A stretch of DNA of 64,000 nucleotides from NCBI GenBank assembly GCA_015178975.1, contig WHVD01000004.1, positions 1,426,001-1,490,000 on the forward strand, read 5' to 3'. A model generated the notes under the pieces. The model was not told where the DNA came from, made no database searches, and worked only from the letters and a program-made list of their open reading frames with translations. Made by a program: the position numbers and the translations under genes. The stretch comes from Hysterangium stoloniferum. Lineage: Eukaryota > Basidiomycota > Agaricomycetes > Hysterangiales > Hysterangiaceae. Below, in pieces: positions 1 to 64,000 of the stretch. The stretch's first letter is position 1; the number at the start of each line of letters is the position of its first letter.

Positions 1-339
1 CAAATTACCTTACTAATTTATTGCACTTCATGCTGCTGTGTCATGAATGCATAAGATCAATTCTGACAAAACTTTGATGCAACTTTCCTTCAACATTCAT
101 TTAACACTATTCAGCTTGATTTATGATTCAACTTCTGACTTGTCTCAGTTTGACATCATCCATGGTTTATATGTTATATAATAGTCATTAGTTTACACTA
201 TAAAGTTCAACATTTGAAACTAGCTAGAGGAGATCAGCAAGTACTCTGTGCATGTTCTGTCCGATTCATCATGCCAACTGAAGATGGTCCTTGTTCATAT
301 GTGCAGTCAGAAGAATCTGTTAAAATGTAACAAGTGAAT

Positions 340-409
340 GGCCAGACTGGGAGTTGAACCAGGGTCTTCTGCATATATAGCAAGGGTGTTACCACTACAC
401 CACCTGACC
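340..409 (-). other. Degenerate tRNA-like sequence (possible SINE head)
   Basis: Read on the minus strand, 409 to 340 has a 7-pair acceptor stem (two of the pairs G-U), a short D arm, and both internal RNA polymerase III boxes: an A box TGGTGTAGTGG (392-402) and a B box GGTTCAACTCC (350-360). The anticodon arm is poor: the loop TATATAT lacks the invariant U33 and the outer stem pair is A-C. The T stem has two mismatches. A functional tRNA is therefore unlikely. A tRNA pseudogene or the promoter head of a tRNA-derived SINE fits better. I could not see a SINE tail or target duplication. Confidence 0.5.
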
Positions 410-1111
410 TTGGGTAGGTCTGGACTTACACTGTACTTAAGGATGTTGCCTCAAGTGCCATTCTTGTATACACACTGAACTGAGAGCTAGATAGGGTAGT
501 TGGAACAGTGGTGGGTATTACAAAATCACAGAATTACCTGGTAGTAACACTAAGGATTTGGGGGACCATATCCAAGGTATATTAATATTATTTTGTTTGG
601 AGCTAACAAAGAATTCTTTGATCTCGAAACACTTCTGAAAAATGCATTAAACAGGATCTTCTTTTTGATAATCCCTGCCACGGAGGATAATACTAGTAGG
701 AATGCTTGTGGCGTGTCTCCAACAGCTTTCTGGTATTAAGAAAACCAGCCCGTAGTGTTGGGCGGATGAATACATTGTGTGTGAGAGGTTGCAAGTCATC
801 TGCAAATATTCAGATCGAGATTCATTCGAAATCGGAATGCGCCAAAGGCACACTCGACACCACATGGCCACACTCTCATTGTTGGTCGTCGCGGATCATA
901 ATTGAAGCTTGCTATAGTAGGTCAGATTGCGTGCGGGATTTTCTATTGGCCTTTAGTCGTTATTTAAAAATGGGGTGAGGTAATGAGAGTTTATTTAGGC
1001 TAATTGTCTCTGCAGTAATAATTCCATAAAATACAATGAAGGAAGATGAAGGGACAATCGAAAGAATTCCAACCTTCTGTGAATGGAACTTAAATAAGTA
1101 CAGCTCCATAC
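410..1111. other. Intergenic, no gene seen
   Basis: No conserved protein or repeat boundary is recognised here or in 1-339. Small open frames overlap one another on both strands and have no domain signature. The stretch from about 1000 to 1111 would be the 3' untranslated and downstream region of the peptidase gene that ends at 1112. Confidence 0.4.
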
Positions 1112-3091
1112 TTAGTTGGTAGTAGCGGTGGTGAAAGGAGTGGTGGCAAGACCAACTCGATTGTTGGTAGTGTCGAATACGGAGTAGAAGCGTTCCCTGA
1201 GGGATCGCATACCTTAGATAGAGGCATACATGAACGGGAAAAGAGACGTACAAGAATGCTTGTCCATTGATAAAGTCGAGACCCTCACCACTTGGGGTGC
1301 CGAGGTCGCCAACAATGAGGTAGACACTGCCGGACACACCGCCAATGAGGGTGTTCAAAGAGCGAGGCCACGCTTGCGCATTAGCAGTGAACTCGAATGT
1401 TGTCTAACCAAACACAATGGGAATATAATCACGGAAAGTAAAATAGATTGTCTACGTACACCGCCAATAAGGAAGAACAAGCTCTTTAAGTTGTTGAATT
1501 GGGTGGTAGTGAGACGGAGCAAGCCTGTGTTGTTATCGAGGACACCGCCAGTCTGTGTCTTATAGGTGTTGAAAGCATTGGTTGCAATGAGCAGGAGGGT
1601 AGTTCCGGTGTCTGGGAGGCTTGTATAGGTTAAATAATCTGCCGCAGTTAAAATAAACTTACCAACAATACCAGCAGTGGTTGAGAGGATGGTGGTGGTG
1701 CCGAACTTGATGCTCTGGTTAATTCCCCAGAACTCGTTTGCAGGGCTGGTAGACGTGACAGGAACAAAGGTGATTGCACCAGTGAACTTGCTAGCGTCGG
1801 TTCCACCGAAGGTGATCTCCCCATTGGTGACCGAAGCAGAATTGGTGGGTTCGAATGAAATACCAATCAGGTCCGACGTGATGGTTCCTGGGGGGAGAAT
1901 TAGCGGACCAAACTGCACGTATTAGAGATGGATTTAACCTTGTTTGAAGAGGTTCTATTTATTTGAATACAATAAGTCGAAATGCTTTAAAATTTGGTTT
2001 TAATACAATACTTACGTCAACGACTGTGGGGATGAGTGTGTTGGTGGCGGGACTGAGGGTGCCCAATGTGAGGTCGGTGGGACCTGTGTTTGATATATGT
2101 CAATATAGTGCTCTAAACCATCTCAATACTGCTGACCAATTCCAAGAATACCATCGACACCTGTTAAAAAATTAGTATAAATAAAAATTACGGCATATAA
2201 ATTGAATTATGTGGACCTTGGAAATCTTGGCTTGTCGTAGCAACACCGATACTCTGTGACTTGATCACGAGACCGCTGGCGAGGGTAACCTGGTCGATAA
2301 CTAAGACGAACTACGGTAAGTTTTAATTTAACAAGAGTGTGAGATGAGGAGCATACATTCGTTCCCGGACTGCACCGTTTGGGATACTGAATTTCTGCTA
2401 GAATGGGTGAGGGTGGTTACTCACGAATGACCCAGTACCATAGGTGACGCTCTGTAGCGAGTCAATCTGTAAGTGAATGGAAACGTGTTGCGTGAGAAAC
2501 ACATACAACACGGTTAGTCGTAGCAACTGTTGTTGATGTCTCGGTGAATCGCTTGGTCGCACCAACCCAAGTGTTTGAGGAACCACTAGATGTAACATGT
2601 GGAGATATCAATCAGAATTTGGGTACCTCTATTAAGGTAGTAGACAGGCTTACGTGTCAACGATGAGGCTGAATTGTGACGCGGGGCTACCAACACCGAC
2701 CGAAGCGAGGTATTGAACCTATGTACAATTGGTCTATTCCCATGCTTCTTGGCTTCTTAAAAGAAGACACCACTCACGGCGCCGTTGGTGACAGGGACGC
2801 CGATAACTGCATCTGAGCTAAGTGTCCCTGTTTTCACTTTCGCAGCCTTCTCCTGGGCCTTTTGGATAAAGAGTTTTGCTCGTGCTCTGTCAGCCTAACA
2901 AAATAGCATAAACAACATCACAACATGAATGATATATATCAAAATATTACCTCTAGAATGTTGGCTGATCCTGTGGCATTAATTCGTACTGCGATGGGGA
3001 GTGTGATAGGTGAGTCGCGAATTTGGACAACGGGGGGGCTGATGGCGAGTATGCTCGGGAGCAAAAGAGCAAGGGAAAAGAATGAACGCAT
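1112..3091 (-). CDS. Secreted pepsin-like aspartic peptidase (family A1, polyporopepsin-like), copy 1
   Basis: Reconstructed from GT-AG junctions as 14 exons encoding about 420 residues: 3091-2951, 2894-2778, 2718-2654, 2585-2507, 2466-2425, 2369-2357, 2300-2217, 2160-2137, 2083-2016, 1954-1939, 1887-1663, 1611-1460, 1403-1252, 1196-1112. Every phase closes without a stop. It begins with a hydrophobic signal peptide (MRSFFSLALLLPSILA) and a propeptide of about 65 residues. Both catalytic loops are present, DTGSS (Asp about 107) and DTGTT (Asp about 292), as is the flap tyrosine in VTYGTGSF (about 143). The length fits fungal A1 peptidases. The expected role is extracellular protein breakdown at acid pH. 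Exons of 13 and 16 bases are notable. It is a tandem paralogue of the gene at 7926-9915. Splice sites are predicted, not shown by transcripts. Confidence 0.88.
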
Positions 3092-3164
3092 CCCAGTATA
3101 ATATAGAATTTACGTGAGTTGTTTTCTGGAGGGTATTGAGGAAAGTTGAGGAGACCCACGCCAT

Positions 3165-3171
3165 TTATATA
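3165..3171 (-). promoter_or_regulatory. TATA box of peptidase copy 1
   Basis: TATATAA on the minus strand lies about 75 bases upstream of the start codon. The same motif sits at almost the same distance (about 76 bases) upstream of the second copy, so the core promoter spacing is conserved between the duplicates. Confidence 0.55.
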
Positions 3172-5310
3172 GGCTGTGGCTTATGTTGTTAAGCGCCCGC
3201 TGCGTGAGGTTCTAAGAAGATGAAAGTATGGTGGCCCTAGATTGGCAATACAATCTGGAATAAAAATTAAAGAGCATGTGGGCACCGTTAAAGCGAGACA
3301 ATCTGGCCGAGATGGCGAAATCCATGGTGATAGCAGAGAAGCCTGGGTGAGCACAAGCACCACAAGCCTTAGACACTCATGAATTATGATGGGAGAATGC
3401 GCAGTAAACCCATATGTTTTAGGATTAATGAAGAAGAACCGGAATTTTGGGTATTCGGTACTCTCGGCGAAAGCGACGAGCTAATTTTTCTTTCCTTTGA
3501 GCCGTCGGCTCTGACAGCTAACAGTCATCATAGCTATATAAAGAATTCACGAGCCCGAACAGCAATCAGAGAGCAATGTGGTCCACAGAGCGCTAATAGA
3601 GCAATCATTTGACTTGAATTCCATTTCATTGGTAAATTGGTTGTTGGCGTGGCACGTCATGCGAACTGCAGCCGTTTGCATTATGTAAGGCGTGTGCTTT
3701 AAAACTACAAAACTCTACCTATTAGTGAGTTACACGTGATATCCTTCGACTGTGTTTGAGGTAACAATTATCATATATTTACACCGGCATAGGGCCACAT
3801 GAGAATATTCCCGAAAAATATCATGTTCAAAATTCTGGCACAAAATTGTGAAATGTAACCTATGTCCTTAGGTTTCCTCAAATTCAGCTTTTATAGCATG
3901 CTACCTGCTACATCTTTTTAAATACGATGCGTTGGGAGTAGGTACTACTATTGCAACCCTTCGTGGAAAGCTCTGACCGTTGACTTCAGAGTAGAAAGTC
4001 TTGATTTAAAAGTGGTGACCTATGCCTAATTGTCAGGCGAATCTAAACTAATTGGGGACAATAACATGTCGTGTTAATCTTACCAATACGTATTGGATCA
4101 GAGCAACAAATGTTTCAAATAGGCGAGATGGATCAATTTACTCATCATGATGGTGGTATGTACAGCCATTTTGGCGGATAAATGTAATTAAAGAACTACT
4201 AATAGCAATATATTGCTATTAATAGTTTTAAATCATCTGTCATTGTCAAGCCTACACAGCAAATGTCGATATGGTGCAAAGCTACACATGGCGGGTCAAT
4301 GAGGCGAGCACACAAGACCGAATCTTTGATTCAAGGGTAATACACTGAATACAACGTTTGGAGTTGTGTATGACTGGCAGACCACCAGTGGGCCCGGAAC
4401 TCCCCCTGGCTTGTAGACAACATACAGGGCTTAGTAATATTCCCATTTTCCTGATGCATAGTCCTGAAGGCGCAAGCCACCCATCCTATGTAAAAAATTA
4501 ATCTTCAACTATTCAGAGTTTGACTGACCGCTCTCGAAACGATGCTAATCCTGGGTTAAGCGTATTTATGGGTCAATGTTCACGCTTTATTCTATTAATA
4601 TTTCGGCGAAGAACTCTCGAGGACTTCGAGAGGATAACCCTCGGTACACCTGTCGCCGCGGCTTTCGAAGAAAAAGGATCATTGACGGGGTTCCTTGGTG
4701 GTGATCGTTACACAAATACCTTCCACTTTTATGAAACATGTTCCCAAACTGATTAAGAGATACGATGAGCTCGGCGGACCCATCGGAGCATGGGGTTACG
4801 TATTCGCACCTACAGAGCACTCATCCATCCCGGCATATTGGAACTCTGATATATTCGCAACATGTATGTAGTACAAAGTGAAGTGCTCCTACTGTAAATA
4901 TTGTTACCACATACAGATAAACCCCTCTCTTCACTATCTACTCAGGAACGGGCCTTTGAGAATCTCTATCAAATATATCAGACCTGGACTTCTCCACGCA
5001 AGCCGTGGATCGAGGAGATCGAGAGGATATCTCTTCTCACATGAATACCAGTGCAGCCTACGATAGGACAACCACAAACCGGCAACCATCACATCAGATG
5101 GACATCATACAAGGCAAAATTCGTACACAATAACAATCGATGGAAATACAAAATACGATATCTGTCACTTTATAATATGACAGTTCCACAATGCACCTAT
5201 AAACGTTCTAAACTCGTCTTCCTTATAGTATCTCCCCTCGTTATCTCCCCTCGTTATATTCCCTAGACAACATTTTTGTTGACGTGGTCTATCTTACACG
5301 CACTGCAATT
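3172..5310. repeat. Upstream part of diverged segmental duplication, unit 1
   Basis: This stretch matches 9998-11770 in the same order. Examples are the blocks near 3216 and 10104 (gaagatgaaag...), 3300 and 10200 (gcagagaagcct), 4573 and 11000 (ttcacgctt...atatttcg), 5179 and 11648 (gacagttccacaatgcacc), and 5263 and 11711 (ctag-caaca...cacgcactgc). With the peptidase genes, the duplicated unit is about 4 kb. No conserved reading frame survives in both copies, so I see this part as non-coding. Confidence 0.65.
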
Positions 5311-5802
5311 CGAATCTATAGTGCTTGTATATATGATTTGCTAAAAATAGCAGATGCTAAAATAAATGTACACAGCGATAGGAGATCGCTTATGGTGACT
5401 GTCCTCTAAGGAACTTGGTCGCTAACCAAACAAGGAGCAAATAAACCCTGCTAGAAGGCAGTCGATGAGAGAAAGTGGATTTATAAGTTCCAGGGAAAAA
5501 TATTTGATTGTTTTTATATTCTCTGGATTACGCAAGTATGTGCAAAGGTGGAACAACTATCGTACATTGGAAGGTTTCTTGCATAATCTCTCATATGGAC
5601 GCCGGTGGATTGTATAAGAGATAGCGTAAGTACCATATGGCTATGGAATTTCTCTATGTTCCTCATTATTCTAATTCATTCCATATTATTTTATGTTCCT
5701 TGTTGTTTCCCTTGACTTCACTACAGATATTTCCATATACCTTCTTTATTTCCTTGCCTGGGACACACAGCAGGGATATTTGGAAACACTGGGATGGCTC
5801 GT
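5311..5802. other. Intergenic, no gene seen
   Basis: A-T-rich unique-looking sequence between the upstream duplication block and the peptidase relic. No conserved frame is recognised. Confidence 0.35.
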
Positions 5803-5875
5803 AGGGTGATCGCACAAGTAAACTTGTTCGAGTTAGTTCCGCCAGCCGAAGGTGATCTCGCCATTGATAGCGAAA
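5803..5875 (-). pseudogene. Relic of a third aspartic peptidase copy (exon 11 fragment)
   Basis: The plus-strand text from 5803 (gtgatcgcac) to 5875 (ctcgccattgatag) aligns with the middle of exon 11 of the two intact genes (about 8600-8660 and 1770-1830), which encodes the NGEITFGGT region. It carries an insertion of about three bases and substitutions, and no neighbouring exons are recognisable. It lies between the two complete genes, which suggests the array once had at least three members. Confidence 0.6.
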
Positions 5876-6179
5876 GCTTCCTTATGACATCAAAGGTATT
5901 TATGATATCAGAAAGCCCGCCGGAGTCGGAAAGGCTCAAGATGGATATAAAGAGTCCTAGGTAACGGGTCTAAACGATGGTCACTCTATGTTACTATGAT
6001 GTAGCTCCAGAAATATACAACTACGAAAAGATAAATGGATTTTCGTAAGGACTACCATGATTCGGGTCCCTACCGTAATTAGATTGTACCGCACATGGCT
6101 TCCTCGAGATAACATGCTCTGCATTAATAATTTACTATTAAAAATAGTATGAGTTGACTTATTGTAATACACAATCAAC

Positions 6180-6403
6180 AAGGTGGTAATAGTCTTGTAA
6201 TATAAGTATTTATGTCTTAATCAATGTGTTAGTTAGTGAATCACCTTCTGACATAGTAGGTAGGATGCTAGTTTAGGTGTACACTGGTTCTGGCATGCAT
6301 TAACCTCCAAAAACATGGTCCACAATTAGCATCCTCCTATGAAAAAGTGAAGAAATAGGTGAACCGCCCTAAGAAAAGGGTGGTTTCATCACCAATTCCA
6401 ACA
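6180..6403 (-). repeat. Relic of a Ty1/copia LTR end
   Basis: The plus-strand run tgtgttagttagtgaatcacc ... caattccaaca matches the copia LTR at 21060-21358 and, inverted, the one at 18728. The end at 6403 corresponds to the LTR terminus TGTTGGAA on the minus strand. No internal copia sequence is joined to it, so it is a solo or truncated LTR. Confidence 0.55.
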
Positions 6404-7925
6404 TTTACAAACAGGAGCGTGCTATGCTTATTTTCTCCTTTGGGAGTAACTAATAGTGAAAATTTCAATCAATCAGGAAGTCTACACCAATCAAGGTATG
6501 CTGGCGAATCGTCCTCTGAATAGCTGATTTCGCATGAGGAGAGGCGAACAATCTGCCCATTTATGGGACAACCAGTGATTCCAACAGACATGCTTAAAGT
6601 GACATACGTTGATTAATCTACTGAAGATCATTCTAATTCACCAGGATAGCCAGCCGTGGGAGCGGGGGTAGGAATGGCTCAGGGAAATTATTTGTATAAA
6701 TAAACACAGTAGAATCTGCTTTGCTATAATAAACTTCGAACTCTTCAGAATACTACTGCCACTTCAAAATATTTAAGCTCAAGAGTTGACAACAATAGTA
6801 CAATAATACAGCTGTCATTATTTATACGTGCGGGAAAACGTAAAACGGCAACATGTATGTAAACTAAACCTCCTGGATGTCAGCCTGAGGGAGACTCTAA
6901 CATTCTCACTCCCAGAATGTCAGAGAAAAATTTTAATGGTATGGAAAGCTGTGACTAACTTATTGAATGACTGGGCACTACCGATGGCTAGGCGTCGTTG
7001 CAAGGTGAAGCCTGTAATGCCGAGTGAGAACGTCGCCAATGTATTCTCAATAGCTGATACCCATATTTATCCCTCTGTGTCCCTCTTGGCCTTAGAGTGT
7101 GGAGTTCAGAAAACCAAGATCAAGTATATGTGTAATCATTTCACCTGGATGCCCTATATTGGATCCCGTCAAGAAGCGGCCATGATCAAACGGCCCTACA
7201 TAGACTAGAATGCGTGTCAACTAAACTGTGTCATTTAATTATAGGTGTCAACAGGAAAAATAGGATTTGAATGGTCCAATGAGATAAGTATGCAGCACCG
7301 AGAGAGAAGGCCAAATATTTAAATCATCACTCTGCTGCCTTCCCTTTTCTCAAGTGCGATCATGGTCTGATACCATGGTTGAGAAAGTTTTTTGATAGAA
7401 TACTTCGCCAAAAATTCTCGGCAATGGGTTTTCGACCTCTAAATACCTCTGAAAAGGGGGTAGAAATCAGTTTATTTCAAAAACGCTCGGGAAAACTCGG
7501 TGGTAAGATAAGGTTTGTGGAGTGCCTCCGAAAATTTGTGCCAGTGGTATCAGAGAACCGGCCCATAGAACTGGGTGGATGCATAATACAAACTGTGGGA
7601 GCTTGTGAAACGGTCTGAAAATAAACAACAGAGTGGGATTCGTTCAGATGTCGGATGCACGCTCCACACTGCCCTATGGTCATGTCTTCCGGCAGTCACT
7701 CATTTTCTCGTGTTGATCATTTAAGATTGTGAATGAAGTAGGTCAGATTACGACGTGAAGAGCTTGCTAAGTAGTCTTCAAAAATGCCTCGTGAGATAAT
7801 GTCAATTTTTTTATTTATGTTACTATGTCCCGCTACAGCCCATGAAAATGCAATGAGAGAGATGCAGACTGTCTAATCAAACCCGACATTTTTTGTGTCA
7901 AACTTGAATAAGGACAGCTTACTAC
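6404..7925. other. Intergenic, no gene recognised
   Basis: Open frames of up to 126 codons occur (6828-7208 plus, 7379-7618 plus), but they show no recognisable domain and no intron-joined continuation. The last 50-odd bases are the 3' flank of the second peptidase gene. Confidence 0.35.
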
Positions 7926-9915
7926 TTAGTTGGTGGTCGCGGTGGTGAAAGGAGTGGTGGCAATACCAACGCGTCGGTTGGTAGTGTCGAATACGGAGTA
8001 GAAACGTTCCCTGAGAGACAGATATTTCAGATGGCGAGCCATCCATAAAAAGTAGCAGAGACTTACAAGAATGTTTGTCCGTTGATGAAGTCAAGACCCT
8101 CACCACTGGGGGTACCGAGGTCGCCGACAATGAGGTAGACACTGCCGGACACACCGCCAATGAGGGTGTTCAAAGAGCGAGGCCACGCTTGCGCATTAGC
8201 AGTGAACTCGAAAGATCTCTAACCCAAGAAAGAAAAAACAATTGAGAAACACAATCGCGGGGAGGAAAATTGATTTTCTACTTACGCCGCCAATGACGAA
8301 GAACAAGCTCTTCAAGTTGGCAAATTGGGTGGTGGTGAGACGGAGCAAGCCTGTGTTGTTGTCGAGGACACCCCCAGACGATGTCTTATATGCGTTGAAA
8401 GCATTGGTTGCAATGAGGACGAGGGTGGTGCCGGTGTCTGCAAAGAATTACTCAGGTCAAATATGATATAACAGTTGACAGAAACTTACCGACAATACCG
8501 GCAGTGGTGGAGAGGATGGTAGTCGTGCCAAACTTAATGCTCTGGTTAATTCCCCAGAACTCGTTGGCGGGGCTGGTGGACGTGATGGGGGTGAAGGTGA
8601 TCGCACCAGTGAGCTTGCTAGAGTCAGTTCCACCGAAGGTGATCTCGCCATTAGTGACTGAAGCAGAGTTGGTTGGCTCGAATGAAACCCCAATCAGGTC
8701 CGATGTGATGGTTCCTAAACGGATAATTAGCAGCCTAGATCGCACACACTTGAAATGCATTAACCTTGCGAGAAGAGGTTCTATTTATATGATCATAATG
8801 CGTCAAATGTTTTAAAATTTGCCTTGATACAATACTTACGTCGACGACAGTGGGGATGAGTGAGTTGAAGTCGGGGTCAAGGGTGTCCAATGTGAGGTCG
8901 GTGGGACCTATGATACATGTTATTATTGATCTCTAGGCAGTCTTAATACGGCTGACCAATTCCGAGGATACCATCGACACCTGTTAAGAAATTAGTATGC
9001 CTAAAAACAATGACACATGCGGTGAATTAGATACCATCGAAACCTGTACTTGTAGTGGCAACGCCAATGCTCTGTTTATTGATGACGAGACCACTGGCGA
9101 GGGTAACCTTGTCGATGACTGGGACGAACTGCCGTAGGTTTCAAATAAACAAGACTATGAGATGAAAAGCGTACATTCGTTTCCGGACTGCACCGTTGAA
9201 AAATGATCGGTTAAAGCTGTGCCAAAATGGATTAGGATAGTTACTCACGAATGACCCAGAACCATAGGTGACGCTCTGTAGCGATTGTATCTGTAAGTGA
9301 ACGAAAACATGTGATATGAGAGAATACATACAACAGTGTCACCAGTCGCAATAGTCGTCGATGTCTTGGTGAATGCCTTGCCTGCACCAACCCAAGTGTT
9401 TGAAGAACCACTACATGAAACACGTGGAAACCTCGATCAGAATTTGTATATCTCCAGTCTGGCAACGTCGAGCTTACGTGTCGACGATTAGGCTGAACTT
9501 CGACGCGGTGCTACCTACACCGACAGATGCAAGGTATGAAACCTATGTTCATTTGGCTCATTAGCATCACTCTTGGCTTCTTATCAGAAAAGCCCCACTC
9601 ACAGCTCCGTTGGTGACAGGGACGCCGATAACTGCGTCTGAGCTAAGGGTCCCTGCTTTCACTTTCGCAGCCTTCTCCTGGGCCTTTTGGATAAAGAGTC
9701 TTGCTCGTGCCCTGTCGGCCTAATAAAATAGTCATAAACAACAGTAAATGTGAATGAAAGCATATCAATAATATTACCTCCAGAAGGTTGGCTGATCCTG
9801 TGGCATTGATTCGTACTGCAATGGGGAGTGTGATGGGTGAATCACGAATCTGGATTGGGGGGCTGAGGGCTAGAATGCTCGGGAGCAAAAGGGCGAGGGC
9901 AAAGAAAGAGCGCAT
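7926..9915 (-). CDS. Secreted pepsin-like aspartic peptidase (family A1, polyporopepsin-like), copy 2
   Basis: Fourteen exons give an uninterrupted protein of about 416 residues: 9915-9778, 9719-9603, 9542-9478, 9410-9332, 9290-9249, 9187-9175, 9118-9044, 8980-8957, 8907-8840, 8780-8765, 8714-8490, 8437-8286, 8218-8067, 8010-7926. The signal peptide is MRSFFALALLLPSILA. Catalytic aspartates are at about 106 (DTGSS) and 288 (DTGTT), with the flap tyrosine near 142 (VTYGSGSF). The intron positions and phases equal those of copy 1. Exon 7 is 9 bases shorter and exon 1 is 3 bases shorter than in copy 1. Introns are mostly 50-80 bases. The intron after exon 7 starts with an atypical GTTTCG donor inside a short duplicated motif, so that junction is the least certain. 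The protein is expected to be secreted and to digest protein outside the cell. Confidence 0.9.
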
Positions 9916-9990
9916 GTTGATATGATAAAAAGGTTACGTGAATTGTGTCCTGGTGAAGGTACTGAATGACCTTGGGGAGACCCATGGTAA

Positions 9991-9997
9991 TTATATA
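9991..9997 (-). promoter_or_regulatory. TATA box of peptidase copy 2
   Basis: TATATAA on the minus strand, about 76 bases upstream of the start codon at 9915, at the same position as in copy 1. Confidence 0.55.
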
Positions 9998-11770
9998 GGC
10001 TACTAGCCATGGGATAAAGACCCATTTTGTGGAACAGATGCATGAGAAGACAAATGCCATTTGAAGCATCAAATCGTAGGCGCGGAAGCTTTTCGTTGCT
10101 TAGAAGATGAAAGCATGATGCCCCTAAAATTAGTAAGGAAAGTTGGGACAAGAATGGATGAGCATGTGGTTACACGACACCGTTAAACAGAGAAAGTCTG
10201 ATCGTGATAGCTAAGTCTATGGAAACAGCAGAGAAGCCTAGGTGGGCAACAAGCAGCACAAGCTTTATAGTTCAGCGAAGTATTCTAGAAGCATGTGCAG
10301 CAAACCCATCGCTTAAGAAATGATATACAGAGGAGTAAAAGCTCTTGACAATCGGCATCCCAGGAGAGGACGACGAGCTAGGTTTCTCTTTCGTTAGAGA
10401 CATCCGCTTATGATCAGTCCGCAACGAGCAATCGCAGATATGCAAAGAAAGACCTACGGAATCGGATGGCCAAGAGAAGCAGAGAGTAATGACACATCCA
10501 CCGGCGCGATACCAATAATAAATCCTGTTTATAGGAGAATTTAACTTGTATTCCAACCCATTTTTCGTTGGTTGCAGGAGGCGGCGTGTGACCCGGGAAG
10601 GATCTTGAACTCTGGACAGCTCAGAACCACGTGATTTAATCAATTCCATTTAAGGTAACTACTAGCACTCGGTAAAACAAGTTACGAGTGCTCCGAATCA
10701 AAAAATGCTGAGTGGGTCTGTGCATCCATCATACCAATCATTCAATGCGGAAGCGATATCTGTCATAGTGATTGTTTCTTTACTCATTTTTTATGCAGGT
10801 GAATTCCTGATCCCTGACGCATCCATGTTTTATGGTAGAGATGCTGCTAGATCATGGTGAACGTTAAAAGTTGAAATGGGGGCGTTAGCCTGAGTCGTTT
10901 GAGTAAAGGGGTAGCCCACATGTGGCTTCCCCGATACAACGTCATCTGAACATAGAAGTACCATGACTTGTTTTCTACTATCCTCGGATCAAACATTTAT
11001 GTCCAATGCCCACGCTTAGTCCATCAAATATTTCGACGACTAGTTGGCAGGTTAGTAGACATCGGCATATTTGTCGTTTCAGCTTTTAAAGAAACCGAAC
11101 TCACGAATAAGCCTCCTTGGTGGAAGTGATCGTTCCATTAGTATCTTCCACATCTATGAAGCGGATTCCTAAATTAATAAGAGATAAGGAATGTCCGAAC
11201 ACTGGCAGCCAACCGGCAACGGGGATTGCGTATTCCGCGTTCGCACGCACAGAGCGCTCATCAATCCGCCATATGCATCTCCGACGTTTGGTATACTTTC
11301 AAAGTCTATATGTATAAATAACGATTAAGGTGAAATGCTCCCATTAGTAAATATTGTTGGATGGGGAATCAATGAATATCCAAGGAATATAATACCGCCT
11401 CTCAGGCCAATAGTTCAATAACAGACAAATCCCTCTCTTCTCAGCCAATCGGGGTCTGAGCCCCTTTATCAGTTATCTTGGATTGCGACTTCTTCAGTGA
11501 TGCAAGAAGATGTTGGTTCTCATGCACCCTAGTCCTCTGACATCCTGTAATGGAAAACGCACAATTTCATACGGACACCGTCCTTACAAGGGCAAAATTC
11601 ATACACAATGAAAACTGTTGTATACACAGTAACTCACTGACACACTGACAGTTCCACAATGCACCTTAGAACGTTCTCGGATATGGCAACTTTTTCACTA
11701 TATATATTTCCTAGGCAACACCGTTGTGGACTTCACCCGCCTCGCACGCACTGCGATTCGACGCAACATT
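9998..11770. repeat. Upstream part of diverged segmental duplication, unit 2
   Basis: Partner of 3172-5310, in the same order and orientation relative to the peptidase gene. The two are clearly homologous in blocks but differ by many substitutions and indels, so the duplication is old. An open frame of 125 codons at 10272-10649 (minus) has no open counterpart in unit 1, so I do not call it a gene. Confidence 0.6.
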
Positions 11771-13329
11771 GCACTGCAATGGCACAGTATGGAAAGTTAT
11801 TCTCATGATTACCTGGGGTTACTTCTTCAAGTTCCCGACTTCTTGTATCAATTCATGTTGAACCGTGGTTGCATGCAGAATTAATTAACTCCATGCTCAA
11901 TTGAGACGAACAAGGGTTTCATTTCAATATCTGCAGTGTATTCTTAAGGCATTCGTCGTGGATTCTACCTGAGAATTCTTTGGGATCTTATATATTAGTA
12001 GATTCCGGCAGAAGAGTACATTAATACTCATGCTCTCGCATGCCTACCAATTAGAATACATATCTCGTTCACTTTTCTTCACAAAACTTGAAGTTAGGTC
12101 AGCGCTCTTGCTTTCAGGGTTGTTTCTAGTCTGGAAAGCCCAGAATGTGTCCGCAGTGCCATACGTTAATTATGTTCAAAAGTGAGAAAAAAAGGACATA
12201 AGTGACCGTTCACTTCTCATCCACAGCCGAAACAACAAAGAACGTTTTTCCGCCCGAGATTCTAAATGTCCCATTCGGCATGATCGATGACTGATCGATA
12301 CATTTCCCAAGTAGCCTCGGTAATTTCGGGTACCAGTCTCACTGACTCATTATATTAACTTCAAATCATTCGTTTTTAAACGAACGTGTTGGATTTCTGA
12401 TTATGGACCAGCCAGCGGAATTACATATTCATGTGAGCCCCGATTGCTCTCTGCACAGCGTCAGAAACACGCTGCAGTTGTTATCAATAATGAAACTGTA
12501 CCGCAATGTTCCACCTCTTTCTGTGTCCCGTATCCCACTCAGATTCCCTCCTTATTTATTGTTCATAAAGCGTAGAAGGTGGATACTAGGTACAAAACAA
12601 ACCTCATCGCGCGATTGCCGGGATCACTGCTGCATCCTCGAGTGCACGACAGAAAAACGGGCCGCTAAAAGGAGCTACCGTTCACCAATGTTGGCCTGAG
12701 GAGGATTTTTCGTATTGACACTCATCATCCGATTGTATTCAACTTGCCGTAAATGGAAGCGAGTATTGGGACTGTCAAAATAACCGCCATTTTGAAACAA
12801 CTCTCTATATCTACCTTCGTTGGTAATGTTCCATATTAATGCAACCGTCCAAGCTCGACAGGTTATACTCACGGATGGATGTGACGAGACAATAGGAAGC
12901 TGGGTAGATACCACACTTGAATTCAATATAATGTGCGAAGAGCCTTCGGACATGGGGCCCAGTGTTTTCACTTCATAGCGCACTTCCGCATGTTCCCAGA
13001 AACTTCGAGTTGTAAAGCGACGGCAGTCGATCGCCTGTGTTTGGCCTATTTAAAGGAACGATCTCGACGATAGTCATTGTATTGAAGGTTAGTTTCGTTT
13101 CGTTTTTTTTTCACATTGAAACATCTCCATTAGATAAAGTCCTCTTGTTTGCCTTTCTCCTAACGAACCCACTCGCGGCCATTTCACGCTTGTGTGTCTG
13201 GCGACAGCATGGCTTTCAAATCTCTGGCCTTGACAAAGGCATATGCCTGTTGGCATTGCTGCTTATTGGATGGTAATCTGTAGCTTGTGCAGGGAAATAA
13301 TTACCAAGATAAACTATAATAGCCTTTAG
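11771..13329. other. Intergenic, no confident gene
   Basis: No domain or repeat boundary is recognised. Frames at 12403-12699 (plus) and 12675-12983 (minus) overlap in opposite directions and look like chance. A TATTTAAAGG motif near 13047 followed by a short hydrophobic-starting frame at 13209 could be the broken 5' end of a small secreted-protein gene, but it is not supported beyond about 20 codons. Confidence 0.3.
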
Positions 13330-14159
13330 ACTATAACTGATAACTCCTTAAACACCCAAAAGGAATAATGAGTGAATTTGTAAAAAACTTGGAGCCATTT
13401 ATGACCTATTACGTGGAATCTGTCTGGACATCTTGGGCCCTCTAGACACTTGAATATCTCTTGTCCTGATTTGCCCCTGAGTCTGTTTGATGTGCATTCC
13501 TTTGTTTTCTTGGAGCCCATAGGCCTCCCAACCCATTCACTTTGTGTATTCCCGGATTCCCTGGGTTTTCCACACCCCCTCTGTTTTAAACAGGACCTGA
13601 CATTTGTATAAGGGGATCACACATGAGTTAAAGTCAAGTCCTACCCATCCCCAGAACACCTGTGGGTTTTCCCTGGACACCTGCCAGAGCTTAACAAGCT
13701 TAGACTAATTTGAGAATCAAACTGGAGAGTGAGTCCATGACTGTGGAATACTATATAGTTGTTCCCATAATTGTACTACATATATGAGAGCATAATAGGA
13801 ACATATATGGAAATGTGTCAGCATATAATAAACAAGTGAAGGAAAACTGATAAATAATGGGAAACAAGGACCAGGACAGATCATAGAATATGTGCAGGAA
13901 CAATATGCAAGCAAATGTATTCAAGAGATCCAGGTCACGGGCTACTGAAACATCTAGAAGAGCATGGAAGTCCAACTGGAGTCTGGGTCAGGTAACAACC
14001 AAGGACACTTGGGGAAGTTAGCTGTTAAGGGGCAGAGTCCTGTGGGTTCTGGACCATAAGATGAGGCATCTAGTTGAGGGTTGAATATCTGACTAGGAAC
14101 TGAGCCTAAGGGTACTTGAAGGATGAGGGTTAGGTTCTGGTGGATTCTGGATCCTAACA
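13330..14159 (-). repeat. LTR-like sequence of the TGTTAGGA(T/C)C family
   Basis: On the minus strand it starts at 14159 with TGTTAGGATCCAGAATCC and runs through T-C-rich text that resembles the LTRs at 52525, 53583 and 49208 in motif order. The other end is not clear and I could not find a target duplication, so the 13330 limit is approximate. Confidence 0.4.
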
Positions 14160-14579
14160 CTAGTCCAGAATATGGTTCAAAAACTGATTATATACCTAGA
14201 AGATTCTCTGAGGAGTTTCCAGGAACAGATCTTCACACATACAAGTCTTGGAGGATTCATCACAAATAAAAACTATAAATGTTTGTGAATCTTTAGCTTG
14301 TGCACCTCACAAATATGTTTTCTAGTGTACTATATTTACATACAGTAGGCAACAAAACCATTCAGATGTTTCTTTGTTTTGGAAAGACCCTTTAGCATTA
14401 GCCCAAAATAAATTCTAAAAATTCTGAATAAATTATGATAGATGCTCTAATATCACAAAATGTTGATTACATAACTATTATGTCATATGTCCATTTATGG
14501 CAATATAATAATAGGATTAATGAAGCTTGTACATCCAAACAGTTTTGTTGCCTGTATTTTATAAACCCTATATACTAAA

Positions 14580-15051
14580 CTAGTACTTGGTATACCCTCC
14601 CTTGGCCTTAATTACAGCTTCAACTCTTCTAGACATAGCTTTTACCAAGTTCTAACACACCTCTTTTGGTATCTTCTCCCATTCCACTTGACAGTGCTTC
14701 CAAAGCTCCTCCACTCCACTAGGTAGTGTGTTGTAGTCAGTTAGCCTCCTTTTCAAGGGTTTAGATCTGGAGACTGTGCTGGTCATTGCATAACAGTATA
14801 GCCATGGTCATCAAACCACTTTTGAGCAGTTTTCTGGTATGCTTTGGCCCATTATCCTGCTGGAAGATGGTATCAGATGGAGTTTCTTTGTAAAACTCAA
14901 GGGATTGCTGAAGTTCATCCTCCAAGATGGAGCAGTAAAGCTGTGAATCCATCTTCCCTTCAATACTAGTGACATATCCAATGCCTTCCCAATGCATGCA
15001 ACCCCACATTATCACACTACCACCATCAAACTTCAATGTTCCCTCCACCTC
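14580..15051 (-). pseudogene. Tc1 transposase C-terminal half, left arm
   Basis: Minus-strand frames read GGGSVIMWGCMHWEG-like text (here DGGSVIMWGCMHWEG), the ILEDELQQSLEFY stretch and FQQDNGPKHTRK, which contains the second catalytic aspartate of Tc1/mariner DDE transposases. The end corresponds to the AKGGYTKY-type C terminus near 14583. A frameshift breaks the frame after LLKSG. It mirrors 15209-15681. Confidence 0.75.
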
Positions 15052-15104
15052 ACGGGAGGGAGAGGCTACAGTGGGCAGAGAGACATCAGGAGTACACTCT
15101 GGAG

Positions 15105-15681
15105 GTCTGGAAGAGTGTTGTATTCTCTGATGAGACCAAAATCAATTGTCTTGGGTCAGATGGAAGGAAGTGGTTGTAGAAAAAGGTTGGGGAGGGGTTG
15201 ACCAATAGGCAGGTGGAGGGATCATTGAGGTTTGGTGGTGGTAGTGTGATGATGTGGGGTTGCATGCATTGGGAAGGCATTGGATATGCCATTAGTATTG
15301 AAGGGAAGATGGATCCACAGCTTTACTGCTCCATCTTGGAGGATGAACTTCAGCAATCCCTTGAGTTTTACAAAGAAACTCCATCTGATACCATCTTCCA
15401 GCAGGATAATGGGCCAAAGCATACCAGAAAACTGCTCAAAAGTGGTTTGATGACCATGGCTATACTGTTATGCAATGACCAGCACAGTCTCCAGATCTAA
15501 ACCCTTGAAAAGGAGGCTAACTGACTACAACACACTACCTAGTGGAGTGGAGGAGCTTTGGAAGCACTGTCAAGTGGAATGGGAGAAGATACCAAAAGAG
15601 GTGTGTTAGAACTTGATAAAAGCTATGTCTAGAAGAGTTGAAGCTGTAATTAAGGCCAAGGGAGGGTATACCAAGTACTAG
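15105..15681 (+). pseudogene. Tc1 transposase C-terminal half, right arm
   Basis: Plus strand, starting VWKSVVFSDETKIN with the first catalytic aspartate (SDE), then GGGSVMMWGCMHWEG, FQQDNGPKHTRK with the second aspartate, and a C terminus near KGGYTKY at 15681. A TAG interrupts GRKWL and a frameshift follows LLKSG. The N-terminal helix-turn-helix region of a complete transposase (about 340 residues) is missing. The centre of the palindrome supplies the SDE segment only to this arm. Confidence 0.8.
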
Positions 15682-15939
15682 TTTAGTATATAGGGTTTAT
15701 AAAATACAGGCAACAAAACTGTTTGGATGTACAAGCTTCATTAATCCTATTATTACATTGCCATAAATGGACATATGACATAATAGTTATGTAATCAACA
15801 TTTTGTGATATTAGAGCATCTATCATAATTTATTCAGAATTTTTAGAATTTATTTTGGGCTAATGCTAAAGGTAAAGGGTCTTTCCAAAACAAAGAAACA
15901 TCCAAACGGTGTTGTTGCCTACTGTATACTTGGATTAAT

Positions 15940-17130
15940 AGTCTCAGATTTTGATTTTTCATAATTTTCTCAGAAATAATTGATTGACTTACTAAGGTCA
16001 AAGCAGCTTCTTTCCCAATAATGCCTTGATTGATGATTGAATCTGATTTGTCAAAGTATGTAGGTTTGAACATTATATGGCCAGAATGCCAGTGAATTTC
16101 AGGAGTGTATTGCTTCAGCCAGTTGAGTCCACTTGACAGACAAGATGAGTCCAAATTGATCAAGAATAATTGCAAATTTTGAGCCTGCCTGGATGGAAAA
16201 TAAAATTGTAGTGTCGTCATATGTGTAATTATCCCTAATACTACTTGACAAGACATGTCCAGACTGGTCAAAAAGAATTGTAAATATTGAGCTTGCCCAG
16301 ATGGAAAATAAACTTGTAATGTGGTTATTTGTGTAATTGTCCCAAATGTCAGAATAGATCCATCAATTAACTTTAACTTTAAAGAAAGCAGATAGTAGAG
16401 TTGATCATATAATCATATACAAGATTCAGATAGTATGAGGTTTTGGCCTGTGAATGTCTAAACTCTAGTTGTGAATGCCACACTGCTTGTGAGGTGGCTA
16501 GAAGATAATTGTGGTTTCTTGGTGTTTTTCTGGGGACAAAATATACCACACTTTACATCAAAAACACTCCCTTGGGTATTCCAATAAAACCCTGAAGTTA
16601 ACCCACAAATGAGATAAACATCAGCATTTAAATATTCACACCATGCACACAGTTAATATCCCATACATCGGATATATATAAGCTAGAAGGAAATGCGTTT
16701 GGTGAGATCGCCAAAACAATTATGACACCTCTGATTATTCCAAAGTTCCCCCCTACAATATTCTATTGGTCCTCTCAGCAACTCATGTGATCTACCAAGT
16801 GACGGTCTTAGACATGATTTTTCACTGAGAAACAGGATGAGTCTGTGTCATGGCACAATAACTATTGCCGCGAATGCACTGGCCATGGCAAATGTTTTGT
16901 CCATAAATATATGACTAGATCCTGAATCAATCAATGCCTTTATTTTCGGAATTTTCTTTGATTTATGCTCAATAATTAAAGAACCCGAATTTGTTACTGC
17001 TTGTAATATTAAATTTGGATTTTTTATGACATGATTGAATTTCTTTTGATACCCCTCAAGAGTCTGAAGAATATCTTTTTTGAGTTTTTGATTGTGTTTT
17101 TGACTCTCAATTCAACTGAAAATTACAAGC
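15940..17130 (-). pseudogene. Ty3/gypsy gag-protease relic
   Basis: Minus-strand text near 16985-16900 reads KIKALIDSGSSHIFMDKTFA, the retropepsin active-site region (DSG). Text near 16180-16040 reads LSSGLNWLKQYTPEIHWHSG, the C-terminal part of a gypsy protease (usual form VLGYNWLKxxNPxIDW). A module of about 35 residues (ITxxTTLQxYFPSxQAQxLQ) is present twice in a row at about 16150-16370. Intervening stops and a stretch without homology (16390-16880) show decay or a further insertion. It abuts the palindromic Tc1. Confidence 0.65.
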
Positions 17131-18727
17131 TGAATTTTTGTCAGACTGAGTTATGGTGTCTTGATATTCAATGAATCTTTCTTTTGCTCCCGGTTGAGCT
17201 CATCATTTTAGGAGGATAGTCACAATTTATTGAATATACAAAATTTTATGAAAAAGTCCTCATATTTTTAAGTGAGACTATTTCCTCTGGCTGTGCCTAC
17301 ATGTTTTAGGAGTTTATATTTCATTCTTTCGCTCAAGCGTGATGGCTCTCCCCCGACCCGCTCTTGGTTTATCAAGCGCCTCTGTCTCTTTTCCTGCAGA
17401 TGTTTTCCTTGCTTATGTCGCAGGTCCCTCTCTTCGAGCTGGTGTCACCACTTGCTGTAGCTCTTGTAGGTATTACAAATAATCGGATCCAAGCCGCCAG
17501 ACCTTGATCTTCTAATCCCTTTCAAGCCTATATTCGCAAACACCCCTATTCTTCTCCAAAGCACTCATCAGCCTCCGGTCCATCCTTCTCATCTTGGGTA
17601 AATCTCCGCCTGAATTATATTTCTCTATTCTTTTCCTCAATCATCTCCCTCTTACCAAACTTTACAAAAAGAAAAAACCAGACCGACCCTCCTCTATCTC
17701 CTGTCTTCAAGTCTCTTGCCCTGCAAATATTAATAAAAAAACTAAGAGTACCTTATTACGATTTTTCATGTAAGTATTAACCACAAACGTGGCCATTTAA
17801 AAGAACCCAACAGTTAATGCAATACAACGGATGATGTAGGTATTCAACTATTTATCTACATGTGCGTCTCGACGTCGCCAATAGGGTGATTTTGCGCGAC
17901 ATTGCTTTATTTAAATTGGCCGAGGATGCATCAAAAAATTTCTTTTGTCTTGAATATTTTCCCGGGTGACACTCGCCAAAAATTTCTGGTTAGTGATTAT
18001 ATTTAATTCTAACAAAACGGAAAGTTTATATACGCAAAAAAAGAATATAACCAGGACTCCATCCCTGCGAGAATTCATAATTAAGAATGCTGGATCCCTC
18101 CTGACCTGGCTATGATCTGTTGGAAAACTCATTTCAACATATGGAACAATTGTATCCAGAGCTAGGAATGTCTTTACACAATGCCAGATTCGAATGAGCT
18201 TTGTTGCTGCTCGCTGTCTGGGGCTAGACAGTTTTCAATGTATGCCGCTAATATCAGCACTGATTGGCATGGCCTGTCAGAGCCTTAATTAAATAGAATG
18301 TTGCTCCCTGCCTCATTCTACTATCTGGCATGACGGATGGTCCTATCGCTTGTTTTATCTCAGTGGAAAATCGACGTCTACAAAAGAGTCTCATCGAATA
18401 ATGACCACCAGTCTTGCTACATCAGAGTCTCAATGATCAGTTCCTCCCGAACTAGGCAAGTAGTAGAAGGGACTCAGAATTTTCAGCCCCGGCACATGCA
18501 CAACAAAAACCACAATTATGCTCATACGTGCACAGGTATTATAAAAGCAATACATAATCAAAGGTAATGATCTGCTTTGCTCAGGAAGAGGGTTCACAGG
18601 TATAAGTTAAACATAATCTTGGTATATTCCACAAATGCAGAACATTCAGGAGGACCTGTTGAGTATGACATCAGGGGATGCGAAATGGTAGCTAGTATAT
18701 ATCGAAATTAGTGCATCATAGCATGAA
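17131..18727. other. No gene recognised
   Basis: A-T-rich sequence with no recognisable protein domain. The first ~140 bases may be the upstream gag of the gypsy relic. Short frames (for example 17272-17460 plus, 17911-18132 minus) lack any family signature. Confidence 0.3.
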
Positions 18728-19000
18728 TGTTGGAAATGGTGATGAAACACCCAGCTCTCTAGGGGTGGTTCACCCCTCTCCTTCCTCTTTATCCTCGGAA
18801 ATGCAAATTGTGGACCATTTTTTGGAGGCTAATGCATGATTTTACCTGTGTACATCTAAATTATCACCAAACCTATCATGTCAGAAGGCAACTCACTCAC
18901 ACATTGATTGATACACAAGAGCTTCTATTACAAGTTTATATAACCCTTTTAGATTGTGTATTTACAATATGTCAACTCATACTATTTTCAATAATGAAAA
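18728..19000 (+). repeat. Ty1/copia LTR, plus orientation
   Basis: Starts TGTTGGAAATGGTGATGAAACACC and continues through text shared, inverted, with 21060-21358 (aatcatgcat..., catgtcagaaggcaactcactcac). No PPT or pol is attached. The 3' limit is estimated by homology and no target duplication was found. Confidence 0.55.
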
Positions 19001-19206
19001 CATCTAACTTGTATTCTGCATACATAGCAGGGGTGTTAACCTGATCCTGGGAAACATTGCTAGCATTACTCAATCTAACACATCCTTTGCTCTTGTAGAA
19101 CTTGGGGACAATGTTATCACAGCCTTGAATAAAACTATCTATGTCTTGACAGCTTCCGAGAAAGATTGTACTGGCCATCAAGAGATAAAGTCAATAAAAA
19201 TACTTA

Positions 19207-19866
19207 CAGTTGTTCTGAGTACCTAAGGTGGAGTTCAAAGTTTGAAAAAGAATTCCGCTTTTGACACACAGACAAAATGTGCTGTATCTCAGGAAAGGGA
19301 CCCAATTAAGCCAAAACGATTTGGGGTGTGCTATATGTATATAGCTGGTCTTATGAGATGCTATTTAATATTCAGTGAAATATCGGTGCAATGGCTCCCC
19401 TTCATTCAATTCTTCCTTCATTTTTATATAGGCTGGTGGGACTAATAGTATATATTGTATATGAATATAACCTTAGCTGTGATGCTTAATACCACCCTTC
19501 GAACAAATTGTGCCACTTACTGTATGCACACTTGATAGTATGTAGTATAACTTGTTCAAAAGGTAGTATTAGGCCTTACAACTCAGGTGATGTTCAGATA
19601 AAAATACATGGTATTAATTACACCATCTTATATGAAAATATAGAGAGAAGTGAATGAAGGGGAACCATTGCAATGAGATTTCACTGAATATTAAATAGCA
19701 TGTCATAAGGCCAAATATATACATATATATATAGATCCATACAATATCATACACATAGCATGTTATTTTGTCTTAATTACTACTCATTCTGGAGATATGG
19801 CACAATTTGTCTGTGGCGGGATTTTTTTTTAATTTTGAACTCCGCCTCAGGTACTCGGAACAGCTG
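19207..19866. mobile_element. 660-base MITE with ~230-base inverted termini
   Basis: TA flanks both sides (19205-19206 and 19867-19868). The ends are CAGTTGTTCTGAGTACCT and, inverted, CAGCTGTTCCGAGTACCT. The arms about 19207-19440 and 19640-19866 are inverted copies (for example agtgaatgaaggggaaccattgcaatg pairs with the gcaatggctccccttcattcaatt side). There is no coding capacity. TA targets and CAG ends suggest mobilisation by a Tc1/mariner-type transposase. The parent is not visible in the window. Confidence 0.75.
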
Positions 19867-20149
19867 TAAACACATGGAATAAATGATCATTCGTATTGTA
19901 GAGTAATTAGATTGGGACATTTCTCTCGCAATATTCAACCCCGGTCTCCCATATTAGCTTCTAATCTCATAATATCTCAGATTAATTTCGCAATCTTTGG
20001 AGAAATGGCGGGCATGTCGATCCGTGGGAACTTGGTGTATGGACTCGGAGCCGGTGTTCTATCCTTCTCAGGTGACTCACTGGTAGTCATGATCAATTTG
20101 TCTCATTGATATGTAAAACGACGCCCTATAAGTCACCTTCACAGAGACA

Positions 20150-20935
20150 ATGCAAGTCAATGCCAATTCGTGGACACATCTTCCTGTAAAATGCGATGAC
20201 AAAGGCAATATTCGTATACTTGTTGTAGGAAACAGCGGTACTGGAAAGGCATGATCTGGCGTTTTGACGGTATATCCGCTGGCAGTGATTGACTATTTAT
20301 CATTAGTCTACTATGGCTGATCGACTAGGAGTCCTTCTTAAGTTCCCTGTAGTGCACCTGGATGAAGTTCGCTGGCGCCCTAATTGGGTTGAGGTAAGGT
20401 TTTCTGCATCCAGCGGCAATGTGCGATTTCTGATGCCAGGTCAACATCTTAAGACTCCACTGGACGAATTTCGTGCACAGATACAAGAATTCACCAACAA
20501 AAACGATAATTGGGTTATAGATGGTAATTGTAGAAGGACAGTAGGTGATATCACCTTCTCTTTAGCGACTACTATTGTTTGTATGGCTTTTTTTCCAATC
20601 GCATAGAGTCACGTCGTTGACATTGGTTAGGGATGGATCCTCCATTCATCCTCTATTTCCCTCGCCTCATTTTACGCACCTTGTCTCGGTTGTTCGGTTG
20701 GACTCCGCTTTGTAGTCCGGGCTGCGGCGAGAACTTGGGAAGTATTTTAACTATGGGCGAGGAAAGCATTCTTTGGTTCGCTTGGACTCAACACCTTCCT
20801 TTGAGGGCATTTTATACCAGGCGAATGCAGACGGATGAGGCCCTTCCTAAAGGAAAGTGGGTTAAATTAGAAGGATGGGGTTCAGTGTCGAGGGAATGGT
20901 TGTCAAAAATTGAATCCATCTCCAAAACCTCATAA
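20150..20935 (+). CDS. P-loop NTPase of the adenylate-kinase / FlaR (topology modulation)-like family
   Basis: Four exons (20150-20248, 20307-20393, 20454-20580, 20631-20935) encode about 205 residues in one frame. The Walker A loop GNSGTGKST is at residues 27-35. HLDEVRWRPNWVE (50-62) and WVIDGN (82-87) are the other conserved blocks of this small kinase-like family. The usual Tyr after WVIDGN is Cys here. The last exon begins in IVWMDPPF. The substrate is unknown; a nucleotide or small-molecule phosphotransfer role is inferred from the fold only. The first intron has GC instead of GT at its donor (AAG then GCATGA) and splits the Walker A loop between Lys33 and Ser34. The gene sits between repeats with no partner genes. 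If the GC intron is not spliced, the gene would be dead. Confidence 0.75.
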
Positions 20936-21059
20936 GCTGCATAAGCGCACTTGGCCTTAGAGAAGTAAATTGTCTTAAATAGCATGTTTTACTTCCAGTA
21001 AATCCTTTATACTTCAGAAGTCCTGTAACTTAACTAGGAGTGGGTTGTACAAGTTGATA

Positions 21060-21358
21060 ATAAGTCTTATCTATGAAGACATTCAGTCTGAGTACAATGT
21101 TTATTAAAAAATCATATGAATTCGCTCATTGTAAATGCACAAACTGTGAGACTTGTAATGAAGTACATGTATCAACCAACATGTGAGTTAGTGAATCACC
21201 TTCTGACATGATAGGTTTGGTGATAGTTTAGGTGAACATGGATTAAATCATGCATCAGCTTCACTGAGTATGTCCACAATATGCATTCACAAGTATTTGG
21301 TGGGAGGAGAAGGGTGAACTGCCCTAGAAAGGTGAGTATTTTGTCACCATTTCCAACA
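21060..21358 (-). repeat. 3' LTR of the copia element, with polypurine tract
   Basis: On the minus strand a CATCAAGGGGGTG polypurine tract (about 21359-21371) is followed directly by the LTR start TGTTGGAAATGGTGAC at 21358. The same LTR terminus occurs at 18728 and 6403. The outer end near 21060 is estimated from similarity to 18728-19000. Confidence 0.7.
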
Positions 21359-21363
21359 CACCC

Positions 21364-21520
21364 CCTTGATGAAAAACCTTTGTGATCCCATATCTTCCTA
21401 ATTTCCTAACCCATCATAGATCTGAACCTTTCCACCTTTGGCTTTGGTAATGATTTTCTTAGGATGTCTACCAGGCATTTCATCTGTTTGTAAGTAGATG
21501 GGATTGATTGATTCATTTTC
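21364..21520 (-). pseudogene. Copia RNase H C terminus
   Basis: Minus-strand frames give INPIYLQTDEMPG and, after a frameshift, DILRKSLPKPKVERFRSMMG, matching the usual copia ending (TDExxADILTKxLPxxKxERF). It continues 22990-22796 across the solo LTR at 21526-22790: removing the LTR and one copy of its target site restores a continuous match. Confidence 0.75.
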
Positions 21521-21525
21521 TACTG

Positions 21526-22790
21526 TGTGAGGTATCAGCCTCATCTCATAATTTTCTCTTAATTTTCTTTGAATTACTTAATATTTTCTCGAATTTTTAT
21601 TGTATTTTTATTATGTTTATTGGGAAAAATAGGCCTTATTCCTTTTAACTTCGCATAATAATAGAATATATAAGCTCATATAATGCTATTATATCTTATT
21701 TATTTTATTATAATTTTTAACTAATTATTTATATTTTATCTACTTAGTTATTGCTTTTCGGCACCTTGCTGCAGCCTTGTTTGCGCATTTTTGAAGTCAT
21801 GTGACGTATTAGATAAGCCTCCGGTGTCGGGATGTCACACAAGTCACGGATGTGACTACCCGAGTCATTAATTGATTCCGCCGACTCATCGTAGGCTTCC
21901 GTCCCGGGACTGCGGCCTTGAACCTTCATGTTCAAGCAAGAGGTTATAACCCTTGTCTCAGAGAGGGGAATCATGTGATAAATAAAGGGTTAATAATAAG
22001 TAGAATATGAGGTCATTCTGATCTAACTAGTGACCTCATAAACTAAATAATTAGCTAATCATTTAGTTATCAAAATGTATATAAGGAGGGCCAAGTTTCC
22101 AATAAAATCATCTATCTCTCACACATTTTACTGCACAGCTCAGAAGCTTATCTAATCATCCTAAGGACAATAATAGCCTTAGTCTGATACACTAACTGCA
22201 AGCACCTACACTTGCAGCATCTTGAATCTTTGTCAGCAACTCTTGAACCTAGCTAATCATCTAAGTTCCCCCAGCCTCACAGCTACCCTTTAGGCTTATT
22301 AATTACATAATAAACCTAATAAGTATCTAATTATCCTTACTGAAATTCCCTGCCAATACTAGATTATTCAAGGCCCAGCCCTAAGTTTATTGAGTTAATC
22401 AAGTACAAGCACTCAGATAATCCAATACAAATTATTTTCTCTATTAATAAATGATTTAAAACCTTGTTAAATAACTATTAATAGTTACACATAAGCATAC
22501 AAGAATCCGAAGCTTTATATCAAGTCTCTGCTAAGGTACTGTGCATATACTCAGCTTCTAGCCCCTATTCTCAAGGAATAGTTCTTTATTTGCTGAAAGA
22601 GTCATACACAGTTCTATTGAACCTTTCAATAATCAAAATAAGCATTAATTTGAGTTGTTTAAGCTTAATAGTGCAGCTCATTAATCTATCAGTATTTAAA
22701 TTACTGGACCTTTGCTTGTTTTATTGTTGAAGCTCTGTGACACTATAGCATATATTGAGCTATCTAAGAGAAACCCCTGAATACATTACA
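21526..22790 (-). mobile_element. Solo LTR, family A (TGTAATG...CTCACA)
   Basis: 1265 bases running TGTAATGTAT (minus, from 22790) to CTCACA (21526), flanked by a perfect 5-base duplication tactg at 21521-21525 and 22791-22795. It interrupts the copia RNase H. A second copy lies at 44168-45365 plus 51029-51044. No internal retroelement sequence is present, so it is a solo LTR left by recombination or a non-coding element. The internal domain of this family is not in the window, so its superfamily is unknown. Confidence 0.85.
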
Positions 22791-22795
22791 TACTG

Positions 22796-22990
22796 TGCCA
22801 TGTAACCAGTAGTAGCATAAGTCCAGATGTTTCATTTGTCCATGATGTTCTGGATTCTTGGCTACAGTTAGTGCTGACTGGTTGTCAACAAGGAGTTGCA
22901 ATGGACATGGTGCCTTGTATCCCAATTCCTTTAGTAGTCCAACAGATTTTCTTTCCTGCTGCAACTGCAGCAACAAATTCAGCTTCAGTG
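22796..22990 (-). pseudogene. Copia RNase H fragment
   Basis: Minus strand reads TEAEFVAAVAAGK, then LQLLVDNQSALTVAKNPEHHG and MKHLDLCYYWL. These are the STTEAEY, DNQSA and K-HID-YHF-type blocks of Ty1/copia RNase H. It continues 24742-24304 upstream and 21520-21364 downstream across two solo LTRs. Confidence 0.8.
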
Positions 22991-22995
22991 GTGGA

Positions 22996-24298
22996 TGTTA
23001 AGTGAAGGGCTCACAGGTGGGTCTCCAGGATGGCTGTGCAATTTCTGGGAAGGATGTGGCTTCAGCTTATGTGCTGTGCCTTCACAGATCACATTGTCCA
23101 AGTTCAGACAGGAGTGGATGGGAAACCCATGGGTTCTGAGAATAGGCAAGGTGCAAGAGACAAGTAGAAACTAAGTCAATTTTCTGATTGGATTGTATGT
23201 ACAAATAACTACTGGACTATATAGACTAGTAAATTATTGTACTACTCCCTCAGCCATACAAAAAGACATCAAGAGTACAATAACACAATAAATGAGATGT
23301 TAAACAAATAGGGAAACAAAGTGGTAACCTAAACCAGATGACAAATGGGCAAAGACAGATTGAGAACAAAGGAGGTCTAGAATGTCTGAGGTGGGTCCAG
23401 CATGTAGTTTTTATGATACAGAGAGTCAGCACATATAGAATGAAGTCCAGGTTATCTGGGTGGAGTCTGGTGCATGTGATCATGCAATATAGAGAGTTGG
23501 ATACTTATAGGATACATCCTGGGTGTTAAGAACTAAAAAATGACTAGTGTCGGTGGACCAACGGGGACCGATCGGAAGGACTTCACTTCAGCTTATGTGC
23601 TGTGCCCTCACAGTTATCCGCTGGGTGTCCTTAAATTTCGGGTGGGCGAAGACTAGTCCTAATGAATACCTCTCGGTGAAACTACCAATCAGAATCAAGG
23701 GATAAGTCAACTGTCAGGCCAAAGGGTTGGGGACCGAGGGGGGGCGAGCACATGTGAAGGTGGAAAGTGGAATACTTAGTATGAGATTTCTAAAGTCATA
23801 AGAGGGTATTCTGAGTCGATATTCTGATTGCCTAGTAACTACAACTACAGCGGGTTCATATACAAATATCAGGCATCTAGAAAACACTAACTAGGAGAAG
23901 AGCAGAAAATGGTATGGACAAATAAGCTTGACTAGGAACAGGAAGGTTATGATTAGTTCGGAGGCCATACATTAACTGAGAGTGGGATTTACAAGAAAAG
24001 GAAAGAGTCCGAGAGTTACAGGTATTTTTAGACATGTGTGAAACATAGAGTAGAACGGATCAACATAATGGAAAGGGACGTATCAGAGTTTAACCAGATA
24101 GTATGAGTATATTTTGACGGGGGTGTAAATGGAGTTTGATCACTGTGAAAGCATACGTCAGCATCGGAAAACTGATGGTTTCCGATGTGAGGGCTTGAGC
24201 GATGACTTGAATCATTGATAGGTGGCAATAACCTCGGGGACCGTCAGGTTGTGACATGGTCATAACACTGGGTCCCAGCAGGTTTCCTGGTCCTAACA
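22996..24298 (-). mobile_element. Solo LTR, TGTTAGGACC family
   Basis: 1303 bases from TGTTAGGACCAGGAAACC (minus, 24298) to CACTTAACA (22996), with a perfect 5-base duplication gtgga at 22991-22995 and 24299-24303. It splits the copia codon run MLSTTEAEF. The same family recurs at 24748-41408, 49208-50274, 52525-53387 and 53583-57418. Confidence 0.85.
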
Positions 24299-24303
24299 GT
24301 GGA

Positions 24304-24742
24304 TAGCATCACAATCATTTGTAGCTTGCTGCTCCAACATATTGCACCTGACCCTACTTTGATTATATTTCCTGTTGTTGATTTTCCACTGTCCTTCTCT
24401 CCACCATAATTGAACTGGGCTTGCTGAAGTCAACAACTACATCCAAGTTTGAGGGATCTGGACCATATGAAAGTTTCATATCCATAGTTCCCTTCAAATA
24501 TTGTAGTAGGTGTTTGACAGCCTTCCAGTATGGCATGCCAGGTGTGAGTTAAATTGTGCCAATGCTCCTGCAGTGTATGCATTATTGGGATGGGTGGTGG
24601 TGGCCACATACATCATGGATCCAACTGCATTCATATAAGGAATATTACAAATCTCATCCTGTTTTTACAGGGTTTTAGGTGATTGATCCGATGACACTTT
24701 TACCCCTGGATCCATGGGTGTACCCACTTCCTGGCAGTCTGA
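24304..24742 (-). pseudogene. Copia reverse transcriptase / RNase H connection
   Basis: Minus-strand blocks include GTPMDPGVKVSSDQSPK, NIPYMNAVGSMMYVATTTHP and, after frameshifts, the SYGPDPSNLDVVV and GAICWSSK regions. These are the standard copia motifs between the polymerase and RNase H domains. It joins 41414-41790 across the LTR at 24748-41408 (EFGMSDCQEVGTP reads through). Confidence 0.8.
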
Positions 24743-25249
24743 CATGCTGTTAATATCTAAACAATAAAAAGGAGGAGGTAGGCTCTAGTTGGGGGACTGA
24801 TGATACAAAATGAGCTAACTGGGGGGCTGACAATAGAGAACATACTAGTTGGGAGGTCTGACTCTATAAATGTAGTGGATCTTGGCTTCAACTTATGTGT
24901 TCCACCCTCATACAAACTGTTAGGGTGCTCTGGTATTTCAAACAGAGCAGATAGTATGATAAAGACAAAGTTCAACACTTAGGTCACTTGGCCAGGGACT
25001 GAGATACTAAGAGTCATAAGGTAAGAGTTGTGTTTGTGGCCTGCTGAGAACATCTTTGAGAGTATTGAGAAATGAGGAATGAGACTGAGAACTAGTAGAG
25101 GGTAATCTAAGTTGATTTTTGAACTGAGGGATTGTATCATACATGAAGAGGATTTTATATTACAATGAGATGGATAACTGGAGGGCTGATCAAGGAAGCA
25201 AAGGGTGAAATGGATCAGAAGGAATTGATGACAAGGTGGGGAGACTAAA

Positions 25250-25665
25250 TGTGAAGAGTGGTGGAAGTTCTAACTGTTCTATATATGAAGAATATTGACC
25301 ATTTAGGTATGACACGAAGATGTATTGACTATCTAAGTCTAAAGTTCGAAACTCTGATTGCGTAGATATTCAAAGGCCATCTGTGATGGTCGAGATGATA
25401 CACCAATCACAACTTACAGGACACTAACTGGTGTCTGGGTAAGTCGTGGTTGCAGGGTAAAAAGTGTCTGAGTTCTAACTACGGGCGCTAGAATACATAC
25501 GTTTGGCATGTATGTGCCCACAAGAGTCGATGTACTGCATACATAGGTCATTGAACTAATTATAAGTGTATAATAAAATAGAGAGAAAGTAGAAATGATA
25601 ATGGAAATATAGTATGAGCTCATCCAGACTATATTTCCTGAGTATATTTTGCTGTACCTCTCACA
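25250..25665 (-). repeat. 3' LTR of the gypsy element with polypurine tract
   Basis: 416 bases. A G-rich tract (GACCTGGGGGGCAC on the minus strand, 25666-25679) immediately precedes the LTR start TGTGAGAGG. Compared with the 5' LTR it lacks about 245 bases between the ctatctaagtcta and ttcgaaactctg blocks. Confidence 0.8.
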
Positions 25666-25690
25666 GTGCCCCCCAGGTCAAAGAGCTATG

Positions 25691-28250
25691 TCAAAGAAGG
25701 TGTCGAAGGACGCTTGGAATTCCTCCCCATGCATCCTGCGATGAACCTCCAAGGTGCAGGATAGCGTTTCCCCAGGTGAGATGCTTGGTGTGAAAGGAAA
25801 GTGCAATGTCTTCCCACTTCAAAATGCCGTTGGTGGATGTCAACCCATCCAGTTTCTGGATTGAAGAGACCGAATGACCGTAGGCCTTCTGATGCATTAG
25901 AATGATGGCACGAACACGATCAGCAGAGGTGTCAGTGATGCGGGCGATGAGAGGAGGCCAGGGGTGTAGTGATGGTGGGGCAGGAGTGAGAAGTGGTGTG
26001 CAGCTTGCATCTCCACCAGAGGGAAGTCCTCCCGAGGTGTTGGAATCTGACAACAGATGCTCCAACAGGTCGACTAGGTCCACAGCCGAGTGGATCAGTG
26101 CATGCTCAGGAAGGACACAAGAGGAGTCAATGAGCAGGGACCAAAACATGGAGAGCTCAACCCACTCGATATCCTCTGCTAAATGCAGCTGTCCCTTAGG
26201 GTCATTGATGCCTAAGTAAAATGTACTCATGTGGTCTGACAGCATGAGAGACCTGCTGTACCCTTGAATATGCCCTTTAAGAAGGGGGTGCCATAAGGTT
26301 GGCCCTAGTCACGTTAATGTGCGTCCCACAGTGAAAATGTTGGAGGGGTAGTTAATGGACACGTGCATCCAACTTGCCTGTAAGAAACAAGCCAAGTTGG
26401 CAGTGTCCCAAGAGTGAGGGGGAGAGGGCACCTGCGGCGGGGGGCTGCAAATGGGGTCGGCCGGGAAAGGGTCAATGGCAAGGGGCTCACTGGCCTGAAC
26501 ATCAGCCATCCGCTTCCACTTCACCTTTTCACCTAAGGGGGGAGGCTCCTTGAAGACTTCCATGGCTGGGGAGGTTCCTTGAAGACCTCTGTGGCAGGGG
26601 GGGGGTTCCTTGAAGACATCCATGACTGAGGGAGGCACCTCGAGGATTTCCTCCATGACTGAGGGAGATGCCGTGAGGACTTCTGGGATAGGGTGATCAA
26701 CATCCATCAATGTAATATTGGGTTGATGAATGGGGCTCCCCAGGGAAATGCAAGGTGAGCAGGGAGAGACGGGTGGTGGACTCCATGGTGGCAGGGGAAC
26801 AAGGGGAGTGTCTGACACTGCAGGGGACAATGGCATCAGGGTAGAGCAGGTGGCGACAAGGGGGTCAGGTGACGTGTGGGGGGGTGGGGTTGGCCATGGT
26901 GCTGGAGTGGGCTTGGGTGTGGGTGAGGGTGGTGGTATGAGGGAAGGTCCTGCGGAGGGGAGGTGTAATGGTATGGGGGGAAGAGAAGGCGGGTCAGTGG
27001 ATGGTTCAAGACCTCCTGGCAGCTCTGAAAAGGGTGTAAAGGACTGCAGTGGGGGTACAGAAGAAATGGGCAGAGGTGGAGAGAGGTGAGTGGAGCTGGA
27101 CGGCATTGTAGGGTCAGCTGGACAATACCCCCTCCAAACTCTGATGGAAGTCGGCAGTTTTCGTTGTTGATTAGGGTCACTCGTGAAGAAGTGAATGTTG
27201 TCCAGAAGTAAAAAACCTTTATGGCAATCAGTGCTGAAGTACTTGCCATTGTAGGTGGGGTAGCGTGATCAGTCATCCTCCGAATCAGATGAGAAATCGA
27301 TGGGCTCCATCCAGTAGGTTCATTCCTGAGGCCCACATTTGGAAGGAGGTCTGGGAAGGAGGTCTGGGAGGTAGTGCAACTCCATCCCCACCTTGCAATG
27401 CAATGCTTTGTAGTTTGATCCTCCATACTTTGTCCCAACCATAGAAGGTGACCCTGTCTTTTCCTTTCCTGCTCTTCTGTCCTACACTCCTAACACATGG
27501 TGTGCCCCCATCGCTGCAATCCGTCTCAGCGAAATCCATCCATTTATGGCCCAGGGGGGGGAGTGACGGTTGAAGGGTTGTTGTTTCCTTCCATTCTCCT
27601 CCATTCCTGCCATGTCCACTTTGAGGGGACATTATCCCTAGCACCCCTCTTTCACTGTCCTTCTAAGTACTCCTCCCTCCTCTTCCACTTGAGCATTTTT
27701 AATTCCTCCTGAACCTGTGTGGAGAAAGCCTCGGACTGCCATTTTTTCCTGATCTCCTCCTCAGTGGAAGGGAAGATACTATGAGGGGGTGGGGGGGTTT
27801 CGCTCCATGTTCCTGAGGGAGCCCCCCAAGTACCAGAGGATAGGGGAACAGCTTTTGGAATGGGGTCCATCCGTGTAGGGTATGTGGACGAAGAGGCCTC
27901 CCCCAAGCACTCAACAATTTCTGTTCGAGGTGGTGGGGAAGGAGGAACCATTGTTTGGGGTCGAGGTATCCTTTTAAAGTTGGGAAGTCAGGGTCTGGGG
28001 GGAGGAGTATATGGAGTGAAAGCAGTTCTGCTCCCCGAATTGGTGGAGGTTCCTGCCATGTTGTCCTGCGCAGTGGGGTGCACCGACAATGGCATCCCAG
28101 AATTACCTGTACAGTGCTTGACATTTTCAGTACAAGACGATGTGGTAGAAGTATTAATAGGTTGGGGTCACAGTATTCTTTTGAAGTTGGGGAACTTGGG
28201 TTTGGGTTGTTGTTCCCGCAACATAATGTACTGATTTTAGAGGTTGACAT
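25691..28250 (-). pseudogene. Accessory third ORF of the gypsy element (proline-rich plus C-terminal domain)
   Basis: Lies between the chromodomain end and the 3' LTR in the sense direction. Minus-strand frames are, in order: a proline-rich start (28250-27652, containing EEEIRKKWQSEAFSTQVQEELKM-type charged text), a frame with KWMDFAETDCSDG (27644-27285), a long proline/serine-rich frame (27106-26309) with an imperfect repeat of the VFKEPPP kind, and an open 184-codon C-terminal part (26245-25691) with DIEWVELSMFWSLLIDSS. The frames are joined by frameshifts, giving perhaps 750-850 codons originally. I recognise no family. Related C-terminal text occurs at 58355-58993 in another gypsy copy, so it belongs to this family rather than being an insertion. 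Confidence 0.55.
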
Positions 28251-28469
28251 GGAGGGGAGAGACAGGGGGATAAAATTTTCTTTAGCAGATTTACGTATTT
28301 TATATTAATTTTAAGCTCTGCTCAGTTATTGAGGTGAAAGGCCAAGGGGGATGAATAGTGAAGGGTAGAGTTAAAAGTAAATAAACAGTGTTGTCATCAT
28401 GAGAAGGTGAAATGATCATTAGATTTGATAAATAGTTTTGTAAGCTCTGAGAAGAGTGGGGGTATTACA

Positions 28470-29930
28470 AAGGTCATTGCCATTTAACCAGGTGTCCTCT
28501 TCCGGTCCATATCCTTGCCATCGAACTTGGAAAAGGAGTCGATTTTGATGCTTTTTGTGTCCTACTATAGCTTCTACTTCGTACTCCTTGTCGTTATGGT
28601 CTAGTTCCTGAGGATTCTTGAGTAGCTCCCTTGATCTGAATTCCTTGGGGGAGAGATGGTACTTTTTAAGATGGTCTCAGTTGATCACTGGGGGTAGTTG
28701 ATATTCTGAGGGAATGTGGAGTCAAAAGACTTGAGGATTGATCTTCTCCAAGACTTCGAACGGCCCTATCCATCTTTGTATAAGTTTCCTCCCAGGTCCT
28801 TTGGCTCGACAAGCTCGAGGGAATGGGGATTGATTAGAACATAATCTCCTTCTGAGATATCTTCCACTGGTCTCCTTTTCTTATTGTAGCTGTGAGCTTG
28901 CATTTCTTGTGCTCGCCCAATCGAATCCTGCACCACCTGTTGATGGTTTTCCAATTCTAAGATCCATTGGTCGGCTAAAGGGCTATCCGACAATTCCCTG
29001 GGAACCAAGGGGTCATCCCCTCCTAGGCAGTGAGACATTCCTCTCGGTAAGTATCCCATCAGCAAAAAGGCTGGTGTGTAGCTTGTTGAACTCTGAACTG
29101 TTGAATTGTAGGTGTGAGCCACCACCTGAGTCCATTTAGGCCATTCCTCTTTCAAAGAAGTGCAGTATGCCCTGAGAATTTGCTCAATGATAGCATTGGT
29201 GTTCTCCATTTGACCATCAGTTTGAGGATGATTGGATGAGGATACTATGAGGGCACTTCCATATACCTTGCAGACCTCTCTCCAGAACCTACAGGTCCAC
29301 CTCTTGTCTCGATCACAGATTATCCTTGAGGGTAGGCCAAAAGGAGCGGCTACTTTATTCACAAAGATTCACGTGAAACCTTCTGCAGATAGATCTGAAG
29401 TTGTGGGCTCACAAATTAAAAAATGTGTGAGTTTATCCACAGCAACAAAGATGGCTGAGTAAGCACCCTCTGCAGAAGGAGGCAATCCGGTCATCAGGTC
29501 CATTGAGACAACCTCAAATGGCCTTAAGGGTACATCTGTGGGTCGAAGAGCTCCTTGTCAAGCGGAATGATCAACCCTAGTTTTCTGGCATATGTCACAG
29601 CTGCAAGCATATGCCATGCAGTCCTGCAACATCCTCAGCCAGAAAAACCAGTCCTTCATCAGCTGAAAAAGTCTGTGACCACCTGCATGAGCTCCTTCGA
29701 AGGGGTTGTCATGTATCAATTTGAGTATGGTTGATGTCATGCTGCTAGGTATGCAGATTTGACTTTGCAAGTCCAAATCTCGAAAGAACAATAGCTTATT
29801 CTTGCCAATTAAATAGTGTGAAGGGGTAGCTATCATATGAATTTGGGGAAATGGGATCGGCGGTGTAATGATTTCTGAAAGCAGGATCTTTCTGATATCT
29901 GTCACGAAGTTCCTTAGCATAGTTCTCATC
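28470..29930 (-). pseudogene. Gypsy integrase with C-terminal chromodomain
   Basis: Minus strand. The zinc-binding part is near 29750-29590 (IHDNPFEGAHAGGHR ... CSCDICQ, an H-H-C-C arrangement). The core has aspartates in VVSMDLMTG (near 29500) and ICDRDKRW (near 29310) and a glutamate in DGQMENTN (near 29210). The chromodomain near 28590-28470 reads EYEVEAIV ... LLFQVRWQGYGPEEDTWL, which places the element among chromoviruses. In that group the chromodomain is thought to guide integration to chromatin marks. Multiple frameshifts break the gene. Confidence 0.85.
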
Positions 29931-30239
29931 GATTTCTATAAGCAATTAGGGGTTCGAGAGAGTAAAGTTTTCCCCATCAATTTCATCGTTTCTGGGGAGG
30001 TTGTGCAAATCCCATTTCATTTGGGGGACCTCTTCCATTGTTCCAATTGGTTCAACTAACTTGTGATGAGTGAGAAAGATGGCCTTTTCTGCTGGTTTGT
30101 TCTCCCATAATGTCTGGTTGTCATTCCGGTTGTGAGAATCCACTACAATTGGTAAGAGGTCATCTCTCACAGGACTAGCACAGTCAGGTACTTGAGGAAG
30201 TCTAGACAGTGGGTCAACATTGCTGTGTATCCATCCCAC

Positions 30240-31700
30240 TCAATGTAAGATTTCCAGACCGGGGTATGCAGCGTATACTGCCCCCCATGTGGCCAGTTGA
30301 TGATTGGTATTCTCATAAGATCTGGCCCATTGTAATGCCACATGGTCAGTGATCAGAAGGATATGTTCTCCCTCAATAAAGGGCTGGAAATGGACTAGTC
30401 CCTCTTTAGCAGCTAATGCTTCTCACTCCGTGGCTGAGTAATTACATTCTGCTTTCTTGAGTGTGTGGCTCCAATAGGCAATGACGTGCTCAACAGTGAC
30501 ACTGGTGTCATCAAAATCTGAGGCCCAGGAATCTGTCCAAGTGAATTCTGGCTCCTTGGTTTTATAATGAAAAATGAAAATGGGCATGTCTCGTGATTGA
30601 TCGAAGGCTGATCTTGCTTGGGTGTAGATTTTAGTATCTTTTAGGTCTTTGAGTGTTATTTTCTGTATTTGTTGAAGACAACATCCCAGCGTGAAGTCTG
30701 AAGTGTCCGTGTATAACCGATAAGGCCTGCCACTTGCAGGGTGTCCGAGTACTGGAGCAGAGCTCAACGCAACCTTGATGTCTTCAAAAGCTTGGGCATG
30801 TTTGGAATCCCAAGTCCAACAGACTCCTTTATTTAAGAGGTTGAAGAGCGGAGCAACCGTCCAGGCATAAAATGGTATGTAAGTACAGAACTATCCCGAG
30901 GAAACATTGAAGATCTGCTATCTTGGAAGGCATAGCTAGCTCTAGTATGGCAGTGACACTTTCTTGATGGGTTGAAAAACTGAGTCTAGACACCTTATGT
31001 CCTAGTAATAGAATAAAGATATACCCAACATAGCACATTTTGGGTGAGAGATGATTCCCACTGCAATTATGGCTTGTAGAACCTGGTCTAAATACTCTAA
31101 ATGATTGTCCCATGTCTTAGAAAAGATCACGATGTCATCAATATAAACTAGGCAGAATATCCATAAGTAAGGTGCAAGTACAGTTTGCATAAATCTCTGG
31201 AATATAGAAGGTCCATTACAAAGTCCAAAGGGCATTCTCCTGAATTGCCACAGTCCTCAATGGGATCTGAAGGTGGTCTTCGGTTTGTCTTCTTCTAACA
31301 TTTCAAGTTGGGTAAAGCCGGCTAGTGCATCAAAGGAAGATAAGATATTGGATCCTGAAAGCGCTTGCATGATTTCAGACTGGTGTGGCAACCGGAATTC
31401 ATTTGGAACTGTTAGGCTGTTCAACTTCCTATAGTCAATCACCACTCACGGTTTCCCATTGCAATAGATGACAAAGGCTGCTCCCCCCCAAGGACTTTTG
31501 GACGGTTTGATTACTCCCTGTTGAAACCAAGTATCCATTTGTTCATCAATGACCTTCCTATTAGCTGGGGAAGTTGGAAACATTGACATCGAAATAGGTT
31601 GTGCACCTTCTTTCAATGGGACATTGACTTTGATGTCTACTTGTCCTAAACACCCATCTACTCCAAAGGCTTGGACATTCTTAGTCAATACTGACTCCAA
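30240..31700 (-). pseudogene. Gypsy reverse transcriptase and RNase H
   Basis: Minus strand. The reverse transcriptase has FQQGVIKPSKSPWGGAAFV, VVIDYRKLN, the MPFGLCNGPSIFQ block and the catalytic LVYIDDIVIF (YIDD at 31134-31145). RNase H has TDTSDFTLGCCLQQ near 30720 and VTVEHVIAYWSHTLKKAE near 30490, then LLITDHVALQW. Stops occur at GKP, TTFRSH and LGISLFYY, among others. Domain order and spacing are normal for Ty3/gypsy. Confidence 0.88.
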
Positions 31701-32812
31701 GTGGGAGGAGACTCAGTAGGAATGTTGAGTCCTAAGTTAACCAACTTATATAGGTCCTCCACATGAAATGTTTGCATGGTGGCAACCTCTGATGTTTTAG
31801 GGCCTGCTGGGTTGAAATCATCTGCGAGTTCCCATTCTGGGGGTTGTCTGGAAGGTCGAGGATTAAGGACACACTCCTCTTCTATTCTTGATAGGCTCTC
31901 TACGAAGTGACCAATCTTAGTTGCCATTGACTGCATTGATGCCTTCTCAGTTGAAGATCTAGGCGTCTGAGCCCATCTGTTTGAATTGTGAATTAATCCA
32001 ATGGTTTCTCCTCGTGTAATGATTCTTGGTGTCAGAGAGGGGTTAGCGAGAGGTATCACGGTGCGCTCCCTAGAGATAGCAGTGGTGGTAGCGGCTAGTA
32101 TACTTCCATCATCATTCTGTAAGACAACTTCCTCAACTATCCATTGGTCACTGATAAGATCTCCGACAAAGATTGGTAACAATTGAGCTGATTCCGGCTC
32201 TATAGTACAATCCTACAGGGCCCATGTGACTCTTTCAGTATGCACCCCTTTGTCTGGTTTGGAAGTCAATTTAGGTGAGTCATTGGCTAGTTCCTCAAGG
32301 GGGATCTTGCTAATCGATAAGGCTAAAGGCTGCAGCTCCTTGGAGGAACTGGCTGGGATAGACCCCACCCTCCCTGGTAGAATCAATCTAGAGCCCAACG
32401 GCTGGTCTCATAGTGTCCCAATCTCATAGTTCACGTGAAAGTCCTCTCTGAGAAGAATCGGGATGGTCATGCCTTGGACAACATATGTTTCGGCGGTAAA
32501 TTTAAGGAGCATACTGGTGTCATCTTTGAGGTAAATGGGGACATTGATGTATCCTAAGACCTTAGCATTACCGGTAAGCTGTACAAGGCACAACTTGAGT
32601 CCTTGCTTGAGCATGGGGCGGTCCTCTAGTTCCTTATAGAAATCCTCTGATATTAAGGAGAGGTTGGCCCCAGCATCCAGCCTGATTCTAATAGGATTAG
32701 AGGCTTCTGAGTTCCCTACACGTCTGTAGACATGTAATTCCGAGATCCCAATACTGGAGTATCCACCCAGGGGATCCCTTCTGCGGTAAATGATGGTTGA
32801 ATCCTCTTTCAT
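31701..32812 (-). pseudogene. Gypsy protease and linker
   Basis: Minus strand, frames from 32812 to 31701. The active-site region reads IRIRLDAGANLSLISEDF: the residue after the catalytic Asp is Ala where retropepsins have Ser or Thr. GMTIPILLREDF follows about 85 residues later, the usual C-terminal ILG-D/E-F-type block. A linker of about 240 residues leads to reverse transcriptase. One stop follows the EIGTL end. Confidence 0.7.
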
Positions 32813-32933
32813 AAGCTGACTGGATCAAGTTTGATGTTCCTCCTGACATGTCTACCATTAGGTACCTCAGGTGTAGCTTTTGGAATGTAGTTGTCTGCTT
32901 CAGAGTCTGACTCCTCACAAGGAATTAGGTTGG

Positions 32934-33585
32934 CACTGGAGGAACCCCAAGATTTTTGGATTTGCAAAACCTTCAGAAAATCTTGCTATTTGGCCAAATT
33001 TACTAAGCATTCTTTGAACTGGAAAAACTGTTTGAAAATCTTGGGTTTTAGTAGGTTTTTCTGAGGAGAAAAATTGTATCTGAAAACCCTAAAAATGGTG
33101 ATCAGGAAATTCTAAGGAAACATTGTTGGAAATAGCCTATTTTCTGTGGATTTTCTAAATAGGAAAATTCTTAAAAAACCCTGGGTTTTGTTAGGGTTTT
33201 TCCACCCAACAGAATTCTATGAAAAATGTAATAATTTGCCTAGAGAAATCAATTGAAAACCACATATTTCTACTCAATTTTTCTGCTCAGGGAATTTGGT
33301 GAAAACTGTAATTTTTTGCCAGGAAAATCTTGTGCCAAGACAAAGTTTTGTTAATGTTTTGTCAAGGGGAAAACCATAATAAAATTGACAATTTAATTAT
33401 ATGGGAAATCATTGAATAATTATAGATTTCAATAAGATTTTCCTTGACCACAAACACTATGGAAATTCAAAAAATGTGTTGGTGAAATCTTGAAGAAATG
33501 AACAATTTCACATGAGTTTCTTAAAGGTTTTTCAAGATGAGAAACCTTGAACTGATTTTTCCTGATTGAGCATGATTCACAATTG
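32934..33585 (+). repeat. Left terminal inverted repeat of the foldback element
   Basis: Inverted copy of 36911-37567. The outer part has only scattered differences (for example GGAGGA versus GGAGGC). It contains several A-T-rich direct echoes of the kind aaaaccctaaaa and ttttctgag. No coding frame. Confidence 0.85.
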
Positions 33586-33609
33586 TTTGGAATGGTACAG
33601 TGGGATTCA

Positions 33610-34890
33610 CAAATATTTAAGAGGATTGTTTTAGATTCAGGTAGATTCTTTTAGATTCAGATAGATTCTTTTATATTCAGATAGATTCTTTGAGATTCAG
33701 ATAGATTCTTTTAGATTCACATAGATTCACATAGATTCACATAGATTCACATAGATTCACATAGATTCACATAGATTCAGATAGATTATTTTAGATTCTT
33801 TTAGATTCACATAGATTCACATAGATTCTTTTAGATTCTTTTAGATTCACATAGATTCACATAGATTCATTTAGATTCAGATAGATTCAGATAGATTCAG
33901 ATAGATTCAGATAGATTCTTTTAGATTCAGATAGATTCTGTTAGATTCAGATAGATTCAGATAGATTCAGATAGACTCTTTTAGATTCACATAGATTCAG
34001 AGAGATTCTTTTAGATTCTTTTAGATTCAGATAGATTCTTTTAGATTCAGATTGATTCTTTTAGATTCAGATAGATTCTTTTATATTCAGATAGATTCTT
34101 TTAGATTCACATAGATTCAGATAGATTCTTTTAGATTCAGATAGATTCTGTTAGATTCAGATAGATTCACATAGATTCAGATAGACTCTTTTAGATTCAC
34201 ATAGATTCCGATAGATTCTTTTAGATTCCGATAGATTCTTTTAGATTCTTTTAGATTCTTTTAGATTCTTTTAGATTCACATAGATTCAGATAGATTCTT
34301 TTAGATTCTTTTGGATTCACATAGATTCAGATTGATTCTTTTAGATTTACATAGATTCAGATAGATTCTTTTAGATTCTTTTAGATTCATATAGATTCAG
34401 ATAGATTCTTTGAGATTCAAATAGATTCTTTTAGATTCAGATAGATTCACATAGATTCAGATAGATTCACATAGATTCAGATAGATTCAGATAGATTCTC
34501 TTAGATTCATGTAGACTCTTTTAGATTCACATAGATTCTTTTAGATTCACATAGATTCAGATAGATTCTTTTAGATTCACATAGATTTAGATAGATTCTT
34601 TTAGATTCACATAGATTCAGATAGATTCTTTTAGATTCAAATAGATTCAAATAGATTCAGATAGTTTCTCTTAGATTCACATAGACTCTTTTAGATTCAG
34701 ATAGATTCAGATAGATTCTTTTAGATTCTTTTAGATTCTTTTAGATTCTTTTAGATTCAGATAGATTCTGTTAGATTCACATAGATTTAGATAGATTCTT
34801 TTAGATTCTTTTAGATTCAGATAGATTCTTTTAGATTCAGATAGATTCTTTTAGATTCAGATAGATTCAGATAGATTCAGATAGATTCTT
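33610..34890 (+). repeat. Decamer satellite array, left arm
   Basis: About 128 units of 10 bases, each agattc followed by a variable tetramer, mostly agat, acat or tttt. Units combine into mixed 20- and 30-base patterns. Point changes (agattccgat, agattcaaat) are scattered, so this arm is older or less homogenised than the right end of the other arm. Confidence 0.9.
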
Positions 34891-34911
34891 TTAGATTCAC
34901 CCTAAACCATA

Positions 34912-36910
34912 AAAAAATCTAAGAGAATCTATATATCTGAATCTATGTGAATCTAAAAGGATCTGTGTGAATCTATCTGAATCTATCTAAATCTATCTGA
35001 ATCTATTGGAATCTAAAAGAATGTATGTGAATCTAAAAGAATCTATCTGAATCTATGTGAATCTCAAAGAATCTATCTGAATCTATCTGAATCTAAAAGA
35101 GTCTATGTGAATCTAAGAGAATCTATCTGAATCTATGTGAATCTCAAAGAATCTATCTGAATCTATCAGAATCTAAAAGAGTCTATATCTGAATCTAAAA
35201 GAATCTATCTGAATCTATCTGAATCTATGTGAATATAAAAGAATCTATGTGAATCTAAAAGAATCTATCTGAATCTATGTGAATCTAAAAGAATCTATCT
35301 GAATCTATGTGAATCTAAAAGAATCTACCTGAATCTAAATGAATCTATCTGAATCTATCTGAATCTATCTGAATCTAAAAGAATCTATCTGAATCTACAA
35401 GAATCTACCTGAATCTAAAATAATCTATCTGAATCTATGTGAATCTAAAAGAATCTATCTGAATCTAACAGAATCTATCTGAATCTACAAGAATCTACCT
35501 GAATCTAAAATAATCTATCTGAATCTATGTGAATCTAAAAGAATTTATCTGCATCTATCTGAATCTAAAAGAATCTAAAAAAATCTATCCAAATCTATCT
35601 GAATCTATTGGAATCTAAAAGAATGTATGTGTATCTAAAAGAATCTATCTGAATCTACATGAATCTACCTGAATCTAAAAGAATCTATCTGAATCTATGT
35701 GAATCTAAAAGAATCTATGTGAATTTAAGAGAATCTATCTGAATCTAAAAGAATCTATTTGAATCTAAAAGCATCTACCTGAATCTAAAAGAATGTATGT
35801 GAATCTAAAAAATCTATCTGAATCTATCTGAATCTATCTGAATCTATCTGAATCTATCTGAATCTCAAAGAATCTATCTGAATCTAAAAGAATCTATCTG
35901 AATCTATGTGAATCTAAAAGAGTCTATGTGAATTTAAGAGAATCTATCTGAATCTAAGAGAATCTATTTGAATCTAAAAGAATCTATGTGAATCTATGTG
36001 AATCTAAAAGAATCTATGTGAATCTATGTGAATCTAAAAGAATCTATCTGAATCTATGTGAATCTAAAAGAGTCTGTCTGAATCTATGTGAATCTATCTG
36101 AATCTAACAGAATCTATCTGAATCTAAAAGAATCTATCTGAATCTACAAGAATCTAAAAGAATCTATCTGAATCTATGTGAATCTAAAAGAATCTATCTG
36201 AATCTATGTGAATCTAAAAGAATCTATCTGAATCTAAAAGAATCTAAAAGAATCTATCTGAATCTATGTGAATCTAAAAGAATCTATCTAAATCTATGTG
36301 AATCTAAAAGAATCTATCTGAATCTAAAAGAATCTATCTGAATCTAAAAGAATCTATCTGAATCTAAAAGAATCTATCTGAATCTAAAAGAATCTATCTG
36401 AATCTAAAAGAATCTATCTGAATCTAAAAGAATCTATCTGAATCTAAAAGAATCTATCTGAATCTAAAAGAATCTATCTGAATCTAAAAGAATCTATCTG
36501 AATCTAAAAGAATCTATCTGAATCTAAAAGAATCTATCTGAATCTAAAAGAATCTATCTGAATCTAAAAGAATCTATCTGAATCTAAAAGAATCTATCTG
36601 AATCTAAAAGAATCTATCTGAATCTAAAAGAATCTATCTGAATCTAAAAGAATCTATCTGAATCTAAAAGAATCTATCTGAATCTAAAAGAATCTATCTG
36701 AATCTAAAAGAATCTATCTGAATCTAAAAGAATCTATCTGAATCTAAAAGAATCTATCTGAATCTAAAAGAATCTATCTGAATCTAAAAGAATCTATCTG
36801 AATCTAAAAGAATCTATCTGAATCTAAAAGAATCTATCTGAATCTAAAAGAATCTATCTGAATCTAAAAGAATCTATCTGAATCTAAAAGAATCTATCTG
36901 AATCTAAAAT
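34912..36910 (-). repeat. Decamer satellite array, right arm
   Basis: About 200 units of the same decamers in reverse complement (gaatct with atct, atgt or aaaa). From 36301 to 36910 the array becomes a perfect run of the 20-mer aatctaaaagaatctatctg, about 30 copies without a single change. This arm is about 720 bases longer than the left arm. Confidence 0.9.
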
Positions 36911-37567
36911 CCAAACAATTGTGAATCATGCTCAATCAGGAAAAATCAGTTCAAGGTTTCTCATCTTGAAAAACCTTTAAGAAACTCATGTGAAATTGTT
37001 AATTTCTTCAAGATTTCACCAACATGTTTTTTGAATTTCCATAGTGTTTGTGGCCAAGGAAAATCTTATTGAAATCTATAATTATTCAATGATTTCCCAT
37101 ATAATTAAATTGTCAATTTCATTATGGTTTTCCCCTTGACAAAACATTAACAAAACTTTGTCTTGGCACAAGATTTTCCTCGCAAAAAACTACAATTTTC
37201 ACCCAATTCCCTGAGCAGAAAAATTGAGTAGAAATATGTGGTTTTCAATTGATTTCTCTAGGCAAATTATTACAGTTTTGAAAGAATTCTGTTGGGTGGA
37301 AAAACCCTAACAAAACCCAGGGTTTTTTAAGAATTTTCCTATTTAGAAAATCCACAGAAAATAGGCTATTTCCAACAATGTTTCCTTAGAATGTCCTGAT
37401 CAACATTTTTAGGGTTTTCAGATACAATTTTTGTCCTCAGAAAAACCTACTAAAACCCAAGATTTTTGAACAGTTTTTCCAGTTCAAAGAATGCTTAGCA
37501 AATTTGGCCAAATAGCAAGATTTTCTGAAGGTTTTGCAACTCCAAAAGTCTTGGGGTGCCTCCAGTG
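36911..37567 (-). repeat. Right terminal inverted repeat of the foldback element
   Basis: Inverted copy of 32934-33585, ending CCTCCAGTG next to the tgg target copy. Confidence 0.85.
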
Positions 37568-37570
37568 TGG

Positions 37571-40419
37571 GTAACTGTCCTGGGTCAAAGGGGAAGTCCT
37601 CCTCCTCCGATCCCTCTAACTCAGAGGGGTCTTCTATAATGTAGGTCTGACTTATTTCCTTATATCGGTTCACAAATACATCCTCATTGACAATGTCCTC
37701 AATGGTAGGAGGTTCAGATCACAATAAGGCTCCCATCTCAGTCAGACCTTTCCAGTTCTGACAATGAGCATCCAGCCAGTTTCCTTTCTCGAGGAAATCA
37801 CAGTCTGATCTAGAAACATAGACTTGTGATGCTTCGTTCTCATTTGAAGGTGAACTCACATCTAAAACAATGTCATCCTCTGATTGAGGAAGGTAGACAG
37901 AAATGAAAATCGTTTCCTTATCAATGTTATGTACTTGTCCCTGTATGCTTAATCCATAAACTGTTTCGTAAGCCCTCTGATCCTCCACCTCCTTGGTTGG
38001 GTTCTGTGTGGAGTGTTTGTTAATAGAGACATAGTGTGACATCCTACCCGCATGAGGGCAGTCAATCTTAAAATGCTCTAAACTCCTGCAAATCCAGCAC
38101 TCCTTCGGGGGTTTAGCGATGCTTTTCTTGTCACTTCGTTCAAAAAAGAACTTGCCATGTTTCTTACCCTGTTTCATATTAGATCTCCTAGGGATGGTTT
38201 TATCTTCAGCTTCGCTGAGGAAGACATGGCCTCAATTAGTGGGGTTGATTCCTCTGGAGTGTTCTTCCTCATGCCAGGGATCCGACTCTTCCTGTTCAGC
38301 GATCATGACTCTGGGCTTCTGAAACCGATAATGCTTTCGATGTGTTTGGACCCAAGCATTAATCAGAACCTCTTGTAGATTGTTAGCATAAGTCTGCAAG
38401 CTCATGATGTCATCGATGGGTTGTCCTTGTAGCAGGTAAAGCCATTCTGTGGGCAGCGTCAGGATGAGTCTGCACATTTCATCCTTTCTATTTTGGTGGA
38501 ACCCATACAAGAATCGATAAAGCTTAATTCTCCATTGAATGTAGTGAATGGGTGTTTCACAGTTATGGCCAGCTTGTTGAAATTTCATGGCTTCCCCATT
38601 CTAAGGCTAAGGATTCGCGCCAACAAGTTCCGAGTAATCCCTCTACAATGCCCCAAAGGAACGATCCATTAGATCGACTGAATTCAGTGTGATTTTCATG
38701 GTCCAGGGTGCTCCACCAGATCTTGGCATTGCCAGTGAGTCATCTTGGCAGAGTGACTCCTAACAATGTGCTCATGGAGTCTGATATCTCCAAGAGACTC
38801 ATGATATCCATGATGTAGTCCAAAGCCTTGGATTGAGTTCCATCGTATTCGGGAAGGTCAGACCACTTTATCTTGATGTCATTGGTGTTAAGAGCAATCT
38901 TTTTATCCTTAGGTAAGTCATCGATAAGCATGCTGGCTCGAGGCTGTGTCGGAGTTCAAAAGGGAGAGTTAGGTACTCCACCATGACGCCCCCCATGTCC
39001 TGAATTCCCTCCATAGTCTGAACTATTAGAACTCCCAGATGAACTGCTAGGGGGTCCTCCTGGTGGAAGAAAGGGATTTGAGGAGATCGGCAGGGAATGG
39101 TGGGGATCATCTGGATTCAGCGATCGTCAACCAGCAACCTGACCAGCTATACCCTCGGTGAATGCGGTAGAGAAGGACGGTCGACCCCTGTTGGTGACTG
39201 ATCAATTCCTAATCACGGGTTGTTCATTACCGAAGTTAGGATTATCCGAAATTCTTTTGAACGTGATGCGAGAGCGATGGATCCCCTGATGGGGCACAGG
39301 GCTGGGTTCTGTCACAATTTCTCTCTTGATTTCAATTGTATTCAAAGGCTGACGTGGCTGAGACTAATGGAAGGGAGTGCAGATTTCAATCCCCTTTTCC
39401 TGAAGACGATCTGCAACTTGCATCCTCATATCCAACAGGAAGTCTTGCAAAATGACAGGACGATTGAGCAAATGGAGGAAACAAGTATAAGGAGACCCAT
39501 TTAGGTTGCAAACAAACAAATTAGTCATGGAGATAGGTGAATCGGGCACTTGAATCGAATTATTATATGTAAGGGTAAAGCACCTCCAAAACCATTTTAT
39601 CAAGCCTCCTCTGATTTCGCTTCAACCGGCCCCTTAGAGTAAAGTATGTAAACAATAGATTTGGCGTGACTCCATTAAGAGATTCCTCCAACATTCGGAT
39701 GTACATATACTGGTAGTCAATCTTGGGCACGATATGATCCCCACTGAGTAGGATGTGAAGGATTTGCAGCACATCATCATGTGTGCAAGCGCTTCGAGGA
39801 ATAAAGAGAACACCTCCTGCCTAAAAATTGTCCTTCCCCCTTCCATAATGGATGTAACATCACTCGACCATTCGGGAATCGAGTGTGTCAGATCCTCAAG
39901 GGTTCCTGGTCACCTGAATAAGTCCTGCACCGATAAGATGGCCTGATAATGACCTAACCAGACTGCTACAGTCACTGGTAAAGAAGGGTAATCCGTATCA
40001 TACTCCTCCATGAAAGGAGTAAGCTGATCAGTGGAGATTCGATCAGCATAGTACATGTCCCATTTCACATCGATAGGCTCAGTGTAAACCATATGACCCC
40101 CAAGGAACTGCTTGAGGATGACCTGCCTTGGTGGGAATGAGAGAATGGGCTCAGGTGCACGGGTAGGCTTGACATTAGCTCCAGGGGTGCTCAACTGCCT
40201 GGTTGATGGATGTTCCTCATGTGGATCAGGGGGAGTATCCGTCGACAGTCCAGCTGCTGCTCTGGGGGAATTCCCAGGAGGGGCTGGTCTTTGAAAAGTC
40301 AATGAAGACTTCCTCATGGTGACATTATGGGGTGGTTCCAGATCAGCAGGTCTTTGATGAGGTTTTGAACTACTCAGTGTTGTTGAAGATCTCGGCATTT
40401 GGTTTTTGCCAGTGGTCAT
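37571..40419 (-). pseudogene. Gypsy gag
   Basis: Minus strand from an ATG at 40419. Frames in order: a proline-rich N terminus to about 39910, helical text to about 39360, KWSDLPEYDGTQSKALDYI (near 38860), ETPIHYIQWRIKLYRFLYG and LILTLPTEWLYLLQG (38540-38430), and a CCHC zinc knuckle CWICRSLEHFKIDC (about 38105-38065). A linker then runs to DPGQLPT, where the foldback element is inserted. Several frameshifts and stops. At roughly 900 codons before the insertion it is long for a gypsy gag. Confidence 0.75.
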
Positions 40420-40495
40420 TTACGTGCTTAGAAATTAATAGTCATAGAGTAACATTTTCTTCATAGGGAAAGAGTGGTCCGGCCCTGATCACCAC

Positions 40496-41157
40496 TGTGA
40501 AGAGTGGTGGAAGTTCTAACTGTTCTATATACAAAGAATATCGACCACTTAGGTATGACACAAAGATGTATTGACTATCTAAGTCTAATACAGACTGAAC
40601 ATGTATCGACTGTTTAGTTCAATACAGTCAAGTGAAATAGCTATCTAAAGTAGAATAGAAAGCTAAAATAAATAAGGAGAATTGACTGTGAAGTACAATT
40701 CTGAGTGACTGCTTGAGTGTAGACGAGAATAACAAGACAGTCAAATGTAGAAGAGAATAATGAGACAGTCAAATAACAGAGTAGCATGGATGTAGTCCAT
40801 GCAGATTGAGATAAAGGTGGAGTTTCAACTAGTGTAGTTCGAAACTCTGATTGTGTAGATAGTCAAAGCCCGTCTGTGATGGTCGAGACAATACCCCAAT
40901 CACAACTTACAGGACACTAACTGGTGTCTGGTAAGTCGTGGTTGTAGGGTAAAAAGTGTCTGAGTTCTAACTACAGGCACTAGAATACATAAGTTTGGCG
41001 TGTATACGCCCACAAGAGTTGATGTACCAGATACATAGGTTGTCGAACTAATTATAAGTGTATAATAAAATAGAGAGAAAATAGAAATAATAATGGAAAT
41101 ATAGTATGAGCTCATCCAGACTATATTTCCTGAGTATATTTTGCTGTACCTCTCACA
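40496..41157 (-). repeat. 5' LTR of the gypsy element
   Basis: 662 bases, TGTGAGAGG (minus, 41157) to CTTCACA (40496). About 245 bases (40591-40835) are absent from the 3' LTR. This segment carries short internal repeats of the form gagaataa-gacagtcaaat. The leader after the LTR starts GTGGTGATCAGGGCC; I could not match a primer tRNA to it. Confidence 0.8.
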
Positions 41158-41413
41158 CCAAATGTAGAGTACTAAGCAATACTAAAAAAGGTCTGAGGTG
41201 GCAAGTGAGAAGTGTAGAGGGTGATGGTGATGGGGAAATGATGGGACAGAGATGGAATGGAAAGCTAGAGGGTCAAACTATAATGAAAACAAGTGTTGGG
41301 GGCACTGCAAGTGGTGCTACCATGAACAGAGTACTGATAGTAGGACATCAGAGGACTATGAGACTAAAAAACAGCTTGCAGGGGTCCAAAATGACAGGGA
41401 TCCTAACACATGC

Positions 41414-41790
41414 CAAACTCCTGTAATTTGTTCAATAGGCTGGCATTGTGCTAGGGTGATGGTTCACCTTTCTCAATTTTGTGTAATTTCAATGCCTGAC
41501 AGGAAAGATGTATTGTAGGTCCCAGTTCCCTGAGTTTGACATGTGTAGGTACATAGCTTGAATACAAACCATCCAGGTCTTTTCTGATAGTCCTGAAAGA
41601 GTGAGATCATCCACAAATATTGGAACAATGAACTTTGATTCCATCCTGGTTATGGATGTAGATGGACAGATCAGAATGAATCCATCTGAAACCTATTTTC
41701 CTGTGGACCATTTATTGCTTCCACAAATAATCTTGGCTCTTGTAAGGGCAACCTCAACAGGCCCTGTGAACCTCACATAAGGCTAGCAGA
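41414..41790 (-). pseudogene. Copia reverse transcriptase fragment
   Basis: Minus strand reads IVPIFVDDLTL with the catalytic FVDD (41606-41617), then a frameshifted run ending NKLQEFGMSDC, the block before the GTPMDPGVK motif found at 24304-24742. It is the most 5' part of the copia element that I can recognise. Confidence 0.75.
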
Positions 41791-41964
41791 GCAATATCCA
41801 AAGTATATTAGGTAGAAAATATATATAGGATAAAAACTACTAAAGATTCAAAGGCAAGCTGGCTAACCGAAATTACATACAAAAAACAGAGCCCTCTGGA
41901 TTACTATAAATATGACACTACAGGGTTCACGTCCAAAAGGAGTGAATGGAGATATCACACTAAT

Positions 41965-42969
41965 TCATAAGTTGTAATACAACAACGGTTTAGACTCCTC
42001 ATATGCTGCTTCCGACGCAGACGGACCCTTCGTGCTGTCGACTAGCTTCCGAAATTCGCCGCGTGTGCTTGCACAGGGACGCCGCAGAACATGAAGCTGC
42101 CAATGAAGGGGCAGCCAGCCCGAATTTTCCCAATCTATAATTCCGCTCAATCGACCGTCCTTAACGAGAATGTTGTGGCTTCGAAGGTCGGCGTGCACAC
42201 ATACAATGGTGTCGGACATAATGGTCTGGGAAGCGTTGGGCTGTAGCTCCTTGAGCTCCTCCACAGAATCGGATAGGTGACGAGACAGATGGACGAAGCA
42301 CTCCAGGATATTGTCAAAAGGACCCTCGCGGTCCTCAAAGAAGAAAACCGGACTTGGCATACCATGGCCGCTTGCACTAAGCATGACCTTGCCTGCGTCT
42401 TTCTCGGGCTGAGGGAGAGTCCAGAGACTACGGAGGACCGTGAAGACGTCTTCAACGATGAGGCGCATGTCTTTATCTGACGTCGTGTCAAGTTTATCAA
42501 TAAGCAGATCTCCGTCAATCCTCGTCATCACAGTGAATGTATTTCCGCCCACAACAAAGCTATCAACGATGCGAGGTATTGGCAAACGAAGACCGCAACT
42601 GTTGAGGAATCGCAAAGCATCAGCTTCGGTGCCGATGGTTCCTATCGAGCATTTCAACACCAGAGGAATGCCAAATTTGAAATAGCGAATGTTGTGAAAA
42701 CCTGTCGCTGTGGATAGGAAACGGTATACGGAGAGTCGGATGTGGTTCAAGGGCAGTAGTAATAAAGATCGAAGACGCTGTAACATTGCGATGCTGTTCG
42801 GCTTCCTCACGTGCGATTCTCGGCTCAATCCGTAAAGGCGCGCAAATGGTGCATCACGCCTAGTCACTGGGGACCCACCGCTACTTTTGTACAATAGAAA
42901 TAGTCGATTCACCTTTTTCTTATTCCTTGCGTAGAAATATTCCTTTGAGCAATGCAGACTCATCCTCAC
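41965..42969 (-). CDS. Aminoglycoside phosphotransferase (APH)-fold kinase
   Basis: A single open frame of up to 334 codons. The catalytic loop HADLRSHN (residues 259-266) gives the H-x-D-x4-N pattern of APH-family kinases, and IIDWEN (277-282) is the metal-binding loop. GWLPLHWQLHV follows, where fungal members usually have GWxPExWE. The N-terminal lobe contains LVLKCSIGTIGTEADALRFL, with a lysine expected to contact ATP. The first ~60 residues are basic and may be 5' untranslated; the Met at residue 62 (MLQRLRSLL) is a plausible start. Such genes are numerous in basidiomycetes and their substrates are unknown, so it should not be read as drug resistance. It is isolated between the two transposon nests. 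No intron is needed. Confidence 0.8.
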   Translation of the reverse strand: MRMSLHCSKEYFYARNKKKVNRLFLLYKSSGGSPVTRRDAPFARLYGLSRESHVRKPNSIAMLQRLRSLLLLPLNHIRLSVYRFLSTATGFHNIRYFKFGIPLVLKCSIGTIGTEADALRFLNSCGLRLPIPRIVDSFVVGGNTFTVMTRIDGDLLIDKLDTTSDKDMRLIVEDVFTVLRSLWTLPQPEKDAGKVMLSASGHGMPSPVFFFEDREGPFDNILECFVHLSRHLSDSVEELKELQPNASQTIMSDTIVCVHADLRSHNILVKDGRLSGIIDWENSGWLPLHWQLHVLRRPCASTRGEFRKLVDSTKGPSASEAAYEESKPLLYYNL

Positions 42970-43868
42970 AGATTTTGGATCGAAATTAATGGAGATATAA
43001 ATTTTTGTGACACGTCAAACAATCAGTTATAACCTCTCTTCCAGAATGAATTCCACAACATGGTTTAATAGGCCAGATAATTATGGTTATGTTTCTGAAT
43101 CAAATAAGGTTAAATTATGCAAATTATTTTTAAAAGTCACAGATACCAGAGAAGTAATATAGAATTTAATTGAGACTGTCCGTAATTAGGATTCGGCAAG
43201 ATTTGTTGAATTGTATCTAATAATATTGATATTAAATGCTACCATTTGTAATTAGGATCCTGAAAAATGTTTGGTGTGTATCATCTCTTCACTCATCCTC
43301 ATCCTCTCGCTTGACTTGACGGAGTCCAGTCAATAAAGATACTAGATGTGATAAGAACTAAACTCTATTAAACTCTCTGTACTAATCTCATCAATAATTT
43401 AATTAGACGCCCACTCAAATATATGAGGATTTTTCAGTAAAATTTTTAACATTGAAGAAGTGTGACCTTGTTTTATTTCCTTATTAGAAAATTATTGTTT
43501 TTATTTCCTTATTAGAAAATTATTGTTCTTGTTTTGTAGTACAAAGACAGTATTACAGTATAAATACTCCTCTCCCTTGTAGCTAGAAACCAGTTTGAAT
43601 ATTAGTTTAATTTAGTCCTTTTCTGTCTCTTTGTCTCTCATCTCTTACTTGATAACCTGCACTCCTCAGCCTCCAGTTATCCCCTATGTCTGTTTGTCTC
43701 AGATTTCACTTCAGACCCACCCCAGACATACAGTATCCTCAGAATCTGAGAATATACTGTACCAAGTACCTGCTAGTCTGAAATTAGGACTTGACTTTCA
43801 GACCACTCTTAAGGATATAATCTGTGTAAACAGTGCAATTAACAACTGGATGAGGTGTGCTTGCACAA
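42970..43868. other. Intergenic, no gene recognised
   Basis: A-T-rich text containing a direct duplication of tttatttccttattagaaaattattgtt (about 43471-43527). A frame at 43631-43891 has no family signature. Confidence 0.35.
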
Positions 43869-44167
43869 TGTTAAGAGGCAGGCAGGCTTAACAGATGATT
43901 TCTGGAGAGACCTGCAGATAATCTGGTAGGACTCAGCTTCAGCTTATAGGCTGCACCCTCACAAGATTGTGGTGTCCAATTTCAGACCGGCAGATGGGAA
44001 ACCTGAGGAGTCTGGGGTGATTGATAGGCCTAGTTGTCAAGCAGTTGATAAGCTGGGAGGTCAGAGAGTCGATATGGGAAAACCTGTGGAGGTCAATAGG
44101 TCAGATGGTGAGTTGGGAAGGCTCGCAGGCCTCAAGATGATGATGTTGTTGTTGTTCTGAGAGGTGG
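43869..44167 (-). repeat. Truncated LTR of the TGTTAGGACC family
   Basis: Starts tgttaagaggcagg on the plus strand and contains the family motif cttcagcttataggctgcaccctcac followed by tgtccaatttcagac, as in 22996-24298 and 57497. It ends abruptly where the family A LTR begins at 44168. Confidence 0.55.
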
Positions 44168-46274
44168 TGTAATGTATTTAGGGGTTTCTCTTAGATAGCT
44201 CAATATATGCATAGTGTCACAGAGCTTCAACAATAAAACAAGCAAAGGTCCAGTAATTTAAATGCTGATAGATTAATTGGTTGCACTATTAAGCTTAAAC
44301 AACTAAAATAAATGCTTATTTTGATTATTGAAAGGTTTAATAGAACAATATATGTATGACTCTTTTAGCAAATAAAAGAACTATTCCTTGAGAATAGGGG
44401 CTGGAAGCTAAATATATGCACAGTAACTTGGCAGAGACTTGATATATGTAAGAGCTTCGGTTTCTTGTATGCTTATTTGTAACTATTAATAGATATTTAA
44501 CAAGGAGTTAAAAATTTTATTAATAAAGAAAATAATTTGTATTGGATTAATTTAGTGCCTGTACTCAATTAATTCACTAACTTAGGTATGGGCCTTGAAT
44601 AATCTAAGTGTTGGCAGGGATTTCAGTAAGAATACTTATTAGGTTTATTATGTATTTAATAAGCCTAAGGGGTAGCTGTGAGGCTGGGGAACTTAGATGA
44701 TTAGCTAAGTTCTAGAGTGCTGACAAAGAGTTCTAGATTCTGCAAGTGTAGGTGCTTGCAGTTAGTATATCAGACAAAGGCTATTATTGTCCTTAGGATG
44801 ATGAGATAAGCTTCTGAGCTGTGCTGTAAAATATGTGTGTGATATCTTGATAAGTTGATTTATTGTGGATTTCTGGCCCTCTTTATATACATTTTGATAA
44901 CTAATTATTTAACCATTTAATTATTTTGTGATATCATCACTGAGTCAGTAATGATATCATGTCTAACTATTTATTACCTCTTTTTGATCCTATGACTCCC
45001 CAGTCTGAGACAAGGGCTTCAATCTAAGCCTGAACTTAAAGGTTCGGAGGCCAAGATCTGGGATGGAAGTAAATACTAGTGACTCGAAGGTTGGCAAGTA
45101 ATATGACTTCAAAAATGCACACATGGCAACAAGGCAATGTGCTGGGAAGCAATAACTAGGTTAATAAAGGATAAATAATTAGTTAAAAATTATAATTAAT
45201 TAATTGAGATATAATAGCATTATATGAGCTCATATATGCTATTGTTATGTGAAGTTAAAAGGAACTAGGCCTTATATGTATTTCACAATAAAAATATAAT
45301 AAAAATACAATAAATTTGAAAAAATACTAATTAGTTTCAAAGAAAATTAAGAGAATTTAATGAGATACAGTGACTGAAAAAACCCTTCCAATGTTTGGTA
45401 CTTCAGATGTACAGTGAGGGACAAAACCCTTCCAATGATTTTTAGTTGTGCAAAGATACTTGAATAACTCAAGAACCACTGTAGATACAGACCTGAAATT
45501 TGGGGGTTGGTTAGGTCTATATGTTATCTATATGCCCTTAAAATATTATGACATAAGCATTAGTATTTCCCACACTATAAACAAAACACTAATAAAATCA
45601 CATTGGAAGGGTTTTGTCCCTGGTTTAAAAAGAACACAAATCAAACAATCTAGTACTTGGTATAGCCTCTCTTGGCCTTCAAAACAGCCCCAACCCTTCT
45701 AGGAATACTCTCTATCAAGTTCTGACAAGTAGAGGCAGGGATATTTTCCCACTGTCTGAACCCTCTCCTACAACTCATGAATACTCTTGGGTGCCACTTC
45801 ATACTCTCCCAACCTCCTTTTGAGGTAATACCAGAGGTGTTCAATTGGATTAAGGTCATCAGACTGTTTGATGACAGCGTAAGGAAAACGGACAAGGTTT
45901 ATGTACGATGACTAAGCTACTGTAAAGTACGAAATAGCCGAGCGTAAAATGCATCAATGGCTTGCAATACAACATAATCTAACATGCCCACTTTGCAAGT
46001 CATTGAAGTGTGCAGTAAGACCATACACACAAAAAACGAGAAATAAACCAGTTTTAACACAAAATATTGCACCCACTCGACGCAAAACCCATCCGAAAAT
46101 TGACACGAAAAAACCCGCTGCGCCCACTAGACGCAATATTCGTCTGGTACATTTGGCATCAAACCAAACCTCAGAGCATCCTCGCTCTTAGAACGCGTTC
46201 CCCCAACCTCCCAGATTACAAACAAATGCCAGACCTTGGAGCTCTACCCGCAACTCCTAGTCCACACGATAATT

Positions 46275-47077
46275 TCAAGTGCGTAAAATATAAGCACTCC
46301 CTGCACTATCAGTGGGGATCTCCTGGTTTTCGGTAGGTAATCCACTTGAAGACGAAACAACCGGCCTCGGCGCGGGACAAAAACGCGCAATGTGACCTTC
46401 GCCGTTGCATCTATAGCAATTCTTCGGCTGTCGCATATTTGGTGAGTCAACTTTCATTTTCATGGCAATTTGACTCTCATTTTCTTTCCGCCCTTTTAGA
46501 TGGCTTTCTTCTTCTACCAGCGCCGCGGAAATTTCTTCGACTGTAAGTGATCCCACACGCTGCATAAGAGCAGTTGCTACCGCACCAAATTCCGGAGCCA
46601 AACAATAGATGAGGACATCCGGCACATCCTCATCATGTAACTCGACTCCAATCGCTCGAAGCTGCGAAGCTGCGAAGCCACAGTCAAAATGCCATGGACA
46701 TATTCCATCACTGGATTTTTGACATCGTGCTGGTACATATAGAGCTGGCGTTTCAACAAAATCCGATTGGCCCGATTATTTGCCTGATAGATTTTTGCAA
46801 GTGCTTGCCATGCCTCTGGTCCAGTGGTGCAATCCCGAATATATGATTGTTGGCTTGACGCGATTGTCAATCCAATTGCCGTGTAACCATCCTCCGAATG
46901 CTTTGCCCAATCCAAATACTCCTTGCTATTCTCATCCTTAGGTGCCTTTCTTCCACCATTAACAACACTCCATGATCCAGCATGCCGCAAAACCATTGAC
47001 AGTGAAAACTTCCATTCGTGGTAGTTATCACCCGAGAGTTTTGGGATACTCGCAAGTAAGGCATTGATATTAGACAT
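46275..47077 (-). pseudogene. Copia gag of the mini-retrotransposon (one frameshift)
   Basis: ATG at 47077 (MSNINALLASIPKLSGDNYHEWKF), then GPEAWQALAKIYQANNRANR and LYMYQHDVKNPVMEYV, the standard copia gag (UBN2-type) layout. The C-terminal half in another frame has SLTVEEISAALVEEE and the zinc knuckle CYRCNGEGHIARFC (CX2CX4HX4C). The frame shift comes from a direct 8-base duplication (tgcgaagc at 46663-46670 and 46671-46678). Everything else is open, so the gene was disabled recently or the shift is a sequencing or assembly error. About 265 codons. Confidence 0.85.
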
Positions 47078-47122
47078 AAGATGATGAGATAGTATTAGTG
47101 TGACTTTTAAAGCAACGGGGCG

Positions 47123-47134
47123 GGGCCCATAACC
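47123..47134 (-). promoter_or_regulatory. Primer-binding site (initiator tRNA-Met anticodon arm)
   Basis: GGTTATGGGCCC on the minus strand, immediately 3' of the 5' LTR. The complement GGGCCCATAACC is the anticodon-arm sequence of eukaryotic initiator tRNA-Met (CAT anticodon). Confidence 0.8.
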
Positions 47135-48607
47135 TGTTTGATGACAGCGTAAGGAAAACGGACAAGGTTTATGTACGATGACTAAGCTACTGTAAAGTAC
47201 GAAATAGCCGAGCGTAAAACGCATCAATGGCTTGCAATACAACGTAATCTAACACAGACTGAGGTGGCCATACCATGACAATAAATCCATTGTCTTTGAA
47301 CCAATTAATGGCCTTTGTGCTCTTGTGTTTGGTATCATTGGCCTGCTGAAAGACCACATCTTCTGTGTTCTTGCTATAATACTCCACAGTTGCTTGAAGT
47401 TCATCTTCCAAAATGCTACCATAAAGGTCAGCATCCATTCTCCCATTAATCTTGGTGGAATATCCTGGGCCTTTCCACAATGTACAGCTCCACAACATCA
47501 GATTTCCTCCCCCAAACCTGACCGTGCCCTTCAGCCTACCACTGAGCCCCTCTCCTGCCCTTTTCCATATCTAATTCCTCCCATATGACCCCAAACAATT
47601 GATTTTTGTCTCATCTGACCAAACAACCCTCTTCCAATCATCCACAGTCAAGTCCTTGTGTGCCAGAGTAAAGTCCATTCTTGCCTTCCTATACAGGTAC
47701 CTCTTATTGAGTAAAGGCCTTTTTCTCTTCACCATAGCCCTCATTTCAGCCTTCTTGAATGCCCTATGAACAGTCTAACTGAAATAGACTCTCCAGTCAT
47801 ATCTTGAATGGTTTGGTGACCTCAGTGGCATGTTCAGCCTTTTGAGAAGTGATTTGTTGAATAGAATAATGAATATCTGAGGAGGAAAGCTGGCATAAAC
47901 AGCCACCAGATGAGTTGGCAAGTGATGAGCAATGGGTAGAATGAATTCTGGATATAGTGGACAGATCATGGCCAGTGATTTCAGAGATCTGAGGAGCAGA
48001 CTTGCCCTTATTGAGAAAAGTGAGAATATGGCTAAGCTGAGGAGGAGTAAGAGCCTTCATGGTGTAGAATGTTGAGCTATGGGGATGTTTTTGGATTGCA
48101 AAGTAAACAGATGTATATATATATAATTTTGACAGGTCAAATGATTTTTATTTGCACTTATTTGCATATAAACAATATGGTTATATGTTAATCATGTGAC
48201 AGGGACAAAACCCTTCCAATGCAGTTTAATTGGTATTTTATTTATAGTGTGGGAAATACTGATGCTCATGTAATAATACTTTAAGGGTAAATAGACAACA
48301 TATAGACCTAACCACTCCCAAAATATTAGGTCTGTAGCTACAGTGGTTCTTGAGTTATTCAAGAATCTTTGCACAACTAGAAATCATTGGAAGGGTTTTG
48401 TCCCTCACTGTATATCCTTGATAACTCAGAGGATAAAATTGCAAAATTATCAAAATTATTTGTGAATATGCTCTATCATATCTAGATTGTTGAAATACAA
48501 TGCATTACATAAGCTCCAAATATAAAAATACTACAAATATATATATACAGGAGACTCATTGGAAGGGTTTTTTGGCTGACAACTCTGACCCACAAAACTA
48601 CTTATAT

Positions 48608-49050
48608 TCAGTACTTAGTATGGCCATCCTTTGCCTTCAACACACCTGCAACCCTCCTAGCATACTCTCAATCAAATTCTGACACACCTCTGCATCAATC
48701 TTGTTCCACTCCTCCTCTACCCTCTCCCACAACTCCAGTATTCCTTAGCCCCCGCTTTTATGATCCCACAAGTGTTCAATGGGGTTGAGGTCTGGAGACT
48801 GTGCTGGACATTAAATTCATTATCTTGAAACCAAGTCTGGGCCTTCTTGCAGGTATGTTCAGGGTCATGATCTTGCTAAAAGATGTCATCATCCACATAT
48901 TTTCCATAATAGCTGAGGCTGGCTTGAAGGTTCTCCTCCATAATCTTGAGATAAAGGTCCCCATCCATCCTCTCATCTATCTTGAAAGAATACCCAGGTC
49001 CTTCCCACAGCATGTAGTCCCATAACATCACAAATCCTTCTCCAAACCTC
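48608..49050 (-). pseudogene. Outer Tc1 transposase, C-terminal part
   Basis: Minus-strand frames read VRFGEGFVMLWDYMLWEGPGYSFKIDERMDGDLYLKIMEENLQASLSYY in pieces, then QDHDPEHT with the second catalytic aspartate and LNPIEHLW-type text with the Glu region near 48775. It ends near 48608. There are several frameshifts. The N-terminal part lies at 50329-50647. Confidence 0.7.
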
Positions 49051-49051
49051 A

Positions 49052-50328
49052 CAAAAAATCCCTTCCAATGAGACTCCTATATATAAATATTTGTAGTATT
49101 TCCATATTTGGATCTTATGTAATGGCACTGTATTTCCATAATATACATATGATAGAGCATATTCACAAATACTTTTGATATTTTTGCATTTTTATTCTCT
49201 GAGTTATTGTCAGGAACCGGAAACCCTGCTGGCCTCCGGGACCCCGGACCCCATCCTACATGCTCCCGACCCTCTATATTGTATATTTACAACTGGAGTT
49301 CCCGCCGGAGCCCACACGTCAACTTGTTTATGCCTGATACTCTGTACGCACCCTACCTGTCTGCACCTAACCCTCTATGTCTCATACACCAGTCCTCAGA
49401 TGCCACTGGACTCCGGACTCCACCCTACATACACCCGACACTCTGTGTCTTATGTAGCAGTCACCGGACTCCGACCGGACTCCCGGAACCCCTCTAATCT
49501 AACAGAGCATAGAACCCCACCCCTGTTATGATCTGTCTCTGCGTCTCACACACCAGTCATCAGAAAACCCACTGGACTCCACCAGCACATCAAACCTGTC
49601 TATACCCGACACTATCTTGCGCACCAAGTCACCGGACTCTGACCGGACTTCCGGAACCCCTCTAACTGCGCCCCGCTCCAGTTATGGTTAAATGACCTGT
49701 CATGATTCATTCTCCGTTTCCGTTCCGTCCCTAATTCCCAGTTTAGTATTTACTTGTTTCATTTTATGTTTAATAGTTCTGCCTCTCATTAATACTGGAT
49801 TTGGTATTATTACATTTCACAGTCTATATATAAGTCTGCTATATTCATGTACTTTGAATCCAGTTTCAATCTCGAACTAGTTTTCCCCCAAACAAGTTTG
49901 ACCTTGAACAAGTTTCCCTTCGATCCCAGTCTCTAGTCCTCTTGTCTGTCTGCACACTCGATTCCCGGAACTTCCATGGGAACTCCGGAATCTATATCTC
50001 CTTGCATGCATTCTGTCAGTTCGAAATATGGATGCCCGAATGAGTGTACGAGGGTGCAGCCTATAAGCTGAAGCCAAGTCCATCTCAGTCATACCCATTC
50101 TCTGGTAACTATTCTGATACGACACTCCCTTGTACTACTAATATTCCCGGAACCTCCCCGGACCTATTACCCAGGGAGTCCATGGGACTATTACCTGGAA
50201 AGTGTGTGTTTGGAATATAGTTACCAGAGAAACCTCTGTGGGACTATCTGTGGAGCTTTGTTCAGAACTTAACAGTTATCAGGGATGTAAATCTGGGGTA
50301 CCAAACATTGGAAGGGTTATTAAGGCAC
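49052..50328. repeat. Extra Tc1 terminal unit inside the transposase gene, split by a solo LTR
   Basis: 49052-49207 plus 50275-50328 together (about 205 bases) match the terminal unit at 50826-51026 in full, from the inner motif (atcccttccaatgagactcc) to the outer one (taccaaacattggaaggg). The unit lies exactly where the middle of the transposase should be. The unit is cut by the solo LTR 49208-50274. No TA duplication is clear at its ends. Confidence 0.6.
49208..50274 (+). mobile_element. Solo LTR, TGTTAGGACC family
   Basis: 1067 bases, TGTCAGGAACCGG to GAACTTAACA, with a perfect 5-base duplication gttat (49203-49207 and 50275-50279). It contains a run of degenerate 75-85 base repeats (ccagtc...ggactcc...cacacgtcaacctgt...) and the motif gctgaagccaagtccatctcag. 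Confidence 0.85.
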
Positions 50329-50647
50329 TTCCAACCATATTGAGACTATTGCACACAGTTTGGGTACAGATGGACTGGTTGGTGACATTCCTAAGAGCTT
50401 TGGCCACATCAAAAGCAGTGGGAGCCTTCCCAGAGCTGATGAGATGCTGTGCATAGTGAATATTGGTAGGGGAAAGCTTGGAGGAGTGAGTATCAATGGA
50501 CTTAGAGAGATGACAATGATGCTTCGAGCAAAGTCTAGAGACTGTGCCAATGCCATGGCCAGTAGGAGCAGCAATGTGGCTAGCTGAATGGCCAGCATCA
50601 AGCAGTGAGAGAATATGATTCTGGCTGGCAAGAGACAAAGTGCACAT
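50329..50647 (-). pseudogene. Outer Tc1 transposase, N-terminal DNA-binding part
   Basis: ATG at 50647 (MCTLSLASQNHILSLLDAG), then HSASHIAAPTGHGIGTVSRL, a Tc1-type helix-turn-helix, and KAPTAFDVAKALRNVTNQSI of the second DNA-binding half. The frame is open to the point where the extra terminal unit begins. Confidence 0.75.
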
Positions 50648-51044
50648 TTTGGGAAATGGGACATTGCTAGTTACTAAAGGCCGTGTATTTATACTCCAGC
50701 ACAATGTGGTCATGTGACATCACATGACATCATGTGATTTTGTTGATAGGACCCAGTTGGAGGTGAACAATCAACAAGGTCATATGACTATAAGCATTTA
50801 TAGTCATCAAGGCAGCCAGCCGAATTACCCTTCAATGAGTCTCCTGTATATAAATATTTGTAGTATTTCCATATCTGGAGCTTATGTAATGAAATTGTAT
50901 TTCCACAATCTATATATGATAGAGCATGCTCATAAATACCTTTGATATTTCTGCATTTTTATCCTCTGAGTTATCAAGGATATACATCTAAAGTACCAAA
51001 CATTGGAAGGGTTTTTTGAGTCACTGTAATACTGAGACCTCACA

Positions 51045-52519
51045 GACACCCTATCTGCAGGATCCCCTATCATCTCTACACAGATGCCTCTGACTTCACC
51101 TTAGGATGTTGCCTCCAGCAAGTGCAGAAAATGACCTTACAAGACCTTAAGGAAACTAAAATTTACACCCAAGGAGGATATCTGAAAACTATTAAGTATA
51201 CCAAATTCTAATATACTAAAGGTCATTTAAACATCTGGGATGTGATTCAAACATAATTTGGTTTTAAAACTTTCAAAAAGTTTTAAACTCTCTCGTACAT
51301 TACAAACTAAAGAATCTTTCTGGACAAAAGTAGACAATAAAAAAATTAGTAGTTTGAAACACTAATACTTTTAAAAAATAGATACCTTTAGATAGTCCAT
51401 TCCATGCACATGTATATCATTGGCACCTCTAAATACATATGTATTACTTTGGAATGGATCTGTCAATCTGAACAGATTTCTACTTGATTCAACATACCCA
51501 GAATATATAGGTGATTTCACTTAATAAAGAAGGCCATAGGATGAAAAATTTACAATTATATATCACATATTTTACTAGGAAATAACTACAGTCTAGGTTT
51601 TAAAAAACAAATTAACAACAAAAGTATTGGCAAGTATTTACATAACTTGGAAAACCATATACAATAGGTTCTATTAATTGACTCTGAATTGTTTAGGATG
51701 TAATATGGAGAATTATTTCTTATGGTTGGTAGTTAACAATATAATAGTCTCAGAGGATATATCACTATTTAAAGATGGAGTTTTGTAGAAATATAAATTT
51801 TACCAGTAAACATCTGATATTATAATGATTACAGACAACCTCCCAAGTGGAATTGTCATTGATGCAGTTGAAAATAGGACCAACCTTCATTACTCACTAT
51901 AAAACTAAAGTACCAGAAATCACTTAGATGGACTCTTGGGCACAACCATTTGAGGATACCTATGTTACTGTAGAACACATCATTGCATACTGGAGTCACA
52001 CTCTCAAGAAGCCAGAATGCAATTACTCTGCCAAGGAGAACACATACTTCTCATCATGGACCACACCGCTGCAATGGGCCAGATCATACAAAAATACCAA
52101 TCGATGACTGGCTGCATGGGGGGCAGTGTACACAGCATATCCAGGACTGGAGATACTACACCATGCTGGACAAGTACATAGTAATGTTGACCCCCCTATC
52201 TGGATTACCATGAACACCCAGCTCAGTGACCCCAGCCTGAGATAACCTTTCCAATGTTTGTGTCAAGCTTGCTCAGCAAGGGAACTGAGGAAAAACCATG
52301 GGAGGACACACCAGCTAGAAGAGCTGTCTTCATTACCCAGCAGGAATTAGTAGAACACTGATGACAGTTCCACAAACAGCATGGGATTTACATAACCTTG
52401 CCAGAGATGATGAAATGGACGAGTCACTATTCACCTCCCATAACCTGCAATTTCTCATCAGCTTGGATGAGAAATATCTGAAGGAATTCCTAGAGGGATA
52501 TTGAAAGGATCCTGTGTTC
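51045..52519 (+). pseudogene. Gypsy RNase H fragments
   Basis: 51090-51173 reads DASDFTLGCCLQQVQKMTLQ and KETKIYTQ. After the MITE the frame resumes with ITHYKTKVPE, then DSWAQPFEDTYVTVEHIIAYW and SHTLKKPECNYSAKE near 51920-52040. The same text is present at 30423-30767 in the minus-strand element. Later text to 52519 corresponds to the RNase H-integrase linker, with stops. Confidence 0.8.
51174..51842. mobile_element. 669-base MITE, copy A
   Basis: Ends GAGGATATCTGAAAAC and, inverted, GAGGTTGTCTGTAATC. It is flanked by ccaag on both sides (51169-51173 and 51843-51847). No coding capacity. An inverted copy lies at 54635-55303 and a truncated one at 62675-62914. The termini and 5-base (possibly longer) duplication do not point to one superfamily. 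Confidence 0.7.
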
Positions 52520-52524
52520 AGGAG

Positions 52525-53387
52525 TGTTAGGACCAGAACACCTGCTGGGCTGCGGACCCCACCCTATATGTACCTGACTCTCTATATGGCACCCAAGGTA
52601 CAGTCACAACCGGAGTACCTTCTGGGACCCACATGTCACCCTATACACACCAGTCATCAGACTCCACTGGACCCACATATCAACCTTCTATATCCAACAC
52701 TGTGTCTTATGTACCAGTCATTGGACTCTGCTGGACCCACATGTCAACCTGTTTATACCTGACTCTTTGTTCCTGTCATCAGACTCTGACCGGACTCCCG
52801 GAACCCCTCTAACAGAGCATAGGACCCTGCTCCCATTATGGTCAAATGACCTGTAATGTTTTGCACCCCACTCCCATTCCATTCCATCCCTAATACCCAG
52901 TTTGCTATTTGCTCATCTCATTTTATGTTTACTTCTTTTGCACCTCATTATTACCAGATTTGGTATTGCATATAATTCAAAGTCCATGTAAGTCTTCCAT
53001 ACTCATGTGCTTACTCTCTAGTTGAAATCATGAACTAGTTACACCCCAAATACATCCAGTCTCTGCTCCTCTTGTCTGTCTGCATGCTCAATTCCCAGAA
53101 CTCCCACAGGAACTCCAGAATCTACATCTTCCTTGTAGGCATTCCATCAGCTTTAAATATGGACACCTGAATGAGTGAATGAGGGCACAGCACATACAGT
53201 AAGCTGAAGCCAAGTCCATCTCAGTACCTCTGGTAATTATTCTGATACTCCTTGTACTAATCCCCGGAAACTCCCTGGAAGCTCCCCAGACTGGTACCTG
53301 GGGACTTCACAGGACATTCCTGGGAAGTGTTCAGAATAATTACCAGAAACCCCTGTGGGCTCAAGGAGCTTGTTTCAGAACTTAACA
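52525..53387 (+). mobile_element. Solo LTR, TGTTAGGACC family
   Basis: 863 bases, TGTTAGGACCAGAACACC to GAACTTAACA, with a perfect 5-base duplication aggag (52520-52524 and 53388-53392). Confidence 0.88.
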
Positions 53388-53392
53388 AGGAG

Positions 53393-53582
53393 CCACTATA
53401 TCGAGGATTCAGTTTATCCAGATGCTGTAGCCATTCTGTCGCACTACTTCATTGGTAAAGAATAATTGTTATATTTCCATGATTCAGACTTTTAAAAGTC
53501 GAATATGTATGCCCAATAACATGACAAATGTGATACTAAAACTAATACATGATAATCCATTTGAGGGAGCTCACACTGGGAG
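53393..53582 (+). pseudogene. Gypsy integrase zinc-domain fragment
   Basis: Reads RICMPNNMTNVILKLIHDN and PFEGAHTG, equal to the region at 29780-29690 of the other element. It resumes at 57419 with QRLFLLMKDHFVWPRMLQDC and TVYAC, after the 3.8 kb LTR element. Confidence 0.8.
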
Positions 53583-56500
53583 TGTTAGGACTGGAAACCC
53601 AACTGGGCTCTGGAACCCATCCTATATGTGCCTGACTGTTTATATTGTACCCAAGGTACAGTTACAACTGGAGTACCTGCCAGGACCCGCAAATCACCCT
53701 ATATGCACCAGTTGTCGGACTCTGCCGGACCTACATATCAACCTGTCTATATCTGACACTGTGTCTCATGCACCAGTCTTCAGACTCTGCTGGACCCACA
53801 CAACAACCTGTTTATACACAACTCTCTGTGCCCATCACTGGACTCCAACCAGACTCCCAGAACCCCTCTCACAGAGCATAGAACCCTGCTCCTGCAGTCG
53901 TTGGACTCCACCAGACCCACATGTCAACTTGTCTGTATCCAACACTGTGTCTCATGCACCAGTCCTTGGACTCTGCCAGACCTGCACATCAACCTGTTTA
54001 TACCCAACACTCTGTGCCTGTCACTGGTATCCAACCAGACTCCCAGAATCCCTCTAACAGGGCATAGAACCCTGCTCCTGTTATGGTCTAATAACCTGTC
54101 TAGTTTGTTCTCCACTTCCATTCTGTCCCATCCTAAATTCCCAGTTTAGTATTTACTTGTTTCGTGTTATGTTTAATTGTTCTGCCCCTCATCATTACCA
54201 GATTTGGTATTATTACATTTCAAAGTCTATATAAGTCTTCCATACTCATGTACTTACTCTCTAGTTTCAATCTCAAACTAGTTACACCCCAAATATGTCC
54301 TGATCCAGTCTCTGGTCCTCTTGTCTGCCTGCATGCTTGATTCCCAGAACTTCCTTGGGAACTCCAGAATCTACATTTTCCTTGTAGGCATTTTGTCAGC
54401 TCAAAGTATGGACACCTGAATGAGTGTACAATGGTGCAGCACATAAGCTGAAGCCAAGTCCATCTCAGCCCTCTGGTAATTATTCTGATACACTCCTTGT
54501 ACTAATCCCTAGAAACTCCCTGGACTATTACCTGGGAACTCCACAGGACATCCCTGGAAAGTGTTCGCAATAATTACTGGAAACCTCTGTGGGTCTCAAG
54601 GAGAGATCCTTGTGTTTTGGAACTTAACAGTAGGGAGGTTGTCTGTAATATCAGATGTTTACTGGTAAAATTTATATTTCTACAAAACTCCATCTTTAAA
54701 TAGCAATATATCCTCTGAGACTATTATATTGTTAACTACCAACCATAAGAAATAATTCTCCATATTACATCCTAAACAATTCAGAGTCAATTAATAGAAC
54801 CTATTGTATATGGTTTTCCAAGTTATGTAAATACTTGCCAATACTTTTGTTGTTAATTTGTTTTTTAAAAGCTAAACTGTAGTTATTTCCTAGTAAAATA
54901 TGTGATATATAATTGGAAATTTTTCATCCTATGGCCTTCTTTATTAAGTGAAATCACCTATATATTCTGGGTATGTTGAATCAAGTAGAAATCTGTTCAG
55001 ATTGACAGATCCATTCCAAAGTAATACATATGTATTTAGAGGTGCCAATGATATACATGTGCATGGAATGGACTATCTAAAGGTATCTAATTTTTAAAAG
55101 TATTAGTGTTTCAAACTACTAATTATTTTTATTGTCTACTTGTGTCCAGAAAGATTCTTTAGTTTGTAATGTACGAGAGAGTTTGAAACTTTTTGAAAGT
55201 TTTAAAAATTAAATTATGTTTGAATCACATCCCAGATGTTCAAATGACCTTTAGAGTATATTAGAATTTGGTATACTTAATAGTTTTCAGACAGATATTC
55301 TCCTAGATTGAAACTGCAACTTGTCACTCATTTACCTTATCTGACACCATGTTGTAATTTCCCCATTCACAGTTCTACATTGGCATCACATTACTTATAT
55401 TTTACAGAATTGCTTGTGTTTCAGACTTCATTCAGAATTCCAGATGCAGAGATAAGTCAATGGCTGAAGCTGATCCCATTTTACTCAGATCCACTCTTTT
55501 GTCCTGCCCCTGGTTTGCTTGGCTCCTGATTGTTTCCGGATTTTCTAGATAGGTTATTTCGCTACTAGTCAACATATTGTCGGATTTCCACTGGCCTCTG
55601 GAATTGCACTCTGTCTGCCAGTTACCTTGATGGTATAATATGGATCCAAGTGTGCAATGTGTTGATCACCTTGTACTTGGTTTTCTTTACAGATAAACCT
55701 CCAAAAACATTTCTCATAATTCCAAATTGACATTGCCTTGCTTACCCTCATCATCTGCCTTGTCATTGGACATTTTCTGGGTCCCAGGCCCATTTCCAAA
55801 CCTTTTGTTTGGAGCCTTTTCTGACCCCACTATCTGGCCCACACCTGTCCAGTGCATGTTCCCTGTCATCTCCCAGGTTTTCCCAGCCCCCACAGACTTT
55901 TCCAAGTCCTCTCTACCCTTCTGCATTGATTCCTACAATGACCCACCAGACTCTGGATATCTGGAACCCTCCAAATATCTGGAACCCTCCAAATATCTGG
56001 AACCCTCCAGCACTCCAGGTCAGAAAGATTCTTGCAGTTCCTGTATGTTGTCAGCTTTTGCAACCTGGATACACTCCAAACTGTGACTTGCTTTCTGGTT
56101 CCCTTCTGGGACATTTTCTGGGTCTTTTCAGTTTCTCTGAGGAGCATTTATTTGTTTCCTTTGTGGAAAAAATCTGGACATCACCTTGACAAGTCGCTTG
56201 GCATTTATAGGACACCACTGGCCCACTCACTATAAATCTGTTGATTTCTATCAAACAGTAAATTTTCCAGAATTTCCGATGCCCCTTATTTGACTGTATT
56301 GTCTGCTCTGAGTCTTTTCAGACTTCCCTGGCCCGAACAGCACCTGCAGCTTCAGTGGCCCCTGTGATCCTCTATGGCATCCATGACCTTTTCAGGCATC
56401 CATGGCTTTTTTAAGCACCCTTGACCTTTCTGGCACCTGTGGCCTCTATGGCCCCTGTGACCCCTATGGCATCTCTGGCCTTCAGGCAACCCATGGCCCT

Positions 56501-57418
56501 TCTGGGCATCTCTGGCCTTTTCAGCATCTCTGGTCTTTTGGCTTTCAACTCTTTCTCTTAATTTCGGATTCCATGGATATTTCTGAACTTTCCAGAACCC
56601 TCGGAATTGGACCCTTCAGATTCTTTGCATTTCTGGACTTTCTGGACTTTCCAGACCATTTGTATCCTACCTATTTGTTGAGTGTTTGTTTGCTGAGATC
56701 AGTTAATCCAGCTTTTCAGGCATTTTTTGGCCTTTGGGCAACCCTCAGCCCCACCCCTGCCTTCTTTTGGCAATCCTGGCCTCTTTTGGCAATCATACCC
56801 GACTCTCTGTGCCCATCATACCCAACTCTCTGTGCCCATCACCAGACTCCAACCAGACTCCCAGAACCCCTCTCACAGAGCATAGAACCCTGCTCCTGCA
56901 GTTGTTGGACTCCACCAGACCCACATGTCAACCTGTCTATATCTGAGACTGTGTCTCATGCACCAGTCCTTGGACTCTGCCAGACCCACACATCAACCTG
57001 TTTATACCCAACTCTCTGTTCCTGTCACCAGACTCTGACTGGACTCCCAGAACCCCTCTAACAGAGCATAGAACCCCACTCCTGTTATGGTCTAATGACC
57101 TGTCTAGTTTGTTCTCCACTTCTGTTCTATCCCATCCTGACTTCCCAGTTTAGTATTTACTTGTTTCATTTTATGTTTAATTGTTCTGCCCCTCATCATT
57201 ACCAGATTTGGTATTATTCCTGAATGAGTGTATGAGGGTGCAGCACATAAGCTGAAGCCAAGTCCATCTCTCAGTACCTCTGGTAATTATTCTGACACTC
57301 CTTGTACTAATCCCTGGAAACTCCCCAGACTAATTACCCAGGGACTCCATGGGACATTCCCAGAAAGTGTTCAGAATAATTACCTGAAACCTCTGTGGGA
57401 CTTCCTCAGAACTTAACA
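53583..57418 (+). mobile_element. Non-autonomous LTR element of the TGTTAGGACC family
   Basis: 5' LTR 53583-54629 (TGTTAGGACTGG to AACTTAACA) and a 3' LTR, truncated at its 5' side, from about 56793 to 57418 (ending CAGAACTTAACA). Flanks are gggag (53578-53582) and ggggg (57419-57423), a target duplication with one change. The gypsy integrase reads on across it. The interior (54630-56792) holds MITE copy B next to the 5' LTR and then C/T-rich text with short direct repeats, including three copies of an 18-base ctggaaccctccaaatat unit (about 55959-56012). No retroviral domain is recognised. This is the only copy of the family here with two LTRs. Confidence 0.65.
54635..55303. mobile_element. 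669-base MITE, copy B (inverted relative to A)
   Basis: GAGGTTGTCTGTAATATCAG at the left and ...GATATTCTCC at the right: the reverse complement of 51174-51842 with few differences. A target duplication is not clear (gtagg versus ctaga). A and B together form an inverted repeat of about 3.5 kb separation. Confidence 0.7.
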
Positions 57419-57496
57419 GGGGGACAGAGACTATTTTTACTCATGAAGGACCATTTCGTTTGGCCCAGAATGCTACAAGACTGCACAGTGTATGCT

Positions 57497-58330
57497 TGTT
57501 AGGGTGTGTACACAGAGGGCTTCTGGAGAAACCTGCAGGAAGCTGGTAGGAATTGGCTTCAGCTTATAGGCTGCACCCTCTGAGAGCGTCTTGTCCAATT
57601 TCAAACAGGTGGATGGGAATCTCAGGGAGTCTGGGTGGGGTTCATGGGTCAAGAGGTCAGGGAGTCGAGATAGATAAGTCAGGGATCAAGTGATACAGTA
57701 GATGGGTCAGAGCCCGTGGGCTCCAACGAGTAAGACTGGTGTGTTTCAAAGAGGAATTTAGAGCAGAAAATATACTAAGATTACTGGGGGGAATCTAAGC
57801 TGATTTTCTGACTGGATTGTATGTACAACATCTGCCAGACTATATAGACTGTGGAATGAATAACATACCAAATCCAGTAATAATTAAAACTAAACTAGCA
57901 AACATAAAATGAGATAAATAAACACCAAACTTGGTGTTATAGAGTCACCTGTAACCCCATCGTCAATTGGGATCACTGGTGGTCACACAAGTTGACAGGA
58001 CCACGGTGTATTGTCTAGAACTGAGACAAGATACAGGATGTTGCAGCATACGATAAGTTCCAAGGACTGGAAGACTTCCTAGCTAGTTAAGTATGTGCCA
58101 TGATCATGTGTTAATGGAGCAATAGTGGAGGTGAACAAAAGGAAACAAGGCACATATGCAAACAAAGGGAAACAAAGTGTGGAGTCGAACAAAGGGAAAC
58201 AAGACAATGTGTAAGACTGGGGCACCAGGCTTACATCACCCCTTACTGCCACTCCCCTAAGCAAGACAGAAAAAGGAAAACAAAGGGTGCCTGACACGAA
58301 TGAAATGGAGATTGAGGAGACATTGATGGT
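57497..58330 (-). repeat. Truncated LTR of the TGTTAGGACC family
   Basis: Starts TGTTAGGGTGTGTACAC inside the gypsy integrase (after TVYAC) and contains ttggcttcagcttataggctgcaccctc and ctgactggattgtatgtacaa as in 22996-24298. The far end is uncertain. Beyond about 57990 the match fades, but g-a-rich text with gggaaacaa repeats continues. Confidence 0.45.
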
Positions 58331-58354
58331 ACAAAATGTGCCCAATCAGGGCAT

Positions 58355-58993
58355 TTGGTTATGAATAGCCATCAACTACCAATTGGCACCCTAGGTCAGT
58401 TGCTACCAGCATTACAACAGCCCTTACTTGACGGGAAAGTAAGCAACTGCAAAGGGCTAGCTTCACTGGACAAGACCATGGGAAACCTTTACTTGCTTTT
58501 CGATGATGCAGTGGAAGTGGAAAGACTGAAGGGACTCGTCTTGGGAATTAAACTCTCCCCATTCAGGCAGTTGACAGCAAACTCCCCTTGTACCCCTCCA
58601 GAAATCTCTATCCCTACTTCCCTCACCAATCTCATTGACATACTCGAAGAGTTACTCCCAGCTAATGATATTCAAGTGTACCCTGATGAAGGTACTGTGG
58701 ATCGTGATCCTCCTCAACCACCCTCTATCCTCTTGCAATTAGCTCTCGATCCCGATACACACCATCATTAGGACACAACAAAAGGCTTACAGTCATTGGG
58801 TATCCACAGTACATAAAGTGGAACAGTTGCCTTCTGACTTGCATGGCCTCAAGATCTGATATCATAGAACCACTTCATAGAAAATGAGAGGAATGGGGAC
58901 AGGTGATTCTACAGCTGGGAGGCTCCAACAAGGAAGTGTGGGTGGAGTCCCTAGTAAACTACAGGATTATGCATGACATAGCCCTTCACACTG
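58355..58993 (+). pseudogene. Accessory third ORF of the gypsy family, second copy (C-terminal part)
   Basis: An open 138-codon frame (58355-58771) containing VEVERLKGLVLGIK and TSLTNLIDILEELLPANDIQ, aligning in order with WVELSMFWSLLIDSS and AVDLVDLLEHLLSDSN of the ORF at 26245-25691. A further segment (58895-58990) has QLGGSNKEVWVESL, matching LHLGGSSQDAWGGIP. It lies directly before the polypurine tract ggggggcac (58993-59001), as in the other copy. Confidence 0.6.
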
Positions 58994-59001
58994 GGGGGCA
59001 C

Positions 59002-59926
59002 TGTGAAGGGTGGGCTGCAAACAGTGCAATACTCTGGGAACTGAGTATTGCTTCGATTCCTTATTTTCTCCATATTTTATATCATTTTAATTTTACTCCA
59101 AATGAGAGATATATCTCACATTTAGTAGTGTGAAGGTCCATGTACATGAGTGCCCACAAGCCCACAACAGTGACGTTTGTAATTGTAGTAGTCACAATGT
59201 CAAGACACTTTTAACCCCAACAACCACCACCTGCATCATGCAAGTATTGGTTTGGGGTTCTGTCTCAATAACATCAATGTTACCACACTTATATTTCAAC
59301 AGTAAGCAAAACTTTGCACTGTAACAGTCAAAGCTTGCTTCCTGCTATTCAACTTGACTCCATGGATAAACTTAGCTTAATGGGACACATCCCTCAAGCT
59401 GTTCGCTCCCTTATCATAATAGCAATGTTACTCTCATTCTCTCTCCTTACCAATAAGTTGTTAGATTTTTGGGTAAATGGAGCAGCTGGAGTCATATAGT
59501 GACTGGGGGCACTAACTTTCACATTAATTAGCACTTTTGTTATTAGTATATAATCCCTGTAGTTATGCATGTGACCCCCCATGTGTTTATAACCAACAAT
59601 ATCACTCAGACAGTATTGCACTCGTCCTCTATAGGTCTGGTCATATTTTTGCTGAAAAGTTAACAGAAGTAATCTCTAATTGCACCTTGAGTTCAATCCT
59701 CACTCTTAAGTACTTCATCTCTTTGATTGCACCTAGAGGTCAATCTTCACTTATAAGTACTTTGTCTCATTGATTGCACCTTGAAGGTCAATCCTACTTC
59801 TATCATTTAAGTAGTTAGTTATTATATCATTTACTTACTGCTATCCTAATAAGTCGATCTCACTGTTGCACTGTTACACATCAATATTGCTTGCACATTC
59901 AGTTGTTAATTACTCAACTCTTCACA
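59002..59926 (+). repeat. 3' LTR of the plus-strand gypsy relic
   Basis: 925 bases, TGTGAAGGGTGGG after the ggggggcac tract, to CTCTTCACA. It has the same end sequences as the LTRs at 25250 and 40496 but is longer and diverged. It contains direct repeats of a ~55-base motif (tgattgcacct-gaggtcaat-cttcact-ataagtacttt) at about 59680-59800. Confidence 0.65.
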
Positions 59927-61016
59927 CAAAGTGGGGTTGGGAAATTGTTGGAACTGATCTTGTACATTCATGACAGTATTCCCATCTTGTGACCAAGCCC
60001 ACAAGGTTGGACTTTGAAAAACATTTCTTCACCATCTTTTACATCAATCAAACTGCTAAAAAAGTCTGATATTGCATTCCAAAGTTTTGGCTCTGAGTCA
60101 GATTTTCAGGGTTTTCGATCTGAAATTATTGAAGTGGATGAGATTGGTAAGTAATGATCTTTTCAAGCTTTGGGATTGTTTTGATTAAGGTTATAGAGGA
60201 TATTGCCAAAAAATGAGACATCAATGTTGAAGAGCCATATAATAAAATTATTTAAAAGGCATGCATTGGGATTTGGTATTAAAACCAAGGCTTTGTAAGT
60301 TGTTTTTAAATTTTTTGTATGTTGTAAATTTTATATTTGTTGGTAGATACATTATGTACTATAGCACCAGCATTGTATGCAAGAAAACAAATGTCTCTTC
60401 AAATTGTGATTGCACCATCAAATTCATTGAGTATGTTATTGGACTGTGAAATGACCACAATGCAGGGCACAACAAAGTCATCAGAAGAGTCAAAACATTG
60501 CCAAAGACTCAGACCAAGAAGATGATGGAGAAAGTGATTGGGACAATATTTGGAAGCTTGGACAGAGGAACTTCACATGATTGAGGGCCAATTTCCAATT
60601 TGATTGGGTCAGTTGACTAGGTTGAAAAGGTCTGAATTATTTGTTCAATCATTGGAAAAGAAATCAGAAGAAATTTATTTCCAAAAAGAACTGAAATCAA
60701 TAAGAAATGGATTGTCAAAAATGGAAAATGTTATTCAAGATCTGGTAGAGGTGAAAACATTGAGAAAGGATTTCACAGTTTTGGCAAAGAAATTAGTTGA
60801 ATATGGTGACTATAAGTGAGATGATGGATATTAGTGTTAGAAGTAAGAATAGGGTTGAAATGTGGAATAAGGAGATGGAGGAGTTGAGAAAAAATGGAGA
60901 GATTGACTTAGTAGATACTGAGAATTAAAGAATTTTTATTTTCAATGTTTGAATTTACAATTAATCAAAAGAAATGTTGAACAAAAACTTTGGTTGATTT
61001 CAAGGTCTTGGGAGAT
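59927..61016. other. Unassigned region with a coiled-coil frame
   Basis: A 71-codon plus frame at 60604-60819 (LKRSELFVQSLEKKSEEIYF..., lysine/glutamate-rich, coiled-coil-like) follows a short frame at 60337-60525. This could be a gag N-terminal relic of a third gypsy family, possibly linked to the integrase at 61017, but orientation disagrees and no motif proves it. Confidence 0.3.
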
Positions 61017-61826
61017 TCAGATATTTTCAATGAAATTCTTGGAAGAATGGTCAAGATCTTGAGAACCTAACCATGACATTTCTTCATCTGTGCCATCAGT
61101 GCCGTCATAACCTAACCCAGCAACTAAGTATTGCAAAGAGTTCTTATATATTTTATTGAATTTTAAATTCAAAGTTTTTTGAACTTCATATTCAGGTTCT
61201 TCTTTGATAAAAATCAGAGTGGAGGTGGTTGTTTTTGATTGACAAAAGTATTGGGATGGAAGGGTTCTTACATGGAAACATGAAATATAAAATGGATTCC
61301 TTTGAGATGATTTGGAAGTATTAATGTATACAAATGGGTTCCAGGTTGAGCAATGATTTCCAAAGGTTCCAATAATTTCTCCAATATTTTTTTGATGGTC
61401 AAGTTGTTTGAATGAAGTCAGATCATACATAAACTTGAGAGTGAATTGGAAAATCAAGTGGTTCTTTTTGATATATGTCAGCATATTTTTGATAACATTT
61501 TTGAGCCTTCTAGATATTTGATTTGAGATGTTTATGTAATACTTTGTGATCTGTTGCATAGTCATAAGCCAGAGCAGAAGGTAGATCTTTTTCAGGATGT
61601 GTTTCCAATAATGGATGATAACCTTTGTTAGTAAAAAGTGGTGTCTTACAGTAGTTTCAGGAGGGTGCATTATTATAAGCAAATTCTGCAAGGGGGAGTA
61701 ATTCTGCCCAGTTATGTTGTTGTTAATTTCAGTATATGTGTGAATATCAAGAGTTTGGTTTACACATTCAGTTTGACCATCTCATTCTGGATGGTATCCC
61801 TGAGGTAAAATGTGGTTTCATGTTGA
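61017..61826 (-). pseudogene. Ty3/gypsy integrase C-terminal region with chromodomain
   Basis: Minus strand. YHPE-DGQTECVNQTL near 61790-61740 (the integrase DGQTER block with the Glu), ITGQNYSPLQNL, then ISCFHVRTLPSQYF (the YHVSLLK-P block) and a chromodomain near 61200-61060: EPEYEVQKTLNLKFNKIY ... LQYLVAGLGYDGTDGTDEEMSW. A duplicated GTD and several frameshifts mark decay. This copy is from a different family than 25250-41157. The Tc1 relic at 61827 truncates it. Confidence 0.75.
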
Positions 61827-62672
61827 GTGAGCCTCTCTCCTGCTCTTTTCCATACCCACTTCCTCCCATACTGTATGACCCCAAATGATTGATTTTAGTC
61901 TCATCTGACCAAACAACCCTCTTCCAGTCCTCCAGCCCAGTTCTTGTGTGCCAATGCAAAGTCCAGCCTCTCCCTTCTATGCCTTTTTGTGAGTTTAGGC
62001 CTTTTCCTCTTCACCACAGCCTTCATTCCAGCTTTCTTGAGTTCCCTATGAATTGTTCTTGCAGAGATAGCCTCCCCATTCATATCTTGTAGGAGTTTAG
62101 AGGCCTGAGTGGCATGGTCAATCTTCTGGGAAGTGATTTGTTGGATGATGTAATAGGTATCAGAGGGGGAATGTTTGTGTAGATGACCTCCAGCTGCTTT
62201 GGAGAGGGAGGAAAAATGTTTAGAGCAAATTCTGGATATAGTAGAGAAATAATGACCAGTGGTAGCAGCTACTTCATGTGCAGACTTGCCCTTGCCAAGT
62301 TGAGTAGGAGTGAGAGCTCTCATGATGTAAACTGATGGGTTGTTGGGATGCTATCACTTGGAGAAGTGAACAGTTGTATATATACACAATTTGAACAGGT
62401 CACATGATTTTATTTGCATTTATTTGTGGATAATCAATAAGGTTATGCACTAATCACGTGACAGGGACAAAACTGTTCCAATGAGATTGCATTAGTATTT
62501 GATTTATAGTTTGATGACAAATAATGCTTATGTCATAGAATTCTTAGGGTATATAGCCAACATATATGACTACCTAAATTAAAAATTTCAGGTCAATTGG
62601 TCAAGTACTCATTGAGTTATTCAACATTCTTTGACATATAAAAAATCATTGGAACAGTTTTGTCCCCCACTG
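61827..62672 (-). mobile_element. Tc1/mariner element, 5' half
   Basis: Right end CAGTGGGGGACAAAACTGTTCCAATG (minus, from 62672) with TA at 62673-62674, and a terminal unit of 211 bases (62462-62672) closed by the inverted motif cagggacaaaactgttcc. The transposase starts at 62323 (MRALTPTQLGKGKSAHEVAATTGH) and runs through a helix-turn-helix and RTIHRELKKAGMKAVVKRKRP to RVVWSDETKINHLGS with the first catalytic aspartate, then breaks off at GKEQERGSL. The second half and left end are missing. Confidence 0.8.
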
Positions 62673-62674
62673 TA

Positions 62675-62914
62675 TATGCATGAAATAGACCATTTAAAGG
62701 ATATGCTTTTTAAAAGTCTTAATATTTTAATCTACTAAACTCTTTCATAATCTATTCAGCTTTTGAAAGATGATTTGTTTCATAATATACCAATAAGTTT
62801 TAAAACATTCCTAGAGTTTTAAAAACCAAATTATGTTTGAATCACATCCCAGATGTTTAATGACCTTTAGAGTATATTAGAATTTGGTATAATTAATAGT
62901 TTTCAGATATCCTC
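62675..62914. mobile_element. 669-base MITE, truncated copy C
   Basis: Matches the 3' third of copy B (attaaattatgtttgaatcacatcccagatgtt ... agttttcagatatcctcc). It starts directly at the TA of the Tc1 half at 61827-62672. Confidence 0.65.
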
Positions 62915-63289
62915 CTATATTCTCCCAATAGCTATGTAGTACTCCCTCTAGGATTATTTCTAAGGTAGAGTAAATAGTTAGTGCTCATTGGGGTAAGCTG
63001 TCATTCTATTTTGGACACCCCATATGCCAAACCATCAAGCAGGGATCCCATCATTATCCTTTTCTCTTTGGATATCACTGATAGGTGAGTAGTTTTTCAA
63101 CCTGTATCTATTAGCTACCTAAGATGTATACTATGGTCATCCCTCTGCTAGCCTTGTGTGAGATCCACAGGCCCTGTTTGAGGTTGTTCTTTCAATAATG
63201 TAATCAATGCCCCAGAACTTTCTTGACTTTCCATATTACACATCTTCTCAAAACATCGAGTTCCAACTCATGCTACTTCTGAGAGAGGA
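62915..63289. other. No gene recognised
   Basis: No clear domain. A phrase near 63010-63050 (ttggacaccccatatgccaaacc) may be retrotransposon-derived, but the match is too short to call. Confidence 0.3.
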
Positions 63290-63849
63290 TCTGAATTTGT
63301 GGTGCATTTTTCTGATCCCTTGGAACAGCAAGAGCAAGAAGGCCACCAATTGGCTTAATGGCAGTTATTTTGATGTCATGATATGGTCCCCTCAATCTGC
63401 TGATCTTAATCCAATTGAACACCTTTGGCATTACCTCAAGAAGAGGCTACTAGAGTATAAAGTGGAGCCTAGGAGTATTCAAGAGTTATGGGAAAGGGTC
63501 CAGACAGAATGGGACAGGATTCCTGCTTCTATTTGTCAGAATTTGATAGAGAGTATGCCTAGAAGGATTGCAGCTGTTTTGGATGCCAAGGGGGGTTACA
63601 CCAAGTACTAGATTATATGGTTTGTATTGGATTATATACCAGGGACAAAACTGCTCCAATGAGATTGCATTAGTATTTAATTTATAGTTTGATGAAAAAT
63701 AATGCTTATGTCATATAATTCTTAGGGTATATAGCCAACATATATGACTACCTAAATTCAGAATTTCAGGTCAATTGGTCAAGTACTCATTGAGTTATGC
63801 AACATTCTTTGACATATAAAAATCATTGGAACAGTTTTGTCCCCCACTG
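63290..63849 (+). mobile_element. Tc1/mariner element, 3' half
   Basis: Plus strand. Transposase C terminus KKATNWLNGSYFDVMIWSPQ, SADLNPIEHLWHYLKKRLLE (catalytic Glu) to AVLDAKGGYTKY and stop at 63611, then a 210-base terminal unit (63640-63849) closed inside by cagggacaaaactgctcc, and TA at 63850-63851. The terminal unit is almost identical to that at 62462-62672, so both halves belong to one family, but they lie in opposite orientation and cannot be halves of one simple split copy. Confidence 0.8.
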
Positions 63850-63851
63850 TA

Positions 63852-64000
63852 TGTCACTGACATCTGTTATGACTGTGTCACAACCTGACAGTCTCTGATG
63901 ATACTATCATCTGCCTGTGCTTCAAGTTACTGGCCAAGTCATTGTATCAGGAAACATTGGTAACCTGACACTGATGTATACCTTCACAGCGATCAAACCC
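63852..64000. other. Window end, nothing recognised
   Basis: 149 bases of unassigned sequence. Text near 63880 (gtcacaacctgacagtctctga) resembles the start of other repeats (compare ccgtcaggttgtgac near 24241), so it may be another repeat edge. Confidence 0.3.

Follow-up and report, generated by a model that had tools for sequence, protein, structure and literature searches.

Structure of the element in the window

What is a DNA element whose interior consists of a 10-bp satellite that changes strand at its centre, and what moves it? This question is raised by a locus of Hysterangium stoloniferum in the window, the whole stretch of 64,000 nucleotides of contig WHVD01000004.1 that was analysed. 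An earlier note had placed an element with CACTG ends and a TGG duplication at 32934-37567, and ends, duplication and coordinates proved exact: the outer ends are CACTGGAGG...CCTCCAGTG, with the TGG target duplication on both sides. Its features, in window positions, are as follows.

32931..32933, no strand: left copy of the target duplication, TGG, from the sequence of the flank
32934..33591, plus strand: left inverted arm, 658 bp, starting CACTGGAGG, with several AAGATTT/AAATCTT motifs (from counts in one arm of copy L009)
33592..33632, plus strand: inner transition from left arm to array, a ~38-bp stretch of which is missing from the right arm
33633..34898, plus strand: left decamer array, AGATTC + AGAT/TTTT/ACAT, from unit counts
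34898..34920, plus strand: centre spacer CACCCTAAACCATAAAAAAATCT, where the array strand flips; 37 genome-wide matches at <=2 mismatches
34921..36909, minus strand: right decamer array, AGATTC-type unit inverted, from unit counts
36299-36909: perfect 20-bp tandem repeat, 611 bp, inner to the right arm and forming the last part of the right array
36910..37567, minus strand: right inverted arm, 658 bp, finishing CCTCCAGTG
37568..37570, no strand: right copy of the target duplication, TGG, from the sequence of the flank
32834..37670, no strand: element with 100 bp of flank per side; once joined, these flanks align across the join with 40 scored places elsewhere

The inverted termini, put at ~650 bases beforehand, form an ungapped inverted match over 658 bp with 637/658 positions identical; the ~38-bp inner stretch missing from the right arm is present in most arms. 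The decamer unit is AGATTC followed by a tail, chiefly AGAT, TTTT or ACAT. The left array contains 113 exact AGATTC and 0 GAATCT, while the right contains 176 exact GAATCT and 0 AGATTC, in agreement with the strand flip that had been described at the centre, and the switch takes place in a ~20-bp spacer within 34898-34920. The claim that the whole 4.6 kb can fold back was borne out in part. With the right half reverse-complemented, the left half aligned to it at 1872 identical and 93 mismatched positions, with 684 gap positions, and the predicted RNA fold of the native sequence alone paired 85.5% of the bases, with 1840 of 1982 pairs spanning the centre; however, the arrays are unequal (left ~1.3 kb, right ~2.0 kb), which leaves ~0.7 kb on the right unpaired. 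The units of one array pair with those of the other, yet neither array is a mirror copy: of the 10-unit stretches counted, each containing three or more unit types, 0 are common to both. None of the 14 listed window ORFs of at least 150 aa overlaps the element, and the satellite is, as the note had it, the only cargo seen. Because the junction, centre and satellite patterns described below had 0 control matches, the structure is more than chance, and the window element is confirmed as a real foldback structure.

Elsewhere in the window, Pfam matches identified a Copia-type gag at 46577-47242 (minus strand) and an APH-family phosphotransferase at 41965-42969 (minus strand). Related tandem repeats with periods of 186 bp and 65 bp, having a CTCCACCAGACCCACA-type motif in common, lie at 53709-54080 and 56905-57031.

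Further copies and their insertion sites

The genome searched comprised 111 Mb in 554 contigs. A homology search with the terminal 367 bp yielded 458 candidate matches, the best 40 of which were scored, and the 20 loci retrieved from those 40 are accordingly biased to young copies. Full copies with both ends were present at 19 of the 20 loci; the other, L016, is one-ended and stops after ~20 units. The window element and these 19 loci make up 20 two-ended copies, all of which have CACTGGAGG-type ends and an exact 3-bp target duplication of variable sequence (CTA, CTT, AAA x4, TCA, TGA, TAA x2, CAG, ACT, TCG, TTC, TTT, TGT, TTA x2, CCA and TGG). The earlier note had taken the element for a transposable one on its CACTG ends and 3-base duplication, and had proposed a search for further copies with their duplications; the 19 full copies agree with it, and deviating ends or absent 3-bp duplications, two of the findings it had named as contrary, were looked for among them and not found.

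Array order was forward then reverse in 20/20 copies, once inserts in the arrays of L012 and L024 were set aside. The insert in L024, at ~1189-2005 of the oriented copy, has the look of a solo LTR (TG...CA) with CAGAT on both sides, and that in L012, running from before 1700 to ~2670 of the oriented copy, is unrelated sequence. Both had been considered as remnants of a coding interior, of which they gave no sign.

The window flanks joined with a single TGG were used as a 200-bp query, and 277 candidates were obtained. The 40 scored had identities of 88-94%; the join is covered in every one of them, and 37 extend over 195 bases or more, with small indels occurring. Since the joined flanks match many sites across the join, the window element was inserted into repeated host sequence, and on sequence grounds the matching repeats elsewhere represent empty sites without the insertion. 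The repeated host sequence is probably an LTR retroelement, judging by the look of the neighbouring ORFs; no Pfam domain was found in the two ORFs nearest the element.

Genome-wide counts and small relatives

We counted elements by a pattern for the arm-array junction, which recognises 36/40 known arms. It gave 92 matches (46+46) and 0 in the control, resolving into 41 convergent pairs and 10 singles and thus at least 51 elements, with paired junctions 1.0-6.2 kb apart. There were no same-strand junctions less than 10 kb apart, and the sole divergent pair within 10 kb sits between two neighbouring elements on C80. Five of the single junctions belong to copies with two known ends (the window element, L019, L020, L023 and C334:955424-960748), one is L016 and four are others. 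The centre spacer, whose control count was 0, had 33 of its matches within junction pairs and the other 4 where a single junction was detected; it is present in 15 of the 20 two-ended copies and missing from 5.

The spacing from end to junction was 639-688 bases for 31 of 32 listed left ends, with modes at 685 (the commonest) and 654. The 32nd, on C114, has a spacing of 1063, which is 378 above 685 or 409 above 654, and a MITE-type end lies inside the stretch. On the 378 reading, and judged from spacing alone, the extra length would fit a ~375-bp element plus a 3-bp duplication.

MITEs are small, a few hundred bp long. The earlier note had called the element unlike ordinary MITEs, which holds for the 20 two-ended copies, with lengths of 3350-7542 bp, but family ends also occur on MITE-sized intervals. 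The 19-base terminus at <=2 mismatches had 452 matches (control 10), a count that mixes families, and a related terminus with AAGG for AAGA had 472 (control 0), partly overlapping the 452. A copy number based on the 452 termini was dropped, as it also counted ends of a ~374-bp class differing by one base, and the junction count was used instead. Pairing by hand, from the 100 listed of the 472 related-terminus matches and five other ends, gave 25 intervals and left 55 of the 100 unpaired; 19 intervals were 360-380 bp long and the rest 141, 867, 912, 914, 1194 and 1202 bp. The ~374-bp MITE-sized class thus has family ends, as known from terminus spacing. A CACTGGAGGCAYCCCAAGG end is common to this class and to the intervals of ~0.9 and ~1.2 kb, and intervals with it were observed on C1, C46, C51, C65, C155, C346, C399, C476, C511, C514, C522, C533 and C549. 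The intervals with this end are probably moved by the same transposase as the foldback family.

Divergence of the arms and turnover of the arrays

We compared each arm with its partner and with the arms of other copies. In 16/20 copies the partner arms differ at 16-26 of ~664 positions, and each arm is matched more closely by one in another copy (0-19 differences) than by its partner, which points to a founder element whose arms would already have diverged. The remaining four copies showed 1, 1, 5 and 8 differences. In L022 and L025 the partner arms differ at 1/664 each and the nearest arms in other copies by 4-6, and these are clear cases in which one arm overwrote the other. The arms of L018 are a mosaic; L019 has two left-like arms, yet its centre and the inner edge of its array are typical.

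Array lengths, taken as assembled, can change while the arms stay unchanged. L010 and L011 show 0 substitutions across the 1328 bp of their two arms but are 214 array units apart, and L010 and L017 have 2 arm substitutions and are 128 units apart. Over 136 pairs (L012, L024 and L019 left out), array difference rose weakly with arm difference (Spearman 0.21), and array length change is therefore not independent of age.

Unit order and composition were counted with L012 and L024 left out. Within one element the two arrays shared 0.034 of their 10-unit stretches; opposite arrays taken from different elements shared 0.009, and same-side arrays 0.021 and 0.034 (controls <=0.0006). In 8 of 18 elements, the window element included, the two arrays share 0 such stretches. 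Unit order thus seems to tell a story similar to that of the arms, but a weak one. The sharing of 0.23 between the two arrays of L025 fits recent copying, against 0.018 in L022, where copying would not have extended into the array.

The ratio of observed to expected CpG was 0.04 in arms and arrays compared with 0.41 in flanks, and that of TpG/CpA was 1.29 in arms, 1.20 in flanks and 0.89 in arrays. Because TpG/CpA in the arrays is below that in the flanks, deamination alone does not account for their scarcity of CpG. Derivation of the decamer from the arm, as in Tetris, found no support: the local alignment score of 17 was reached by 82% of 300 shuffles, and no likeness was detected. As a candidate for the short subterminal repeats of CACTA/EnSpm elements, the motif AAGATTT, chosen post hoc from repeated 10-mers, occurs 6 times in one arm (L009), compared with a mean of 0.65 in 1000 shuffles, none of which reached 6.

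Mobilization and superfamily placement

All 20 two-ended copies have CACTG-type ends, in keeping with the CACTA/CACTG termini of CACTA/EnSpm elements, and a target duplication of exactly 3 bp, within the 2-3 bp of that superfamily. The usual CACTA inverted repeats are far shorter than the ~658-bp arms seen here. The features of Foldback elements were also found: long inverted arms with short tandem repeats and little or no loop in 20/20 copies, 41 convergent junction pairs, and array lengths that vary between arms and copies. Of 68 Plavaka, 71 KDZ and 12 Transposase_21 matches and 29 to a 468-aa EnSpm-like protein, none was placed inside the family termini listed (100 of 452; 100 of 472), and superfamily membership therefore rests on ends and duplication length, by which the family probably belongs to CACTA/EnSpm. 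The kinship with CACTA/EnSpm suggested by the earlier note is upheld to that extent, but not by a transposase within the listed termini.

We consider it likely that the family consists of non-autonomous DNA transposons of CACTA/EnSpm type with Foldback architecture, moved in trans. Each element would be made of two inverted arms with a centre of 0 to ~20 bp between them, each arm having a terminal domain of ~650-690 bp and an inward decamer array. A transposase presumably encoded elsewhere would cut at CACTG...CAGTG and insert the element with the 3-bp duplication observed. The changes in array length described above may come about by slippage or unequal exchange, and the overwriting of one arm by the other, seen occasionally, through inverted-repeat-directed repair. 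The array itself is most likely amplified arm filler, tolerated by the element, and may strengthen the binding of the transposase. Arrays that bind transposase secondarily are conceivable by analogy with Galileo; the decamer has no detectable likeness to the terminal domain.

A bolder idea, which we regard as rather unlikely, is that the array is remade at each move, with excision, gap repair or hairpin synthesis resetting its length, so that the element would act as a transposition-coupled satellite generator. Strict inward orientation and near-CpG-free sequence would then be kept for end pairing, transposase binding or escape from CpG methylation.

The mover might also be a Plavaka, KDZ or other transposase, from the wider CMC group or beyond. 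The genome contains 68 Plavaka and 71 KDZ domain matches, and the duplications of Plavaka-B are 2 or 3 bp in the part of PMC12730594 compared here. The same source, however, gives CATCA..TGATG ends for Plavaka-B, TGT..ACA for Plavaka-A and 8-bp duplications for Zisupton, and describes fungal EnSpm by CAC..GTG and 3 bp; of these, the family ends fit EnSpm, and we find such a mover improbable. A Mutator- or P-type Foldback, like Tetris, Tm1 and Galileo, with the CACTG ends coincidental, seems more improbable still. It would share the architecture of long, internally repetitive, unequal arms with no gene seen, and foldbacks mostly seem to be Mutator members in the part of PMC4079207 consulted, but long duplications (8-10 bp in Tetris; 8-10, mostly 9, bp in Tm1) contrast with exactly 3 bp in 20/20 copies.

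Three loci were noted in the course of this comparison. L042 (C339:11642-13045) is a 468-aa open frame of EnSpm-like Transposase_21 with 28 other genome matches, mostly partial or with stops. At C442:348569-360523, facing family termini lie 12 kb apart, and a 1-kb sample inspected by eye was GC-rich and decamer-free. A candidate 17-kb autonomous element at C205 was rejected because its right end proved to be paired with a further terminus, at a distance of 912 bp.

Confinement of the satellite

The exact satellite 36-mer had 314 genome matches and 0 in the control. All 100 positions listed lie in or beside elements, 96 between paired termini and 4 next to a single terminus on C74, and these four are enclosed by two facing junctions. 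The 100 listed of the 314 matches thus included no free decamer array outside elements, and the suggestion that the element is a source of dispersed free arrays did not hold at these positions. The highly variable length of the arrays would suit a satellite that spreads by itself and captured transposon ends by chance; the absence of free arrays among the positions listed, together with 33/37 centre-spacer matches inside junction pairs, makes this very unlikely. An assembly artefact, in which fold-back chimeric reads produced the inverted arms, could be read into the near-identical arms of L022 and L025, but we dismiss it almost entirely in view of partner arms that differ by 16-26 of ~664 and are each better matched in another copy (16/20 copies), matching 3-bp duplications at both ends within different flanks, and facing junctions at 41 places.

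Significance and comparison with known systems

Non-autonomous CACTA/EnSpm-type elements with Foldback architecture thus remain the preferred reading. If the transposase is of CACTA type, one more superfamily would have given rise to the Foldback architecture, in a host other than those mentioned in the compared parts of the papers (PMC4079207 and others). This would support the published idea, given in PMC4079207 with reference to Marzo et al. 2008, that separate lineages may produce foldbacks independently through transposase loss and arm elongation. Near-identical copies inserted at different places make it possible to measure how fast and by what route the satellite array changes relative to arm substitutions. 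The family also offers natural inverted satellites of ~1-6 kb, useful for studies of hairpin stability, dsRNA and rearrangement breakpoints.

The comparisons below extend as far as the consulted portions of each paper. Tm1 of root-knot nematodes (PMC3169594), a Mutator/Foldback element with duplications of 8-10, mostly 9, bp, resembles the family in its composite, inverted, unequal arms, its variable numbers of a short tandem unit (13-15 bp in Tm1) and its MITE-like relatives. Tm1 has other ends and, in some copies, a Phantom-like transposase, whereas the Hysterangium family has a 10-bp unit, arrays that fill nearly the whole interior and a 3-bp duplication. Tetris/DAIBAM of the Drosophila virilis group (PMC4079207) is likewise a foldback that seems to be non-autonomous. 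Each of its arms combines a flanking domain with a tandem-repeat domain, a MITE has the same ends, and the autonomous partner is also not known. Tetris differs in its ~220-bp units, middle domain, 8-10-bp duplications and free satellite arrays, and its repeat has a 37-bp stretch in common with the terminal domain, of which no counterpart was found here. Galileo of Drosophila (PMC3573991), formerly filed as Foldback-like, shares long internally repetitive arms, independent arm change and exchange between copies, and the tandem repeats of at least one Galileo are reported to contain secondary binding sites for the transposase; however, it belongs to the P superfamily, has ~210-bp units in group F and has known transposase-bearing relatives.

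Two CACTA elements were also compared. CNIRT6 (PMC12810828), an active CACTA of the basidiomycete Cryptococcus neoformans, agrees with the family in its CACTG ends and in 3-bp duplications of variable sequence, but its full length is ~7.5 kb, its inverted repeats are 24 bp long and it has a predicted transposase, and the consulted part of the paper mentions no satellite. Jozin of Chenopodium (PMC8978399) is a CACTA-like element with a satellite array, but the unit is 171 bp, the array lies near the 3' end by the coding region, and no foldback is described in the portion compared. We found no CACTA-type or fungal foldback, nor a paper joining Foldback architecture with CACTA ends, in the open-licence literature. 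Tm1, Galileo and Tetris are known examples of foldbacks whose arms contain tandem repeats, and what appears to be new in the Hysterangium family is the combination of such arms with CACTA-type ends and a fungal host.
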